Source of the DNA: a bacterium
GTDB taxonomy: Bacteria > UBA8248
Reading direction: 5' to 3'
DNA: 64,000 bases
Assembly: GCA_022825065.1 (NCBI GenBank)
Contig: JAJDYR010000030.1
Location: 62,001 to 126,000, forward strand
Shown here: piece by piece, positions 1 through 64,000 of the stretch
Numbering within the stretch: position 1 is the first letter of the stretch
Layout: every line of letters starts with the position of its first letter
The notes under the pieces: model-generated
The model's input: the letters and a program-made list of their open reading frames with translations, nothing else
Database searches by the model: none
What the model was told of the DNA's origin: nothing
Program-made: the position numbers and the translations under genes

Positions 1-235
1 AGCGTCTTGCGAGGAGCGCGGCCAGCATCCCCGCCGCGCGGAGCGTGAAGTCCTTCTCCAGAAGCAGCGCGCCGCGGCTTCCCGCATCCCGCCCCCCGTG
101 GCCGGGGTCGATCACCACGACGAAAGGAGCCGATGCCGAGGGGCCGCCCGGCTTCGCAGGTCCGGCGAGGGCGTCGGCGCACGGGACGAGGCTCACGAGC
201 CACAACGCTGGAATGATGAGGCGGAAATGTCGCAA
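1..235 (-). CDS. N-acetylmuramoyl-L-alanine amidase (Amidase_3), 5' part only
   Basis: This gene runs off the left edge; only its first 78 codons are present. The minus-strand translation starts at a TTG codon (233-235) preceded by a strong GGGAGGAG ribosome-binding site about 5 bases upstream. It opens with a hydrophobic signal peptide (MRHFRLIIPALWLVSLV) and a likely cleavage site after ADALA. The mature part carries VVVIDPGHGGRDAGSRG followed by EKDFTLRAAGMLAALL, the zinc-histidine and glutamate signatures of family 3 amidases. These enzymes cleave the amide bond between MurNAc and the stem peptide in the periplasm, usually during cell separation. The catalytic C-terminal half lies outside the window, so completeness cannot be judged. 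Confidence 0.8.
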   Translation of the reverse strand, partial: MRHFRLIIPALWLVSLVPCADALAGPAKPGGPSASAPFVVVIDPGHGGRDAGSRGALLLEKDFTLRAAGMLAALLARR

Positions 236-340
236 GGGGTCTCCTCCCGTTCAATCGGCACAAACTACCATTTCATGGAAGGGGAAACCAGACGGGGGGT
301 GGGATGGGGGGCGCGCCTGCAGGATGAATCCATGCGCGCT

Positions 341-497
341 GTAGGGACAACCCTCCGTGGTTGTCCTTCGTCAGGACAGGCACGGAGGCCTGTCCCTACG
401 AACCCAAGACCGAGGGATCGATATCTATGTTGTAGGGGTCGCATACATGCGACCCACCGACCCCACCGAATGGGCCGCATGTATGCGGCCCCTACAA
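341..497. repeat. Dispersed repeat family B, copy 1
   Basis: Non-coding repeat made of two inverted modules. The first has GTAGGGACAACC facing CCTGTCCCTAC; the second has GTAGGGGTCGCATACATGCG facing CGCATGTATGCGGCCCCTAC. A near copy lies at 2158-2357 in the same orientation, with partial copies at 62507-62579 and around 4120-4146. It sits in the 236-1063 gap, where I see no coding signal. The rest of that gap holds a family C element (557-677) and degenerate repeat remnants up to about 780. Confidence 0.75.
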
Positions 498-556
498 ACG
501 CATGAACAACCAAACGACTTGCGAGGGGTTCGGACCCGACCTTCGAGATTACCCAC

Positions 557-677
557 CGTCATTCCGGCGCATGCCGGAATCCAGAACCGATGAGAAGGAA
601 AAATGCGGCACTCCATTTCCACATTTATTCAGCAGGAATGACAACCAAAGAATAAAAGACGAAATCACTGGATTCCG
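557..677. repeat. Dispersed repeat family C, truncated copy
   Basis: The left end (557-584) is identical over 28 bases to the terminal inverted repeat of the intact copy at 4172-4311, built on the palindrome CATTCCGGCGCATGCCGGAAT. Internal bases (GATGAGAA, GGCACTCCATT, AGGAATGA) also match that copy. The right end keeps only CTGGATTCCG (668-677) before diverging, so this copy has lost most of its right terminal repeat. No protein is encoded. Confidence 0.75.
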
Positions 678-1063
678 TCGGACCCTCATTTATCAATCGG
701 GGTCGACCTCCCGCATCGGTCGGCTCCGACACCGGAGTGACGAATAAAACCAAACCCTCCGTAGGGTCGGTTCGGCGTGCGAGGCTTTTCGCAGGAAATC
801 ACTCCCCCTCAAGGGATACAGAATATTCAGGTTTCAACTCAACAGGAGATTGATTCCGGTATAGATTTTGGATAGCATTCTCCCTGCCAAACAAGTCGTA
901 CGGTCTGGAAACCCGGGCCGCCCGCTGAATACAATACTCTCTTCGTCTCCTGATGAAGAGCGGAATAGGCGGGAACCCACCCAAAAGTGCGGCTTGTTTG
1001 GCGACCGGCCCGGTCGAGACCGGACTCCGGTTTCCATTACTTTCGGGAGGGGAGTTGTGTTTT

Positions 1064-1831
1064 ATGCTGCCAGTGTACGTCATCAATCTGGACCGCCGGC
1101 CGGACAGGCTGGCGTCTATCTCGGAAAACCTCGAACGGATAAACGTCGCGTGGGAACGGGTGCAGGCAATCGACGGAATGGACCTGCAGGAAACAAGATG
1201 GCTGGACCGGGCATCACTGGCCTGCAGTCAATCCCACCGCAAAGCGATGCGGATGTTTCTCGATTCATCACATCCCGCTGCCATGATTCTCGAAGACGAT
1301 GCTGAGGTCGGTGAAGATGTTTCCGCATTTCTCAGCTCTGTTGACTGGTGGCCCCACAATCATGGTCTATTGAAGCTTGACAGTCCCCGAAGTCCTCGAT
1401 TTCTTGGCCCCGGATACGGCCACGCGCCAACAGGCCGCAGCCTCCATGAAATTCCCTATTGGGGTATATTGGCCACCGGATATCTCATCAATCGAAATGC
1501 CGCTGAAATTGTATTGGCTTCCGCGGATTGTCAGTTCTTTCCGATAGATGTCGTCATGTTCCATCTCGGATGGTCAAGAACGGCCCGGAAGCTGCGTCCG
1601 TTATGGGTTGTTCCGACCGTGATCAGACCACATCAAGAACTGGGATCGGATATCGAGCATTACCGAAAAGCCATGCGCCGAAAAAAGGAAAGAAGACTGG
1701 AAAAGTTCATATTCAAGGTGAAAGTTACTTTGCGCCGATTGGCCGGAAAGGTTCGATATGAACAAATCCCGTATCGCGCAAGGATGTCAAGTCAAAAAGA
1801 AATTCAACCAAAAATCCGTGATTTATCCTGA
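1064..1831 (+). CDS. Glycosyltransferase family 25 (LPS-type)
   Basis: A 255-residue protein beginning LPVYVINLDRRPDRL, the N-terminal signature of family 25 glycosyltransferases, which add hexoses to lipopolysaccharide or other surface glycans. The catalytic acidic motif is AMILEDDAEV, and SQSHRKAMRMFLDS matches the conserved acceptor-side helix. The C-terminal ~60 residues are very basic (RRKKERRLEKF), suggesting membrane or nucleotide-sugar contact. I chose ATG 1064, which begins the conserved domain; a GGGAGGGGAG stretch lies upstream, and TTG 1055 is an alternative. The gene stands alone, is richer in A+T at its 3' end than its neighbours, and has dispersed repeats on both sides, which suggests acquisition by transfer. 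Its sugar and acceptor cannot be inferred. Confidence 0.8.
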   Translation: MLPVYVINLDRRPDRLASISENLERINVAWERVQAIDGMDLQETRWLDRASLACSQSHRKAMRMFLDSSHPAAMILEDDAEVGEDVSAFLSSVDWWPHNHGLLKLDSPRSPRFLGPGYGHAPTGRSLHEIPYWGILATGYLINRNAAEIVLASADCQFFPIDVVMFHLGWSRTARKLRPLWVVPTVIRPHQELGSDIEHYRKAMRRKKERRLEKFIFKVKVTLRRLAGKVRYEQIPYRARMSSQKEIQPKIRDLS

Positions 1832-1905
1832 GCTAGACACGAATGCCAGAAGAGACAGCAAAAGGAAAAGATGAACGTGGCGGGTCAAACCCGACCCTTG
1901 AGGGG

Positions 1906-2112
1906 TTGTTGAAAAAGTCCCTTCGCCCCGGAGCAGCGGCCCCGATCGCCTCATCGCCTTGAAAACCAACCCCCCCTACCCCCCCTTGTCAGGGGGGCAA
2001 GAAAAAACAAAACCCCCTCAGCCCGGCGGGGGCGCATCGCCTTTTTTTACCCCCCTGACAAGGGGGGGTAGGGGGGGTTGCCTTTATCCCTGGGGAGGGG
2101 GACTTTTTCAAG
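1906..2112. repeat. Dispersed repeat family A (nested inverted repeat), copy 1
   Basis: Outer arms TTGTTGAAAAAGTCC (1906-1920) and GGACTTTTTCAA (2099-2110) enclose inner arms built from runs of C around TACC and runs of G around GGTAGGGG, with CTTGTCAGGGGG facing CCCCCTGACAAGG. Between the inner arms is a conserved A-rich and GGCGCATCGCC spacer. Five copies occur in the window, always outside or at the edge of genes, and none encodes a protein. It looks like a MITE or a large repetitive palindromic element. It occupies most of the 1832-2609 gap together with a family B copy; I see no gene there. Confidence 0.8.
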
Positions 2113-2157
2113 CATAGGGACCTCGACCTGTCCCTGCGGGGTGAATGTATTCGTATG

Positions 2158-2357
2158 GTAGGGACAACCCCTTCTCGGGGTTGTCCTGCCCCCCGTGGTT
2201 GTCCTTTGCAGGATAGTTGCCGTCAGGACAGGCACGGAGGCCTGTCCCTACGAACCCAAGACCGAGGGATCGCTATCTATGTTGCAGGGGTGGCATATAT
2301 GCGACCCTGATTTTTTTACCGGCTACATGGGCCGCATGTATGCGGCCCCTACAAAAA
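2158..2357. repeat. Dispersed repeat family B, copy 2
   Basis: Long copy of the element at 341-497, in the same orientation. It contains GTAGGGACAACCCC, GGACAGGCACGGAGGCCTG, a shared CCCAAGACCGAGGGATCG stretch and the GCATGTATGCGGCCCCTAC end. With copy 1 it flanks the glycosyltransferase gene as a direct repeat. The remaining 2358-2609 segment is a 5' untranslated region in which I recognise no riboswitch. Confidence 0.75.
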
Positions 2358-2609
2358 CCACCCCTCCTCGATCGCGTCTAACCCTCGGTTATCAGGACTT
2401 TTTCAACAGGCCTCTCAAGGGGGGGAGTGGATTCGAATTACACAAAGGCGTAATCGGTGCAGGCGACAAAGCAAGCCACACCCTCCGCTCGAAAAATCAT
2501 CGACGCTGTAATAGACTTACCGCACGGTCCCGAATCGGACACATCCCTACGATGCGGACCGCAGAACCCGCCCGGTACCGCCCGCCCCCAAAACCCGTGA
2601 GAGGTACCC

Positions 2610-3908
2610 ATGACAGCGAATCTTGAGCGCTTCTTCGGACTGGCGCAGCGCGGCACCAACCTGCGGACGGAAATAACGGCGGGCGCGACGACGTTCCTGA
2701 CGATGGCCTACATCGCCTTCGTCAATCCGCAGATCCTCTCTGACGCCGGCATGCCGTTCGACGCGGTTTTCGTCGCCACCTGCCTCGCGGCGGCGCTCGC
2801 CACACTGCTGATGGGCCTTTACGCCAACTACCCGATCGCGCTGGCCCCGGGCATGGGGCTCAACGCTTTCTTCGCCTACGGCGTCGTGCTCGGTCTCGGC
2901 CACAAGTGGGAGGTCGCACTGGGCGCGGTCTTCGTCTCCGGATTGTTGTTCCTGGCGATCAGCATCCTGCCGGTGCGGCGCTGGGTCATCGAGGCGATAC
3001 CCCAAGGACTCAAGCTGGGCATCGCGGCCGGAATCGGACTGTTCCTGGGCATCATCGCGCTCAAGAACGCCGGCATCATCCAGGGCAGCAAGGCGACGCT
3101 GGTCACCGTAGGCCACCTGACGACGCCCGGGCCGCTGCTGTGCCTGGTCGGCTTCTGCCTGATCGTGGCGCTCGACGCGCGCAAGGTGCCGGGCGCGGCC
3201 CTCATCGGGATGCTGGGCGTCGCCGCCGCCGGCCTGATATTCGGCGTCTCGAAATGGGGGGGCATCGCCTCGCTGCCGCCCGACCCGACGCCGACGCTTC
3301 TGGCTCTCGACATCGCCGGCGCGCTGCAGGTGGGCATGCTCGCCGTCATTCTCACGTTCCTGCTCGTCGACCTGTTCGACACGACGGGCACGCTCATCGG
3401 CGTGGCGCACCAGGCGAACCTTTTGGACGACGAGGGACGGCTTCCGCGCATGCAGCGCGCGCTGATCGCCGACTCGGCGGGAACGGTCGGCGGCGCCCTG
3501 CTCGGCACCTCGCCCGTCACGAGCTACATCGAGAGCGCCGCCGGGACCGGCGCGGGCGGACGCACGGGCCTGAGCGCGGTCGTCGTGGCCGCGTTGTTCT
3601 TCGCCTGCCTGTTCTTCGCGCCGCTCGCAGGCTCGATTCCGCCTTACGCGACGGCGGCGGCCATCCTCTACGTGGCGTGCCTGATGGCGCGCCCGCTCAT
3701 GGACCTGGACTGGGGCGACATCACCGAGTCGGCCGCGGCGATCATGACCGTCATCGCCATCCCGCTGACGTTCTCCATCGCAGACGGCATCGGCCTGGGC
3801 GTCATCACCTACGTGCTCACCAAATTGATGGCGGGACGCGGGCGCGATTGCTCGCCCACGCTGATCGGGGTCGCGCTCCTGTTCGCCGTGAAGTTCGCGT
3901 GGCTGTGA
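2610..3908 (+). CDS. NCS2/AzgA-family purine permease
   Basis: A 432-residue polytopic inner-membrane protein. It matches the AzgA branch of nucleobase transporters, which bring in adenine, guanine or hypoxanthine with protons. Visible hallmarks are EITAGATTFLTMAYIAFVNP at the N terminus, APGMGLNAFFAY in the third segment, and LVDLFDTTGTLIG followed by GTSPVTSYIESAAGTGAGGR, the substrate-site loops of this family. Length is typical (about 430). ATG 2610 has AGAGG about six bases upstream. It is transcribed alone and flanked by repeat elements on both sides. The purine specificity is from family knowledge, not from residues I can test. Confidence 0.88.
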   Translation: MTANLERFFGLAQRGTNLRTEITAGATTFLTMAYIAFVNPQILSDAGMPFDAVFVATCLAAALATLLMGLYANYPIALAPGMGLNAFFAYGVVLGLGHKWEVALGAVFVSGLLFLAISILPVRRWVIEAIPQGLKLGIAAGIGLFLGIIALKNAGIIQGSKATLVTVGHLTTPGPLLCLVGFCLIVALDARKVPGAALIGMLGVAAAGLIFGVSKWGGIASLPPDPTPTLLALDIAGALQVGMLAVILTFLLVDLFDTTGTLIGVAHQANLLDDEGRLPRMQRALIADSAGTVGGALLGTSPVTSYIESAAGTGAGGRTGLSAVVVAALFFACLFFAPLAGSIPPYATAAAILYVACLMARPLMDLDWGDITESAAAIMTVIAIPLTFSIADGIGLGVITYVLTKLMAGRGRDCSPTLIGVALLFAVKFAWL

Positions 3909-3930
3909 GGCCGTTCGGCGGTGGGGGCTC

Positions 3931-4118
3931 TCGCCTTGAAAACCAACCCCCCCTACCCCCCCTTGACAGGGGGGTAAAAAAAAGAAAGCCCCCTTGTCAG
4001 GGGGCAAGGAAAAACAAAAGCCCCTCTACCGACGGCGGGCGTCGCCTTTTCATACCCCCCTGTTAAGGGGGGGTAGGGGGGGTTGCCTTTATCCCCTGGG
4101 GAGGGGGACTTTTTCAAC
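3931..4118. repeat. Dispersed repeat family A, copy 2
   Basis: Starts at TTGAAAACCAACC, contains the paired C-run/TACC and GGTA/G-run arms with GGCGTCGCC in the spacer, and ends GGACTTTTTCAACC. It begins 23 bases after the permease stop codon. With the family C element it fills the 3909-4457 gap; no gene is visible there. Confidence 0.78.
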
Positions 4119-4171
4119 CATAGGGACCGCGACCTGTCCCTACAAAATCCCCGCCCCCTTTTGCCTATGCC

Positions 4172-4311
4172 CGTCATTCCGGCGCATGCCGGAATCCAGA
4201 GCCGATGAGAAAAATAAATTACGGCACTCCATTCCCTGATTCATTCGCCAGGAATGATGGCCAAAGAACAAAAAGCAAAGTCCCTGGATTCCGGCATGCG
4301 CCGGAATGACG
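4172..4311. repeat. Dispersed repeat family C, intact MITE-like copy
   Basis: A 140-base element whose two ends (4172-4199 and 4284-4311) are perfect 28-base inverted repeats, each itself containing the palindrome CATTCCGGCGCATGCCGGAAT. The interior (about 84 bases) has no open reading frame and is A/T-richer than the ends. This structure is that of a non-autonomous element (MITE) or a paired repetitive extragenic palindrome. I see no clear target-site duplication. Confidence 0.8.
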
Positions 4312-4457
4312 ATCAAAAACGAACACCGGGCGGACACATCGGTCCGCCCCTACAAAACCACAAACCCACCTTCATCAATCAATCCCGCCCTTGCGTCCCG
4401 GCCCGATTTCTTTGATCATGGGAGGAGGTTTCCGAATCCCGAACGAGGAGCGAGAAC

Positions 4458-4745
4458 GTGTGGGGCGACAAGACGCCGGAGGGCGTGAGGGGATCATCGG
4501 ATCTCAAGCGCATCGCCACCGTCGGCGGGCAGATGGAAGCCCTGATCCTCAAGAGCAGGCTCGAGGCCGAACGCATACCCGTGCACCTGAGCTACGACTC
4601 GGCGGGTTCGGTCTACGCCTTCAGCCGCACGAACCTGGGCGCGGTGCACTTGATGGTGCCCGAAGCCTTCGCGGAGGCGGCGCTCCATATCTACCATGAA
4701 CTCAGAACCGCCGGAGGAACGCCCGAATCATCCACCGATCCATAG
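4458..4745 (+). CDS. DUF2007-type small signal-transducing-like protein
   Basis: A 95-residue soluble protein. The central region (IATVGGQMEALILKSRLEAE, then IPVHL and LGAVHLMVPEAFAEAALHI) fits DUF2007 (PF09413), a small fold found alone or next to metabolic genes, with no defined biochemical activity. Start is GTG 4458, seven bases after GAGGAG. Its stop codon lies ten bases before the pyrE start, so the two are probably co-transcribed. The first ~18 residues are charged and not part of the domain. Confidence 0.7.
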   Translation: MWGDKTPEGVRGSSDLKRIATVGGQMEALILKSRLEAERIPVHLSYDSAGSVYAFSRTNLGAVHLMVPEAFAEAALHIYHELRTAGGTPESSTDP

Positions 4746-4755
4746 AGACGACGCC

Positions 4756-5313
4756 ATGACGAATGCGGAAACGGACCTGGAAGCCCTGCGCGGGCTTCTG
4801 CTGGAAAAATCGTATGAGAAAAAAACCGTGACGCTCGCCTCGGGCCGGGTGAGCGATTTCTACGTCGACTGCCGCCAGGTGACGCTGCACGGCGAGGGGG
4901 CGCGGCTCGTGGGCCGGGTGATCTTCGAGCGCATCAAGGACGGCGTCGACGCCGTGGGCGGCCCCACCCTTGGGGCGGACCCGATGGTGACGGCCGTCTC
5001 GATGACCGCGGCGCTCGAAGGACGCGACGTTCCCGCCTTCATCATCCGCAAGGGCGAGAAGGGCCACGGGATGCAGAACCGCATCGAAGGGGCGGGGAAC
5101 CTCGCGCCCGGCATGAAGGCCGCCATCATCGAGGACGTGGTGACCACGGCGGCCTCGACCTTCACGGCCATCGACGCGGCCCTGGCCTTCGGCCTCGAAG
5201 TCGCGCGCGTCATCTGCCTCGTGGACCGCGAAGAAGGCGGACGCGAGAACCTCGCCGAGCGCGGCTACGAACTGGACGCCGTGTTCACGAAGACGAGTCT
5301 GCTGAACGGGTGA
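4756..5313 (+). CDS. pyrE: Orotate phosphoribosyltransferase
   Basis: Transfers ribose-5-phosphate from PRPP to orotate, giving OMP in pyrimidine synthesis. The 185-residue sequence carries SGRVSDFYVDCRQVTLHGEG at the N terminus, GGPTLGADP in the middle and the PRPP loop AAIIEDVVTTAAST. The usual loop reads EDVxTTGGS, so the two glycines are alanines here. The mobile catalytic loop (FIIRKGEKGHG) is intact. I prefer ATG 4756; an in-frame ATG at 4696 would overlap the upstream gene by 50 bases and adds non-conserved residues. The ribosome-binding site is weak, consistent with translational coupling to the upstream gene. Confidence 0.88.
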   Translation: MTNAETDLEALRGLLLEKSYEKKTVTLASGRVSDFYVDCRQVTLHGEGARLVGRVIFERIKDGVDAVGGPTLGADPMVTAVSMTAALEGRDVPAFIIRKGEKGHGMQNRIEGAGNLAPGMKAAIIEDVVTTAASTFTAIDAALAFGLEVARVICLVDREEGGRENLAERGYELDAVFTKTSLLNG

Positions 5314-5354
5314 GATAAGCCTGACGCAGCCTTGCCGTTCCTCCCGCATCGGGA

Positions 5355-5650
5355 TTGTTGAAAAACCCTGGAACTCTGGATTTGTCGTATGTAACCGACC
5401 GACGAGAGAGAAAAACCACTCCCCCCTTGAGGGGGCTTTTGAAAAAGCCCCATTTTTCGGGGGTAGAGGGGACGCCCCTCTTGACGGGAAAACCACCCCC
5501 CCCTACCCCCCCTTGTCAGGGGGGCAGGAAAGAGCAAAACCCCCTCAGCCCGGTGGGAGCGCATCGCCTTTTCATACCCCCCTGTCAAGGGGGGGTAGGG
5601 GGGGTTGATTTTAGGGGGTTGCCATTCCCCTCTCAGGCTTTTTCAACAGC
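5355..5650. repeat. Dispersed repeat family A, copy 3 (extended)
   Basis: Runs from ATTGTTGAAAAACCC to GGCTTTTTCAACAG and contains an additional inner GGGGGCTTTTGAAAAAGCCCC hairpin before the C-run/G-run core. It separates pyrE from the convergent GPP34 gene and fills most of the 5314-5828 gap. No gene is visible in that gap. Confidence 0.75.
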
Positions 5651-5828
5651 TCCCTCCAGGGGGGAGTGAACTTCAAAAACGTGCGCTCAACCAAAATCGC
5701 TCCACGGGGATTATTCAGCAACCCCTCCCCGGTCGGGTTTGACACTTCCAGCTCATCGCCATCGCGCGCGTCGCGCGGGCCCAATCCCGATCGCGCATTG
5801 CAAAACAGATCAGCGGAGGCCGGCGGTA

Positions 5829-6470
5829 TCAGTCCCCATCGAGTCTGCCCGCGGCGGGCTGGACGGCCACGTCCATGGCGGTGAGGAACGCCCGCCCGAT
5901 CAGGTCCATCATCCGCACCAGTTCGAGCCGCGGCGCGGCCCGGGCCGCCTCGTCCGGGGACAACAGCGGGCCGATGAGGCCGCAGCCGTCCGCGAGGGTG
6001 ATGATGACGATATCCCCAGGGTCGGGAATCACCTCGCTCAAGAGCACCGTTCTGATGCGTTCCACCAACGCACGCTCGACCTTCTCGTCCACGAGCAGAT
6101 AGCGTTTCGTTCCGAATATCCACAGGAAGCGGTCATCCTTCAGCTCCAGGACGCCGTTCCCGATCAGCCGCTCCAATGCGGTTTCGCGGATTTCGTCGGC
6201 GTGCCGGGTGGCGTGATCCACCCAGTAGAGGGCGTTATGTGTCGCCTCTTCCCGCGCGATCTCGGCGAGCACCGGATCGAGCAGCGGGTCGCCGACCGGC
6301 GTCGAATCGGTGAGGAACAACCCGTCGGCGTCGGTGTCGATGCGGTTCTCGAGCGCGAGATCCATCAACACGGCGGCGCCGAGCGCGGCCCGCACCAGCC
6401 ATTCGGCCGCCCTCGAGAGCGTTCCGTCCCCGGCGCGGAGCAGGAGCAGGAATTCTTCGGCGAATCTCAT
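5829..6470 (-). CDS. GPP34 (GOLPH3/VPS74-like) family protein
   Basis: A 213-residue predicted cytosolic, membrane-associated protein. It matches the GPP34 family (PF05719): AALGAAVLMDLALENRIDTD near residue 28, then TPVGDPLLDPVLAEI, RETALERLIGNGVLE, FLWIFGTKRYLLVDE and a C-terminal helix ending MDVAVQ. Eukaryotic GOLPH3 binds phosphatidylinositol-4-phosphate on Golgi membranes; bacterial members are mostly unstudied. The start codon overlaps the stop of the phosphate transporter gene (ATGA), so the two are translationally coupled. A transporter of that type normally sits with a DUF47/PhoU-like gene, which is absent here. Family assignment is confident; function in this cell is unknown. Confidence 0.8.
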   Translation of the reverse strand: MRFAEEFLLLLRAGDGTLSRAAEWLVRAALGAAVLMDLALENRIDTDADGLFLTDSTPVGDPLLDPVLAEIAREEATHNALYWVDHATRHADEIRETALERLIGNGVLELKDDRFLWIFGTKRYLLVDEKVERALVERIRTVLLSEVIPDPGDIVIITLADGCGLIGPLLSPDEAARAAPRLELVRMMDLIGRAFLTAMDVAVQPAAGRLDGD

Positions 6471-7744
6471 GGCCCGGCGCCTCCGGGAAAGATCAGGTTC
6501 AGGATAAAGTAGAAGAACACCGCGAGCGCGGCGCCGGCGGGAAGCGTCACGATCCAGGAGACGACGATCGTGCGCACCACGCCGAAGTCGAGAGCGCCCA
6601 CGCCGCGGGCCAGCCCGACGCCCATCACCGCCCCTACGAGCGTCTGGGTCGTCGAGACCGGCAGCCCCGTACCGCTCGCCACCACCACCGTCGACGCGGC
6701 GGCGAACTCGGCGGCGAACCCGCGGCTCGGCGTGAGCTCCGTGATCTTCCTCCCGATCGTCGCCATCACCCGGTACCCGAACGTCGCCAGGCCGACGACG
6801 ATGCCGACGGCGCCGACCAGCAGGAGCCAGGGCGGCACCGCCGACTTCGAGGCGACCGCGCCGGTCTTCACCACGCTGAGGATTGCGGCCAGCGGCCCGA
6901 TGGCGTTGGCGACGTCGTTCGAGCCGTGAGCGAACGCCATTCCCGACGCGGTGACGATCATCAGGATGCCGAACGCCCGCTCGACGCCTGCGAAGCGCGA
7001 CCCTCCCCCCGAGTGAGAATCGCCGCTCTCGAAGCTGATGCGATTGATGACGGCGCGGCCGGCGCACGCGATGACGGCGGCGAACAGCACCGAATACAGG
7101 ACCGCCGTGTGCGTACTCAAATCCAGGCCGACGTGCTTCAGGCCCTTGACGAACGTCACGATCGAGGTCATCAGCACCGCGGCGAAGATGTAGACCGGCA
7201 CGTACCGGCGCGCGTAGAAGGCGGGATCGTCTTTGTTGAAGATCAGCCGCTGCACGCTCAGAACCAGCAGAAACGAGATCGCACCGGCGAGGACGGGCGT
7301 GACGACCCAGCTCCCGACAATCTTCGCCACGCCTCCCCACTGGACGGCCTCGAACCCGACCGCCACCACCGCGAACCCGATGATCGCGCCGACTATCGAG
7401 TGCGTGGTCGAGACGGGCCAGCCGTATCTCGAAGCGACCGTCAGCCAGACGGCGGCGGCCAGGAGCGCCGACAACATGCCGATGACGAGCAGGTCCGAAT
7501 CCTGCCCGAGCGCATCCGCGTCGATGATTCCCTTGCGGATCGTCGAGGTGACTTCGCCGCCGGCCAGAAACGCCCCGAGAAACTCGAATACGCCCGCGAT
7601 CACGATGGCGGCGCCTACGGTGATGGCCCCCGAGCCGACCGACGTTCCCATCGAATTCGCGACGTCGTTGGCGCCGATCCCCCAGGACATGTAGAGACCG
7701 GCGCAGACCGCCGCGATCAGAATGACGGTGAGGTTCGCTTCCAC
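6467..7744 (-). CDS. pit: PiT-family inorganic phosphate transporter
   Basis: A 425-residue polytopic membrane protein with the duplicated PiT signature. In the first half it shows GANDVANSMGTSVGSGAIT and GWPVSTTHSIVGAIIGF; in the second half GSNDVANAIGPLAAI and GLPVSTTQTLVGAVMGVG. These transporters move phosphate, often as a metal-phosphate complex, coupled to H+ or Na+. Roughly ten to twelve membrane segments are visible, with a cytosolic loop around residues 230-260 that is rich in Ser and Gly. The start is ATG 7744, and the gene ends in the overlapping start of the GPP34 gene. The 7745-8005 gap upstream shows only a doubtful short reading frame. Confidence 0.9.
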   Translation of the reverse strand: MEANLTVILIAAVCAGLYMSWGIGANDVANSMGTSVGSGAITVGAAIVIAGVFEFLGAFLAGGEVTSTIRKGIIDADALGQDSDLLVIGMLSALLAAAVWLTVASRYGWPVSTTHSIVGAIIGFAVVAVGFEAVQWGGVAKIVGSWVVTPVLAGAISFLLVLSVQRLIFNKDDPAFYARRYVPVYIFAAVLMTSIVTFVKGLKHVGLDLSTHTAVLYSVLFAAVIACAGRAVINRISFESGDSHSGGGSRFAGVERAFGILMIVTASGMAFAHGSNDVANAIGPLAAILSVVKTGAVASKSAVPPWLLLVGAVGIVVGLATFGYRVMATIGRKITELTPSRGFAAEFAAASTVVVASGTGLPVSTTQTLVGAVMGVGLARGVGALDFGVVRTIVVSWIVTLPAGAALAVFFYFILNLIFPGGAGP

Positions 7745-8005
7745 GGATTACCCTTTCCCGGGCGTTGCGGCGAAGGGAACGCCCGGCGCCTGAGCGCGTC
7801 GGCGCTACCCATCGCCTGCTTGAAACCGTCGTCGATCAGATCGACGGTCAGCAGCAGATACACCATCACGGCCACGAAGCGCCAGGCGACGACGGGAGCC
7901 CGCGCCTCGGGCGATTCGGGGGCTTTCGTAGCTTGCTGGCCCAGGGTCCATCATAGCCTGCTCTGCCGGACGATAGGGCTGCGAACGAAGGGCAATGGGC
8001 AGTCC

Positions 8006-8149
8006 TTACACCAAAGGATGCGACATCGCTGCGATGGAACTACCAATGGTTCCCGCGATAAGTGCGACGCCCACGCCGCCCATAAGTGCTCGAAGCATGA
8101 AAGACGCATCAGCTCTTCTAAACTCGAACGCGACTTTGTACGCTGCCAT
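8006..8149 (-). CDS. Predicted 47-residue single-span membrane protein
   Basis: Minus-strand reading frame of 47 codons that starts ten bases after the stop of the preceding gene. The sequence begins MAAYKVAFEFRRADASF, then has one hydrophobic stretch (residues 22-42: LMGGVGVALIAGTIGSSIAA) and ends MSHPLV. A basic N terminus before a single membrane span suggests N-in topology. I see no good ribosome-binding site, so translation would depend on coupling to the upstream gene. No family is recognised. It would be the last gene of the operon that starts with the permease-SPFH fusion. Confidence 0.4.
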   Translation of the reverse strand: MAAYKVAFEFRRADASFMLRALMGGVGVALIAGTIGSSIAAMSHPLV

Positions 8150-8159
8150 AAAAAGACGA

Positions 8160-8648
8160 CTAGAAGAACAGAACCAGCAGGATGAGGCTGATCAGGCCCC
8201 CGAGCATGAAACACGCGGCGCTGACGGTGCCGGCCACCGTGGTGTAGTCCGCGATGCGAAAGGTCGCGCCCTCGACCGTGAAGAGCACCTTCGTGCGATC
8301 CAGATTGCCGTCGACGAACTCCTTGAGCCCTTTCTCCGCCCCGTGCGCTTCTTTCACCGAGACCATGGTCACCAGCACGAGGGTCAGGGCCGCCAGGAGC
8401 ACTCCGGTTCCGAACACAACCAGCGCCAGCAGGAGCGTCCAGTGATAGAGCGCGTTTTCGGCCTTCGCGGTATTGCTCATGAAGCCGATGACCAACGCGG
8501 TGCCGCCCGCGTTGCCGTAGAGCAGCATGCGCCCCGACTCGGTGATCAGCCGGAACATGGTGCCGCGCCGCAGGGCGATGACCTTGTAGAGTTCGCGCAG
8601 CCACTCCTCCCCGACTTCTTCGGTGGAAAACTCATCTACCTTTTTCAA
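8160..8648 (-). CDS. Hypothetical membrane protein with about three spans
   Basis: A 162-residue protein of unknown family. The N-terminal ~45 residues are soluble and charged (MKKVDEFSTEEVGEEWLREL). Hydrophobic segments follow at about residues 70-105 (LLLALVVFGTGVLLAALTLV) and 135-162 (AGTVSAACFMLGGLISLILL), separated by a charged loop (EAHGAEKGLKEFVDGNLDRT). It ends in LFF inside the last span. Its start codon overlaps the stop of the substrate-binding protein gene by four bases, so the two are co-translated. The context suggests a membrane partner of that binding protein or of the SPFH complex, but nothing in the sequence proves either. Confidence 0.6.
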   Translation of the reverse strand: MKKVDEFSTEEVGEEWLRELYKVIALRRGTMFRLITESGRMLLYGNAGGTALVIGFMSNTAKAENALYHWTLLLALVVFGTGVLLAALTLVLVTMVSVKEAHGAEKGLKEFVDGNLDRTKVLFTVEGATFRIADYTTVAGTVSAACFMLGGLISLILLVLFF

Positions 8649-9841
8649 GGCCGCCCTCTCCTTTCGTGGAATCGTCGCAGCTCCCGGGATTCGGTCATCC
8701 TGACGTATTTCGAGCCGAAGTTGGTCCCGGGCTTGAATTCAACGGCCCAGTCGTCGATGAGCATGACGCCGGAGGCCAGGGCCTGCTGGAGGAACCGCTC
8801 CCGCGTCACTTCCTTGCCCGTGCGCTCCAGCACGGCGATGACGAAGCGCCCGAGAATGTAGCCCTCCAGGGACAACTGGCTGAAGGCGGGCTGAACGGAG
8901 CGGTTGCGCTTCTTGTCCGCTCTCGCCCGCATGGCGCGCTGATAACTTCTGACGATTTTTCTGCTCGTGTCGTTCGCGTCCGGCAGCACGTCGCTCATCA
9001 GGATTTTCCTGCCCGGCGCGTCCAGCTTCCGTCCCAGGCTTTTGGGCTGGGCGATGGACAGAATCGTCATGATGTAATCGTATCCCAGGTCGTTCGCGAG
9101 ATTGATGATCTCCGCGCTGGCCGCACTCGTCCCGCCGATCATCAAGACGTCGAGATCGGCTTTTTGCAGGACGAAAAGGCCCGCGTGAACGGCATGGGTA
9201 TTGCGCGAAAAACTCGCTTTCGCCAGGACGCGAAGCTTGTGTCCGGCGAGCGCCGCCCGGTAGCTCTTCAATATGGAGCGCCCGAAAGCGTCGTCCTGAT
9301 AGATGATGCCGAAACGCTTCTTCCCGTGGTCATGAACGATGTGGTCCACCAAAGCGCGGACCTCCTGGGAATAGCTCGCCCGCAGGTGGACGAGGTTGGG
9401 ATACCGCCTGGCGTCGCGCAGAAAGTCGGCGCCGCTCAGGACGCCCACCAGTGGAATCCCGGCGTTTCTCAGTACGGGCGCGGCGCGCTTCGTCGTCGGC
9501 GTTCCCGTGCCGCCGATCAGGGCGAGCACGTCGTTTTCGGCGGCGAATCGCTTCGCGTTCGCCGCCGCCCTCGCGGGTTCATATCCATCGTCGAGCGAGA
9601 TCAGCTTCAACACCCTGCCGCCTACGCCGCCGAGCGCGTTGCGCTCCGCAAGCGCCGCGAGGAGGCCGCTCTGGAAGAGCAAACCGGCGCTCCTGGCCGG
9701 CCCGGAGATGCTGACGGTCTGACCGAAAACGACCGCATCCGCACTCACGCCGGGCGCCGCCGCCGAGAGCGGCGGGGCCAACAGCAGCGCCAGCGCCAGA
9801 AACGGCGCCGCCCGAAGGGTTCCGATCAGCCGATCAATCAT
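8645..9841 (-). CDS. Periplasmic substrate-binding protein, Leu/Ile/Val type (Peripla_BP_6)
   Basis: A 398-residue exported binding protein. It has a signal peptide (MIDRLIGTLRAAPFLALALL to about residue 29), then VVFGQTVSISGPARSAGLLF, the family entry strand, plus DDGYEPARAAANAKRF, ALIGGTGTPTTKRAAPVL and FGIIYQDDAFGRSILKSYRA. These match type I periplasmic folds used by branched-chain amino acid and amide ABC importers. No ABC permease or ATPase gene lies nearby, so it may act as a sensor or an orphan receptor instead. I chose ATG 9841, just after the stop of the HflK-like gene; ATG 9865 is possible. Its stop overlaps the next start (ATGA). The ligand is unknown. Confidence 0.78.
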   Translation of the reverse strand: MIDRLIGTLRAAPFLALALLLAPPLSAAAPGVSADAVVFGQTVSISGPARSAGLLFQSGLLAALAERNALGGVGGRVLKLISLDDGYEPARAAANAKRFAAENDVLALIGGTGTPTTKRAAPVLRNAGIPLVGVLSGADFLRDARRYPNLVHLRASYSQEVRALVDHIVHDHGKKRFGIIYQDDAFGRSILKSYRAALAGHKLRVLAKASFSRNTHAVHAGLFVLQKADLDVLMIGGTSAASAEIINLANDLGYDYIMTILSIAQPKSLGRKLDAPGRKILMSDVLPDANDTSRKIVRSYQRAMRARADKKRNRSVQPAFSQLSLEGYILGRFVIAVLERTGKEVTRERFLQQALASGVMLIDDWAVEFKPGTNFGSKYVRMTESRELRRFHERRGRP

Positions 9842-9842
9842 C

Positions 9843-11159
9843 TTATTTTCCCGTCCCGCGCCCATGGTTGCTCCCGCCCGCGCCGCGCATCCTCTCCGTC
9901 ATCGGCCTCTGGTCCGCCCGGTTTCCGAGGCCCCTGCGGCCGCGCGCGCCGTGGCGATGAGAGAATATGGAGGGGGTATCGAATATGAGAGAGCGGGGAT
10001 TGGCCACCCGCGCGTGATCGCGCTCCGTGCGCCTTTTGTGGAATTGGCCTTGCATCAGCGGCTTGTCCGGCCGGGTGGTTTCGAGCTTGTGGATGTAGGG
10101 CGGCATCGTGGCCCTGCTCAGGCGTCCGTCGCCGTCGGCGGCCGTATGCGGCATTTGCGTCACCATTTCCGCCCGGGCATGTCCCGCCCCATCCGCCGGG
10201 GCGAAGCCCGCCACGCCGTCGAGCATGTTGATGTCGATGGTCGAGTCCGCCCCCGGATTCACCACCGACAGGGTCGCCTCGGTGAAGATCGCGCGCATGC
10301 GCTGCCAGTAACGCGTGATGGCCACCTGTTTCGGGTTCTTCTGGTATTCGGCCAGCAACGCCTTGAAGGCGCGGACGCTGCCCCGCGCCTGAACGAGGCG
10401 TTCGCGGGCGTTCGCCTTCGCGTTCATGATCAGCGCCTCGGCCTGGCCCTTGCTGCGGGCGAGGAGTTTTTCCCTCTGGCTGTTCGCCAGGCTCACGACC
10501 TGCTCGCGCTAGGCGATGGCGTCGTTGACGTCGCGGAACGCCTGGAGGGTCTCGGGGATCGGGCGCACCTCGACGATGTTCAGCGTGACGAGTTCAATTC
10601 CGACGCCCAGCGATTCGAGGCGTTTGCCCACGATATCGGACAACTCCTGTTGAATGACGTCGCGGTTCGAGGTGAAGATCAGGTCGATGAAGTTTTCCCC
10701 CAGGATCTTCACCAATCCCTCCCGGACGAGCATGGTGAGCATCGCGCGGGGGTCGGAGGCCGCGAAGAGGTAGGAGCGCAGGTTCTTGATCTTGTACTGA
10801 ACGGCCACGTCCGTTTCGAGGAGGTTCAGGTCTCCGGAGAGTATCGTGAAGTTGATCGTGCTGCCGCTTCTGCTCCCGATCTGGTATCCGACGATTCTCT
10901 TGACCTGGCGAACGTGCGCTTGTTCGATGAGCGGGACGGCGTAGCCCAGCCCGGGGCCGATTTCGGCGTCGACTACCTGCCCGAAGCGGGTGCGCACGGC
11001 TTGTTCTTCTTTTTTGACGACGTAGAAGCCGGTGGCCAGAAAGTAGAGGGCGGCCAGGACGAGGAGGATACAGAGAATCTTTTTGTAGCGCCCCTCGAGG
11101 TAGTCGAAGGTGGCGTATATGGCTCTGGTGCTCGGAGGCAATGACTGTGATTCGCTCAT
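9843..11159 (-). pseudogene. HflK-like SPFH protein interrupted by an in-frame TAG
   Basis: The N-terminal part (216 codons, ending at TAG 10509-10511) has a membrane segment near residues 27-47 (KKILCILLVLAALYFLATGF), then FYVVKKEEQAVRTRFGQVVD and ELVTLNIVEVRPIPETLQAF, typical of HflK. The same frame continues directly after the TAG as REQVVSLANSQREKLLARSK, which is the expected start of the HflK coiled-coil, for a further 220 or so codons. One substitution, for example CAG or GAG to TAG, explains the break. A GTG at 10494-10496 could restart translation of the C-terminal part, but its ribosome-binding site is weak. HflK normally pairs with HflC around membrane proteases. A sequencing error, a real lesion or readthrough cannot be told apart here. 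Confidence 0.75.
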
Positions 11160-12067
11160 CGTCCCGTCCCGTTCCCGCGGGGTATCTCCTTGCTGTCCAG
11201 GTATTTGAACAGTTCGTTGTCCGCAGGCAGCATGAGGGTCGTGTTCCGGTCGATGATGAGATCATAGCTGTCCAGCGCCCGGATGAACTTGTAGAACTCC
11301 GGGTCCGCCTTGTACGCCTCTCCGAGCAGCGCCATCGCCTCGGCTTCCGCCTTGCCCAGAATGGCCGTCGCCTCGGCGTGGGCGTCGGCCAGGAGTTTTT
11401 CGTGCTCGTTGATGGCGCGGGCCTCGATGCGGATCGCCGTCTCCTCCCCCTCGCTCCGGTAGCGGGCGGCGATGCGGGCGCGCTCGGAGATCATGCGCTG
11501 AATCACGCTCGGCCGGTTCGCCACCGGCAGCGTATACTCCACGATTCCGGTCCGCACCACCTCCACGCCGTACCTTTTCTTCGCGACGGGCGCGATAAGC
11601 GCGAGAATTTCCCCGGACGCCTCGCTCAGGTCCTCATGCTCCAGACCCAGGCCGATGAAGGCGTCGCGCGCCTTGTTGGAGATGATGATGCCGCTGCTCG
11701 ACATGTAGAGGTCCTTGAGCCGGTTCGTCGCGCTCTTGCCGGTACGGATCGCTTCGACGAAGAGAATGGGGTCCCGCACGCGCCAGAGCAGGTATCCGTC
11801 GACGAGGACGCTCTTCTGGTCTTCGGTAATCAGTTCCTGGGTGAGGCCGGTCAGGGCGTGAATGCGCCGGTCGACCTTGTACACCTTCGATATGGGCCGG
11901 GGCCATTTCATGTGGAGACCGGGCTGCCTGACGGGAGGCGAAATCTTGCCGAAGTGGGTCAGCACGCCCTGCTGCGTCTCGTTGACGACGAAGAAGCAGT
12001 CGTAGGCTATGACGAGCAGGACGACCACGGCGATGGCCGCGACGATTCTCTTTGCGCTGAAGGTCAT
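11156..12067 (-). CDS. HflC-like SPFH-domain membrane protein
   Basis: A 303-residue protein with one N-terminal membrane anchor (RIVAAIAVVVLLVIAYDCFF) followed by an SPFH/prohibitin domain. FVVNETQQGVLTHFGKI, PGLHMKWPRPISKVYKVDRR and QKSVLVDGYLLWRVRDPILF match HflC closely. The C-terminal half is an Ala/Glu-rich coiled coil (AEATAILGKAEAEAMALLGE) ending with YKADPEFYKFIRALDSYD, the conserved HflC tail. HflC and HflK form a cage around FtsH in other bacteria; no ftsH is in the window. Its start overlaps the stop of the permease-SPFH fusion, and its stop overlaps the HflK-like start, each by four bases. I avoid the name hflC because this copy belongs to an accessory metal-type operon. Confidence 0.82.
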   Translation of the reverse strand: MTFSAKRIVAAIAVVVLLVIAYDCFFVVNETQQGVLTHFGKISPPVRQPGLHMKWPRPISKVYKVDRRIHALTGLTQELITEDQKSVLVDGYLLWRVRDPILFVEAIRTGKSATNRLKDLYMSSSGIIISNKARDAFIGLGLEHEDLSEASGEILALIAPVAKKRYGVEVVRTGIVEYTLPVANRPSVIQRMISERARIAARYRSEGEETAIRIEARAINEHEKLLADAHAEATAILGKAEAEAMALLGEAYKADPEFYKFIRALDSYDLIIDRNTTLMLPADNELFKYLDSKEIPRGNGTGR

Positions 12068-14796
12068 CTCTTTTCTCTCCCCGTTTGATTCGCTCCGGCG
12101 ATGGAAGCATTGCGCGCGACGTTCTGTTTCGCCGCCGCGCCCTGAGCAGCGCTTCTCTCATTTCCGCTGTTTTTCCCGCCGGGGGTCGCTTCGCCTCCCG
12201 GTTTTTCGGATTTGGCCGCGCCGCTCTTTCCGTTCACCTGGCTATTCGCGCCATGAGCCGCGCCGCCCGCCGATTTCGCCGATTCGCCGTGGCCGGTTTG
12301 TTTTTCGCCGTTTCCGCCAGCGTGGGCCGCGCCGCCCTTGGATTTTTCCGATCCGCCGTCGCTCTTGCCGTCCTTGCCGTTTTTCCCGCCATGGCCTTCA
12401 TCTTCGCCGGGAGCGTGCTTCCCGCGCGCGGGCATGTGGGCGCCATGCCTCGTCCCCGGCGACTTCCTCTTCCAAAGCGCGACCTTGGCCAAGCTGCCCT
12501 TTTCGGGAACGATGATCTTGGAATTGTGCGAGAGCGCGATTTCGAGTTTCTCGCGCCACAGCATGTTCTGGAGAACCTCCGGAGCGCTTCGCACGGCGCC
12601 GGACACTCGACGGAGCGCATCGGCCTCCGCCCCGGCGCCCTTCACCCTCCGGTACGCCTCGCCGTCGGCTTGCTTCACCTCGTAATCGGCGTTGCCGTGC
12701 GCCTGGGGCGTCAGCGACACCAGGAGCCGCTGCGCGTTGACGATGATGCGCTCCTTGTCCTCCTGCGCGCTCGATACCTCCCGGAACGCGCTTATCGTCT
12801 CTTTCACGGGGCGGATGGACGCCAGGTTCACCTTGACCAGTTCGACGCTCCCGAACGCCGAGGTTTCTACGTCCGGATGCCCCTCCTCCTCCTTGGTGGA
12901 CGAATGCGTGAACAAATGGGTGACGTGCTTCTCCAGGGTTTCACGGTGAATGTTGAGCAACTGATCCAGGCCCCGGGCGGAAACGAAAGAGCGCAGGTGA
13001 TCCCGGACGCCGTCCTCGATGATTTGCGGCGCGTTCAGGACCCGATAATGGTAGGCGAAGGGGTCTTTCACCCGGTACTGCACGTTCACGGTGAGTGAAA
13101 CCAGGTTCAGGTCGCCGGACACGTATTCGTGGACGTCGCCGGACATGATGGACTTCACTTCCCGGACCGGCCATTTGTCGACCTCGATGAGGGGCCAGGG
13201 AGCGAGATAGTGCAGCCCCGGCTGCAGATCCCTCCAGTGGACCTTGCCGAACAATCGGCCGTAGCCGACCGCGCCGGGAGGCACCGTCGTAAAGCCCGTG
13301 CCGAGGTAGATGAGGAGAATCAGGCCCGAGAGCATCAGGCCCATCGGCGTTTTCAGGGAAAAGGCGCCTCGTATGGGCCGGCCCCGGGTGAGGCGCTCCC
13401 ACACGTGCTTGCAGGGCGCGGACATGGAGCGGATGTTTTGCATCAGATCCTCGTATCCCGTCCGGAAGGCGCCGGCGCGGAACCGCCATACGATGAGGGC
13501 GAAAAAGGCCAGGGCGCTGCCGTATTGCAGGATGAGGATGGCGGGCGAGTCCGAGGCGTCGAGGTTCACGGGAAGCGTGAAGCCGGTGGTGAAGAAAAAG
13601 GCGTCGATGAGGACGGCGAAAATGACGGTGACGACGATGACGACGCCGACATAGATGGAGGCGAAGCGCGTGCCGAACTGGTTCATGATGACCGCGATGG
13701 TGCCCGTATTGGTCGCCGGGCCCGTCATGAGAAAAATCAGCGCCGCTCCGGGAGAGAAACCCTTGGCGACGAGCGCGGCGGCGATGGGCGTGCTCGCGGA
13801 CGCGCAGATATAAAGGGGAATCCCGATGATGACCATGATCGGGTAGGAAGCCCAGCGGGCGTACTCGTTCTGCATCAGATCGCTCGGGATCACCAGAAAA
13901 AGCAATCCGCCCACGAAAACGCCGAAGAGAAGCGAGAAAAGGATGTCGTCCGCGATCTCGATGAACCCGTAGCTGAATATATGCCTGACGATCGTCCTGA
14001 ATCCCGGCAGTCGATCCTCCTCGGGCGCAGGCTCAAGGGCGGTCTCGGCCGATTCCTCATCGACGAGCAATTCCTCCTGATAGAAATCCGGCTTCACCCA
14101 GGACGCGGCCCGCCAGTTCCGTATCGATACGAAAACGCCTCTCAGCCAGCGGCGCATGGCATGCTTCAGTTGCGTGGGGCTGATATAGCAGTCCTCCGAG
14201 CCCGGCATGAGCGGCTCGTGCGCGCCGTGGTCGTGGCCGTGGTCGTGCCCATGTCCATGATCGTGGCCGTGACCATGCCCATGGCCGTGGTCATGATCGT
14301 GCCCGTGATCATGGTCGTGATCGTGCTCCCCCTCCCGCGCTTCGCCCTGGTCGGTTCTGATGAGACCGATGCAGAAAATGCCCGCGACGACGGCGGTGAC
14401 GAAGCTGATGACGGGCCGGACTATCGCGGCTATCCATCCGAAGAAGGCGTTCGTGACGAGGATCGAATCGGCGCCCGTTTCGGGCGCGGTGATGAGAAAG
14501 GACATGCAGGACGAGCGGGAAGCCCCTTTCCTGCGCATCTCCGCGACGACGGGCACGACCGAACAGCTGCACAGCGGCACCGGCACGCCGACGGCCGAAC
14601 TGACGCTCACCGATTTCAGGCTGTCGTCACGAAGCCACCGGAGAATCGCCTGGCGGGAGATGAAGACGTGGATGAGGCCTGAGAGGAACAGCCCGAGCAG
14701 CAGCATGGGCGAGAGCAGCAGGAACGACATCCACAGAAAGTAGAAAAAATCGGCGAATCGGCTCGCCAACTCGGCAGTCAATCGGTCATCCCCCAA
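12064..14796 (-). CDS. Heavy-metal permease (PF03773-type) fused to an SPFH domain
   Basis: A 910-residue protein. Residues 1-440 resemble the SO_0444-type Cu/Zn efflux permeases: two halves of membrane segments, the motif PVPLCSCSVVPV (Cys 76 and 78), MSFLITAPETGADSI in the first half and FLMTGPATNTGTIAVIMNQF in the second. The loop at 157-193 is almost pure His/Asp/Gly (HDHGHGHDHGHDHG), a metal-binding stretch typical of the group. After another membrane span (485-500) comes an SPFH/HflK-like domain (about 503-740: TTVPPGAVGYGRLFGKVHW, LNLVSLTVNVQYRVKDPFAY, SIRPVKETISAFREVSSA). The last 130 residues are a Gly/Lys/Ala/His-rich tail. The start is uncertain: TTG 14796, or TTG codons slightly downstream. 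It heads the SPFH operon. I infer metal export or sorting within a membrane scaffold. Confidence 0.78.
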   Translation of the reverse strand: MGDDRLTAELASRFADFFYFLWMSFLLLSPMLLLGLFLSGLIHVFISRQAILRWLRDDSLKSVSVSSAVGVPVPLCSCSVVPVVAEMRRKGASRSSCMSFLITAPETGADSILVTNAFFGWIAAIVRPVISFVTAVVAGIFCIGLIRTDQGEAREGEHDHDHDHGHDHDHGHGHGHGHDHGHGHDHGHDHGAHEPLMPGSEDCYISPTQLKHAMRRWLRGVFVSIRNWRAASWVKPDFYQEELLVDEESAETALEPAPEEDRLPGFRTIVRHIFSYGFIEIADDILFSLLFGVFVGGLLFLVIPSDLMQNEYARWASYPIMVIIGIPLYICASASTPIAAALVAKGFSPGAALIFLMTGPATNTGTIAVIMNQFGTRFASIYVGVVIVVTVIFAVLIDAFFFTTGFTLPVNLDASDSPAILILQYGSALAFFALIVWRFRAGAFRTGYEDLMQNIRSMSAPCKHVWERLTRGRPIRGAFSLKTPMGLMLSGLILLIYLGTGFTTVPPGAVGYGRLFGKVHWRDLQPGLHYLAPWPLIEVDKWPVREVKSIMSGDVHEYVSGDLNLVSLTVNVQYRVKDPFAYHYRVLNAPQIIEDGVRDHLRSFVSARGLDQLLNIHRETLEKHVTHLFTHSSTKEEEGHPDVETSAFGSVELVKVNLASIRPVKETISAFREVSSAQEDKERIIVNAQRLLVSLTPQAHGNADYEVKQADGEAYRRVKGAGAEADALRRVSGAVRSAPEVLQNMLWREKLEIALSHNSKIIVPEKGSLAKVALWKRKSPGTRHGAHMPARGKHAPGEDEGHGGKNGKDGKSDGGSEKSKGGAAHAGGNGEKQTGHGESAKSAGGAAHGANSQVNGKSGAAKSEKPGGEATPGGKNSGNERSAAQGAAAKQNVARNASIAGANQTGREKR

Positions 14797-15109
14797 CGGA
14801 GAGCACTCTGCACTATTTTACTGAATACTTTGGTGGAGCGCCTCGTGTAACACCCCTTCCAACATGGTGGTAGTACGTCAAGTTACAAGGCGAAAGGGGG
14901 TATGTCAACGATTTTTTCAGACGCAACAGCAGAATTTTGCGGAGAATCATCCAGCAGAGAGGGGTCGGGACAGTTTTCCCGTCAAAATCATCGGCTGCGG
15001 CGTCCGGGCCAGTGAACGCCGCTATTACGAAAATTCAAGCGCGGGCTACCGGGAATACGCGGGGAGCCGGGCGGGCTCGCTCCATATCCCCGAAAAACGC
15101 CGCGTCAAA
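14797..15109. other. Intergenic region between the fusion gene and znuA
   Basis: This 313-base region lies upstream of the fusion gene and downstream of znuA, both on the minus strand. It holds a candidate promoter (14880-14908) and otherwise no coding signal that I trust. It is richer in A+T than the flanking genes. No clear terminator for znuA is visible. Confidence 0.5.
14880..14908 (-). promoter_or_regulatory. Candidate sigma-70 promoter for the permease-SPFH operon
   Basis: On the minus strand TTGACA (14908-14903) is followed, after exactly 17 bases, by TAACTT (14885-14880). Transcription would start near 14873, giving a leader of roughly 75 bases before the fusion gene. The spacer and the bases after it contain ACCCCC and, further on, GGGGTG, but I see no clean operator palindrome. 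Confidence 0.4.
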
Positions 15110-16363
15110 TTATTTCCCCGAAAGGCACGTCCTGAGCGATTTCGCCATGTTGCGCATGAGGGTGAAATACGCATCCTCCCCGGCGGGAATGCCCGTGCCC
15201 AGCGGGTCGAGCACGCCGGTTCCTGCACCCGTGCCCTCCATGATGACCTTCACGAGCCTGGGCTGAAACTGCGGCTCGGTGAACACGCAGATCGACTTCG
15301 TGTCCCTGATCTTCTTGCGTATCGCCAGCAGGCGCGCCGAGCCCGGCTTCTTCTCGGGAGACAGCGTCACCGAACCGATGGGGGTCAGCCCGTAGCGTTT
15401 CTCCATGTATTGATACGCATCGTGAAAGACGATGTAGGGCGCGCCCTTCACGGGCGCAAGCGCCCGCGCGAGTTCCTCGTGCAAGGCGTCGATGCGGGCC
15501 TTCATATTCCGCGCGTTCGACTCGTATTTTTTCTTGTTCCGGGGATCCACCTCTTCGAGCTCATGGGCGATGGCGTCCACCCATTTTCGGGCGTTCATGG
15601 GGTCGAGCCAGATGTGCGCGTCGAAGCCGCCGTGATGGCCCTCCTCTTCTCCATGATGCCCCCTGGCCTCAGCCTTCTCGTCGTGATGATCATCCTTGGC
15701 CCCGGCCTTCTCCTTGTCGTGGTCGTCATCTTCGGTTTTGCCGCGTTTTTCTTCGTCGTGATGCTCTTCTTTGGCCTCGGCTTTCTCGTGATGATCGTCG
15801 TCTTTCGCCCTGGCTTCCATTTTCCCGTGGTCGTCATCCTTGGCCCCGGCTTTTTCTTTTTCGTCGTGATGATCGTCTTCAGCTTTCCCGCGTTTCTCCT
15901 TGTCGTGATCATCATCCCCGGCTTTCGCCTCTTTGCCCTCATCATGATGATCGCCTTCGGCCTTTTTCTCTCCGCCGTGATCATCGTCGTGCCCTTCCCA
16001 CAAGCCGCCTTCCCTGAGCTTCAACAACGCCAGTCCTTTCAATTCTCCCAGGGCGACGACGTTCGCCCTTTTCGGCAGAACTTCGAGAGGCCGCTCGAGG
16101 CCCGGGGCGAGCACATCGCCCACCCAGAAAATCACGCGCGCCCTCTCGAGTTCACTGGCGTCGGAGGGCTTGAGGGAAAACGTGTGCGGCGAGGCGACGC
16201 CTTTTATCAGAAGGTAGGGCTCCCCGACCCCCTTCATGACGCCGGATACCAGCGAATGAAGCGGCTTGATGGAGGTCACCACCCGGGGCGCGGCCGATGC
16301 GGGAGCCGCAAGGCGCGCTGCCAGAATGATTATAATAAGCCCGATGAGCAACACATGCTTCAT
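15110..16363 (-). CDS. znuA: Zinc ABC transporter substrate-binding protein ZnuA with very long His/Asp/Lys-rich loop
   Basis: Periplasmic zinc receptor of the cluster A-I family that delivers Zn2+ to ZnuBC. It has a signal peptide, then VVTSIKPLHSLVSGVMKGVG with the first ligand histidine, SPHTFSLKPSDASEL with the second, HIWLDPMNARKWVDAIAHEL with the third, and FTEPQFQPRLVK near the C terminus. Between the first lobe and HIWLDP lies a loop of about 125 residues made of repeated blocks such as KDDDHGKMEARAKDDDHHEK; most ZnuA loops are much shorter. I chose ATG 16363 because TAAGGA sits nine bases upstream; ATG 16372 would have almost no spacing. It is divergent from zur with a shared operator. 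Confidence 0.9.
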   Translation of the reverse strand: MKHVLLIGLIIIILAARLAAPASAAPRVVTSIKPLHSLVSGVMKGVGEPYLLIKGVASPHTFSLKPSDASELERARVIFWVGDVLAPGLERPLEVLPKRANVVALGELKGLALLKLREGGLWEGHDDDHGGEKKAEGDHHDEGKEAKAGDDDHDKEKRGKAEDDHHDEKEKAGAKDDDHGKMEARAKDDDHHEKAEAKEEHHDEEKRGKTEDDDHDKEKAGAKDDHHDEKAEARGHHGEEEGHHGGFDAHIWLDPMNARKWVDAIAHELEEVDPRNKKKYESNARNMKARIDALHEELARALAPVKGAPYIVFHDAYQYMEKRYGLTPIGSVTLSPEKKPGSARLLAIRKKIRDTKSICVFTEPQFQPRLVKVIMEGTGAGTGVLDPLGTGIPAGEDAYFTLMRNMAKSLRTCLSGK

Positions 16364-16409
16364 GAATGACATTCCTTACCCTAATTTAGAATTGAATAAA
16401 ATTTAGCTT

Positions 16410-16424
16410 TGCTATAGTATAATA
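16410..16424. promoter_or_regulatory. Zur-box-like operator between znuA and zur
   Basis: The sequence TGCTATA-G-TATAATA is a 7-1-7 imperfect inverted repeat (five of seven positions symmetric) with the TATA-N-TATA core typical of Zur boxes. It contains a perfect TATAAT (16418-16423) that can serve as the -10 element of zur. On the other strand TTGACG (16442-16437) and TATACT (16421-16416) could serve znuA. A zinc-loaded repressor bound here would block both directions. Confidence 0.6.
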
Positions 16425-16451
16425 TATCTATTTGATCGTCAAGGATTTCAT

Positions 16452-16940
16452 ATGACATCGATCATCAAAAATTTCCCCGGCAGGCATCATGACCACGCGG
16501 CCTGCATCGAGAGCGCCCTGGAACAAGCGGTGACGCTTTGCCGGGAACGCGGTGCGAGGCTTACGCCGCTGAGACGCCGGGTGCTGGAAATCGTCTGGGA
16601 GAGCCACGCGCCCCTGGGCGCTTACGACGCGCTCCAGCGGATGAACGCAGGCGGGGAGCGAAATGCTCCGCCTACGGTCTACCGGGCGCTGGAGTTTCTC
16701 CTGGAGCACGGCCTCATACACCGCATCGAGAGCAGGAACGCATTCGTGGGATGCACCACACCGGGTAATTCTCACAAAGCCCAGTTCTTCATTTGCCGCG
16801 ACTGCGGAAACGTGGCCGAGACGCATAGCGAGGAAATCGGCGAGGCCATCAAGGCGAGCGCCACCCGGACCGGTTTTCTGGTGGAGAAGCCCGTTGTGGA
16901 AATCAGCGGTCGATGCCTGAAGTGTCATGACGATGAATGA
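16452..16940 (+). CDS. zur: Zinc uptake regulator, Fur family
   Basis: A 162-residue metal-dependent repressor. The N-terminal winged helix shows LTPLRRRVLEIVWESHAPLG and PPTVYRALEFLLEHGLIHRI, the Fur-family DNA-binding signature. The dimerisation domain carries the structural zinc site CRDCG near residue 117 and CLKCH near the C terminus, plus His/Cys in VGCTTPGNSHKAQFF. It starts with HH and DH residues (RHHDHAAC), often seen in Zur. ATG 16452 follows AAGGA by seven bases. It overlaps znuC by 14 bases, so regulator and transporter are expressed together. Naming as Zur rather than Fur rests on the znu context. Confidence 0.87.
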   Translation: MTSIIKNFPGRHHDHAACIESALEQAVTLCRERGARLTPLRRRVLEIVWESHAPLGAYDALQRMNAGGERNAPPTVYRALEFLLEHGLIHRIESRNAFVGCTTPGNSHKAQFFICRDCGNVAETHSEEIGEAIKASATRTGFLVEKPVVEISGRCLKCHDDE

Positions 16941-17718
16941 CGCGCCACCCCACCTCATTTCCGTCGCGAACCTCTATCTCCAAATCGGCGAGACGACGAT
17001 TCTCGAGAACGTCGACCTCGACATTTCGGCGGGTGAAATCCTCACTCTCATCGGCCCCAACGGCGCAGGCAAAACCACGCTCATCCGCGTGCTGCTCGGG
17101 CTGCTGAAACACGACTCGGGCGAAGTCCGCCGGAAAGAGGGCCTCTCTGTCGGTTACCTGCCCCAGGCCTTCGAAGTAGATCCCTCGCTCCCGCTTACCG
17201 TGCGTAGATTGTTGCGCCTCACGCAGAAGCCTTCGCCCGAGCAGATGGAGATGAGCCTCGAGGAAGTCGGCGCAGGAAACCTGCTGGATCATCCCGTTCA
17301 GAGCCTCTCCGGCGGAGAGGGTCAGCGTGTCCTGCTCGCCCGCGCCCTGCTGCGAAATCCCGATTTGCTGGTTCTCGATGAGCCCATCCAGAACGTGGAC
17401 GTCAACGGGCAGATCGAACTCTACCGCCTGATTGCGAAGATCAGAGACGACAGGGGCTGTGGCGTCATCATGATCTCGCACGACCTCCACCTCGTCATGG
17501 CCTTCACGGACCGCGTGGTGTGCCTCAACAGGCACGTCTGCTGCTCAGGACATCCCGAAGCCGTGAGCAAACACCCCGCATATCTCGACCTTTTCGGCAG
17601 GCAGGCGGCCGAGAGCCTGGCCGTCTACAAACACAGGCACGACCACGTTCACGGACCCGAAGGGGAGATACTTCCCGTCGAACCCGAAGAAGCCCCCCAC
17701 CCGCAAGGAGGCCGTTGA
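16927..17718 (+). CDS. znuC: Zinc ABC transporter ATP-binding protein
   Basis: ATPase of the high-affinity zinc importer, on the cytosolic face of ZnuB. Visible motifs: Walker A LIGPNGAGKTTLIR, Q-loop GYLPQAFEVD, signature LSGGEGQRVLLARAL, Walker B LLVLDEPIQNVDV and the switch histidine in MISHDLHLV. The C-terminal extension is His-rich (YKHRHDHVHGPEG), as in many ZnuC proteins. It begins inside the end of zur; ATG 16933 (MNDAPP) is an alternative start. Length 263 is typical. The znuB gene follows only after a 296-base gap that contains a repeat element, an unusual break in this operon. Confidence 0.93.
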   Translation: MTMNDAPPHLISVANLYLQIGETTILENVDLDISAGEILTLIGPNGAGKTTLIRVLLGLLKHDSGEVRRKEGLSVGYLPQAFEVDPSLPLTVRRLLRLTQKPSPEQMEMSLEEVGAGNLLDHPVQSLSGGEGQRVLLARALLRNPDLLVLDEPIQNVDVNGQIELYRLIAKIRDDRGCGVIMISHDLHLVMAFTDRVVCLNRHVCCSGHPEAVSKHPAYLDLFGRQAAESLAVYKHRHDHVHGPEGEILPVEPEEAPHPQGGR

Positions 17719-17920
17719 GAAAGCCCCTCTTAACAGGGGACAAAGGCAACCCCCCCTACCCCCCCTTATCAGGGGGGTATAAAAAGGCAATGCGCTCCCA
17801 CCGGGCTGCGAGGGGTTTGCTTTTTCTTGCCCCCCTGATAAGGGGGGGTAGGGGGGGTTGGTTTTATGGGATTTCCCTTTCAAGGGAGCTGCCATTGCCC
17901 TCTCAGGGGCTTTTTCAACA
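17714..17920. repeat. Dispersed repeat family A, copy 4 (inside the znuCB operon)
   Basis: Starts at GTTGAGAAAGCCCC, overlapping the last bases of znuC, has the C-run/TACC and GGTA/G-run arms (CCTTATCAGGGGGG facing CCCCCCTGATAAGG) and ends GGGGCTTTTTCAACAG. The paired arms here read TTATCAG instead of the TTGTCAG/CTGACAA of copy 1, a compensated change that keeps the palindrome. The rest of the gap to znuB is a leader that ends in AAGGAGG. Confidence 0.8.
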
Positions 17921-18014
17921 GACCCCTCAAGGGGGGAGTGAAAATGAAACTCAAGTAAGGTGTATTTTTCCTCGTCATTGCAGGGGTTTCAACAACCCCT
18001 CAAGGAGGCGCGTG

Positions 18015-18806
18015 ATGGAGGATTTCATGTTCCGGGGGCTCATGGGCGGGGTGGGCGTCGCCCTGGTGACGGGCCCCGTGGGCTGTTTCATCGTCTGGCG
18101 CAAGATGGCCTATTTCGGAAACTCCATGTCCCACACGGCCCTGCTCGGCGTGGCGATAGGGTTCGCTTTCGGGGTGGACCTCAGGCTCGGCATCCTCGTG
18201 TCCTGTATCGGCCTCGCGCTCGTTCTCCTCATGCTGCAAAGCCGGAAAACACTCTCCACCGACACGCTGCTGGGAATCCTGGCCCACACGGCGCTATCGG
18301 TGGGCATCATCGCCGTCAGCGTGCTGGAAACGCTCCGGGTCGACCTGATGGGCTACCTTTTCGGCGATATCCTCGCCGTCGGCCCGCTGGACTTATGGTG
18401 GATCTACCTGGGCGGCGCGGCGGCGCTGGCCACGCTCGCATGGCTGTGGCGGGGGCTTCTGGCCGTCACGGTGAACGAAGAGCTGGCGAGCGCCGAGGGG
18501 ATACCGACCTTCCGCGTGAAGTTCGTTTTCATGCTCCTGATCGCCTTCATTATCGCCGTAGCCATGAAGCTGATAGGGATTCTGCTCATCACCTCGATGC
18601 TCATCATTCCGGCGGCTGCGGCGCGGCGGTTCGCCAAAACGCCCGAGCAGATGGCGGCGCTCGCCGCCCTGGCGGGACTCGTATCAGTAGTGGCGGGTCT
18701 TTGGGTGTCGGTCGCATGGAACGCGCCCGCAGGGCCGTGCATCGTTGTGGTGGCGGCGGCGCTGTTCCTTTTCAGCCATACCTGGGAGATGCTGGCCGGC
18801 AGGTGA
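18015..18806 (+). CDS. znuB: Zinc ABC transporter permease
   Basis: Integral-membrane channel of the zinc importer, 263 residues, with about eight hydrophobic segments. It begins MEDFMFRGLMGGVGVALVTG, and GCFIVWRKMAYFGNSMSHTA is the conserved ABC-3 permease motif facing the ATPase. GILLITSMLIIPAAAARRFA near residue 195 is the second family signature. ATG 18015 is preceded by AAGGAGG with eight bases between, an excellent site. That makes it the likely start despite a long upstream reading frame through the repeat. The separation from znuC by a repeat element may alter stoichiometry or mRNA stability. Confidence 0.93.
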   Translation: MEDFMFRGLMGGVGVALVTGPVGCFIVWRKMAYFGNSMSHTALLGVAIGFAFGVDLRLGILVSCIGLALVLLMLQSRKTLSTDTLLGILAHTALSVGIIAVSVLETLRVDLMGYLFGDILAVGPLDLWWIYLGGAAALATLAWLWRGLLAVTVNEELASAEGIPTFRVKFVFMLLIAFIIAVAMKLIGILLITSMLIIPAAAARRFAKTPEQMAALAALAGLVSVVAGLWVSVAWNAPAGPCIVVVAAALFLFSHTWEMLAGR

Positions 18807-18920
18807 TGAGCGGCGCGGCGCCCCCCTGTGACCAGGCTGCATCGAGCGCGCGCGGGAGCAAGGCGAGCGTTTCGGCGAGGCGCAGAACCCGAAAAATGCA
18901 AAAACAATTTCCGTAAATTT

Positions 18921-19106
18921 CGATAAATATCGATAAATTCACGGGGTTTTTCGATAAATAACCGATAAATTTTCGAGGGGAAATACGGGCAAATGCGGGG
19001 AATTGCGGGGGTGAAAATCCCCTCCCCTGCAGGAAACATCGTGAGAATACCACGGCCCGGGAGGCGTGCGCGCGACGGCAAATGCGGGGAATTGCGGGGG
19101 GTGAAA
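18921..19106. repeat. CGATAAAT cluster and a duplicated GC-rich segment
   Basis: Four CGATAAAT copies lie at 18921, 18931, 18952 and 18963 in the same orientation, within an A/T-rich patch. They are followed by a direct repeat of about 29 bases (18988-19016 and 19077-19106, beginning GGCAAATGCGGGGAATTGCG), spaced 89 bases apart start to start. The region lies between the convergent znuB and methyltransferase genes (18807-19119) and holds no gene that I can support. Confidence 0.6.
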
Positions 19107-19119
19107 CGCGCGGGAAACG

Positions 19120-19722
19120 CTAGTCCGCCTTCTCCCAATAGAGCCAGAGGCCGTGTTCGGACGCGATTCGGAAAGACGCAAGCCCTGCATTTTCAGCGAT
19201 TTGGCGAACATCTGCGCGAGAGAGGCGCTTCTTGCCGAGGCGGTCGTTCAAGTCCCGCGCCTCGGGCAGCAGTGATTCGATGAGCGCATCCGACGCCCCC
19301 GCCCCGAACCCGCCGCCGTGCGCGCCCATCCCGCCCGGTTTCAGGACGCGGTTCATCTCGGCGACGATCCTCTCCTGCGCCTCCCAGAAGAAAAGCCCGC
19401 CCCGGAATATGACGAGGTCGAAAGAGGCCGTCTCGAACGGAAGGCTATATTTATCAAGAGGTTCCACGCGGACCCGCGCGGACATGCCCGCCGCCGCAAC
19501 CGTCTCGGCGAGGTAGTCGTTCAGGCGCTCGGTATCGTCTCCGCACGTGAGGCGCATCCCGGGGCAGCGCTCGGCCAGGGCGAGCGCCACGCCGGGGCCG
19601 TAGGGGCCGATTTCCAGGGCGTCGCCCGTATCGCGCCCGTATTCAGCGTGAATCTCCGCCGCCGCATAGGGATAAAACGGCTCAAAATGGGCGTTTACGT
19701 CGCGAATCAACTCGAAATCCAT
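19120..19722 (-). CDS. Class I SAM-dependent methyltransferase
   Basis: A 200-residue cytosolic Rossmann-fold methyltransferase. Motif I is GDALEIGPYGPGVALALAE, motif II is the acidic LTCGDDTE, and the post-motif strand is SFDLVIFRGGLFFWEAQERI, followed by MNRVLKPGGMGAHGGG. It resembles the Methyltransf_11 group (UbiE-like), whose substrates are very varied; none can be inferred. I chose ATG 19722 (MDFELIRDVNAHF), preceded by GAGGGGA; an upstream ATG at 19758 would add 12 unconserved residues. It is transcribed alone, towards znuB. Confidence 0.75.
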   Translation of the reverse strand: MDFELIRDVNAHFEPFYPYAAAEIHAEYGRDTGDALEIGPYGPGVALALAERCPGMRLTCGDDTERLNDYLAETVAAAGMSARVRVEPLDKYSLPFETASFDLVIFRGGLFFWEAQERIVAEMNRVLKPGGMGAHGGGFGAGASDALIESLLPEARDLNDRLGKKRLSRADVRQIAENAGLASFRIASEHGLWLYWEKAD

Positions 19723-19921
19723 GCGAGATGTTCCCCTCTTCATATGGATGCGCCGCACCCGAAAGCGACGGCCGGGTACCGGATATCAAAGGGATGATAT
19801 ACCAGTTCCGAAGCGTCAATGAAACCGGGAGACAGGGACGCAAACCCGCATTTTCAAAACCGGCTCCCTGCGGTATCCTGTTGTTTTATCAGATAGAAAC
19901 CACCCCGAAACAGGAGACCAC

Positions 19922-20962
19922 ATGGAAGCGGTGAGTGAAGCGGCGGACGTCTATGAGGCGATGGAGACGTATCACGAAAAAGGCTGGACGGACGGCCTGC
20001 CCGTCGTTCCCCCGACGCCCGAACTCGTAGAGCGCTTTCTGGAGGCTTCGGGACTCGACGCCGATAACGTCGTCTTTCACCTGGCGGAGCGGAAACGAAC
20101 CGTCCGGGCCGGAAAAGTGGCGCTTAACGCCATCATGGCGGGGTGTCTGCCCTCTTATATGCCCGTCATACTCGCCGCGCTCGAGGCCATGGCCGAACCG
20201 GCCTACAACATTCACTCGAGCGCCACGAGCACGGGTGGAGCGGCGCCCTTCATGGTCGTGAACGGCCCGGTTCGCCATGAGACAGGCATGAACATGCAGG
20301 GCAACATCTACGGGCCGGGCAACCGCGCGGGCGCGACGATAGGCCGCGCGCTCAGGCTCATCATCATCAACTGCCTGGGTTCGAAGCCGGGCCTTCTGGA
20401 TCGCTCCACCCAGGGAAATCCGGGCAAATACAGCTTCACCTTCGCCGAATGGGAGGAAACGAGCCCCTGGGAGCCCCTTAACGTCGAACTCGGGTATTCG
20501 GCCGAGACGAGCACGGTAACGCTTCTCGCCGCCGAGGGTCCGCACAACATCCAGAACCATTACGGCAAGGGGCGGGGAATCGCCGAAACCGCCGCCGCCA
20601 CCATGGCAGGCCTGGGCAGCATGAGCGAGGGGCAATCCTGTTTCGTCTTCGCGCCCGAGCACGCGCATCTGCTGGCCGAGGAATTCCCCACGAAAAAAGA
20701 ACTGAAAGCGTATCTGTTCGAAAACGCGACGCTCCCCATGAGTCAGCTCCTGCGCACCGGCAAGCTCGACAAGCCCATCGACGCCGATCAAAACGGCAAC
20801 GTGCGCCACGCGCTCAAACCCGATGACATCTACATCGTCGTCGCGGGAGGCGAGGCCGGCGGGCATTCCTCCTGGGTTCCCGCGTGGAGCAGGCGGCGGA
20901 ACGGCGAGTTCGTCACCCGACCGGTGCTGAGCGCGGCCGAGCGGCGCGAGTCTCGCGGTTGA
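19922..20962 (+). CDS. Conserved hypothetical protein, partner of the UGSC selenoprotein
   Basis: A 346-residue protein without signal peptide or membrane span. Conserved-looking stretches are HEKGWTDGLPVVPPTPELVE near the start, SSATSTGGAAPFMVVNGPVR, NIYGPGNRAGATIGRALRL and a C-terminal VVAGGEAGGHSSWVPAWSR. I recognise no catalytic motif and do not assign an enzyme class. From general knowledge, homologues of this type are found beside or fused with UGSC-motif proteins, which suggests one complex or pathway. ATG 19922 is preceded by CAGGAGACC. The next gene starts 90 bases downstream with its own AGGAGG. Confidence 0.65.
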   Translation: MEAVSEAADVYEAMETYHEKGWTDGLPVVPPTPELVERFLEASGLDADNVVFHLAERKRTVRAGKVALNAIMAGCLPSYMPVILAALEAMAEPAYNIHSSATSTGGAAPFMVVNGPVRHETGMNMQGNIYGPGNRAGATIGRALRLIIINCLGSKPGLLDRSTQGNPGKYSFTFAEWEETSPWEPLNVELGYSAETSTVTLLAAEGPHNIQNHYGKGRGIAETAAATMAGLGSMSEGQSCFVFAPEHAHLLAEEFPTKKELKAYLFENATLPMSQLLRTGKLDKPIDADQNGNVRHALKPDDIYIVVAGGEAGGHSSWVPAWSRRRNGEFVTRPVLSAAERRESRG

Positions 20963-21052
20963 AGAATACAGCATCAAAAGAGAAGATCGGTTGATGGACT
21001 ACAAAACGAGTGGACATCCTGGCGTTGATGCCGATACAGGAGGAAGCGTTCG

Positions 21053-21598
21053 ATGAACCCCATCGTAGAAACCGCAATACCGATTTACGACCCGACCGTG
21101 GAGCCGGAAATCGAAACCGAAGACCGCACAACCCGCGACGGCGCGCTCTCCGGCAAGCGCATCGGGCTGCTCTGGAACTCCAAGGTGGGCGCGGACAAGC
21201 TCATGCGCTACATACTCGATGAGTTGCGGGCGGACGGCGCGGATCCAGATCTGGCCGTTGAGCTATCCAAAGAATACGACACCCGCCCGGCCAAGCCGGA
21301 GGTTTACGCGGAGATGGCCGAGAAATGCGACCTCGCCATCACCGCGGTGGGCGACTGAGGCTCCTGCTCTTCGTGCAGTGTGCACGATGGAATCGAACTG
21401 GAGAAAAAAGGCGTCCCCACCGCCGTCATCTGCACCGAGCCGTTCCGGCCCACGGTCGAGATGGTTTCGAAGGTCCGCGGCATGCCGGACTACCCGGTGG
21501 CCTATATCCCCCATCCGGTGGGCAGCCTGACGGATGAGCAACTCCAGGGTCGCGCGAAAGAGATCGTTCCCACGATCAGGGCGCTTCTCACGGGCTGA
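21053..21598 (+). CDS. UGSC-family selenoprotein, UGA read as selenocysteine
   Basis: The reading frame from ATG 21053 reaches TGA at 21356-21358 and continues open to TGA 21596-21598, giving 181 residues. At the internal TGA the protein reads AVGD-U-GSCSSCSVHDGIEL, which is the UGSC motif that names this family (selenocysteine-Gly-Ser-Cys). The part after the TGA (PTAVICTEPFRPTVEMVSK, PVAYIPHPVGSL) is clearly coding and meaningless without the first half, which contains KRIGLLWNSKVGADKLMRYI. U-x-x-C is a redox-type motif; the reaction is not known to me. AGGAGG lies nine bases before the start. Insertion needs SelB, tRNA-Sec and selenophosphate synthase, none of which is in the window. Ordinary annotation would end it at residue 101. 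Confidence 0.85.
21359..21403 (+). promoter_or_regulatory. Candidate bacterial SECIS element
   Basis: Directly after the in-frame TGA, TCGTGC (21371-21376) pairs perfectly with GCACGA (21382-21387) around the loop AGTGT, which contains the GU needed by SelB-type recognition. CTCC (21361-21364) can pair with GGAG (21400-21403) as an outer stem. The loop begins 19 bases after the TGA, within the range seen in bacterial SECIS elements. The pairing is visible; its function is inferred. Confidence 0.6.
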
Positions 21599-21618
21599 TC
21601 AGGGCGCAAAGCGGCGCG

Positions 21619-22500
21619 CTACATCGCTTTCAAGGCGATGATCGCCCCTCCCGCGACGACGCAGACCGTCCCCAGCATGATGGGTAGCGTGATGCGCTCC
21701 ATGTCGCGCAGGAATATCCAGGTATACAAGAGCGCGAAAAGCGGCGCTGTGGATGAAAGCGGCGATACGACGGATATGTCTCCATACTTCAAAGCGGCGA
21801 AATGGCTCAAAAACGCCAGCGTGTTGATGAGTCCACAGGGTCCATAGAAATGCCATGCCTTCCCCCATTTGAGAGAGGGACGATGAGGCCTCGGCAGGAA
21901 CCATACGAATGCGATCAGCGCCAAGAAACCGAAAAAACTCGTAAGCGTAATGCCCAGCAGCGCCGAGGGTACGACTTCTATGCCGATTTTTCTGAAAATG
22001 TTCGACGTGGAAAATCCCAATACCGCCATCAAAGGCAGCCAGATGGCGCGCCTGTCCCAGGGAGCGTCGCTCTTGCGCTGATAGGTGATCCCCACACAAC
22101 CTAAAACGACCAGGAAAATCCCCGCCCACACGTAAGGCCCCGGGCGCTCCCCCAAAAAGATATACGCGAAAGCGGCTGAAAACAGCGGGTTGGCCGCCAG
22201 GAGGGGAACTGCGCGTGAGACGCCCAGGCGATGTATCGCCCGGAACATGAACACGCGGCCGAGCGACGGCCCCGTGATGCCCGACAGGAAGAACCAGAAC
22301 CAGGCTTCCGAACTCCAATAGGCGGGCTCCCAGGTGAGGATCGTGAGCGCCACCAGCCAGGGGATGTTAACGATCAGGCCGATAACAACGCCCGTCATTG
22401 CCGTGCCATGCTGCTGCCCGCGCCTGGCGATGAGGCTGAAGGCCGAGGACATCGACGCGGTGCCCAGGGCGAACCCCGCCGCCAGTAGCGTATCGTTCAT
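21619..22500 (-). CDS. EamA/DMT-family transporter, paralogue 1
   Basis: A 293-residue protein of about ten membrane segments in two EamA repeats. The first repeat ends with SRAVPLLAANPLFSAAFAYI and FLGERPGPYVWAGIFLVVLG; the second with GDISVVSPLSSTAPLFALLY and FLRDMERITLPIMLGTVCVV. The family exports or imports small metabolites (amino acids, nucleosides, phosphoesters), and no substrate can be read from the sequence. It converges on the selenoprotein gene with 20 bases between stops. The gene at 25225-26106 is a clear paralogue, sharing the ERPGPY and ERIT motifs and their spacing. Confidence 0.82.
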   Translation of the reverse strand: MNDTLLAAGFALGTASMSSAFSLIARRGQQHGTAMTGVVIGLIVNIPWLVALTILTWEPAYWSSEAWFWFFLSGITGPSLGRVFMFRAIHRLGVSRAVPLLAANPLFSAAFAYIFLGERPGPYVWAGIFLVVLGCVGITYQRKSDAPWDRRAIWLPLMAVLGFSTSNIFRKIGIEVVPSALLGITLTSFFGFLALIAFVWFLPRPHRPSLKWGKAWHFYGPCGLINTLAFLSHFAALKYGDISVVSPLSSTAPLFALLYTWIFLRDMERITLPIMLGTVCVVAGGAIIALKAM

Positions 22501-22789
22501 GAAGCGCCTCCCGGCCTAAAAATGCAACGAATCCATCGAATAAAAACGGCGCAAGGGTGATGTCTTTTATCAGAGGTGGGGGTTCATAGCCACGCCGTGA
22601 CGAGTATCCAAGGGCGCAGGATGAGATTGACCTTCGGAAAACTGAAACGGCTTCCGGCACTAAAACCGGGAAAGAGGGTCATTTTTCACGTCCGCCTGCT
22701 CGCCGAGCGCCCATCGAGCGCTACAATCCCGGCATTTCGCCCTCCTTACCGCGAAAGTGGCGTAAAAAATGATACAAGCCCACCTACCG

Positions 22790-24241
22790 TCAGCCGTCCG
22801 TTATCGGCTGTGCGATGATCCACAAGCTCACCATAGTGTAACCCACCATGAGAACGAGCATCGGATATTGACTGCGCACGGCGGCGAAACGGTTCTCGAG
22901 TGCCCGCAGCGCCGTCACATGCGCCAGATAAACCGCGCATATATGCCCGATGACGATCGCCGCGATCGAAGCGTACCAAGTCGTCTTTGCGCCGATGATT
23001 CCGATATCGACCTTGTAGGCGGCGGTTCCCCACAGGTTCCACCCCACCCCGAAGGGATCCGACAAAAGCGGGATGATGCGTTGTCCCTGAATGAAGAGAA
23101 AGGAGAAATAATGCGCCACGTGGTATCCAATCGCGATGGGAACCAGCGAGAGCACGAAAAGGCGCGCGAATTCCCCCGTGGAGAGCGTGCTTCCGCTCAT
23201 GGCGCGCATCAGAATGCAGAACAGGTAATACACGCCGAGGAAAAGCGCAGGTGCCGCGATGAGCGCTATGGTGTCAGCCACAAGAAGGGCATCGCGCCCC
23301 ACCCAGATTACTCCTTCGTATATCCCCGCGCGAAGAATGTGCCATAGCGGTGTTTCGGTAAAACCGTCAAAACTGACCGTCGCCAGCATCAACACCACCA
23401 ACGCCATCATGGAGTTGCTCATGCCGTCCGTGTTCAGAAGGCCCGCGGCCGGCGGTCTCAGGCGCCATTCTCTTCTCCCGTCCTCGCTCGCGCGCGCCTC
23501 AGTGACAGAGAAGCGGCTCATCACGTCGAATATGATGGAAAACGCCTCCCCGCGCTCGAGCCACACCTTCTTGCCATGAACGAACATACCGGCCCAGGTG
23601 ATGATGGAATAACCCAGAGCGGCGAGCGAGAGATTGCGGGGAACGTCATTGTTCGGCCAGACGATCTCCGCCCAGGCGAACCAGAGGAACAGATACAGGG
23701 CTGGCCACACCCCCAGGCGCTCGGGGAATGGCCGCTCAAGCGATAAGGAACCGCCCCGTCCCATTTTCCGGTACAGCGTCTCCGCCCAGGAAAAGGTGAT
23801 GTCCCACGGATTGACCAGCGACCACAGATTTCCCGCCAAAGCGCACACGTAGGCCAGACCCACCCACCAGATGATCCAGATCAACGTGGGCGCGATGTTC
23901 TTCGCCGGCTCATCGGTTCCCCAAAAACCCGCCGCCAGCATCACGCAGAACAAAACGACGGAAAGCGCTCGTATCACCGACATGAAACCCGCACCCCCCA
24001 TCCACCCCAAAAGGGGGGAGGCGAGCAGGTCGCAACTCGGATAATCCACGCTCTCATGTTTTTTGCGGACGAAAAGCCCCATGCCCAAAAACGAGAGAAC
24101 CACGGATGCGCCCGCGCCGAGCATGAACAGGCCCAGCGGCACCGGCAGGTCGTATCTTTGTCCGAATCCATGCGCCGACGCGAAGTTTGGGAGAAAAACG
24201 ATGGCGGCTGCGAGCCAAAGCCCCCGGATAAAAAAGCTCAT
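22790..24241 (-). CDS. Polytopic membrane protein resembling proteins annotated as fenitrothion hydrolase
   Basis: A 483-residue protein. The N-terminal signal-like segment ends at SAHGFGQRYDLPVPLGLFML, and about 12 further membrane segments follow. The SAHG...DLP(V/L)P start and overall plan match a family of membrane proteins often labelled fenitrothion hydrolase; that label is historical and I do not infer hydrolase activity. Conserved-looking elements include AGNLWSLVNPWDITFSWAET and YHVAHYFSFLFIQGQRIIPL, with paired histidines and Asn/Asp residues within the membrane. I chose ATG 24241, preceded by GAGGGC; upstream in-frame residues overlap the cupredoxin gene. It forms a unit with the cupredoxin-like and His-rich genes, suggesting metal or redox traffic across the membrane. 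Confidence 0.6.
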   Translation of the reverse strand: MSFFIRGLWLAAAIVFLPNFASAHGFGQRYDLPVPLGLFMLGAGASVVLSFLGMGLFVRKKHESVDYPSCDLLASPLLGWMGGAGFMSVIRALSVVLFCVMLAAGFWGTDEPAKNIAPTLIWIIWWVGLAYVCALAGNLWSLVNPWDITFSWAETLYRKMGRGGSLSLERPFPERLGVWPALYLFLWFAWAEIVWPNNDVPRNLSLAALGYSIITWAGMFVHGKKVWLERGEAFSIIFDVMSRFSVTEARASEDGRREWRLRPPAAGLLNTDGMSNSMMALVVLMLATVSFDGFTETPLWHILRAGIYEGVIWVGRDALLVADTIALIAAPALFLGVYYLFCILMRAMSGSTLSTGEFARLFVLSLVPIAIGYHVAHYFSFLFIQGQRIIPLLSDPFGVGWNLWGTAAYKVDIGIIGAKTTWYASIAAIVIGHICAVYLAHVTALRALENRFAAVRSQYPMLVLMVGYTMVSLWIIAQPITDG

Positions 24242-24254
24242 CGGATTGCCCTCG

Positions 24255-24686
24255 TCATGGATGCACCTCCAGGTAGAACAGCACCTTCTCGCCATGACCT
24301 CCACCTTTTCTTTTTTTGGTTCCGTGGGAGTGAGAGCCATGCACCGTTACCGGAAACCGGCCCGCCACTCTGGCCTGAAACGCCATCACGGCCACCCTGC
24401 CCGGGGATACGGTTTTTTCGATGTCGTAGCCGTGGAGATGGACTTCGGTGGTTTTATCGGCCATCAAATTCAGCTTGACTTTATCTCCTTGCTTCACGCG
24501 AACCACCTTGCTCCCGCCCTGGATCTCCCCACCGGCGATTTTGAGCGTGATGCCGCTCATCTCCTCGCTTTTCACCGGGGATTTCCGCCCTGGATGAGCG
24601 CCGTCTTTGCCCGCACTGTGAGCGGGAATTACCTGTAAAAGAGCGATCAGCGCAAAAACACAAAAAGCCTTGCAAATGAATTGCAT
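24255..24686 (-). CDS. Exported cupredoxin-like protein
   Basis: A 143-residue protein with a signal peptide (QFICKAFCVFALIALLQVIP, cleavage near AHSAG). The mature part is a small beta-barrel of cupredoxin type: GITLKIAGGEIQGGSKVVRV, then VHLHGYDIEKTVSPGRVAV and AGRFPVTVHGSHSHG. The type 1 copper cysteine is absent, so it is not a classical blue-copper protein. The HLHGYD and HGSHSHG histidines could still bind a metal. ATG 24686 has GGAGG seven bases upstream, a strong site. It lies 13 bases before the multispan membrane protein gene and is probably its periplasmic partner. Confidence 0.68.
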   Translation of the reverse strand: MQFICKAFCVFALIALLQVIPAHSAGKDGAHPGRKSPVKSEEMSGITLKIAGGEIQGGSKVVRVKQGDKVKLNLMADKTTEVHLHGYDIEKTVSPGRVAVMAFQARVAGRFPVTVHGSHSHGTKKRKGGGHGEKVLFYLEVHP

Positions 24687-24758
24687 ATCCACTCCTCCCT
24701 CAAAAGGAGCCTCGCGGGGCACACCTTCTTCAACTGCAGCGGAAAATTACAGATTGGC

Positions 24759-25142
24759 CTACGAGAGGACAGGAAAAGGCGGGGCGCGCGGAGAGAGGTT
24801 GAAAAACAAAAAATGCCGTACGAGAAAAACTTCCTGATGAACCAAGGGGTTCGCCTCATTCGCTGCATGGATGAGGACCGGGTCATCCGCCTTTTTGTCA
24901 TGCGTCCATTGTCCCGCTGTCGCCAGTACGCAGGCGCTATGTTCCTGACCGGCATCTTCCGGGTGATCCCCGTGATGATGCCCCTCGTGATTTTCATGCG
25001 CGTGATGTTCATACGCGGAATGCCCCAGGAGGATCTGAAACTCCTGCACCAGATGGTGCACCCGGTGGGGGCCGGAGGCGGCCAGAACGAGGAGAAAAAG
25101 GGAAACCAGACCTGACGATATGAACTTTTGCGAAACGCCCAT
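24759..25142 (-). CDS. Small His-rich exported or membrane-anchored protein
   Basis: A 127-residue protein with an N-terminal hydrophobic segment (FISSGLVSLFLLVLAASG), then a His/Glu/Asp-rich middle (SAYEHHAHENHEGHHHGDH) and a cysteine in EHSACVLAT. It resembles the short DUF2946-like metal-linked proteins, but the match is loose. The start may be ATG 25142 or TTG 25154; no strong ribosome-binding site decides it. It is the first gene of the three-gene set with the cupredoxin-like and multispan proteins. The histidine-rich loop suggests metal binding outside the cytoplasm. Confidence 0.5.
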   Translation of the reverse strand: MGVSQKFISSGLVSLFLLVLAASGPHRVHHLVQEFQILLGHSAYEHHAHENHEGHHHGDHPEDAGQEHSACVLATAGQWTHDKKADDPVLIHAANEANPLVHQEVFLVRHFLFFNLSPRAPPFPVLS

Positions 25143-25224
25143 GTGGACACTCAAATATTGGCGACGCGCGGCGAAAAACCTGCAACCGGCCCTACTATAT
25201 CAGAACGAAGCGTATCCCGCTTCG

Positions 25225-26106
25225 TCAGAGCGCACGGCCGGCCACGAGTGCCCCTCCCACGACTACCGCTACAGTGCCCATGAGAATCGGCCAGGTGATG
25301 CGCTCGAGTTTGCGCAAGAATATGGCCGTAAGCAACAGCGCCCACAAGGGCGCAGTGGCGGCGAGCGGAATGACGATGGTGAGGTCGCCGTAGTGAAGGC
25401 CGTAAAGATGCAGGAGAACCGAAAGAGTGTTCAGCAAGCCGCCGATGCTGTAGGCCACCCACGCTTTTTTCACCATGAGCGAAGGCCTTAAGCCAGGCGG
25501 CAGATACTGCCCCAAAACATAGAGGAACACCCCGCCCGTAACGCTCATGATCGATATGCCCAGAAACGGGTTGGGCGATGCGCCCACGCCGAGTTTCCGC
25601 AGCATGTGCGAGATGGAGAAGAAAACCACGCTCCCGAGCGCGATGAGCAGGTAGCTCCCCCGGATGGACTGGGCCTCACCTCTTTTCGCGGTGATTCCCA
25701 TACACCCCAAAACGATGAGCACCGTGCCCGCCAGGATATACGGCCCCGGCCTCTCGCCCAGGACATAGATACCGGCTATCGCCGAGAAAAGCGGCATGGT
25801 GGAATTGAGCGGCACCGCGCGCGCCACGCCCATCAGATGAATCGAATGAAAGAAACACACCCTGCCCACGGCGGGCCCCGCGATACCGGCCAGTGCGAAG
25901 AACAGCCAGCCCAGGGGCTGGTAGTGGGCAGGCTCCCACGTCCAGACCGCGCCGACCAGCAGCGGCGGCATGGATACGATAAGCCCGATGAGAACGCCCG
26001 AAACCGCGTTCGCGTGCCGCTGCCCGCTTCTCACGAACAGGGTGAAGGAGCCGACCACGAGCGCCGTGGAGAGCGAGAAGAGAACCGAGAGGGTGATGGT
26101 GGTCAT
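25225..26106 (-). CDS. EamA/DMT-family transporter, paralogue 2
   Basis: A 293-residue, ten-span transporter, the same length as the one at 21619-22500 and plainly homologous to it: GVARAVPLNSTMPLFSAIAG, VLGERPGPYILAGTVLIVLG, and GDLTIVIPLAATAPLWALLL followed by FLRKLERITWPILMGTVAVV. The two copies flank the membrane/cupredoxin/His-rich genes in the same orientation, so an old duplication around that set is possible. The substrate is unknown. It starts at ATG 26106, 46 bases after the stop of the translation factor gene upstream. Confidence 0.82.
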   Translation of the reverse strand: MTTITLSVLFSLSTALVVGSFTLFVRSGQRHANAVSGVLIGLIVSMPPLLVGAVWTWEPAHYQPLGWLFFALAGIAGPAVGRVCFFHSIHLMGVARAVPLNSTMPLFSAIAGIYVLGERPGPYILAGTVLIVLGCMGITAKRGEAQSIRGSYLLIALGSVVFFSISHMLRKLGVGASPNPFLGISIMSVTGGVFLYVLGQYLPPGLRPSLMVKKAWVAYSIGGLLNTLSVLLHLYGLHYGDLTIVIPLAATAPLWALLLTAIFLRKLERITWPILMGTVAVVVGGALVAGRAL

Positions 26107-26151
26107 TCAGAATGCGCCTTCACACCAATACGAAAACGGTGAGGAGAAAAA

Positions 26152-28191
26152 TTATACCCCCGCCATCTCGCAGGGGGCGTAGTGCGAAAAGCGCATGGTG
26201 TAGGTGGCGCGGCCCTGGGTGGCGGAACGAAGGGAGGTGGCGTAACCGAACACTTTGGCGAGCGGCACCGAGGCGCGCACGACGCTCACAGGCGATGCGC
26301 CGCCTCGTTCTTCCACGCCGGACACCTTTCCGTCGCGCGCGTTGATGTCGCCGATTATTGCGCCCAGAAATTCCCCGGGCGTCACGACTTCCACCGACAT
26401 GACGGGTTCCAAAAGCCGCCCGCCCGCCGCGCGGCAGGCTTCGGTAAACGCGTTCGCCGCCGCGATGGAGAAGGCGGCCTCCGTGGCGCGCTCGGCGTCA
26501 TAACCCGCCTCGAGCAAGGTGACGCCCACATCCGTCATCTCATAACCCGCCATGGCGCCGCTCGACGTGGATGCCCGGAGCGACTCCAGAGCGGCGGCAA
26601 TCAGATTTTCAGGAACAGCCCGCTCGTCCACTGCGCTCTCGCACGAAACGCCTCCGCCGGGCCGGGGCGCCACGCCCACGCGCACCCTTGCGAACTGGGG
26701 CTCGCCCGCCAGGTCCCTGTCGAAGGTGGACTCCGCCGCGGCCTCTCTCGCAAGCGTTTCGCGGTAGACCACGCGGGGGGCGCCGACGCGGACGTCCACG
26801 CCGAAATCCTCGTCTATCCGGCGCGTGAGCACTTCCAGATGGAGTTCACCCATGCCGCTCATCACCGTCTGGCCGGATTCCGAATCCACTCTCACCTGAA
26901 ACGTGGGGTCTTCCGCCTGAAGTTTCGCCAGAGTCTCGCCCAGCTTCTTGCTCCCCGTGGCGTCCCTTGGTTCAATCGCGACCGAGATGACGGGCTGGGG
27001 CGCACGAATCGACTCGAAGGCTATCTGCTCTTTCCGGTCGCAAAGGGTATCGCCCGTCACCGCTTCCTTCATGCCGGCCGCCGCGACGATGTCCCCCGGC
27101 CCCACGGCGTCGAGGCGTTCGCGCTTGTGGGAATACATTCTGAAAAGCCGGGCGAAGCGCTCGCTGTCTTCCCTTGCGGGATTCCACAGGCTCTCGCCCA
27201 CCTTCGCTGCGCCGCTATACACCCGCAGGTAGGTGAGGCGCCTGCCCTCATCAATTTGCACCTTGAAGACCAGGGCGGAAAAAGGCGCATCCTCCGCGGG
27301 AGGACGGGTGATGGGGTTTTCCTCGCCGGGAGGGAAACCACTCGCGGGCGGCGTATCCACCGGTGAGGGCAGATAATCCACCACAGCGTCAAGCAGGGGC
27401 TGCACCCCTTTGTTCTTCAGCGATGAGCCGCAGAAAACGGGCACGAGTCCGCCCGCGAGAACGGCGCGCCTCAAAGCCGCCTTGAGCGTTGCAGGCTCGA
27501 TGACGCCTCCTTCCAGATAGGCCTCCATCAGGGATTCGTCATGATCCGCCACCGCTTCGATGAGAGCTTCTCTCAAATCCGCCGCCTTTTCCTTGAGCGC
27601 TCCGGCGGGTTCGGACCTGTGGGGTTCTCCTCCCTCCCAGGTCAGGAAATCCCCGCTCAGCACCTCTACCTGACCCGTATACCCCTCGCCCTCGCCGTCG
27701 GGCCAGTGCATGAGCACGGGTCTGGCCCCCAGTTTTTCGACGATCATCTCGACGGTTCTCTCGAAATCCGCCCCCAGACGATCCAGCTTGTTGATGAAGG
27801 CGAGCCGGGGCACGCGGAATTTATCCGCCTGCCGCCACACGGTCTCGCTCTGCGGTTCCACGCCTTCCACCGCGCTGAAAATAGCGATGGCGCCATCGAG
27901 AACGCGCAGGCTTCTTTCCACCTCGATCGTGAAATCCACATGCCCGGGGGTGTCGATGATGGTGATCTCATGATCCGCCCAGGTGGTGGTGATGGCCGCC
28001 GAGGTGATGGTGATGCCGCGCTCGCGCTCCTGGCTCATCCAGTCCATTGTGGCCGAACCCTCGTCCACCTCTCCAATCCGGTGCACGGCCCCCGAGTAGT
28101 ACAGCATGCGCTCGGTGGTCGTCGTTTTTCCGGCGTCGATGTGGGAGATGATGCCGATGTTTCTTCTCATCTCGAGCGCGGGACGCTTCAT
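26152..28191 (-). CDS. fusA: Elongation factor G family GTPase (EF-G2-like)
   Basis: A 679-residue translational GTPase that moves tRNA-mRNA on the ribosome. G1 is IGIISHIDAGKTTTTERM, the switch II G3 motif is IIDTPGHVDFTIEVERSLRV, and G4 is FINKLDRLGAD. Domain IV (ESTFDRDLAGEPQFARVRVG, with long Gly-rich loops) and domain V (LEPVMSVEVVTPGEFLGAII, VFGYATSLRSATQGRATYTM) complete the protein. It is not in a str operon with rpsL, rpsG and tuf, so it may be a second EF-G. ATG 28191 (MKRPALEMRRN) follows GAGGA by seven bases. The gene name is by family; whether this is the main or an accessory factor is unclear. Confidence 0.85.
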   Translation of the reverse strand: MKRPALEMRRNIGIISHIDAGKTTTTERMLYYSGAVHRIGEVDEGSATMDWMSQERERGITITSAAITTTWADHEITIIDTPGHVDFTIEVERSLRVLDGAIAIFSAVEGVEPQSETVWRQADKFRVPRLAFINKLDRLGADFERTVEMIVEKLGARPVLMHWPDGEGEGYTGQVEVLSGDFLTWEGGEPHRSEPAGALKEKAADLREALIEAVADHDESLMEAYLEGGVIEPATLKAALRRAVLAGGLVPVFCGSSLKNKGVQPLLDAVVDYLPSPVDTPPASGFPPGEENPITRPPAEDAPFSALVFKVQIDEGRRLTYLRVYSGAAKVGESLWNPAREDSERFARLFRMYSHKRERLDAVGPGDIVAAAGMKEAVTGDTLCDRKEQIAFESIRAPQPVISVAIEPRDATGSKKLGETLAKLQAEDPTFQVRVDSESGQTVMSGMGELHLEVLTRRIDEDFGVDVRVGAPRVVYRETLAREAAAESTFDRDLAGEPQFARVRVGVAPRPGGGVSCESAVDERAVPENLIAAALESLRASTSSGAMAGYEMTDVGVTLLEAGYDAERATEAAFSIAAANAFTEACRAAGGRLLEPVMSVEVVTPGEFLGAIIGDINARDGKVSGVEERGGASPVSVVRASVPLAKVFGYATSLRSATQGRATYTMRFSHYAPCEMAGV

Positions 28192-28264
28192 CGGAAAATC
28201 CTCTCTGTGAGACAATTGAGGCGCAGATTACCTTGGGAGGGAGAAGATGGGAAAGTCCGAGGCG

Positions 28265-28300
28265 AAAAAAAGTGGTGGCCGGAAACCAGCCACCACTTTT
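28265..28300 (-). terminator. Rho-independent terminator after the cold-shock gene
   Basis: AAGTGGTGGC (28270-28279) pairs with GCCACCACTT (28289-28298) around a nine-base loop. On the minus strand the stem is followed by a run of seven T. A shorter T run on the other side makes it weakly bidirectional. It lies between the cold-shock stop codon and the EF-G start. Confidence 0.8.
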
Positions 28301-28320
28301 CTTAAACGCCGGGTAATGCG

Positions 28321-28524
28321 TTAGAGCTTGACGACGTTTTGCGCCTGAAGCCCCTTGGGACCCTGGGCGACTTCGAACGATACCTGATCGTCCTCGCTCA
28401 AGGATTTGAATCCTTCCGCCTGAATGGCCGTGTGGTGGACAAACAAATCCTCACCACCGTCCTCGGGCGTGATGAAACCATACCCTTTTGCATCGTTGAA
28501 CCACTTCACTGTACCTGTTGACAT
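28321..28524 (-). CDS. Cold-shock domain protein
   Basis: A 67-residue single-domain RNA chaperone. The sequence [20 protein letters not shown] contains RNP1 (KGYGFI), and DLFVHHTAI is RNP2. It binds single-stranded RNA or DNA and loosens secondary structure. I start at ATG 28524 because GAGGAAG lies five bases upstream; an in-frame ATG at 28536 would add four residues. A strong terminator follows. Members of this family are often cold- or growth-regulated through a long leader; about 400 bases upstream are non-coding, but I see no defined thermosensor. Confidence 0.92.
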
Positions 28525-28937
28525 ACACTTCCTCATAAAAAAGAAACTGAACCGGGGGATGTAATGATGAATGGAGCGTCTCTTGGGAGGGAATCTTCAT
28601 TCGTCTTGCATACCCACAAAACCTTTTACCCGCACCTGTTGCGGGAAAAGACACCGAACCCTATCAGAGGCCGCAAATAAACGCAAGAGGCAAAAAACAG
28701 GGATCTGCAATCGAATCCGTCCTGCCGCCGCAGGAGCAAAACGCGGTTTTTCTTCATATGATCGGCCATACATGGGCAAAACGGTATAAAAGACGAATCT
28801 CCGAATTCTCCCCATCCCTCATGCCGCCTACGGGCGATGCCCCGCTAATCGCAGGGCCGGGCGGAGAAAGCGGCGTAAGCGCATCAGGGAGAAACGATGC
28901 GCTTGCCTGGACCGTTGCGCCCAGGCGAGGGAGGGAA
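28525..28937. other. Non-coding region upstream of the cold-shock gene
   Basis: No convincing coding frame. The right-hand part contains a GC-rich hairpin (CTTGCCTGG near 28903 facing CCAGGCGAG near 28920) just after the stop of the small gene at 28938. It has no T run, so it could be a weak terminator or an mRNA 3'-end structure. The left-hand part is presumably the long leader of the cold-shock mRNA. Confidence 0.4.
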
Positions 28938-29159
28938 TCAGGCAGCCTCGGGGGTTTTTGGCTCCCCTGCTTCGAAGGGAAGTTCGGGCGCGGGCGTAAG
29001 TCTCGATTCGAGTTCCTCTTGTCGGCTGCGCCAATCCTCATATGAGATTTGGCCTTGCAGATAGAGGGCGAGATTTCGCATGCAGGCTTGGTGAATGCGC
29101 TTCGAAGTCTGGCTCGTCCCATGTGTCTTGTATCCGGGTCTTTGAGTCGTTATCGCCAT
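28938..29159 (-). CDS. Hypothetical 73-residue protein
   Basis: Small soluble protein of unknown family. It begins MAITTQRPGYKTHGTSQTS and contains an amphipathic middle (RIHQACMRNLALYLQGQISY followed by EDWRSRQEELESRL). It ends in a Pro/Glu-rich tail. AAAGGAGG sits six bases before ATG 29159, one of the best ribosome-binding sites in the window, which is the main reason to accept the gene. It is monocistronic, transcribed from the A/T-rich region on its right. No function is inferred. Confidence 0.6.
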   Translation of the reverse strand: MAITTQRPGYKTHGTSQTSKRIHQACMRNLALYLQGQISYEDWRSRQEELESRLTPAPELPFEAGEPKTPEAA

Positions 29160-29476
29160 GACGGGCCTCCTTTCCAGCTTCTCCTCGTAGCTGAAGGAGA
29201 GTGGTTCAATAATCTATATATAGTGCCTCTCATACATTTTTGCACTACATTTTGTGTGAAAATCGTGTTAAAAAATTGTTGCTATACGAAGAATTTTTTT
29301 AATTCTCCAATAATGCGAATATAATACGAAAATATGAAAAATGCAACCTCTTTTTTTCGCGACATGCCCGGCTCCGTCAAATCAGTATGTTAAGATGATA
29401 TTATTTATGCCTTACATTCATTCCCGCCCGAAAAAAACTTTATGATAACCACTCGCAAAGTCGAAAAGGACCCGAC
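29160..29476. other. A/T-rich divergent promoter region
   Basis: This region is strikingly A/T-rich compared with the rest of the window. It contains a TATAAT (near 29316-29322), a GAATT/AATTC hairpin with a T loop near 29290, and several TATATA stretches. It lies between two divergent genes, so it most likely holds both promoters. No coding frame is supported. Confidence 0.5.
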
Positions 29477-30343
29477 GTGTTCTTGAGAAAAATTTCAAAA
29501 AAAATCCCGCGCAACGTTTTTTTTCTCCTGATTTCCACGTTTCTGCTCGTGGGATGCGCCGCAGATTATGAAACGAAAACCGCCCGGGGCGAGGTGATCC
29601 GGGAATGGTTCATACCGTTCACCTGGGGGCGCGTGGAGGCTTTCGCCGCGTGGCCCCCTGACAGAGGACATCTCCCGCAGAGACGCTATCCGGCGATCCT
29701 CCTCTTACACGGCGCGGATGCGCGTGCCCAGAGATTCAGACGCGCCATCCTGGCTCACGTACGCGACGGTCTCATCCTGATGAGCATCTCGCTGCCCGGT
29801 TTCGGCGCATCCACCGGGCCTGAGGATTTCGCCGGGCCGAGAAGTGTGGAGGCCGCCCTGGGCGCGGTCCGTTATCTAAGTACGAGGGAGAACGTCAGAA
29901 AAGACGGTATTTTCATCTATGGCATCGGGCAGGGGGCCTCGGCCGCCGCCCTCGCGGCCGCGAGGGGCGCCAAGGTTTCGGGCCTCATTCTCGAAAACGG
30001 ATTTTACGACCTGGAGCAAACGTATGGGCGCTTATCCCAGAAACAGAGGAACAGAATACGCGCCGTGCTCGGCGGCGCGCCCGATCAAGCAGGGCAGGCG
30101 TACCGAGAACGCTCTCCCATCCGGGCGGCGGATAGAATAAAAGCCCCTGTTCTGCTTCTCCACAGCCAGGGAGAGCCCTACCCGCTCAGCGGCACCGAGG
30201 CTTTTCTAAGAACCATTGAGGAAAAAGGCGGCAGGGCGGAACTACAGCGAATCAAAAAGCAGGGCCCGTTCGAATCACTCACACACCCCAATATCGCGAA
30301 TCGGGTCATCCCCTTCGTCAGGAAAATACTCAAAACGCGTTGA
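29477..30343 (+). CDS. Lipoprotein with alpha/beta-hydrolase fold, nucleophile apparently missing
   Basis: A 288-residue exported lipoprotein. The signal segment VFFLLISTFLLVGC ends in a lipobox with Cys at about residue 27. The body follows the alpha/beta-hydrolase plan: YPAILLLHGADARAQRF (oxyanion strand), ISLPGFGASTGPEDF, IFIYGIGQGASAAALAAARG at the nucleophile elbow and VLLLHSQGEPYPLSGTEAF. The elbow, normally G-x-S-x-G, reads G-I-G-Q-G, so the catalytic serine is glycine; activity is doubtful. GTG 29477 is preceded by AAAGGA. It stands alone in front of a convergent protease gene. It may bind rather than cleave a substrate. Confidence 0.7.
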   Translation: MFLRKISKKIPRNVFFLLISTFLLVGCAADYETKTARGEVIREWFIPFTWGRVEAFAAWPPDRGHLPQRRYPAILLLHGADARAQRFRRAILAHVRDGLILMSISLPGFGASTGPEDFAGPRSVEAALGAVRYLSTRENVRKDGIFIYGIGQGASAAALAAARGAKVSGLILENGFYDLEQTYGRLSQKQRNRIRAVLGGAPDQAGQAYRERSPIRAADRIKAPVLLLHSQGEPYPLSGTEAFLRTIEEKGGRAELQRIKKQGPFESLTHPNIANRVIPFVRKILKTR

Positions 30344-30356
30344 GCCGGAATATCAC

Positions 30357-31490
30357 CTAAGCCTTCTCCCGGGGCTCGATTCTCGCCAGCCGATCGTAAA
30401 CCGAGGGGTGCGAATGAAAGAGCGCGACCACCCAGCCGGGCGGGTCGGGGTCCGTCAGGTTCTGCCTGCATAACTTGACGAGAGCGGAAGACAACCCGCC
30501 CCGCACCTCGGCGTACTCGGTCGAATAGCGATCGCAGCGGTGCTCGAAAGCGCGCGAAATGACGAGAAAAACAGGAGACATGACCGCTCCCAGGATGCTC
30601 AGCACGACCCACAAAACCACGATGCCGGCGGGCTCTCCCGGCTGGACGAGAGCGGGGTTGGTCCATTCTCCCAGCCATTCAAGCGAGTGACGGGAGAGAT
30701 ACATCGCGAAAGCCAGCATCACGCTTTTCATCGCGATGAGGGCCGGGATGTGGCGACCCACGTGATGGGCGATCTCATGGGCGAGGATCGCCTCGATCTC
30801 ATCGGGCGTGAAATCAAGCAGCGTATCGGAGAGAACCACACGCCGTGACGGCCCCCAGCCGACCAGAGCGGCGTTCGCCGTCTTGCTCTTCGAACTCATA
30901 TCCATCTCCCACACCCCGCCGTACACGCTCGCCTTCGTTCTCTCCAGCAAGGCGAGGAGCCGCTCCCTGAGCTCCTCATCCGCCAGGGGCTTGAAGCGGA
31001 AGAAGATGGGCGCCAGCAGCACCGGAGCGATGAGGGAGATGAAAACCACCAGCAAAACAGAAGCCAGCGCGGCTATCCACCACCAATGAACCGGCCACGC
31101 GGCCATGATCATCAAAAAAACACCGCCGGCCGAGCCGCCCAACAGCAAGAGAAGCGCCAACCCCTTGCATCTGTCCCACAACCAACCGGCCAGCGATTGG
31201 TTCGATAAGTTTTCCCGGTGGGCGAGCACGTAGCCGCCGTAGTAATCAAAGGGCAAGGAGACCAGCGTTTTCAAGAAGACGATGAGAGAGAAAGTTGCGA
31301 ATCCGCTTACGAACGCGCCGCCCACAGGCTTCGCGGCCTCCACGCCCAGATACCAGAACAAAAGCGCGATCACGACGCCGAATTCCAAGCCGGAGGACGC
31401 CAGCCCCACATACAGGCGCCGCATCTGAAACGCCCTTGCGCGCCTCAGGAAATCATCTTCAAAAATCGGGAGATCATCGGGATTGCGCAT
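30357..31490 (-). CDS. M48-family zinc metalloprotease (Ste24-like)
   Basis: A 377-residue inner-membrane protease. The zinc motif HEIAHHVGRH lies near residue 225, with the third ligand expected in AFEHRCDRYSTEYAEV. About six hydrophobic segments surround it, and FFRFKPLADEELRERLLALL plus ALVGWGPSRRVVLSDTLLDF match the CAAX prenyl protease 1 and HtpX superfamily. Bacterial members remove damaged membrane proteins; prenylated substrates are not expected. The start is ATG 31490. It converges with the lipoprotein gene with 13 bases between stops. Confidence 0.82.
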   Translation of the reverse strand: MRNPDDLPIFEDDFLRRARAFQMRRLYVGLASSGLEFGVVIALLFWYLGVEAAKPVGGAFVSGFATFSLIVFLKTLVSLPFDYYGGYVLAHRENLSNQSLAGWLWDRCKGLALLLLLGGSAGGVFLMIMAAWPVHWWWIAALASVLLVVFISLIAPVLLAPIFFRFKPLADEELRERLLALLERTKASVYGGVWEMDMSSKSKTANAALVGWGPSRRVVLSDTLLDFTPDEIEAILAHEIAHHVGRHIPALIAMKSVMLAFAMYLSRHSLEWLGEWTNPALVQPGEPAGIVVLWVVLSILGAVMSPVFLVISRAFEHRCDRYSTEYAEVRGGLSSALVKLCRQNLTDPDPPGWVVALFHSHPSVYDRLARIEPREKA

Positions 31491-31667
31491 ATCAGTTCAA
31501 TCTCCAGGCGTGCGTGAGGAGCACAAAAGCCGGGAAATGACAGGGCGATAATTTGGCAAATCACTCGCGATTATGCAAATATATCCTCCACCAGGCGGAT
31601 TACAACAAACCGAGTGCTTAAAACCCGACTCCCGGAGACGGGAGCCGGAAGCCGGGAGGTCTATTCT

Positions 31668-32702
31668 GTGTCCCGTCAGCTCATCGACCTGAGAAGCGAC
31701 ACCGCGACACGCCCCACGCCAGCGATGCGCGAGGCCATCGCCGAGGCCCCGGTGGGCGATGAAATGCTGGGAGAGGACCCGAGCGTCAACGAACTCGTCG
31801 AAAAGGCGGCTGCGCTGTTCGGCAAGGAAGGCGGCCTTTTCGTGTCATCCGGCACGCTGGCCAACCAACTGGCCATCAAGGTCCACACGAATCCGGGCGA
31901 TGAAATCATCGCCGATTCCCATTGCCATCCCTTTCGGAACGAACTGGGCGCAAGCCCGTTTTTGTCCGGCGTTCAATTCGCCCTGATTTCGGCGAAACGC
32001 GGGGCATACGCGCGAGGAGACGCCGAGGAATGGCTGCGCCCCAGGGGAGGGTACCCGAAAAGTTCCCTCCTCTGGGTGGAGAACACGCACAACCAGGGCG
32101 GCGGCCACGTGTTCCCCCTCGAAGGGCTCGATGGGTTACGCGCCTTCTCGCAAGAGCAGAACATCCCCCTTCACATCGACGGCGCCCGCATCTTCAACGC
32201 CATCGTCGCCTCCGGCATTCCCCCTCAGGAATGGGCGAGGCGCTGCGATTCAATTTGTTTCTGCCTCTCCAAGGGGCTGGGCTGCCCGGTGGGCTCCATC
32301 CTGCTCGGGGAAGGAGCGTTCATCGAAGAGGCGCGCCGCTACCGGAGAATGCTGGGCGGCGGCTGGCGCCAGGCGGGGGTTCTCGCCGCCGCGGGTCTCT
32401 ACGCTCTGGACCATCATGTAGAGCGTTTGGCCGATGACCACGCCAACGCCCAGCGATTCTCGGAACTCACCGCCGGGGTTCCGGGCGTTCGACCCGTCCA
32501 TGACACGACGCCCACCAATCTCGTGTTCCTGGACGTCTCGGAAACGGGCAAAACGGCGCACCAGATCAACGAGACGACGATGAAAAACGGCGTCGCCTTC
32601 TCCGTTCCCAGCCCGAAGATGCTTCGCGCCGTCACCCACCTGGACGTATCGAGGGAAGACGTGCAAACCGCCGCTCAGGTTCTGGCGGATTCGGTGAGAT
32701 GA
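31668..32702 (+). CDS. ltaE: Low-specificity L-threonine aldolase
   Basis: PLP enzyme that splits L-threonine or allo-threonine into glycine and acetaldehyde. The protein has LIDLRSDTATRPTPAMREAI at the N terminus, GGLFVSSGTLANQLAIKVHT, IPLHIDGARIFNAIVASGIP with the PLP aspartate, and the lysine motif SICFCLSKGLGCPVGSILLG. About 344 residues, typical for the family. I chose GTG 31668, which has GGGAGG eight bases upstream; the upstream GTG 31614 would add 18 unconserved residues. Its last codons overlap the start of the PhnP-like gene by four bases, so the two are co-translated. Confidence 0.87.
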   Translation: MSRQLIDLRSDTATRPTPAMREAIAEAPVGDEMLGEDPSVNELVEKAAALFGKEGGLFVSSGTLANQLAIKVHTNPGDEIIADSHCHPFRNELGASPFLSGVQFALISAKRGAYARGDAEEWLRPRGGYPKSSLLWVENTHNQGGGHVFPLEGLDGLRAFSQEQNIPLHIDGARIFNAIVASGIPPQEWARRCDSICFCLSKGLGCPVGSILLGEGAFIEEARRYRRMLGGGWRQAGVLAAAGLYALDHHVERLADDHANAQRFSELTAGVPGVRPVHDTTPTNLVFLDVSETGKTAHQINETTMKNGVAFSVPSPKMLRAVTHLDVSREDVQTAAQVLADSVR

Positions 32703-33478
32703 ACGCAAGCGCTCGGGTCACCGTTCTGGGCTGCGGCACCTCCACCGGCGTTCCTTCCATCGGATGCACCACTGCCGCATGTCTTTCGGATGACCCCAGG
32801 AACAAGCGGCTTCGTCCGAGCATCATCATCGAACACAAAGGGCGAAACCTGCTGGTGGATACAGGCCCCGATCTGCGCGAGCAGGCGCTCAGGCATCAGA
32901 TCACCCGCGTGGACGCCGTGGTCTACACGCACTATCATGCGGACCATACCCACGGCATCGACGACTTGCGAGCCTTCAATTTCCTGATGCGAAAGCCGAT
33001 TCCCTGCTATGCCTATCCCAACACGGTGAAGATTCTCCGCCAGAATTTCAGTTACATCTTCAACGACGGGAACTACAGCGGCTTCAAGCCGCAACTCACG
33101 CTGGAGGAGATTGGAGACTCCCCTTTCGGTGTGGCCGGCATGAACGTCATCCCCTTCGAACTCGAACATGCCGGCATGAGGGTGATGGGCCTTCGGGTGG
33201 GGGACTTCGCCTACGCCACGGATTGCAACGCCATTCCGGAAAAATCCATGGAAATCCTGAAAGGGGTGCGCGTCCTCGTCCTGGACGCCTTGCGCCACCG
33301 CGAGCACCCCTCACACTTCACGGTCGCCGAGGCGCTGGAAATCGTCGATGCGCTCGAGCCCGAGCAAACCTATTTCACCCACACCAATTTCGAACTCGAA
33401 TACCACGAAACGAACCGGAACCTGCCCAGCGGCGTGGAACTGGCGTATGACGGACTGAGTTTCGAAGCCTTCCTGTAG
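32699..33478 (+). CDS. PhnP-like metallo-beta-lactamase-fold phosphodiesterase
   Basis: A 259-residue cytosolic hydrolase. VTVLGCGTSTGVPSIGC opens the fold as in PhnP and related cyclic phosphodiesterases, and the metal motif is YTHYHADHTHGIDDLRAF, followed by later His/Asp ligands in FAYATDCNAIP, LVLDALRHREHPSHFTV and THTNFELEYH. Substrates in this group include cyclic ribose phosphates and other phosphodiesters; which applies here is unknown. It is fused by overlap to ltaE, a link that suggests a shared metabolic module but does not define one. Confidence 0.75.
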   Translation: MNASARVTVLGCGTSTGVPSIGCTTAACLSDDPRNKRLRPSIIIEHKGRNLLVDTGPDLREQALRHQITRVDAVVYTHYHADHTHGIDDLRAFNFLMRKPIPCYAYPNTVKILRQNFSYIFNDGNYSGFKPQLTLEEIGDSPFGVAGMNVIPFELEHAGMRVMGLRVGDFAYATDCNAIPEKSMEILKGVRVLVLDALRHREHPSHFTVAEALEIVDALEPEQTYFTHTNFELEYHETNRNLPSGVELAYDGLSFEAFL

Positions 33479-33486
33479 GGTCTGCG

Positions 33487-34311
33487 CTAGACGTCGTCCG
33501 TATCTTCGGGAATCTGCCCCGCTTCCTCCTCCCGCCTGGCGCTCGCCGCTTCGCAGAGGTCCGAGAACAGGAGATACCCCGCCAGATAATACGAGATAGA
33601 GGTCACCATCACGCCCGTCTGCAGCAGGACCTGCCCCAACAGACCCCCGCCGAAAATCCCCTGTATCACTTGCCAGAGGATGAACCAGATCAGCAGATAG
33701 GTCATCGCCAAAACGACGACAGTTCTCTCGCCTCCGCTCGATATCGCGCCGGCGCGGCGGAAGGCCTGGGCGAAGTCGTCGCCATAGAGTAGCGCGGTCA
33801 GGGTGCAGAAATAATAGCGCACGGCGGGCGTGAGAACGAGAAAAATCGTGACCGCGAACGAGAACGGAAGCCCGATGGGTGAGTCTCCGAAGATAAAACT
33901 GAAGATAAACACCGAGGTCGCAAATCCGATGACGCCCAGCAACTGCAAACCAAAGGTGTACGCCAGATCCACCTTGGCGACGGACTTCAGGCGATTCACC
34001 GCCTCGGCGATGTCCCAAACGGCCCCGTCGCCCATGCGCTCGGACTCGACCCTCAAGATCAGGAGAATGAACAGGAAAACCTGTAATACGCGCAAAATCA
34101 ACTGCGAGGCGATCATGAGGGGGAACAGCAGCATGAGATTCGCCTGGGGGTCGATCAGCGATTTGATGGAAGGATGAACCGAAAGCGCAATCATGGATAC
34201 CGGCACGTAAATCGCGACGAAAAGGCGGGTGATCTGCGCAAAATCCGACGCATGGCTGCGCACCCCGAACTCGATGTATCTGGACAGGGGGCCGAGTGCT
34301 GTATTTTTCAT
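33487..34311 (-). CDS. Hypothetical six-span membrane protein
   Basis: A 274-residue protein with about six hydrophobic segments and a charged C-terminal tail (SARREEEAGQIPEDTDDV). Segments include LMLLFPLMIASQLILRVLQV, FGLQLLGVIGFATSVFIFSF and TYLLIWFILWQVIQGIFGGG. The plan resembles YIP1-like or other domain-of-unknown-function membrane proteins, but I cannot name a family. It converges with the PhnP-like gene (eight bases between stops) and diverges from mlaE. The ribosome-binding site before ATG 34311 is poor. Confidence 0.55.
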   Translation of the reverse strand: MKNTALGPLSRYIEFGVRSHASDFAQITRLFVAIYVPVSMIALSVHPSIKSLIDPQANLMLLFPLMIASQLILRVLQVFLFILLILRVESERMGDGAVWDIAEAVNRLKSVAKVDLAYTFGLQLLGVIGFATSVFIFSFIFGDSPIGLPFSFAVTIFLVLTPAVRYYFCTLTALLYGDDFAQAFRRAGAISSGGERTVVVLAMTYLLIWFILWQVIQGIFGGGLLGQVLLQTGVMVTSISYYLAGYLLFSDLCEAASARREEEAGQIPEDTDDV

Positions 34312-34495
34312 ATAAAAAACAAACCCTTAGAAGAATATGACTGCTCGCGCCGGCGTTGATCTTCGTGCTTCAGGAACGATACACTAGGAATCGACTTTCT
34401 CCGCCCTGCGAATCGCGAGACCGCCCGTCGAAGCCGCCACGCAATCCATGACGATCACTATACTCGCTCATGATGAGGATTAGAAGGCAAGCCCC

Positions 34496-35284
34496 ATGAG
34501 TTCCGCGACAATGGTGAGACAAGGCATCCAGGCGCTCGGACGCAGGGCGATGGAGATCATCGCCAGCATGGGAAGAGCTGCGATCTTCCTGCTCGAATCC
34601 GTGCGGTGGATCTTCGCGCCACCCTGGCGGCCCTCGCTCCTGATGCGCCAGATATACATTATCGGCACGGGTTCGCTCTCCATCGTCCTGCTGACCGGCC
34701 TGTTCACAGGAATGGTGCTGGCGCTGCAGGGAATCTACGCCTTCAGGAAATTCGGCTCCGAAGCCTTCCTGGGCCCCGCCGTCGCCTTCAGCCTCATCCG
34801 CGAACTCGGGCCCGTGCTCACCGCCCTCGTCGTCACCGGCAGGGCGGGCTCCGCCATGACGGCCGAAATCGGCATCATGCAGATCACCGAACAGGTGGAC
34901 GCTCTCAAGAGCATGGCCGTGAACCCCCTGCAGCGCCTCGTCTCTCCCCGGCTGCTCGCGGGCGTGATAGTATTCCCCCTGCTGACGGCGCTTTGCGATC
35001 TCATCGGCATTTTCGGGGCCTATCTCGTTGGCGTGGAGTTGATGGGCTTGAGTTCGGGCACCTTTTTCGGGGAGATGCAGGACAAGATCGAGATGGTCGA
35101 CATCAACGTAGGCTTATGGAAGTCCATCGTATTCGGCCTGATCGTCACATGGGTCTGCTGCTATAAGGGGTATCATTGCGGTCACGGGGCCGAGGGAGTG
35201 GGCAAGGCGACCACCTCGGCCGTGGTGCTCTCTTCCGTCCTGATACTGGTGGGCGATTATTTCCTCACCTCGATTCTCATTTGA
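34496..35284 (+). CDS. mlaE: Phospholipid ABC transporter permease MlaE
   Basis: Inner-membrane permease of the Mla system that moves phospholipids between the inner and outer membranes. The 262-residue protein has LTGLFTGMVLALQGIYAFRK, FSLIRELGPVLTALVVTGRA and the ITEQVDALKSMAVNP box, all hallmarks of the MlaE family, with about five membrane spans. The operon here is mlaE-mlaD-mlaC. The ATPase gene mlaF, usually first, is missing from this locus, so the ATPase must be encoded elsewhere. ATG 34496 has only a weak upstream site. The gene depends on a promoter in the 34312-34495 gap. Confidence 0.92.
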   Translation: MSSATMVRQGIQALGRRAMEIIASMGRAAIFLLESVRWIFAPPWRPSLLMRQIYIIGTGSLSIVLLTGLFTGMVLALQGIYAFRKFGSEAFLGPAVAFSLIRELGPVLTALVVTGRAGSAMTAEIGIMQITEQVDALKSMAVNPLQRLVSPRLLAGVIVFPLLTALCDLIGIFGAYLVGVELMGLSSGTFFGEMQDKIEMVDINVGLWKSIVFGLIVTWVCCYKGYHCGHGAEGVGKATTSAVVLSSVLILVGDYFLTSILI

Positions 35285-35298
35285 AGAAGGAACGAGCC

Positions 35299-35748
35299 TT
35301 GTACCGGAAAAACGTGGAATTCGGCGTCGGCGTATTCGTTCTGGCGGGAATCCTCGCGCTCGCCTATCTGTCCATCAACCTCGGCGGCCTGGATATCTTC
35401 GATGACGGCACCTATGAAGTCTCGGCGAATTTCACGTCCGCCACGGGCTTGAGAAGCGGCGCCTCGGTCGAAATGGCGGGCGTACGCGTCGGGCGGGTGA
35501 GCGGAATCTCCCTGGACGGGGAGGATGCGAGAATCAAGCTCCGCATCGACGAGAGCATCAGGCTCTCGCGGGATTCCATCGCCTCGATTCGCACGAAAGG
35601 GGTATTGGGCGACAAGTACGTGAGCTTAAGCCAGGGAGGGTCGGAAAAAATCATCCCCCCGGGCGGACGGATTCGGGAGACGGAGCCCCCGGTTGACATC
35701 GAGAAACTCATCGGCGACTTTATTTTCGGCAATGTGAAGAAGAAATAA
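35299..35748 (+). CDS. mlaD: MlaD-type lipid-binding MCE protein
   Basis: A 149-residue membrane-anchored MCE protein that shuttles lipid in the periplasm. It begins YRKNVEFGVGVFVLAGILAL, the membrane anchor, then SANFTSATGLRSGASVEMAG, a single MCE domain with VRVGRVSGISL and KGVLGDKYVSLSQGGSEKI. The start is TTG 35299, preceded by GGAA; a longer frame upstream runs into mlaE and is not conserved. It is shorter than typical MlaD, lacking most of the C-terminal helix. It follows mlaE by 14 bases. Confidence 0.87.
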   Translation: MYRKNVEFGVGVFVLAGILALAYLSINLGGLDIFDDGTYEVSANFTSATGLRSGASVEMAGVRVGRVSGISLDGEDARIKLRIDESIRLSRDSIASIRTKGVLGDKYVSLSQGGSEKIIPPGGRIRETEPPVDIEKLIGDFIFGNVKKK

Positions 35749-35923
35749 AGGGACATCGCCGCCTGAAACAACGCTGGAAGATGACCGATAATCTGTTCGT
35801 CAATGAGTGCTTCGCGCCAGCAGACTCAGAATCGAGAGAGCCGGACAACATATAAAACATCATCATATCATCCGAGTTTCGCCGCCGCTCCCGAATGCAG
35901 TCATACCCCTACGAGGAGAAACC

Positions 35924-36529
35924 ATGTTGTTGAAAAAGCGTTTGCCGCTACTCATCGCCGCACTTCTGGCCCATGCGCTTCTCGCTTCGGCCACCCAGGC
36001 GGGAGAGCCCTCCGAAGTGGTGCGCAAGGGGATACACGGGGTGTTGGAGATCCTCGGCCAGCCCGAATTGAAGGCGCCCGAGAAAAAGGCGGAGCGCAGA
36101 AACCGGATGCGCAAGATCATCCACCAGCATTTCGATTTCGAGGAAATGTCCCGGCGAAGCCTCGCAAGGGCGTGGAGAAAGCGCACGCCCGAGGAGAAGG
36201 CCGAATTCATCGAGCTTTTCAGCTATTTCATGGAACGCAACTACGCCGGCACACTGGAAAGCTACACCAACGAGAAAGTCGTTCTCGGCAAAGAGACCAG
36301 CGACGCGGAATTCGCCAAGGTGAACACCGTCATCATCACAACGAACAAGAAAGAGGTCAACATCGTCTACCGCCTGCACAAAGTGGAAGGCGAATGGCGC
36401 GTCTACGACGTTGTGGTGGAGGGCGTGAGTCTGGTGAAAAACTACCGGGACCAGTTCCGCTCCATCATCCGGAGAACTTCCTACGCCAACCTCGTGAAAA
36501 TCCTCCGGGCCAAGCGAGACGAGGGCTAG
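35924..36529 (+). CDS. mlaC: Periplasmic lipid carrier MlaC
   Basis: Soluble periplasmic phospholipid carrier between MlaD and the outer membrane. The 201-residue precursor has a signal peptide (LLKKRLPLLIAALLAHALLA, then SATQA), followed by HQHFDFEEMSRRSLARAWRK and FIELFSYFMERNYAGTLESY, both characteristic of MlaC, and EWRVYDVVVEGVSLVKNYRD near the end. ATG 35924 follows GAGGAG by six bases. A 175-base gap separates it from mlaD. Its last 65 bases overlap the convergent hypothetical gene. Confidence 0.88.
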   Translation: MLLKKRLPLLIAALLAHALLASATQAGEPSEVVRKGIHGVLEILGQPELKAPEKKAERRNRMRKIIHQHFDFEEMSRRSLARAWRKRTPEEKAEFIELFSYFMERNYAGTLESYTNEKVVLGKETSDAEFAKVNTVIITTNKKEVNIVYRLHKVEGEWRVYDVVVEGVSLVKNYRDQFRSIIRRTSYANLVKILRAKRDEG

Positions 36530-36857
36530 TGGGGTCGCCCGCGGCGGGCGGCCTGCCCGGCACGCGGGGGAGCGGATATTTTCGGTTCACCTCCGCATGG
36601 TTCCGAAGCCCCATCGCTTCTCTTTGCACGATCAGGAAATACCGGTAGCGCTCGGCATCGTCCATCGCGTGATGGAGCGCACTCTCCCGCCTTTCCCTGA
36701 TTTTATCGCCGAGTTCTCCTGCCTTCTCCCAAGCGCGCCAGGCGGCCCACGCCCTTTTATGGCGTTTCGAAAATTCACTGCCGATGCGGCCGAGCGTTGA
36801 AGCCATCTCCTCGGCTATCTCGCGTTCCACGGCCAGGGGTTTGAATTTTTTCGACAT
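36465..36857 (-). CDS. Hypothetical basic, helical protein
   Basis: About 130 residues, largely helical and charged: EREIAEEMASTLGRIGSEFS, RHKRAWAAWRAWEKAGELGD and HHAMDDAERYRYFLIVQREA. The C-terminal 40 residues (after RKYPLPRVPGRPP) run antisense over the mlaC 3' end and look unconserved, so the true product may be shorter. ATG 36857 lies four bases after the stop of the transporter gene, implying co-transcription. No family recognised. It may be a spurious extension of a real short gene. Confidence 0.4.
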   Translation of the reverse strand: MSKKFKPLAVEREIAEEMASTLGRIGSEFSKRHKRAWAAWRAWEKAGELGDKIRERRESALHHAMDDAERYRYFLIVQREAMGLRNHAEVNRKYPLPRVPGRPPAAGDPTSPRLAWPGGFSRGWRRKFSG

Positions 36858-36861
36858 GGCT

Positions 36862-38043
36862 CTATGCCGTCTCCCTGGGCAGTCCGAGGGAGAGGAACGA
36901 ACCCACAATGCCGAACGCCATGCAGACCAGTGGCAAGGCCGTTTCCACGCCGATGTAATCGGCCAGGCCGCCCACGGCGATCATCCCGATACTCGCCACG
37001 AACCAGACCACGCCGAGCATGAAACTGCTCACCAGGGCGGCGTGTTCGGGGGCGATCTCCTGCGCGTACGTCACCGAAACGCCCATCTGCGCGTAAAAGG
37101 CGGCGCCCGATAATATGACGAAGACGGTCCGCAAGGGCTCATCAAACAGAAAGGCCATGCCCAACGCGGGCGTGCCCAGGCAAATGGCCATGATCGTCAC
37201 GATCCGCCTGCCGAAAATGTCCGAGAGATGACCGCCGTAGATGCCGCCCACCGCCGCGGCGACCAGAAACAGGGTAACGGCCGTTCCACCCGCGGCCAGC
37301 GAACCGCCTTTGGCGATAATGTAGATCGGCAAGAAAACCTGCACCGTCATGGTCACCGTGGTGCGGCACAAATTCACGACCCACAAGAGGAAAAGCGGGC
37401 GGAACACGATCCTGAGCATAGACATCGTCTGCTTGAAACTTTGCGATGCGCCGCTCCCCACCTCCCGGATGGGTGGAGAGAAGAAAAGCAAGGGCGCCCC
37501 GATGATAATGCCGAAGAGGGCGGCGTAAGGCATGGCGTCGATGCCCCACCGGGTGACGATGAACGTCGCCACCCCGGAGCCCAGCCCCACGCCCAAACGG
37601 CCGCCCGCGACATAAAGCGACATGCCGAACCCTTTTCTCGCGCCGGCGGACTGACCGGCGATGACCGAAGCCACGGGATGAAAACAGGCCGACCCCGAGC
37701 CTGCGATCAGCATGAGGAGCATGAGCATCCAGAAATTCGGCATGTAGAGCATGAACGCCAACAGCGCGCCGCCCAGCGGTCCGAGCGCCAGGAGCCATCC
37801 TTTCCTGATCCTGTCGGCGAAGTAGCCGAAAAGGGGCTGGCCCACGGCGCCGGTTACTGAAAGCGTGGTGGCCAGAAGACCCGCCAGGCTCAGGGGCAGG
37901 TCCAGGCGCTCTACGATGAGAGGGAGCAACGGGGGAAGGAATCCGAAATAGCTGTCGTTCGCGACGTGGGCAACGATGAGCAGGGAGATTCTTCTTTTTT
38001 TGAGGCGCTCTGGAACCGCGCCGGCCACTGCCGAATCCCTCAA
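36862..38043 (-). CDS. Major facilitator transporter, Fsr (fosmidomycin resistance)-like
   Basis: A 393-residue, 12-span transporter. The N-terminal SLLIVAHVANDSYFGFLPPL followed by LIVERLDLPLSLAGLLATTL matches the Fsr-type branch (NDxxxGxxPPL), and FGYFADRIRKGWLLALGPLG is the loop 2-3 motif. GSGSACFHPVASVIAGQSAG fits too. Members export drugs such as fosmidomycin, but many have other substrates. The start is ATG 38043; the next minus-strand gene begins four bases after its stop. Confidence 0.82.
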   Translation of the reverse strand: MRDSAVAGAVPERLKKRRISLLIVAHVANDSYFGFLPPLLPLIVERLDLPLSLAGLLATTLSVTGAVGQPLFGYFADRIRKGWLLALGPLGGALLAFMLYMPNFWMLMLLMLIAGSGSACFHPVASVIAGQSAGARKGFGMSLYVAGGRLGVGLGSGVATFIVTRWGIDAMPYAALFGIIIGAPLLFFSPPIREVGSGASQSFKQTMSMLRIVFRPLFLLWVVNLCRTTVTMTVQVFLPIYIIAKGGSLAAGGTAVTLFLVAAAVGGIYGGHLSDIFGRRIVTIMAICLGTPALGMAFLFDEPLRTVFVILSGAAFYAQMGVSVTYAQEIAPEHAALVSSFMLGVVWFVASIGMIAVGGLADYIGVETALPLVCMAFGIVGSFLSLGLPRETA

Positions 38044-38108
38044 AGACGTTCTCCGAAACGAAAAATGCTGCGATGGTCCCGCCCGATCCCGGCGCGGATG
38101 CGTGGCGA

Positions 38109-40754
38109 TTATGTCATCTTTTCGATCAGCCCGGGAACAGCGGCGAGGGCGTCGTCCACTTTTTCCACGTCCTTGCCGCCCGCTTGCGCGAAGTCCTGCC
38201 TACCGCCGCCTCTGCCGCCGACGAGCGAGGCCACCTCTTTCACGAGATTCCCGGCATGAATACGAGATGTGAGGTCTTTCGTGACGCCCGCGGCGATGGC
38301 GACCTTCCCGTCCGTCACGGCGGCGATCACCGCGACGCCGCTTTGCAGCTTCCCCTTCGCCGCGTCGATGATTCCGCGCAACTCGCCCGCCTGAAGGCCG
38401 TCGCGTCTCACGGCGATGAGCCTGACACCCGAAATTTCTTTGGCCTCGGAAGCCAGATCGCCCATCTCGTCGCGCGATTGCCTGTCGCGCGAATCCTTGA
38501 GTTCACGCTCGAGCGTCTTCACGCGGTCGAGCAGCCGCTTCACCCGATCGGCCTCCTCGAGCGGCGCCGCCCTGGTGAGTTCCCCGATTTCCGAGAGAAC
38601 GTGTTGTTCCTTGCGGGCCTGGAGGAGCGCGCCCTCTCCCGTCAATGCCTCGATGCGCCTCACGCCCGAGGCCACGCTGCCCTCGTGCAGGATGCGGAAT
38701 AAACCGATGTCGCCTACGGCGCGCGCATGCGTGCCCCCGCAAAGCTCCATGCTGAAATCACCCACGGAAACGACCCGCACGTCCTCGCCGTAACGCTCGC
38801 CGAAGAGCGCCGTCGCCCCTTCAGACAGCGCGTCGTCTATCGACATGTGGCGCGTCTCCACGCTCGCGTTCTCGCGAATGCGCTCGTTGACGATGTCCTC
38901 CACCCTTTCGCGCTCTCGCGTCGTCATCGCCGCGAAATGGGTGTAGTCGAACCGCAGTCTCTCGGGCGAGAGGTGGGAACCCGCCTGCTTGACGTGATCT
39001 CCCAAAACCTGGCGCAGCGCGTATTGCAGCAGGTGGGTGGCCGAGTGGTTGCGCCTCAAGAGCTCGCGCCTCTCCGCGTCGATTCGCGCGTTGACATTCT
39101 GTCCCTTCTTGAGGGTTCCTTCCGTCACCTTGATATGATGCGCGTACACGTCGGGAAGCGGCTTTTGCGTGTCGAGCACGACGGCGGCCCCATCGGGCCA
39201 GGAAAACACGCCCCTGTCGCCTTCCTGCCCACCCGCTTCGCCGTAAAACGGCGTCTTGTCGAGCACGACGCGCGCCTCATCTCCTGCGCCGGCCTCATCG
39301 CACAGCGCGCCATCCACCATGAGGGCGCGGGCGCAGGCTTGTTCTTCATCGTGATCATAGCCGGTGAATTCGGTCGCGCCCGCCTCATCGCGCACCTGGT
39401 GCCAGATTTCATCGACGGCGGCCTCGCCCGAGCCTTTCCAGTGGGCGCGCGCGCGTTCGCGCTGCTGCTCCATCGCCTCATCGAAACCGCCCTGGTCTAT
39501 CTCGAGGCCATGAAACGCGGCCGTCTCCACCGCCAGATCCCACGGATAGCCATAAGTATCGAGCAGGGTGAACACCTCCCCGCCCGGAATGGTGGCGCTG
39601 CCCGATGATTTCACTTCTTCAGCGAGCGCGTCCATGCGCGGCTGGCCCTGCGCCAGGGTGTTGGCGAACCTCTCCTCTTCGGCCAGCGTGACGCGGGAGA
39701 TGTAGCTCAGGCCCTCCCTGAGTTCGGGAAAGGCGCCGCCCATCATGTCGGCCACCACGCCCGCCGTCTGATGCAGGAACGGCCCCTCGATGCCCAGCAT
39801 CCTGCCGTGCCGCAAGGCCCGCCTCGCCACGCGCCTCAACACGTAGCCCCGGCCCTCGTTGCTCGGCAGAACGCCGTCTGCCACCAGAAAGCTCACCGCG
39901 CGAACGTGGTCCGCAATGACGCGGAACGAGACGTCGTTCGGCGCGTCGCTGCCGGTGTATTCCCTGCCGCAACGCTCCTCGACCGAATGAATGAGCGGCA
40001 TCAAGAGGTCGGTGTGATAATTGCTGTCCTCTTTTTGCACCACCGCCGCAAGACGCTCCAGACCCATTCCCGTATCGACGGAGGGCTTGGGCAGCGGCTC
40101 CATCTTGCCCGAAGCCTCCCGGTTGAACTGCATGAACACGAGGTTCCAGAGTTCCAGATAGCGATCCCCGTCCTCATCCTCGTGTCCGCTTCCCGGCGGC
40201 GCGCCGACGATGTGATCGCCCTGATCATAGATGAGCTCCGAACAGGGGCCGCAGGGTCCGGTGTCCCCCATCGCCCAGAAGTTGTCCTTCTCATCCATGC
40301 GGACGATGCGCTCCGGCGGGACGCCCACGATCCGCTCCCAAAGCTCCGCCGCCTCGTCATCCTCCCTGAAGACGGTGATCCACATGCGGTCCCCGTCCAG
40401 ACCCACGCGGTTAATCAGAAACTCCCAGCCGAACTCGATCGCCTTTTCCTTGAAGTACTCGCCGAACGAGAAATTGCCCAGCATCTCGAAGAACGTGTGG
40501 TGCCGGGCCGTTCGGCCGACGTTTTCAAGGTCGTTGTGCTTGCCGCTCACCCGCAGGCATTTCTGGGAACTCACCGCACGGTTGTAGTCGCGCTTCTCCA
40601 GGCCCGTGAACACGTCCTTGAACTGAACCATGCCGGCGTTGGTGAACAGCAAGGTGGGGTCGTTCATGGGGACCAGCGCGGAACTGCGAACGATCCTGTG
40701 CGCCTCGCCGGCGAAGAATCCGAGAAATTGTTGGCGGACCTCATTGCCCTTCAT
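38109..40754 (-). CDS. alaS: Alanine-tRNA ligase
   Basis: Charges tRNA-Ala. The 881-residue enzyme contains the catalytic core (LVPMNDPTLLFTNAGMVQFK and GRTARHHTFFEMLGNFSFGE), the tRNA recognition region, the editing domain with zinc motifs NHSATHLLQYALRQ and MELCGGTHARAVGD, and the C-terminal C-Ala domain ending SLVGGRGGGRQDFAQAGGKD. All key elements are present and length is normal (about 875). It starts at ATG 40754, just downstream of the mutase gene on the same strand with a 67-base gap. Confidence 0.96.
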   Translation of the reverse strand: MKGNEVRQQFLGFFAGEAHRIVRSSALVPMNDPTLLFTNAGMVQFKDVFTGLEKRDYNRAVSSQKCLRVSGKHNDLENVGRTARHHTFFEMLGNFSFGEYFKEKAIEFGWEFLINRVGLDGDRMWITVFREDDEAAELWERIVGVPPERIVRMDEKDNFWAMGDTGPCGPCSELIYDQGDHIVGAPPGSGHEDEDGDRYLELWNLVFMQFNREASGKMEPLPKPSVDTGMGLERLAAVVQKEDSNYHTDLLMPLIHSVEERCGREYTGSDAPNDVSFRVIADHVRAVSFLVADGVLPSNEGRGYVLRRVARRALRHGRMLGIEGPFLHQTAGVVADMMGGAFPELREGLSYISRVTLAEEERFANTLAQGQPRMDALAEEVKSSGSATIPGGEVFTLLDTYGYPWDLAVETAAFHGLEIDQGGFDEAMEQQRERARAHWKGSGEAAVDEIWHQVRDEAGATEFTGYDHDEEQACARALMVDGALCDEAGAGDEARVVLDKTPFYGEAGGQEGDRGVFSWPDGAAVVLDTQKPLPDVYAHHIKVTEGTLKKGQNVNARIDAERRELLRRNHSATHLLQYALRQVLGDHVKQAGSHLSPERLRFDYTHFAAMTTRERERVEDIVNERIRENASVETRHMSIDDALSEGATALFGERYGEDVRVVSVGDFSMELCGGTHARAVGDIGLFRILHEGSVASGVRRIEALTGEGALLQARKEQHVLSEIGELTRAAPLEEADRVKRLLDRVKTLERELKDSRDRQSRDEMGDLASEAKEISGVRLIAVRRDGLQAGELRGIIDAAKGKLQSGVAVIAAVTDGKVAIAAGVTKDLTSRIHAGNLVKEVASLVGGRGGGRQDFAQAGGKDVEKVDDALAAVPGLIEKMT

Positions 40755-40821
40755 ATGCAGATTTCTCCAAATGTCGCTCTTTGATCTGAAAACTCCGGGG
40801 GGGAGAACATGCCATCACGCT

Positions 40822-42450
40822 TCAGATGGCGACGTCTTGCTGATACAGGCCGAAAACCTCGCGCATGGTGTCCGCGATTTCCCCGACCGTGGCCTCGGCC
40901 TTCACCGCCCTGAGGATGTAGGGCAGAAGATTGTCATCACCCCTGGCCGCGTGGCTCAAGGCGTCGAGGGCCTCGCTCGTACGGTCGGCATGGCGCCGTA
41001 TCCTCAGCGAGGCGACGCGCTCTTTTTGCTCTCCCTCGACCTCGGGGCGAATCTGGAGCGTCGAGATGGGCGCCTCTTCCTCCTGTTGATAGCGGTTCAC
41101 GCCGACGACGACCATCTCCCCCTCATCGACGAGGCGCTGATAAGCAAAGGCGCTCTCCTGGATCTGGCGCTGCACCCATCCCGTTTCGATGGCGTGGAGC
41201 ATGCCGCCGGTATCGTCGATATGCCGAATGATTTCCTCCGCGCGGGAGGCAATCTCGGACGTCAGCGCCTCGATGGCGTACGCTCCCCCGCACGGGTCCG
41301 CCACGTTCGGCACGTTCGATTCCTCGGCGAGTATCTGCTGGGTTCTGAGCGCGAGCCTCGCGGCATCCTCCGTGGGCAGGGAGAGGGCCTCGTCCATCGA
41401 ATTCGTGTGAAGCGACTGCGTGCCTCCCAGCACGGCGGCCATCGCCTGGAGCGCGACGCGCACGACGTTGTTTTTCGGCTGCTGGGCCGTCAGCGCGCTG
41501 CCGGCGGTCTGGGAGTGAAACCGCAGCATGCAGGCCTTCTCCGAACGCGCCCCGAAGCGCTCGCGCATGATCCGCGCCCAGAGCCTGCGCGCGGCGCGGA
41601 ACTTCGCGATCTCCTCCAGAAAGTGATTGTGGACGTTGAAGAAAAACGAGATGTGCGAGCCGAGTTCATCCACGTTCAGCCCTGAAGCGACCGCGGCCTC
41701 CACATAGGTGATGGCGTTCGCGAGCGTGAAGGCGACCTCCTGAACGGCGGTCGAGCCTGCCTCGCGGATGTGGTAGCCGCTGATCGATATGGCGTTCCAT
41801 TTGGGCACCCTGTCCTTGCAGAACTCCATGGTGTCGGTGATCAGGCGCAGGCTCGCCTCGGGCGGATAAATATAGGTGCCGCGCGCGATGTATTCCTTCA
41901 AGATGTCGTTCTGCACAGTCCCCCGGAGCGCTTCGGAGGGAATGCCGTGCTTCTCGGCCACCGCGACGTAGAGGGCCAGCAGGATGGGTGCTGTGGCGTT
42001 GATGGTCATCGACGTGGAAATCTTTTCCAGCGGAATGTCTTCGAGCAAGACCTCCATGTCCTCGATGGAGGCGATGGACACCCCCACGCGGCCCACCTCG
42101 CCGTATACCATGGGATGATCCGGGTCGTAGCCAATCTGGGTGGGCAGATCGAACGCCACGGAAATCCCCATCTGCCCGTGATCGAGGAGGTAGCGGTAGC
42201 GGTGGTTGCTCTCCCGCGCGCTGCCAAAACCGGCGTATTGGCGCATCGTCCAGAGCCGGCCTCGGTACATGTTCTCGTAGATTCCGCGCGTGTAGGGATG
42301 CGCTCCCGGCTTCTCGTCGAGGGCTTTGGGGTCGACTTCGCCCGGGCCGAAAAACGCCGGCAGAGCGATACCCGAGAGGGTGGCTGTACCCCCCTCCTCC
42401 GCAGGTTCGCTCCAGGCCCTCTGGGCCGTAGCGATGCTCGGCTCGATCAT
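40822..42450 (-). CDS. mcmA: Methylmalonyl-CoA mutase, large (catalytic) subunit without B12 domain
   Basis: Catalytic barrel of the cobalamin-dependent mutase that interconverts methylmalonyl-CoA and succinyl-CoA. The 542-residue protein shows [52 protein letters not shown] with the catalytic histidine, and [20 protein letters not shown]. The B12-binding C-terminal domain is absent, so it is the separate-subunit type. The small subunit gene is not in the window. Related mutases for isobutyryl- or ethylmalonyl-CoA cannot be excluded by eye. ATG 42450 has GGAGG about ten bases upstream; upstream in-frame residues are Phe-rich and unlikely. Confidence 0.87.
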
Positions 42451-42657
42451 CGCGGGAAACCTCCACAAAAACAGAAAATCGAATGCCGCCCTCGTCTCAA
42501 AGAAAAATACCATATTCGCGCGCTATCAGGCCAGCTTGAGCGGATTTCGAGGCCCTTCCCGAGAGCGGGATGCGCCGGGCCGGAACAATACGGGCACTCC
42601 GCCTCCGGGAATTTCCGGCGAATTTCAAAATCGCGCGATTCAAGTTACAATTTTCTC

Positions 42658-43263
42658 ATGACTACCTATCGCCTGCCCCTGTTTCCGCTCCAAGTGGTTC
42701 TCCTGCCGGGCCAGCGGCTGCCCCTGCATATTTTCGAGGAACGCTACAAAATCATGATCGGCGAGTGCATCGAGGACGAAGCGCCCTTCGGAGTCGTTTT
42801 GGTGGGGAAAGGCGGTATCCACAAGATTGGATGCGTGGCCCGCGTGACCGAGGTGCTCGAAAAATTTCCCGACGGCAGGATGAACATTCTGACCCTGGGC
42901 GAGCAGCGCTTCGAGGTCTTCCGCATCTATGACAGCCAGCCCTATTTCGAGGGTGAGGTGAGCGATTTTCATGATGAAGAAGGAGAAGACCCCACGGAAT
43001 TGTGCCGGATGGTGTGGGACGCTCTCGAAAAAAACGAATCGATGCCCCTGAATCTGCCCGAGGAATTGCTGGAAAACCCCTTTCAGCTCTCTTTCGCCGT
43101 CGCCGAGGTTCTCAGGCTGCCGCTTCGGGAAAAACAGTCCTTCCTGGGTTCTCGCTCCATCGCATGGCGCCTGAAGCGATTGCTAGCATTGCTCAAAAGG
43201 GACAAGCCTTCAAATTTCGCCCTCACCGATTACGACAAGTCCACCCACAGAAACGGGCACTGA
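42658..43263 (+). CDS. LON N-terminal-domain protein (no protease part)
   Basis: A 201-residue protein made of one Lon N-terminal (PUA-like, substrate-binding) domain. LPLFPLQVVLLPGQRLPLHI, EERYKIMIGECIEDEAPFGV and ILTLGEQRFEVFRIYDSQPY are the family pattern. There is no ATPase or Ser-Lys protease domain. Such stand-alone proteins are common and may modulate protein turnover, but their role is not established. ATG 42658 begins the conserved sequence. It converges on ymdB, with 43 bases between stops. Confidence 0.82.
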   Translation: MTTYRLPLFPLQVVLLPGQRLPLHIFEERYKIMIGECIEDEAPFGVVLVGKGGIHKIGCVARVTEVLEKFPDGRMNILTLGEQRFEVFRIYDSQPYFEGEVSDFHDEEGEDPTELCRMVWDALEKNESMPLNLPEELLENPFQLSFAVAEVLRLPLREKQSFLGSRSIAWRLKRLLALLKRDKPSNFALTDYDKSTHRNGH

Positions 43264-43306
43264 AGTCTTTATTGGGGAAAAGCCTGAGCAGGCGTGCGCT
43301 CCGGCG

Positions 43307-44086
43307 CTATCCCTCGAGCACCTGGACGCGTTCGACCGAAAGCGCCTTCCCGGTATCCGGAGATATCTCGACGAGCGCGCCGTTGAGCTGCCCCTCGCCT
43401 CCGGCCACCTCGAAGCGGCGGGGAAGCCCGGACAGAAACTTATCCAGAACGATTTCCGTCTTCATGCCGATGATGGAATTGCGAGGCCCCGTCATGCCGA
43501 CGTCCGTGATGAAGGCCGTGCCTTTGGGCAGCACCCGCTCGTCCGCCGTCTGGATGTGGGTATGCGTTCCGAAAACAGCGCTCACGCGGCCGTCGAGATG
43601 CCAGCCCATCGCCACCTTCTCGCTCGTGGCCTCCGCGTGAAAATCCACCATGATCATGTTGGTCTCATCGCCCACCGCCCTCACGAGTTCATCGGCTGCC
43701 CGGAAAGGACATTCGATAGGCGGCATGAAGACGCGGCCCATGAGGTTCAGGACGGCGAGGCGCCCTTTTTCGGATTCCAGGACGAAGACGCCCTTGCCCG
43801 GCGTCCGGGGAGGGTAGTTCCCGGGCCTGAGCAGGCGGGGTTCGCGCAAGATGAAATCGGCCGTCTCCTTGCGGTTCCAGATGTGATTCCCCGAGGTGAT
43901 GACGTCAGCACCCGCATCGAGCAACTCGTCGACGTGGGCGTTGTTGATCCCAAAGCCGCCGGCCGCGTTCTCCCCGTTGATGACGCATACGTCCACCCGG
44001 TGCTTTTCCCTGAGCGGGCCGAGGTGGTCGCAAGCCATCCGCCGGCCCACTTTTCCCGTGACGTCTCCGACGAACAGCAGCCTCAA
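43307..44086 (-). CDS. ymdB: YmdB-type metallophosphoesterase
   Basis: A 259-residue calcineurin-like phosphodiesterase of the TIGR00282/YmdB family, acting on 2',3'-cyclic nucleotides in Bacillus. RLLFVGDVTGKVGRRM gives the first metal ligands, then INGENAAGGFGI, ITSGNHIWNRKETADFI and VDFHAEATSEKVAMGWHLDG; FGTHTHIQTADERVL completes the site. It is located directly after rny with seven bases between genes, a widely conserved pairing with RNA decay functions. The start is ATG 44086. Confidence 0.9.
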   Translation of the reverse strand: MRLLFVGDVTGKVGRRMACDHLGPLREKHRVDVCVINGENAAGGFGINNAHVDELLDAGADVITSGNHIWNRKETADFILREPRLLRPGNYPPRTPGKGVFVLESEKGRLAVLNLMGRVFMPPIECPFRAADELVRAVGDETNMIMVDFHAEATSEKVAMGWHLDGRVSAVFGTHTHIQTADERVLPKGTAFITDVGMTGPRNSIIGMKTEIVLDKFLSGLPRRFEVAGGEGQLNGALVEISPDTGKALSVERVQVLEG

Positions 44087-44093
44087 GGCAACC

Positions 44094-45677
44094 TCAACGC
44101 GCAGTGGCTACGTGGCGGGTTTCGCGAATGACGGTGACGAGGATTTCGCCCGGATACGTGCGTTCGCTCTCGATTCTCTTCGCGATGTCGCGCGCCAGGA
44201 AGGTGGCTTGCGAGTCGGTCACCTCATCGGGCAGGACCGACACGCGAATCTCCCGGCCCGCCTGAATGGCGAAGCACTTCTCCACGCCATTGAACGATTC
44301 GGCGATCTTCTCCAGCGCCTCCAGCCGCTTGATGTAGCTTTCCACCATCTCGCGCCTCGCCCCCGGCCGGGCGGCGGACAGGGTATCGGCCGCCTTCACC
44401 AGGACGGATTCGATGCAGTTCGCCTCCTCGTCCTCGTGGTGGGAGACGATGGCGTTCAAGACCTCGGGCGGCTCGTTGTAGCGCTTTGCGATGTCGTAGC
44501 CTATCTGGACGTGCGAACCCTCGACCTCGTGCGTCGCCGCCTTGCCGATGTCGTGGAACAAGCCGGCGCGCTTCGCCATCGTGGGGTCGATGCGCAACTC
44601 ATCCGCCAGCATCCCCGCAAGATAGGCCACTTCCTTGGAGTGCATGAGGGCGTTCTGGCTGTAGCTCGTGCGGTACTTGAGGCGCCCCAGCATGTTCACG
44701 AGTTCGGGATGCACGTCGCCCACACCCAGTTCCATCACGACTTCCTCGCCCGCCTGGCGTATCTGCGAGTCGATGTCTTTTTTCGTCTTGTTGACGATGT
44801 CCTCGATTCTGCCCGGGTGGATTCTCCCGTCCTGGACGAGCGCTTCGAGCGCCTGGCGCGCCGTCTCGCGGCGAACCTTGTCGAAGCCCGAGACGACGAC
44901 GGCCTCGGGCGTATCGTCGATGATCACGTCCACGCCGGTCGCCATCTCGAGAGCCCGGATGTTCCTGCCCTCGCGGCCGATGATGCGGCCTTTCATCTCA
45001 TCGGTCGGCAAATCCACCACGCTCACCAGGTTTTCCGCCACATGCTCGGAGGAGAAGCGCTCCACGGCGAGGGCGAGCGCCTGTTTCGCCTCGGCTTCCA
45101 CGGTACTCCTCGCCCGGCGCTCGAGACGCTGCACTTCGGCGGCGATATCCTGTTTCGCCTCCTCCATAAAACGGTCCTGGAGCTCCTTCTTGGCGTTCTC
45201 GACGCTGAGGCCGGAAATTTCCTCGAGTTTTCTGATCTCCTCTTCCTGCAACTGCTTGTAGCGCGCATGTTCGCGCTTCAACTCCTGTTCTTTTCCACCC
45301 AATTCGGCCTCGCGACGCTCAACGGCCGCCTCTTTGCCGTCGAGGCTCTCCCGGCGCCTGTCCAGCGTCTCTTCGCGCTGGTTCACCCTTTGCTCAAACT
45401 TCTGCAACTCCTCCACGCGGGATTTGTTCTCCCGCTCGATGCGCTCTCTTTCCTGAAGCAATTCCGCCTTGTGCGCCACCTGGGATTCCTGGATCTTCTG
45501 CGAGAGCTCCTTGGCCGCGCTCTCGTTGATCTGCTGAACCCGCTCCTCGGCGTCCGCCTCCAGGCGGGCCACCGTCTCTTCATGCCGGCGCTTCATCGCC
45601 CGCATGATGAACAACACCACCACGCACACGAGGGCGACTGCAACAACGACCATCTGCCACAAAATCACGTTATCCAT
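44094..45677 (-). CDS. rny: Ribonuclease Y
   Basis: Membrane-anchored endoribonuclease that initiates mRNA decay. The 527-residue protein has an N-terminal anchor (VILWQMVVVAVALVCVVVLF), a long coiled coil (about residues 30-200), a KH domain with IIGREGRNIRALEMATGVDV, and an HD domain with LFHDIGKAATHEVEGSHVQI. Its length and domain order are standard. I choose ATG 45677 since AGGAGG lies nine bases upstream. Its start overlaps the end of the fau gene, so the two are coupled. Confidence 0.94.
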   Translation of the reverse strand: MDNVILWQMVVVAVALVCVVVLFIMRAMKRRHEETVARLEADAEERVQQINESAAKELSQKIQESQVAHKAELLQERERIERENKSRVEELQKFEQRVNQREETLDRRRESLDGKEAAVERREAELGGKEQELKREHARYKQLQEEEIRKLEEISGLSVENAKKELQDRFMEEAKQDIAAEVQRLERRARSTVEAEAKQALALAVERFSSEHVAENLVSVVDLPTDEMKGRIIGREGRNIRALEMATGVDVIIDDTPEAVVVSGFDKVRRETARQALEALVQDGRIHPGRIEDIVNKTKKDIDSQIRQAGEEVVMELGVGDVHPELVNMLGRLKYRTSYSQNALMHSKEVAYLAGMLADELRIDPTMAKRAGLFHDIGKAATHEVEGSHVQIGYDIAKRYNEPPEVLNAIVSHHEDEEANCIESVLVKAADTLSAARPGARREMVESYIKRLEALEKIAESFNGVEKCFAIQAGREIRVSVLPDEVTDSQATFLARDIAKRIESERTYPGEILVTVIRETRHVATAR

Positions 45678-46293
45678 ATTCATCCGCCTCCTGGGGCATA
45701 TATTCACGTGGGAGGCATCGCATCGCCCCCCGATCGGTTATCACCCAATCAACACCGACATCCCACTCATCCCGCTTCCAGGACTCACCGACGAGCAACT
45801 GGAACGCATAACCGGCGCCCACCAGCAAAGGTCCGGGCTCATGCAGGCCGCCGCGGCGACCCTGAAACGTGCGATCGTAGAATCCCCCGCCGATTCCCAG
45901 CCTGCCGCCATACAGATCGAATGCGAGGCCGGGGGCAACGACCACATCGAGTTCATTCACGTCCAGGGGGGGAATATCGCGAACAGGTTCCGGAATTCGA
46001 AGCGCGCCCGGCTGAAGCTCCGCCTCGGGATGATTCACCGGACAGAAGTGCAAAACATCTTTCCCCACTCTGGGGAAACAATACGTTCTTTTCGCATCGC
46101 TGCTTTCACTCCAGAGCGACGAGAAGTTCATCTCGCCGCGAACCGCTGCATATATTCCCACCCTGAGCGCGCCCATGAAAACCAGAAAAGAATCCAAGCG
46201 CCGTCCCGCCCGCCGGCTCAACACGCCGGCCTCGGCAGGGGGGAGTTGCTCTCTCATCTCCTTCATCTTCAGCCGAACGTCTTGTTTCTCCAT
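45670..46293 (-). CDS. fau: 5-formyltetrahydrofolate cyclo-ligase
   Basis: Converts 5-formyl-THF with ATP into 5,10-methenyl-THF. The protein begins MEKQDVRLKMKEMREQLPPA and carries VVAPGLAFDLYGGRLGIGGG, the folate/ATP-binding signature, then FYDRTFQG and the C-terminal VGVDWVITDRGAMRCLP. Length 207 is typical. ATG 46293 is favoured because conserved sequence begins there; ATG 46308 is also possible. It lies downstream of a 6S RNA gene, the same order as zapA-ssrS-fau (ygfA) in Escherichia coli, and overlaps rny at its 3' end. Confidence 0.88.
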   Translation of the reverse strand: MEKQDVRLKMKEMREQLPPAEAGVLSRRAGRRLDSFLVFMGALRVGIYAAVRGEMNFSSLWSESSDAKRTYCFPRVGKDVLHFCPVNHPEAELQPGALRIPEPVRDIPPLDVNELDVVVAPGLAFDLYGGRLGIGGGFYDRTFQGRRGGLHEPGPLLVGAGYAFQLLVGESWKRDEWDVGVDWVITDRGAMRCLPREYMPQEADEYG

Positions 46294-46331
46294 GTATGAT
46301 TCGGCCATGAATACTCTTTCAACGCCATACC

Positions 46332-46373
46332 CGGGTCCCTCCGGGCAGGAGCGGAAACCTGCCCGCGGACCCG
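46332..46373 (-). other. Strong GC hairpin between 6S RNA and fau
   Basis: CGGGTCC (46332-46338) and GGACCCG (46367-46373), with an inner GGGCAGG/CCTGCCC pair, make a hairpin of about 14 pairs with an eight-base loop. No T run follows on the minus strand, so it is not a standard terminator. It may protect or process the 3' end of the 6S transcript, or influence fau translation, which begins about 40 bases downstream. Confidence 0.55.
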
Positions 46374-46383
46374 AGGCGCATAT

Positions 46384-46529
46384 CAGTAATGACCCCGCCC
46401 TGTGCCGTGTGAAGTTCGCTTTGAACCCAGCTTTCGCCAGGTGGGCGTCCATGTCCACGGCTTTAGGCCGAACTCCCCGAGAGGAATAGCTCACCACCGT
46501 GGGGCAGGACTCCCGCTACATTCGTACTG
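46384..46529 (-). ncRNA. ssrS: 6S RNA
   Basis: Regulatory RNA that mimics an open promoter and binds RNA polymerase sigma-70. It lies exactly between zapA and fau on the same strand, the conserved place of ssrS. Minus-strand features: closing pairs CAGTA/TACTG and CCTGCCC/GGGCGGG, the conserved GGTGGTGAGC that follows the 5' strand of the bubble, and a distal arm containing GCTGGGTTCAAAGCGAAC. The ends are estimated from the closing stem and may be off by tens of bases. It is somewhat shorter than the 180 or so bases usual in gammaproteobacteria. Confidence 0.72.
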
Positions 46530-46645
46530 GGTCAAAATGCTTCGCCCCATCACGAACACGGCAGGGTCAAGACAAGAAAGCATTATGACACTAAAACCAG
46601 AGGATGAATACAGGGAGAAGCTACTGCGTGGAGAGAAACTTCAAT

Positions 46646-46924
46646 TCAGGCCGATCTTTTCACCATCTCCAACAGGGAATCAGCGCGTTGTGAGAGGGCT
46701 TCCTCACTTTTTTCTTTCGCTTCTCTTTCCTCGAACAACTCGTTGGCGATGTTCATCGACGCCAGCAGAACAACCTTGATCGGATCGTTCGACTGCCGTG
46801 AGACCTTGCGAATTTCAGAATCAACGTATTCGGCGAGCTCCAAAGTATATTCGGCGTTGGCCGAACTTCTCAGGCTCAAGGTATGACCAAATATCTCCAC
46901 CATCAGTTTATTCCCCCCGGCCAT
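46646..46924 (-). CDS. zapA: Cell division protein ZapA
   Basis: A 92-residue FtsZ-ring-associated protein that cross-links FtsZ filaments. The globular head shows LMVEIFGHTLSLRSSANAEY, then LAEYVDSEIRKVSRQSNDPI, and the C-terminal helix KVVLLASMNIANELFEEREA forms the coiled-coil tetramer interface. ATG 46924 follows AAGGAG by eight bases. The gene sits between a small coiled-coil protein gene (upstream) and the 6S RNA gene (downstream). Confidence 0.9.
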   Translation of the reverse strand: MAGGNKLMVEIFGHTLSLRSSANAEYTLELAEYVDSEIRKVSRQSNDPIKVVLLASMNIANELFEEREAKEKSEEALSQRADSLLEMVKRSA

Positions 46925-46966
46925 AAGTTGTCTCCTTATGCCCTAGTACTGCATGCGTGCGGCGAA

Positions 46967-47221
46967 CTACTCGATGTGCGCCAGAATCTTCTCCACGCGT
47001 TCCCGGACTTCGGCCTGCTCTTTTTGAAGCTGCGCGTTTTCCGCCTGGCACTTCGCCAAATCGTCGGCCTGGGCGCGTACGGACTCGGAATCGGCGCGGG
47101 CCTCTTCCCTCAGCCTCTGGAGCTGCGATTCCAACTCCGCCCGGGAGCGCCTCAGGGCGTTGCGTTCCTCCAATAGATTCGCGAGCGCGGCTTCGAGCGC
47201 GTTTAATTTATCAATGACCAT
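46967..47221 (-). CDS. Short coiled-coil protein, possibly ZapB-like
   Basis: An 84-residue protein that is almost one coiled coil: IDKLNALEAALANLLEERNA, LRRSRAELESQLQRLREEAR and LAKCQAENAQLQKEQAEVRE, with heptad leucines. ZapB and similar division proteins have this size and pattern, and it lies immediately upstream of zapA in the same direction. The match is by shape only; no specific motif confirms it. ATG 47221 is taken as start; an upstream in-frame ATG (47266) adds 15 residues that look unlike the rest. Confidence 0.65.
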   Translation of the reverse strand: MVIDKLNALEAALANLLEERNALRRSRAELESQLQRLREEARADSESVRAQADDLAKCQAENAQLQKEQAEVRERVEKILAHIE

Positions 47222-47317
47222 TCGGACACTCTTTCCACGGGCGCAAGACAAAAAAATGAGTTCCACAATGCACGGAAATGATTCTAGGGTCGGAAAAAAG
47301 CGGTGTCAAGGAAACCA

Positions 47318-49729
47318 TCACGAGCGAAGCCGCGCGCCCAGACGCGCACCCAGGGCCCCCACGATTCCATCGAACGCCTCGTTGACCTGCTCGTCCGTGA
47401 GCGTCGCCTCGGGGTGACGGAACACCAGCGAATACGCCAGGCTCTTCTCGCCTGAGGCCTTCAAGGCGGGGTCCTGATAGACGTCGAACAGATTCACCGA
47501 CTCCAGCCAGTCTCCCCCCGTCTGGCGGATGATCTCCTCGATCTCCCGGTTGGTCCGCGCGGCATCCACCACCACGGCCAGATCGCGCAGCGAGGCCGGG
47601 TACCTCGGCAGGGGCGTCAGGCGGCGAGGAGCAGGTTCAATCCCGGCCAAAGCGGCGAGGTTTATTTCGAAAGCGGCCACGCCCGTCTCGATATCCCGTA
47701 CGCTTAACGCCTCGGGCGCCGCCAAGCCGACGTGGCCGAGCACATCGTCGCCGACGCAAATCCTCGAAACTCCAGATGAATCCCAACCCGGAGCGGCGTC
47801 CACCGGCTCGAACAGGAGGTTCTCCAGCCCCAATGATTCGAGGAAGCGCTCGAGCACCCCCTTGAGTTCCGACAAGGCCCCCGGAAGCGAGACGCCGTCT
47901 TGAGACGCCGCGTTCCCGACGACGACGCCTGCCGCGCGCTGCACCTGCTCCGGCAAGGCTTCTCCATCCACGGGATGAAACGAGCGTCCCAGCTCGAACA
48001 GGCGAATCTCGCTCACTCCCCGGCTCAGGTTGTGCGCCACGTTCGCCAGCAAACCGGCAAGCAGCGTGGTTCTGAGCACGTCCATCTCACCGCTCAGGGG
48101 ATTACGCAGCGCCACCATCTGCTCGTCAGGCCACCCCATGCTCTTAAGAGCCTCCCTGCTGACGAAGCTATAGTTGAGCGCCTCGCTGAACCCGCCGGCC
48201 ACCATGGTCCGGCGCGCCTGAAGCTCCAGGGACCGGGCGCGCGTCGGCCTCGCAGCGGGGTTTCCCGAAGCAGGCAGGGTGGCGGGAATGTTCTCGTAGC
48301 CCACCCTTCTGCCCACCTCTTCGATAAGGTCGATCTCGCGTTCGATGTCGGGCCGGAAGGTGGGGACCTCGACGCTGAATACGCCGTCTTTCTCATCGCT
48401 CACGAGCAGCCCCAGGGATTCGAGGCTCTCCCTCACCCGGGGGGCATCCAGGGATACGCCGAGCAGGCTCGATGCGCGCGCCACCCGAATCGGCACCTGC
48501 TTCGGCGCGATGGGCGCGGGATGCGCGTCCACCGCACCCCGGGCGACAGCGCCGCCCGCCGTCCGGCGGATGAGTTCGGCGGCCAGATCCGCCGCGCGAA
48601 CGGTGCCCGAGGGGTCCACCCCCCGCTCGAAGCGATACGACGCCTCCGTCGACATCCCCAGGCGCCTGCGGGTGCGGCGGATGGTCTGGGGCGTGAAATA
48701 AGCGCTTTCTAAAAGAATGTCGCGGGTGTCGTCGCTCACCTCGGAGAAGAGACCCCCCATCACGCCGCCGATGGCGACGGGTTTTTCACCGTCGCATATC
48801 ATGAGGTCCTCATCGTCCATCGCGCGCTCCTGGCCGTCGAGCGTGGTGAAGGGGCCGTCGCTCCCGGCCCACCTTCTCACGATGATTTTGTGCTCGGCGA
48901 GGCGGTGCAAGTCGAACGCGTGGAGGGGCTGGCCGAGTGAGAGCATCACATAGTTCGTCACGTCGACCACGTTGTTGATCGGCCGCATCCCTGCCGCTCT
49001 CAAGCGCCGCGCCATCCAACCGGGCGAGGGACCGATCTCGGCCCCCTGGATGATGCGCGCGGCATAGCGCGGACATTTATCCGGATCCCATATCTCCACC
49101 CCGCAGACCGAAGCGGCGGATGTATTCTCATCCTCTTCGACGGAGATCCCGGGCGCTCTGAGCGAGGTTCCCAGAAGGGCCGCCGCCTCGCGCGCCACGC
49201 CCAGAACGGAGAGGCAATCCGCGCGGTTCGGCGTAATCGAAATGTCGAAAATCACATCGTTAAGGCCCAAAAGCTCCGCAACGTCGCTGCCGACTGCGGG
49301 CGCGCCCGAGAGCACCATAATGCCGCTGTGATCCGCGCCCAGGCCGAGTTCGCGCTCCGAGCAGATCATCCCCTCACTCTGTTCCCCGCGAATCCGCGCG
49401 ACTTCGACCTTCATCCCCCCCGGCATCCGCACCCCGGGCTTTGCCAGGACAACGCGCCGCCCGGTTTCGACGTTGGGCGCGCCGCACACCACGGAGCGCT
49501 CCCCCGCTCCATCGGCGACACGGCAGAGTTTGAGTCTGTCCGCGTTGGGATGAGGCTCCACGGACAAGACCTCGGCCACCACCAGCCCGTCGAATGATGC
49601 CTCGGGCCGCTCAAGCGCCTCGACCTCCAGGCCCGCGAGCAAAAGCCCGTTCGCCAGGCGTTCGGGCAGTTCGGGGTCTTCCAGGTCCAGATCGATAAAA
49701 TCGGCGAGCCACTCCAGGCTAATCCGCAT
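47318..49729 (-). CDS. pheT: Phenylalanine-tRNA ligase, beta subunit
   Basis: Large subunit of the (alpha-beta)2 enzyme that charges tRNA-Phe. The 803-residue protein begins MRISLEWLADFIDLDLEDPE, then has an OB-fold tRNA-binding domain (LSVEPHPNADRLKLCRVADG), the B3/B4 editing region (KCPRYAARIIQGAEIGPSPG), the B5 domain with FRPDIEREIDLIEEVGRRVG, a catalytic-like domain and the C-terminal ferredoxin-like anticodon-binding domain (LPRYPASLRDLAVVVDAART). All domains are present and length is normal. It starts 33 bases after the pheS stop. Confidence 0.95.
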   Translation of the reverse strand: MRISLEWLADFIDLDLEDPELPERLANGLLLAGLEVEALERPEASFDGLVVAEVLSVEPHPNADRLKLCRVADGAGERSVVCGAPNVETGRRVVLAKPGVRMPGGMKVEVARIRGEQSEGMICSERELGLGADHSGIMVLSGAPAVGSDVAELLGLNDVIFDISITPNRADCLSVLGVAREAAALLGTSLRAPGISVEEDENTSAASVCGVEIWDPDKCPRYAARIIQGAEIGPSPGWMARRLRAAGMRPINNVVDVTNYVMLSLGQPLHAFDLHRLAEHKIIVRRWAGSDGPFTTLDGQERAMDDEDLMICDGEKPVAIGGVMGGLFSEVSDDTRDILLESAYFTPQTIRRTRRRLGMSTEASYRFERGVDPSGTVRAADLAAELIRRTAGGAVARGAVDAHPAPIAPKQVPIRVARASSLLGVSLDAPRVRESLESLGLLVSDEKDGVFSVEVPTFRPDIEREIDLIEEVGRRVGYENIPATLPASGNPAARPTRARSLELQARRTMVAGGFSEALNYSFVSREALKSMGWPDEQMVALRNPLSGEMDVLRTTLLAGLLANVAHNLSRGVSEIRLFELGRSFHPVDGEALPEQVQRAAGVVVGNAASQDGVSLPGALSELKGVLERFLESLGLENLLFEPVDAAPGWDSSGVSRICVGDDVLGHVGLAAPEALSVRDIETGVAAFEINLAALAGIEPAPRRLTPLPRYPASLRDLAVVVDAARTNREIEEIIRQTGGDWLESVNLFDVYQDPALKASGEKSLAYSLVFRHPEATLTDEQVNEAFDGIVGALGARLGARLRS

Positions 49730-49762
49730 CGGGGTTCCTCATCGCGCTTCTAATGCTTCCAT

Positions 49763-50875
49763 TCAAAATTGCCGCAGCATTCTCAAGTCGTTTTCAAAGA
49801 AAAGGCGAATATCGCTGATGCCGTAACGCAGCATGGTGATGCGCTCCACGCCCAGACCCCAGGCGAACCCGGTCCATCGCTCGGGGTCGTACCCCACCGC
49901 CTCGAAGACCGCCGGGTCCACCATGCCTGCGCCCAAAACCTCCATCCACTCCCCGCCGGCCACGTAATCGCTGGCGATGTCCACCTCGACGCTCGGCTCG
50001 GTGAACGGGAAGAAGCTGGGTCTCAGCCGCACGCGGTACTCGGGTCCGAAGATTTCGCGCACGAAGGCTTCCAGGGTTCCTTTCAGATCGGCGAACGTCA
50101 CGCCCTCATCCACATAGAGGCCCTCGATCTGGTGGAACATGGGCGAATGGGTTACGTCCGCGTCGCAGCGGAACACCTTGCCGGGCGCGATGACCTTCAC
50201 AGGCGGGGCCTGGCTCTCCATCACCCGGATCTGCACGGGCGAGGTGTGCGTGCGCAAAAGGGCGTCGCCGGCGAGATAAAACGTATCCTGCATGTCGCGC
50301 GCGGGGTGGTCCCTGGGGATGTTCAGGGCCTCGAAGTTGTAATAATCGAGTTCCGCCTCGGGGCCTTCGGCCACGGAATAGCCCAGGCGCGTGAGCACCT
50401 CGATCAAATCCTCCATCGTCTGCACGAGGGGATGCTCGTGGCCGATGAGCGGCGCGCGGCCGGGAATCGTGAGATCAAGCCGCGAGCGCGACGTGTCGGC
50501 GGCATCCCCGGCGGCGAGAAGCTCGCTTGCCCTTTGCTCGATCATCTCGCCCAACGCGCCGCCTTCTTCCCTGCTTCTCAGGCGCGCGCCGAGGGCGCGG
50601 TGCGCTTCGATTATCTTATCCCTGTCATCTTCCTTGATGGCCGAAACGCTCGCCTCGATGTAGGTGCGAACAGCGTTGGCCAGCGGACCGACGATGCGCT
50701 TCTCCTCGGCGGACAAATCCTTGAGTCCCCGCATCACCTCGTTGAGTTCACCGCCCTTGCGGCCCAGGTAGCGAATGCGCACTCCCTCGGCCGCGCCTGC
50801 GTCGCGCGCGGCCCAGGCGTCCGACAACGCGCCGGAGGATTCGCGGATAATGCCGACAAGCAGGTCTTCGCTCAT
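49763..50875 (-). CDS. pheS: Phenylalanine-tRNA ligase, alpha subunit
   Basis: Catalytic subunit. The 370-residue protein has an N-terminal coiled coil, then RLDLTIPGRAPLIGHEHPLV, ALNIPRDHPARDMQDTFYLA (motif 2 region), FRCDADVTHSPMFHQIEGLY, and motif 3 FAWGLGVERITMLRYGISDI. Both class II motifs are intact. ATG 50875 is the likely start; the gene follows an intrinsic terminator at 50911-50941, so expression of pheST needs readthrough or a separate promoter. No leader peptide rich in Phe is evident. Confidence 0.95.
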   Translation of the reverse strand: MSEDLLVGIIRESSGALSDAWAARDAGAAEGVRIRYLGRKGGELNEVMRGLKDLSAEEKRIVGPLANAVRTYIEASVSAIKEDDRDKIIEAHRALGARLRSREEGGALGEMIEQRASELLAAGDAADTSRSRLDLTIPGRAPLIGHEHPLVQTMEDLIEVLTRLGYSVAEGPEAELDYYNFEALNIPRDHPARDMQDTFYLAGDALLRTHTSPVQIRVMESQAPPVKVIAPGKVFRCDADVTHSPMFHQIEGLYVDEGVTFADLKGTLEAFVREIFGPEYRVRLRPSFFPFTEPSVEVDIASDYVAGGEWMEVLGAGMVDPAVFEAVGYDPERWTGFAWGLGVERITMLRYGISDIRLFFENDLRMLRQF

Positions 50876-50910
50876 GTTCGTTCCTCAGTCCCCAACCATT
50901 CGGGGCCGCA

Positions 50911-50941
50911 TAAAAAAGGCCCCACCCGGCAGGGTGGAGCC
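50911..50941 (-). terminator. Intrinsic terminator between rplT and pheS
   Basis: GGCTCCACCC (50941-50932) pairs with GGGTGGGGCC (50927-50918) around TGCC; six T residues follow on the minus strand. It lies between the rplT stop and the pheS start. It could end the infC-rpmI-rplT transcript or act as an attenuator for pheST. Confidence 0.85.
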
Positions 50942-50965
50942 TGAAGCACCTTTTCTTGCCCGGCT

Positions 50966-51322
50966 CTAGGCGGCCTGCGCCTTGGCGATTTCCACGAGTT
51001 TGCCGAAAGCCTGGGGGTCCTCAATCGCCAATTCGGCCAGAATCTTGCGGTTCACTTCCACCCCCGCCTGGCCCAGCCCCCAGATGAAGCGGCTGTAATT
51101 GAGACCATGCAGACGGGCCGCCGCATTGATGCGAACGTTCCAAAGACGCCTGAACTCGCGCTTGCGCACCCGGCGGTCGCGATAGGCGTAGGCGCGGGCG
51201 CGAAACACGGACTCCCGGGCGGAGCGGAACCTCTTCGAGCGCGCGCCCCGATAGCCCTTCGCTTCCTTGAGAAGCCTGCGATGTCGTTCCCTGCCAGCCG
51301 GATTTCCTGTCGAACGCGGCAT
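50966..51322 (-). CDS. rplT: 50S ribosomal protein L20
   Basis: A 118-residue, highly basic protein needed early in 50S assembly. The N-terminal extension ([20 protein letters not shown]) and the globular part ([20 protein letters not shown], then [20 protein letters not shown]) are canonical. It follows infC and rpmI, where L20 can repress translation of the operon in other bacteria. In this genome an unexpected small gene and 370 bases separate it from rpmI. Confidence 0.95.
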
Positions 51323-51465
51323 GATTCGGTTACTCCCTCAATCAATGATTTTCTGCCATTCCCTCGGAGGCCGCCTCGAAAACCCATAAATTCTCGCGAC
51401 CGACCGGGGGAATATACCCGCACGGGCGGATGACCGCAAGCCCGAGGCGCCTGAAAAAGGGCGCG

Positions 51466-51615
51466 TTACTTCCGGGTGCGCTTGAAGGTACGTCTGAGAA
51501 TTATAGCCAGGAAAAGGACTGCGCCTGCAGCGTAAGGATATTCACCAATATATGACCCGACCCCGCCGAGGATCGACTTGATAAAGTCATTCAGCTCGCC
51601 CACCGGATTGCCCAT
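51466..51615 (-). CDS. Small 49-residue membrane protein between rpmI and rplT
   Basis: A minus-strand frame of 49 codons: MGNPVGELNDFIKSILGGVG, SYIGEYPYAAGAVLFLAIIL and a basic end RRTFKRTRK. It has one membrane span (about residues 27-40) after an amphipathic start, with a positive C terminus that predicts C-in topology. GAGGGGA lies just before ATG 51615. It sits in a gap where most genomes have none (rpmI and rplT are usually adjacent), and codon use looks normal. No family recognised. Confidence 0.65.
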   Translation of the reverse strand: MGNPVGELNDFIKSILGGVGSYIGEYPYAAGAVLFLAIILRRTFKRTRK

Positions 51616-51694
51616 CTCTTCCCCTCGCCGGCGGAATGACGGCGCCGCCTCACCAGCTCGCCCTGAGCAAAACCATCATCATTTCGGCGAAAAA

Positions 51695-51892
51695 CTACAT
51701 ATAAGGTATCAGCCGCTTGATCATCTTCGCGTCCGTAGGATTCGCGATGGTGCTGTGGCGGAGTTCTCTTTTTCTTTTCGTCGTCTTCTTCGTCAGGATA
51801 TGACGGTGATGGGAGCGGTTCCGCTTCACCTTGCCCGTAGCCGTTATCTTGAAACGCTTGGCCGCTCCGCGGTTCGTCTTCATCTTAGGCAT
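51695..51892 (-). CDS. rpmI: 50S ribosomal protein L35
   Basis: A 65-residue basic ribosomal protein. [20 protein letters not shown] is the family signature, followed by [20 protein letters not shown] and the typical end MIKRLIPYM. The start ATG overlaps the last eight bases of infC, so the two are translationally coupled; GGAGAAGTG inside the infC end provides the ribosome-binding site. Confidence 0.95.
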
Positions 51893-52616
51893 CTTCTTTC
51901 ACTTCTCCTTCGGGTTTCCCGTCATCCGCCCCGTCATCCGGGCTGACTTGAATGTCCGCATCCTTGAGCGCCTCCGCGAGAGGAGCCGTCAGTTTTCCAT
52001 CGTCCATCGAGACGTCTTCCGTCTTCCTGCCCGATTTCCTGCGCGGCGTTGTATCCTTTTTGGGCGGTTTTGTCGATTTCGGCGCGAGAACCATCGTCAT
52101 GTTACGGCCCTCGAGATTGGGGAACTGCTCCACCGTGCCGATCTCGATGAGCTCGTTCGCCATTCTTTCCAGCAGTTTCCGCCCCAGGTCGGGGTGCGTC
52201 ACCTCGCGTCCGCGGAACATGATGGTGACCTTCGCCTTGTTCCCGTCGTTCAGGAACCGCTCCGCGTGCCTTCGCTTGATCGCGTAGTCGTGCTCTTCAA
52301 TCTTGATGCGAAGCTTGACTTCTTTCACCTCCACCACGCGCTGTTTCTTCTTGGCTTCCTGCGCCTTTTTCTGCTGCGTGTATTTGTAGCGGCCCAAGTC
52401 CATGATCTTGCACACGGGCGGGTCAGCGTTGGGAGATACCTCGACGAGGTCAAGGTCCCGATCTTCGGCGGCCTCCACCGCCTCCTCCACGGGGAGAACG
52501 CCGAGTTGCTGTCCGTCTTCGTCGATGACCCGCACCATCGGGACGCGGATGTCCCGATTGGCTCTGGGGCCTGTGGCTGTCGGGTGAATATCCCGCCCTC
52601 TGAAGCGCGACGCCAT
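51885..52616 (-). CDS. infC: Translation initiation factor IF-3
   Basis: Binds the 30S subunit and checks start codon and initiator tRNA. The N-terminal domain contains [20 protein letters not shown] and [20 protein letters not shown], and the C-terminal domain [20 protein letters not shown] and MTMVLAPK. About 60 extra residues follow, Lys/Asp/Glu-rich ([20 protein letters not shown] onwards), longer than usual for IF-3. The start is an ordinary ATG, one base after the thrS stop, not the AUU seen in enterobacteria. Confidence 0.93.
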
Positions 52617-52617
52617 A

Positions 52618-54495
52618 TCAGACCGCTCCCGAGGTGAGTGATTTGTTCTCGATGTCGCTTCGCATTCTCTCCATAAGTTCCTCCAATGAGATGGACCCCA
52701 CGTCGCCTTGTTCGCGAAGCCTGAGAGAAACTTCTCCGGTTTCCGCCTCGCGCGCGCCGAGGATGAGCATATACGGTATCTTGTCTCGCTGGGCTTCCCT
52801 TATTTTATACCCAATCTTCTCGTTTCGGAAATCCCCCTCCGCCCGGAACCCCGCGGCGAGCAGCTTGCTCTCGACCTCACGGCCGTAGGGGATGTGATCG
52901 TCGGTGATCGTCATGATGCGCGCCTGCTCGGGCGCGAGCCATGCGGGAAACGCGCCCGCGTAGTGCTCTATCAGCCCGCCCACGAAACGCTCCATCGAAC
53001 CCATGACGGTTCTGTGAATCATGATGACCTTGTGGCGCGCGCCGTCCGCGCCGACGTAGTTGAGATCAAAGCGCTTGGGCAGGTTGAAGTCGAACTGGAT
53101 GGTCGGCCCCTGCCAGCCGCGGCCCAGCGCGTCGCGCATCTTGATGTCGATTTTCGGCCCGTAGAACGCCGCCTCGCCCTCGATGCGCTTATAGGAGATG
53201 CCCCGCTTCTCGAGCGCGCGGGTGAGCGCCTCCTCCGCCGCTTCCCAGTCCTCGAGCACGCCGGCGTACTTGCTGAAATCGGAACTATCATGCACCGAGA
53301 GTTCGGTCTCGAAATCCTCGTAGCCGAACGTCCTCAGCATGAAGTGCGCCAGATCGATGACGCCCAGCACCTCGTCTTCGGCTTGCTCCGGCGTGCAGAA
53401 GATGTGGGCGTCGTCCTGGGTGAAGCCCCGCACCCGGAGCATTCCGTGCAGCGCGCCGCTCCGCTCGTAGCGGTAGACCGTGCCCAGTTCCGCGAGGCGG
53501 TAGGGCAGATCGCGGTAGCTGTGGATCTTCTGCTGATAGATGAGTATGTGGCCCGGGCAGTTCATCGGTTTCAGGACGTATTCATCCTCGTCGATGTTCA
53601 GGACATACATGTTTTCCCGGTAGAAATCATAATGGCCGGAAGTCTTGAAGAGCACGTCGCGCGTGATGTGGGGAATGGAGACGAGCTGGTAGCCGCGCTT
53701 GACGTGCTCATCCTCCCAGAAGCGCTCGATCACCTTTTTGACCGTCGTGCCCCGGGGCTGCCAGTAGATCAGCCCGCCGCCCGCATCTTCATCGACCAGG
53801 AAGATGCCGAGTTGCTTGCCGATGACGCGGTGGTCCCTCTTTCTGGCGTCCTCGAGTTTCTGCAGATGATCGGCCAGGTCTTCCTTCGTCGCGAAGGCGG
53901 TGCCGTAGATGCGCTGGAGCATCTTGTTCTTCTCATCGCCGCGCCAGTAGGCGCCCGCCACGCTCAGGAGCTTGAAGTTGCGCAGCCAGCCCGTTCCGGG
54001 CACGTGCGGCCCCCGGCACAGGTCCACGAAATCGCCCTGGCGGTAGATCGAAAGCGCCTCGTCCTCGGGCAGGTCGTGGATCATCTCTATCTTGTAGCTC
54101 TCGCCCCTTTGCCCGAAAAGGGACAGCGCGTCCGCGCGCGAGATGTCCTCACGCTCGATGGCGTATTTCTTCTTGGCGAGTTTTTTCATTCTCGCCTCGA
54201 TCTTCTTCAAATCCTCGGGCGTGAATGTGACGTCGACGTCGATGTCGTAATAAAACCCGTTTTCGATGGGCGGGCCGATGGTGAGTTGCGCGCCGGGAAA
54301 GAGCTCCTGCACCGCCTGGGCCATGAGGTGCGCCGTGCTGTGGCGCAGAATCTCCAGACCCTCCTCGGAATCGAGCAGGATGAAATCCGGTTCGGCGTCG
54401 TCGGGAAGGCCGCGATTCAAATCAACGGGCTCGCCGCCAATCTTCAGCGCGATGGCGTCTTTGGGGAAATCTTTACTCTTGGTTTGCTGTGACAT
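52618..54495 (-). CDS. thrS: Threonine-tRNA ligase with shortened TGS domain
   Basis: Charges tRNA-Thr. The 625-residue protein has the editing domain (LRHSTAHLMAQAVQELFPGA with HSTAH), class II catalytic motifs (YVLKPMNCPGHILIYQQKIH, YRYERSGALHGMLRVRGFTQ, and MIHRTVMGSMERFVGGLIEH), and the anticodon domain (VESKLLAAGFRAEGDFRNEK). The N-terminal TGS domain appears only in part: it starts around KIGGEPVDLNRGLPDDAEPD, so the first ~30 residues seen in most ThrS are missing. ATG 54495 lacks a good ribosome-binding site. An upstream ATG (54582) is in frame but adds non-TGS residues right after the tRNA gene. Confidence 0.9.
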   Translation of the reverse strand: MSQQTKSKDFPKDAIALKIGGEPVDLNRGLPDDAEPDFILLDSEEGLEILRHSTAHLMAQAVQELFPGAQLTIGPPIENGFYYDIDVDVTFTPEDLKKIEARMKKLAKKKYAIEREDISRADALSLFGQRGESYKIEMIHDLPEDEALSIYRQGDFVDLCRGPHVPGTGWLRNFKLLSVAGAYWRGDEKNKMLQRIYGTAFATKEDLADHLQKLEDARKRDHRVIGKQLGIFLVDEDAGGGLIYWQPRGTTVKKVIERFWEDEHVKRGYQLVSIPHITRDVLFKTSGHYDFYRENMYVLNIDEDEYVLKPMNCPGHILIYQQKIHSYRDLPYRLAELGTVYRYERSGALHGMLRVRGFTQDDAHIFCTPEQAEDEVLGVIDLAHFMLRTFGYEDFETELSVHDSSDFSKYAGVLEDWEAAEEALTRALEKRGISYKRIEGEAAFYGPKIDIKMRDALGRGWQGPTIQFDFNLPKRFDLNYVGADGARHKVIMIHRTVMGSMERFVGGLIEHYAGAFPAWLAPEQARIMTITDDHIPYGREVESKLLAAGFRAEGDFRNEKIGYKIREAQRDKIPYMLILGAREAETGEVSLRLREQGDVGSISLEELMERMRSDIENKSLTSGAV

Positions 54496-54589
54496 AGACA
54501 GGCGTTGGCTGACGCCGCAAGCTCCTCTTGTAGTTCCTCGAACTATCCCCACGATGCGGCGGCGATTCGCCTCATCGTCCATTCCATGA

Positions 54590-54664
54590 TGGTAGGCGCG
54601 GGCGGTTTTGAACCGCCGACCTCTTGCGTGTCAAGCAAGCGCTCTCCCCCTGAGCTACGCGCCT
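54590..54664 (-). tRNA. tRNA-Val (anticodon GAC)
   Basis: On the minus strand the acceptor stem AGGCGCG pairs with CGCGCCT; the D arm is GCTCAGGGGGAGAGC; the anticodon arm is CTTGC-TTGACAC-GCAAG with anticodon GAC; the T arm is GGCGG-TTCAAAA-CCGCC; and CCA is encoded. The GAC anticodon reads valine GUC/GUU codons. It lies eight bases before the longest thrS reading frame and about 95 before the preferred thrS start, so it may be co-transcribed with it. Confidence 0.93.
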
Positions 54665-54880
54665 TCATCCGGCATATCCGGTATAGCGAAATGATAGGAA
54701 AGCAGCCCGCGCATTGTCAACGCGCGCTTTCCCCACAACAACGAAAAATAACGCTCCTCATGAAAAAAACCAACCCGCCCTCGCCTGTGCGCGGACATCC
54801 CCCGAAGCCGCACAAGACGGATTGCGCAGCCTGAGATTATCGAAACGCTCAACAGCCGGAGAAAAGTTGCGGAAGATGGC

Positions 54881-56122
54881 TCAACTCGCTTTTTCATAGA
54901 CCAGCAGCGGACTTTCCTTTCGCGCCACCACGTTCTCGTTGATGATGATTTCCTTGACGCCGACCATGCCCGGCAGCTCGTACATCGTATCGAGCATCAG
55001 ATCCTCGATGATGGAGCGGAGCCCGCGCGCGCCCGTGTTGAGTTCGAGCGCCTTTCCGGCGATGGCGACGAGGGCGTCCTCCGTGAACTGCAGGGTGACG
55101 CTCTCGAACTCCACCAGCTTGCGGTATTGCTTCACGAGCGCGTTTTTCGGTTCGCTCAGGATGCGCACGAGCGCGTCCTGATCCAGATCGTCGAGCGTCG
55201 CCACGACCGGCAGGCGGCCCACGAACTCCGGGATCAAACCGTATTTCAGCAGATCCTCGGGCGTCACCTGGGCGAGCAGCGCGCTCAGCGAATCATCCTT
55301 CTCGCTCTTGAGACTGGCCTCGAAACCCATTCCCATCTGGCCGACCCGCTTCTTGATGAGGTCGTCGAGACCCACGAACGCCCCGCCCCCGATGAAGAGG
55401 ATGTTCGCCGTGTCGACGCGCAGGAACTCCTGGTGGGGGTGCTTGCGCCCGCCCTGGGGCGGCACGTTGGCCACCGTTCCCTCGATGATCTTGAGCAGGG
55501 CCTGCTGTACCCCCTCGCCGGAGACGTCCCTGGTGATGGAGGGGTTCTCGCTCTTCCGGCTGATCTTGTCGACCTCGTCGATGTAGATGATGCCGCGCTC
55601 GGCTTTCCCCACGTCGAAATCGGCGGCCTGCAAGAGCTTGAGAATGATGTTCTCCACGTCCTCGCCCACGTAGCCGGCTTCGGTGAGCGTGGTGGCGTCG
55701 ACGATGGCGAAGGGCACGTCGAGCAGGCGCGCGAGGGTCTGGGCCATGAGCGTCTTGCCCGAGCCGGTGGGACCGATGAGGAGGATGTTGCTCTTTTGCA
55801 GCTCCACGTCGTGTAAGTCGATTTGCGCCTCCACGCGCCGGTAGTGGTTGTATACGGCGACGGATAGCGATTTTTTCGCCTTCTCCTGGCCGACGATGTG
55901 CTCATCGAGGATGGCCTTGATCTCGGTGGGCTTCAAGAGGGATTTCGCCTTGCTCTTCTGCTCCTCGTTCCACTCCTCCATCATGATTTCCTGGCACAAC
56001 TCCACGCACTCGTCGCAGATATACACGTGCGGACCGGCAATGAGCTTCTTCACCTCCTCCTGGCTTTTTCCGCAGAACGAGCAACGAAGAGCGTCTTTTT
56101 TGTCTGAGGCTCGCCTCGCCAT
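54881..56122 (-). CDS. clpX: ATP-dependent Clp protease ATP-binding subunit ClpX
   Basis: AAA+ unfoldase that feeds tagged proteins to ClpP. The 413-residue protein has the N-terminal zinc finger ([20 protein letters not shown], then [10 protein letters not shown]), Walker [21 protein letters not shown], the pore loop region [19 protein letters not shown], Walker [20 protein letters not shown], and sensor-type [20 protein letters not shown]. It is complete and normal in length. It follows clpP with 50 bases between. Confidence 0.96.
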
Positions 56123-56172
56123 CGATCATTCCCCCTCGGAGAAGAGCGCTTCCGGAAACAAACCGGCCCCGG

Positions 56173-56823
56173 TCAGGAGCCGTTGTTCTCCTGGATGTTG
56201 CCGTCATCCATCCCGTCGCCCGATATGAGATTCGAGGAATCCGTGCGCGCGACGATCACGTCGTCGAGCAGGCCGTAGTCCTTCGCCTGTTCGGCCGTCA
56301 TGAAATTATCACGATCGGTGTCTTTTTCAATCCGCTTGATCGGCTGGCCGGAGTGCCGCGAGAGAATCTCGTTGAGTTCCTCGCGCATGCGGAGGATCTC
56401 GCGCGCCTGGATGTCGATGTCGCTCGCCTGGCCCTGCACGCCGCCGAGGGGCTGGTGGATCAGGATGCGCGAGTTGGGCAGGGCGTAGCGCTTGCCCTTC
56501 GTCCCCGCCGTCAACAGGAGCGCGCCCATGCTCGCCGCCTGGCCGATGCAGATGGTCGACACGTCGGGCTTGATGTACTGCATCGTGTCGTAAATGGCGA
56601 GACCCGCCGTGACAGTGCCGCCCGGGCTGTTCACGTACATGGCGATGTCGCGGTCGGGTTCCTCCGCCTCCAGGAATAGCAGCTGGGCCGTCACGAGGTT
56701 CGCGATGGTGTCGTCTATCGCCGTGCCCAGAAAGATGATCCTCTCCTTGAGCAGGCGGCTGTAGATGTCGTACGCCCGCTCGCCTCTGTTCGTCTGCTCC
56801 ACCACCATGGGTACGAGTGCCAC
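56173..56823 (-). CDS. clpP: ATP-dependent Clp protease proteolytic subunit
   Basis: A 216-residue serine protease that forms the double heptameric chamber used by ClpX. The catalytic serine is in [20 protein letters not shown], histidine in [17 protein letters not shown] and aspartate near [39 protein letters not shown] is the usual N terminus. The C-terminal ~20 residues ([16 protein letters not shown]) extend slightly beyond typical ClpP. It follows tig by three bases. Confidence 0.96.
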
Positions 56824-56826
56824 TGT

Positions 56827-58203
56827 TTATCCATCCTCTTTCGAATCGCCGTCCGGGGAGCGCTCCTCCCCCGTCCCCTCATCGGAGTCGCGGGAATGCG
56901 CCTCATGCTCGGCGGCATCGTGAACGTCGAATTCCACGTCGGCCTGCTGATAGAGCCAAGCCACCGTCTTGTTGTAGTTGATGTTCGAGACGAGCGAGGC
57001 CATCGCCCCGGTCGTCATCATCCGCTCGCGAAGTTTCTCGGGCGTCATGCCGTAGCGCGCGGCCGACATCCGGAGCTGCTCCTCGACCTCCTCGGCGCTC
57101 GCCTCGATCTCTTCCGTCTCGCGGATGCGCTCCACGAGGATGAGCTGGCGCACCCGCTCCTCGGCCTGGGGCCTCACCTCCTCGCGCAACTCCTCGATTT
57201 TGGCTTCCGAGAGTTGAACGTCGGGGTTCTCCTGACGCAGCCTGCGCTCGTATTCGCGAATCTGCTCATCCGCTTCCCCCCGCACGAGCGTTGGGGGCAC
57301 CTCGAAAGGATGCGCTTCGAGCAGCGACTTCAGCAACTCGGATATCCCGTTGCCGCGCGCGTTCGAATCCTCCATGGATTCCATCTCTTTCACGACGTCG
57401 GCCCTTAAATCCTCCGTGCTGGTATAGCCCCGGCCCAGGGACTTGACGAATTCCTCGTCCAGCTCGGGCGGATGCGCTTCCTTCACTTCCTTGAGATGAA
57501 GGTGGAACCGGAGGCTCCTGCCGGCGATGTTCGGCGAGGCGCCCTCTGGAACGTCGATGTCGACATCTTTCTCCTCGCCTTTCTTCATACCGAGGAGCGC
57601 GTCGCTCAACTCCTTTTCGCTCTCATCGCCCCCGACCATGAGGGCCTGGTTCTCCCCCCGGGTTCCGGGCACGGCGGCCTCGCCGTCGAACGCCTCGATG
57701 TCGAACAGAACGTAATCCCCCGCACGGGCCTCCCTGTCCACGTCCTCGAAGGTGGCGGCCCGCTGCCGGAGGGCCTCGATCTGCTGATCGACCATCTCGT
57801 CCGTCACCGTGTGGCGATGGGCCTTGATTTTAAGCCCCTTGTACTCGCCGAGTTCGAAGGGGGGGATGACCTCCACCGTCGCCTTGTACGTCAGTTCCGG
57901 GGCGTCATCCTCCATATTGATGTCGGTCACGTTCGGCTCGCCCACCGGACGCATGCCCCTGTCCTCGAGCAGGCTGCGGTAGGAAGTCGATATCACGTGG
58001 TTCAGGACCTCCGCCTGCACCTCTTCGCCGTAGTAGCGCTCGAGCACGCGGCGGGGGATTTTCCCCTTCCGGAAACCCTTCATCTTCACGCGCCCCGAGA
58101 GCCGCCTGTAGGCGCGTTCTATCTCTTCGGCGACCTCCGCGCGCGGGACGGCGACCTCGAGACGCTTCGTGCAGGCGTCGATGTCGCTCACTGTGCCGGT
58201 CAT
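56827..58203 (-). CDS. tig: Trigger factor
   Basis: Ribosome-bound chaperone and prolyl isomerase. The 458-residue protein has the ribosome-binding signature MKGFRKGKIPRRVLERYYGE near residue 38, an FKBP-type domain around VDREARAGDYVLFDIEAFDG, and the C-terminal chaperone arms (RELILVERIRE-like helices followed by YGMTPEKLRERMMTTGAMAS). A charged tail ends the protein. It is the first gene of the tig-clpP-clpX order seen across bacteria and begins at ATG 58203, just after a tRNA gene. Confidence 0.94.
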   Translation of the reverse strand: MTGTVSDIDACTKRLEVAVPRAEVAEEIERAYRRLSGRVKMKGFRKGKIPRRVLERYYGEEVQAEVLNHVISTSYRSLLEDRGMRPVGEPNVTDINMEDDAPELTYKATVEVIPPFELGEYKGLKIKAHRHTVTDEMVDQQIEALRQRAATFEDVDREARAGDYVLFDIEAFDGEAAVPGTRGENQALMVGGDESEKELSDALLGMKKGEEKDVDIDVPEGASPNIAGRSLRFHLHLKEVKEAHPPELDEEFVKSLGRGYTSTEDLRADVVKEMESMEDSNARGNGISELLKSLLEAHPFEVPPTLVRGEADEQIREYERRLRQENPDVQLSEAKIEELREEVRPQAEERVRQLILVERIRETEEIEASAEEVEEQLRMSAARYGMTPEKLRERMMTTGAMASLVSNINYNKTVAWLYQQADVEFDVHDAAEHEAHSRDSDEGTGEERSPDGDSKEDG

Positions 58204-58253
58204 GCCTCACTCTCCAGAATCGAAACGCAACAACATGAAATGATCAGGGCCAT

Positions 58254-58338
58254 TGGTGCGAAGGGGGGGACTCGAACCCCCACGCCCGAAGGCACTGGAT
58301 CCTAAATCCAGCGCGTCTACCAGTTCCGCCACCCTCGC
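58254..58338 (-). tRNA. tRNA-Leu (anticodon TAG)
   Basis: On the minus strand the acceptor stem GCGAGGG pairs with CCTTCGC (one G-T pair); the anticodon arm is CTGGA-TTTAGGA-TCCAG with anticodon TAG (reads CUA); there is a long variable arm (TGCCTTCGGGCG); the T arm is GGGGG-TTCGAGT-CCCCC; and CCA is encoded. Its 85 bases suit a class II tRNA such as leucine. It lies about 50 bases upstream of tig. Confidence 0.94.
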
Positions 58339-58515
58339 AGTCCCTTGGCGAACAAGCGCTTATACTTCAAATCCGCATCCGAATCCACCGCCCCACAAGA
58401 GTCCCCCGGGCCGGGATTTCGCGTCCCTCAATCTAGTCGCACAGGGGCAGGCCGTCAACGGGGAAAGCACAACGCGGCCATCCTTCCGGGCGGGATTCAC
58501 AGGGGGGGCAGGAAA

Positions 58516-62289
<3,774 letters not shown>

Positions 62290-62506
62290 AAACCGTCCCG
62301 AATCAAACGCTTAAAGATTCAAACCAAAAGGTGGTTATAAGCGATTTTCCGGCGCGAGAAAAGCGAAAAATTTCGATTCCGTGCATGACGCAGTCGTCTT
62401 CGCCAAAGAAAAATACGAAGATGATTTATTTTCAGTCCAGGAGATAACCGAACGAGTCATCGATCTGGGGGCTGTTGAAAAAGCCGGAGAGAGGAAATTT
62501 GTTTGT

Positions 62507-62859
62507 GTAGGGGACGCATATATGCGTCCCTGGTTTTTCGCCGTCCGTCATGGGCCGCATGTATGCGGCCCCTACAAAAACCGCCCCTCCCAGATCGCGT
62601 CAAACCCTCATTCAGCAGGGGTTTTTCAACAGACCCTCTGCGGTCGGCTCCGACGCCGGAATGACGGCCAAAACCCGAAACCGGGCGGAGGCGCAGGCTC
62701 TCGCCTTGAAAACCAACCCCCCCTACCCCCCCTTGTCAGGGGGGCAAGAAAAAGCAAAACCCCCTCAACCCTGCGAAGGCGCATCGCCTTTTTATACCCC
62801 CTGTCAAGGGGGGGGTAGGGGGGGTTGCCTTTATCCCCTGAGGAGGGGGACTTTTTCAC
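62507..62859. repeat. Composite repeat region with families B and A
   Basis: Family B part (62507-62579) ends with CGCATGTATGCGGCCCCTAC. A TTTTTCAACAG remnant follows (62622-62632), then a family-C-like CCGGAATGACGG fragment, then a full family A core (62701-62859) with C-run/G-run arms and GGACTTTTTCACC. The outer mark GCTGTTGAAAAAG is at 62471-62483. These elements fill the metH-folE2 gap (62290-63031), which has no gene I can support. Confidence 0.7.
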
Positions 62860-63031
62860 CAACCCCTTCTCGGTCGGAAATGCCCCTCAAGAGGGGAAAG
62901 AGAAACCCAAGCGACAGAGAGTGATTCTGAAAAAAGGATAATGAATTGGCCGCAAAAAGAAGTCGTCAACTCAAATATATTATTCCCTACTTCTCCCTTT
63001 GAGTTCAGCGTTCGAGCCCACTTGAAACAAA

Positions 63032-63841
63032 CTACCCCTCGTGGCTCACCTCTTCCTCGATGAAGGCGTAGGCGTTGTGGTCGTGGATGGACTCGAAGTT
63101 CTCGACTTCCACCTGGAACCAGCGGATGCGCTTGTCGTTTCGGAGCAGGAGGGCCGCCTCGCGCACCACGTCCTCCACGAAGCGGGGGTTGTCGAAAGCC
63201 GTCTCGGTGACGAATTTTTCATCCTCGCGCTTCAGGATCGGATAGAGCGCGCAGCTTCCCGCGCTCTCCGCGATCTCGACCAATTCCTCTATCCAGAACT
63301 CGCCGTCGAAGCGCACCTTGATGCGCACGTGGCCCCGCTGGTTGTGCGCGCCGCGCAGGCTGATCTCCTTCGAGCACGGGCACAGCGTGGCGATGCGCAC
63401 CATGATGCTCAGGACGAAGTCGTCCACCGCACCGGCGGAGGCCTCGAAGCCGCACTCGAGCGCCATCAGCCCCTCCGCGCCCGTCACCGGGGCGGCCTTT
63501 TGCATGAAGTAGGGGAAAGTCACCGAAAAGTGCGCCGTCTGGGCGTCAAGGCGTTCGCGAATCGTCTGCAGGAGCGAGGGCACGCTGTCCACGCCGATGG
63601 CGTCTGTGTGCTCGTTCAGCACTTCCAGGAACCGGCTCATGTGGGTGCCCTTGAAGTGGTGCGGCAGGTCCACGTACATGTTGACGTTGCCGATGGTGTG
63701 CTGGGCGTCCTTCGCCCGGTCCTTCACCACGATGGGGTAGCGGATGTTCTTGACACCCACCTTGTCTATCTTGACGTTTCGCTCATCGGAACTCGCCTGC
63801 ACGTCGGCGAGGTCGGCCGGCTCCGTCGGGAGGCCTGACAT
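63032..63841 (-). CDS. folE2: GTP cyclohydrolase FolE2 (type IB)
   Basis: Opens GTP to 7,8-dihydroneopterin triphosphate for folate or queuosine synthesis. The 269-residue protein matches the FolE2 (COG1469) family: NIRYPIVVKDRAKDAQHTIG, VDLPHHFKGTHMSRFLEVLN, the catalytic cysteine region IATLCPCSKEISLRGAHNQR, and VEVENFESIHDHNAYAFIEE. It lacks the classical FolE motifs. FolE2 can use metals other than zinc, and in many bacteria it is induced when zinc is short, which fits the zur system in this window, but I see no Zur box here. The start is ATG 63841. Confidence 0.93.
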   Translation of the reverse strand: MSGLPTEPADLADVQASSDERNVKIDKVGVKNIRYPIVVKDRAKDAQHTIGNVNMYVDLPHHFKGTHMSRFLEVLNEHTDAIGVDSVPSLLQTIRERLDAQTAHFSVTFPYFMQKAAPVTGAEGLMALECGFEASAGAVDDFVLSIMVRIATLCPCSKEISLRGAHNQRGHVRIKVRFDGEFWIEELVEIAESAGSCALYPILKREDEKFVTETAFDNPRFVEDVVREAALLLRNDKRIRWFQVEVENFESIHDHNAYAFIEEEVSHEG

Positions 63842-63955
63842 CGAATCTCATCCTTTCCGCTCTGCGTCGCAGAACACTGGTTCAGCGGTTTGTTTTTCTT
63901 TCCGCTCTTTACGGCGCCGCCCCAAGCGCCGAAACGAAAATGCGGGGTCCCGGGC

Positions 63956-64000
63956 CTATTTCTCGGGCCGCTCCCTCCTGATGCGCTCGATTTTGGCCAT
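63956..64000 (-). CDS. 3' end of a gene entering from the right edge
   Basis: The minus-strand frame that ends at TAG 63956-63958 reads ...MAKIERIRRERPEK and stays open to the window edge. It is basic and soluble. With only 14 codons visible, neither a family nor certainty of coding can be given; the first codon in view is ATG, so a very short separate frame is not excluded. Confidence 0.3.
   Translation of the reverse strand: MAKIERIRRERPEK

Follow-up and report, generated by a model that had tools for sequence, protein, structure and literature searches.

Metal permease and SPFH domain in one frame

The role of SPFH proteins in bacteria is an open question because most of the evidence is indirect (microdomains, FtsH). 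The locus described here poses it in a direct form: does a metal transporter carry its own SPFH scaffold, as an earlier note on this DNA had suggested, and which way would it move metal? The gene in question (S1, 12064..14796, minus strand; 910 aa, TTG start) lies in the window, the 64-kb stretch of DNA that was analysed as a whole, and encodes an SO_0444-type metal permease followed by an HflK-like SPFH domain. Its frame is open from 14796 to 12064; the frame on the plus strand is interrupted by stops.

The permease domain (residues 26-397, 13606..14721) was detected with PF03773 (159 bits, cut-off 32.3) and, over residues 23-436, with the NCBIfam model for SO_0444 Cu/Zn efflux (NF033936, 314.6 bits, cut-off 300). 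It has the motifs CSCS (residues 76-79) and YICASAS (at residue 329), and 8 or 9 helices by prediction. The two permease halves are separated by a His-rich loop (residues 157-193, 14218..14328), which is present in all close orthologues at differing lengths, and residues 148-203 contain 18 histidines. The junction linker (residues 441-484, 13345..13476) is strongly basic and, by the positive-inside rule, probably cytoplasmic. It leads into the SPFH part (residues 485-778, 12463..13344), which has the transmembrane helix plus SPFH domain of the SPFH/Band 7 superfamily: a hydrophobic segment (483-506) precedes the domain, which matched PF01145 over residues 504-689 (51.6 bits, cut-off 23.6). The fusion profile aligned to the E. 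coli HflK cage subunit in 7vhp (residues 82-346). The C-terminal tail (residues 779-910, 12067..12462) is rich in Gly, Lys, His and Ala, with 31 Gly, 14 Lys and 7 His in 132 aa. The open frame and the two Pfam domains bear out the earlier description of a CSCS permease, poly-His loop, SPFH domain and Gly/Lys/His tail in one 910-residue protein. An AF2 model built from an alignment of the window and eight further loci had pLDDT mostly of 80-90 in the permease and poor values in the SPFH part and tail; a Foldseek search of this model against PDB gave no match at E < 0.1.

The label HflK-like stands as a likeness and not as an identity. The fusion scored 125.3 bits with TIGR01933 (FtsH modulator HflK), under the cut-off of 159.4, and the genome of the window also carries a separate canonical hflKC elsewhere. 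Some distant fusions exceed the cut-off (165.6 and 162.9 bits). In the tree, the fused SPFH1s of the close clade cluster with other fusions (97/88), apart from canonical HflK.

Recurrence and selection of the fusion

Four other genomes of the genus carry the unbroken fusion (90-97% identity). Beyond the genus it occurs in two more phyla, with 14 genomes in one and six in the other (59-70% identity), and three or more additional lineages have it at 27-31% identity; the same fused frame is seen in at least five phyla. The arrangement, which had been called unusual, is so as a single protein but is not unique to the genome of the window. Across the five genomes of the genus, and likewise in other phyla, the junction is unbroken. 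Between the window and its congeners, dN/dS was 0.00-0.25 at the junction (441-484), 0.00-0.11 in the permease, 0.21-0.28 in the SPFH part and 0.47-0.81 in the tail. The junction is thus under purifying selection and the fusion is selected as a single protein; the tail, restricted to the genus, is almost unconstrained.

These results leave next to no room for a chance or neutral fusion, in which read-through of adjacent genes or an assembly artefact would have joined two proteins without joint function. A single-genome case would look alike and the tail is barely constrained, but at least five phyla share the frame, dN/dS at the junction is low, partner genes co-occur strictly with the fusion, and a second transporter family is joined to a subunit of this kind (see below). 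Fused orthologues and the low junction dN/dS rule out an artefact or a fusion confined to one genome. The possibility that homologues are always encoded as two genes is likewise ruled out, since fused homologues are common and in the sole case of two adjacent frames (G469) both the junction and SPFH2 are frameshifted.

The five-gene operon

The fusion is the first of five overlapping co-directional genes, followed by SPFH2, SPFH3, a LivJ-like protein and a 162-aa membrane protein (p162), and this order is maintained across phyla. Upstream of it we detected a promoter-like site (TTGACA-N17-TAACTT, 14880..14908, minus strand) that is conserved in the alignment of five congeners. SPFH2 (303 aa, 11156..12067, minus) is HflC-like, passing TIGR01932 at 167 bits against a cut-off of 134; its start and the stop of the fusion share 4 bases, and it adjoins every intact close-clade fusion whose contig runs on. 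SPFH3 (438 codons, 9843..11159, minus) is HflK-like, and its intact orthologue scored 149 bits with the hflK model, below the cut-off of 159.4. An in-frame TAG (10509-10511) interrupts SPFH3 in the genome of the window only. The LivJ-like periplasmic binding protein (406 aa, 8645..9865, minus; PF13458) has an N-terminal hydrophobic, signal-like segment and is conserved within the close clade.

The last gene, p162 (8160..8648, minus), encodes 2-3 hydrophobic helices and belongs to no family, with no match in Pfam, NCBIfam, PHROGs or PDB searches. It shows 64-70% identity across phyla and is restricted to genomes that carry a close-clade fusion; an AF2 model built from two sequences has three helices at pLDDT 61. 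Searches with PADLOC and PHROGs gave no match.

Close relatives sometimes have the permease without the SPFH fusion, and the remaining four operon genes are then absent in every such locus. On the permease tree the fusion was gained or lost at least six times; the SPFH domain comes and goes jointly with the block of four genes, while the permease persists. Since the permease persists without the cage genes, the cage would be dispensable for transport.

CDF-SPFH fusions at the head of the same gene order

A CDF zinc exporter (PF01545) fused to SPFH heads the same order of first gene, SPFH2 and SPFH3 in two genomes (G052 and G465) and on one named plasmid, that of Aquibium oceanicum, where the fusion (WP_072608301.1) is annotated merely as HflK. 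Both HxxxD motifs are intact in the CDF-SPFH fusions. As in the window, a metal exporter is joined to an HflK-like SPFH and followed by HflC-like and HflK-like genes, but the transporter fold differs. The SPFH2s of permease-headed and CDF-headed modules form one clade separate from canonical HflC (100/99), and their SPFH3s one clade separate from canonical HflK (99/93). A plasmid search with the fusion gave plain HflK matches only, those inspected being ordinary hflKC pairs; with SPFH2, it recovered three-SPFH modules. Our literature search found no account of a permease-SPFH or CDF-SPFH fusion, and a paper on SPFH evolution mentions neither transporters nor permeases (PMC2636767).

The proposal of a transporter with its own scaffold comes out stronger than it was put: two partner SPFH genes follow directly after the fusion, the SPFH domain and partner genes are gained and lost together, and CDF transporters, too, carry such a subunit.

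Proposed mechanism and related SPFH systems

We lean towards a metal exporter built covalently into a hetero-oligomeric periplasmic SPFH cage. The permease would carry metal out of the cytoplasm; from the basic cytoplasmic linker the next helix would cross outward and place the SPFH domain in the periplasm. There the fused SPFH, HflC-like SPFH2 and HflK-like SPFH3 would assemble into an HflK/C-type dome that gathers permeases. The exported ion would enter a confined periplasmic space within this dome and then be handed to a partner, which may be the binding protein or, in relatives, an RND efflux system, instead of leaking back. A divalent or soft metal is very probably the substrate, with Zn2+ the likeliest and Cu+ or Cd2+ conceivable, and it is probable that the three SPFH proteins share a common cage; that this cage works as a metal chamber is a tentative suggestion. 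The cage model is weakened by the in-frame stop in SPFH3 of the window, by loci where the permease persists without the cage genes and by the poor AF2 values of the SPFH part.

The E. coli HflK/HflC-FtsH system offers the nearest architecture: SPFH2 resembles HflC and SPFH1/3 resemble HflK, with homology over the transmembrane and SPFH parts, and the module SPFH proteins may be expected on the periplasmic side too. It has two SPFH genes, however, serves FtsH and includes no fused transporter, whereas the module has three. The HflK/C cage encloses FtsH (7vhp and related PDB entries) and SPFH2 passes the NCBI HflC cut-off, which together could suggest quality control, with the SPFH part recruiting FtsH, the transporter degraded or spared by metal status, and the cage regulating turnover. 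We consider this quite improbable given the separate canonical hflK and hflC in the window's genome, the distinct clades of the module SPFH2 and SPFH3, and the absence of a protease gene from every module.

The structural idea behind the fusion model, a transporter within the membrane patch of an SPFH ring, is seen in the stomatin domes solved around AQP1 and UT-B (PMC12407830), although these are eukaryotic, homomeric, non-covalent, on the cytoplasmic side and house water and urea transporters. On the transporter side, the window permease passes the SO_0444 model, and Shewanella SO_0444 mutants, whose phenotype is the source for Zn/Cu efflux in this family, are sensitive to Zn and Cu and were complemented (PMC3219624). 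Unlike the fused permease, SO_0444 stands alone with a ZntR-like regulator, and no SPFH partners are reported.

If the cage is real, SPFH cages would be general periplasmic compartments for transporters, beyond FtsH regulation, and bacterial metal efflux would gain a possible compartment step. On at least two occasions in evolution a client, each time a different transporter, has become fused to a cage subunit. The gene itself therefore specifies client, stoichiometry and site, and the fusions allow a direct test of whether SPFH domes enclose and serve transporters. They suggest that metal pumps with an enclosure of their own form a class that has largely gone unnoticed; this may, although less likely than not, amount to a widespread and undescribed transport machine in which the N-terminal half of one subunit of a three-subunit SPFH cage is a metal transporter opening into a closed periplasmic chamber, from where the metal is passed on.

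Zinc genes, direction of transport and the hmtA operon

Next to the fusion, and syntenic in the genus, is znuA (15110..16372, minus; PF01297), followed by a zur-like Fur-family regulator (16452..16940, plus; PF01475, top NCBIfam match Zur at 124 bits, under the cut-off) and by znuC and znuB (16927..18806, plus; NF007090 ZnuC over the cut-off), also syntenic. A Zur-box-like palindrome, TGCTATAGTATAATA (16410..16424, plus), lies in the zur/znuA intergenic region and is the only match in the window at up to three mismatches (0.07 expected). The same 64-kb scan found no Zur-like box upstream of the fusion, whose promoter in this respect differs from those of a Zur regulon. The fusion operon may be reached by read-through from znuA.

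Among studied systems, the nearest relative is the hmtA operon of Pseudomonas aeruginosa (PA2439-PA2438-PA2437-PA2435), which is under Zur control and has three SPFH genes and the P1B-type ATPase HmtA; PA2435 and PA2437-2439 are up on Zn depletion and the PA2439 promoter is bound by Zur (PMC4542158, PMC8531726, PMC11761036). Both systems co-transcribe a metal transporter with three SPFH genes, zinc-regulated in the case of hmtA. The order SPFH1-SPFH2-SPFH3 is present in the window and a P-type ATPase is absent, which sets it apart from HmtA-type operons: there the transporter is a separate ATPase, here it is a PF03773 permease in one protein with SPFH; Zur was shown to control that operon, and no Zur box is seen at the fusion; the LivJ and p162 genes of the window have no counterpart there.

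With Zur/ZnuABC uptake genes beside the operon and a relative induced by zinc starvation, the system may serve import or starvation physiology, with the permease or cage acting under zinc limitation to import zinc or to return it from the periplasm. ZIP genes after many modules agree with this. We nevertheless judge metal uptake or recycling unlikely, because the Zur-like box is confined to the zur/znuA intergenic region while the fusion has its own promoter-like site, the neighbours of the module in other phyla are CzcCBA, CDF or P1B-ATPase genes, and export is the function both of the CDFs and of the family to which the fused permease belongs. Export is the more plausible direction for the caged transporter.

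The family search covered 14 control genomes without P. aeruginosa, so PA2437-PA2439 are absent from the tree. HmtA-type SPFH2s and module SPFH2s form one group with weak support (40/99); HmtA-type S1 and S3 were placed together on a long branch without clear membership in the module clades, which also weakens the cage model. The fusions give a functional lead for many proteins annotated as HflK or HflC, among them the products of the zinc-regulated SPFH genes next to Pseudomonas hmtA. Named plasmids with the hmtA gene order likewise encode a first SPFH protein with a polytopic domain at its N-terminus, and in the proposed three-subunit cage class the transporter would be the SO_0444 permease, a CDF or perhaps some other polytopic domain.

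A fused metal permease heads a five-gene operon

The first gene of the operon (window 14796 to 12064, minus strand) is an open frame of 910 codons with a TTG start, in agreement with the single 910-residue frame claimed by the earlier note. As also proposed there, its product combines PF03773 (residues 26-397) and PF01145 (residues 504-689), both above Pfam cut-offs; it passes the SO_0444 Cu/Zn efflux model of NCBI (314.6 versus 300 bits) and misses the cut-off of the NCBI HflK model (125 versus 159 bits). The CSCS motif (residue 76) and the poly-His loop (18 His within residues 148-203) were recovered, while the tail, described as rich in Gly, Lys and His, has abundant Gly and Lys but only some His, and abundant Ala as well. 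This tail is confined to the window's genus and absent elsewhere. In within-genus comparisons, dN/dS was 0.00-0.25 at the junction (residues 441-484) versus 0.47-0.81 in the tail, thus the joint is constrained and the tail hardly so.

The operon consists of five genes on one strand, with overlaps of 4 to 23 bases: the fusion, the HflC-like SPFH2 (which exceeds the HflC cut-off of NCBI), the HflK-like SPFH3, a periplasmic binding protein resembling LivJ, and a membrane protein of 162 aa for which no family match was obtained. Congeners share this gene order, as does every fused locus of intact sequence in the close clade (close relatives of the window fusion); loci interrupted by contig ends (G006 and G061) or an N run (G467) agree with it as far as readable. 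The binding protein inside this metal operon (window 8645-9865) is of LivJ type (Peripla_BP_6), and its ligand is perhaps an amino acid or a metallophore. Codon 217 of the window SPFH3 (10509-10511, minus strand) is an in-frame TAG, in contrast to GAG (Glu) in four congeners, and reflects either a real nonsense mutation or a sequencing or assembly error. At another locus (L183 6052-7848), SPFH3 has 598 aa, with some 370 residues beyond the SPFH domain that lack a Pfam family match.

Distribution and linked gain or loss

The fusion is real, since the unbroken frame recurs in congeners and other phyla. Of the six other genomes in the window's genus, four have it (90-97% identity); a search of all 18 genomes of the window's phylum found no further fusion. 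It is also encoded on two named MAG contigs, JAJEIO010000025.1 (Candidatus Latescibacterota) and JAPPFJ010000014.1 (labelled Gemmatimonadota), which fall in a second phylum of the genome set; 14 of 64 genomes of this phylum have it, as do 6/16 of a third phylum, one of these interrupted by a contig end. More divergent fusions, with 27-31% identity across the aligned region, were found in families f96, f99, f100 and f232 among a spread of 386 genomes; complete phylum sets contained five fused genomes out of seven (f100) and three out of seven (f232). Five separate phylum sets carry the fusion (the window's, the Latescibacterota-like one and those of f113, f100 and f232), with the compared loci mostly from MAGs. 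The distant genome G453 encodes a lone 723-aa permease-SPFH fusion without SPFH2 or SPFH3 (L115 7747-9918) as well as a complete module (L116). In a Sandaracinaceae MAG, the frame of an ArsP_1 permease (L031 6200-8422) also has, upstream of the permease, a weak match to ZIP (24.5 bits, under the cut-off) and may encode a ZIP-permease fusion.

In the second and third phyla, a ZIP gene usually comes next after the operon, and CzcCBA, CDF or P1B-ATPase genes are near it in many loci. Some genomes of these phyla have a close (58-65% identical) unfused permease, followed by ZIP, usually directly; the locus lacks all four partner genes, and these genomes lack the 162-aa gene altogether. Genus g118 has the same flanking genes with and without the block, which was therefore either inserted between permease and ZIP or deleted from there. 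The permease tree has at least six changes of the fused state, over the starred branches; some of them are due to long-branch rows (G403, G464, G269 and G454), and several lie within the close clade. No close-clade locus was found to have the SPFH domain but lack SPFH2 and SPFH3, or to have these two genes but lack the domain. This shows that the domain and the partner genes share a linked fate, and suggests that they function jointly; joint function is suggested and not proved, because one deletion spanning neighbouring DNA would also remove all together.

Exchange of the transporter

G052 and G465 have, ahead of SPFH2 and SPFH3, a first gene whose product joins a CDF exporter (PF01545) to SPFH (PF01145). 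A named case is WP_072608301.1 on an Aquibium oceanicum plasmid, annotated merely as HflK and followed by HflC, HflK, one gene and a heavy-metal P-type ATPase. The three CDF-SPFH fusions (L202 4367-5914, L180 7824-9539 and L181 2679-4469) show no variation in either of the HxxxD motifs of the CDF metal site. On plasmids of Klebsiella aerogenes, Burkholderia ubonensis and Rhizobium tumorigenes, a long first SPFH protein (L203 4118-5824, L204 3859-5754 and L205 3818-5836) is followed by HflC, SPFH and a P-type ATPase. The polytopic N-terminal region (225-320 aa) of these proteins has no Pfam match and may be a further transporter fused to SPFH, or a degenerate transporter. The hflKC pairs on Methylophaga and Vibrio plasmids (L193 and L194) adjoin cation/proton antiporter genes, the Methylophaga pair also having heavy-metal genes nearby.

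Proposed mechanism and direction of transport

The fusion, its partners, their linked gain and loss, the exchange of transporter family and the metal-gene neighbourhoods are established at the sequence level. We propose a cytoplasmic location for the basic linker (residues 441-484); the helix after it would thus place the SPFH domain, like that of HflK/C, in the periplasm, where the three SPFH proteins would form one dome. The permease would export zinc or copper, as SO_0444 does judging from its mutant phenotype (PMC3219624), and the dome would hold the transporters and receive the metal on the opposite side of the membrane. A physical precedent comes from stomatin domes solved with AQP1 and UT-B enclosed (PMC12407830).

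The direction of transport is the weakest link. Uptake or starvation physiology finds support in the Znu/Zur genes next to the window operon and in the Pseudomonas aeruginosa HmtA-SPFH operon (three SPFH genes and a P1B-type ATPase), which is induced by zinc starvation (PMC4542158, PMC8531726, PMC11761036), whereas export is favoured by the family to which the permease belongs, by the swap to CDF and by the Czc/CDF/P1B genes nearby in relatives. In the window, znuA precedes the operon, and zur and znuCB are divergent and farther out; the sole Zur-like box lies between zur and znuA, and the fusion has its own conserved promoter-like site (TTGACA-N17-TAACTT). The window ZnuA (15110-16372) contains a very long insert of some 130 residues made of DDDHDKEK-like His/Asp/Lys repeats, and congener G003 has a second znuA-like gene near zur/znuCB (L038 2136-3425).

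SPFH cages and SO_0444 permeases are already known, and zinc-regulon lists include three-SPFH operons with a metal ATPase; in the open-access papers searched, we saw no description of transporter-SPFH fusions, nor one that treats the module as a family. On a larger reading, fusion modules may represent a general class of metal transporters held in cages.

Phylogeny of the SPFH proteins

SPFH2 proteins of permease- and CDF-headed modules form a single clade separate from canonical HflC (100/99), and their SPFH3 proteins one separate from canonical HflK (99/93). With plasmid modules added, the separation is weaker: SPFH2 forms one group with little support (40/99), and SPFH1 and SPFH3 of the P-ATPase type are on their own long branch. 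A single common origin of all module versions is not shown. Canonical hflK/hflC are encoded elsewhere in the window genome, which also has a sixth SPFH gene. Between this genome and G062, module SPFH2 is 77% identical versus 52% for canonical HflC (L094 and L211 versus the window and L003), which suggests lateral transfer or stronger constraint.
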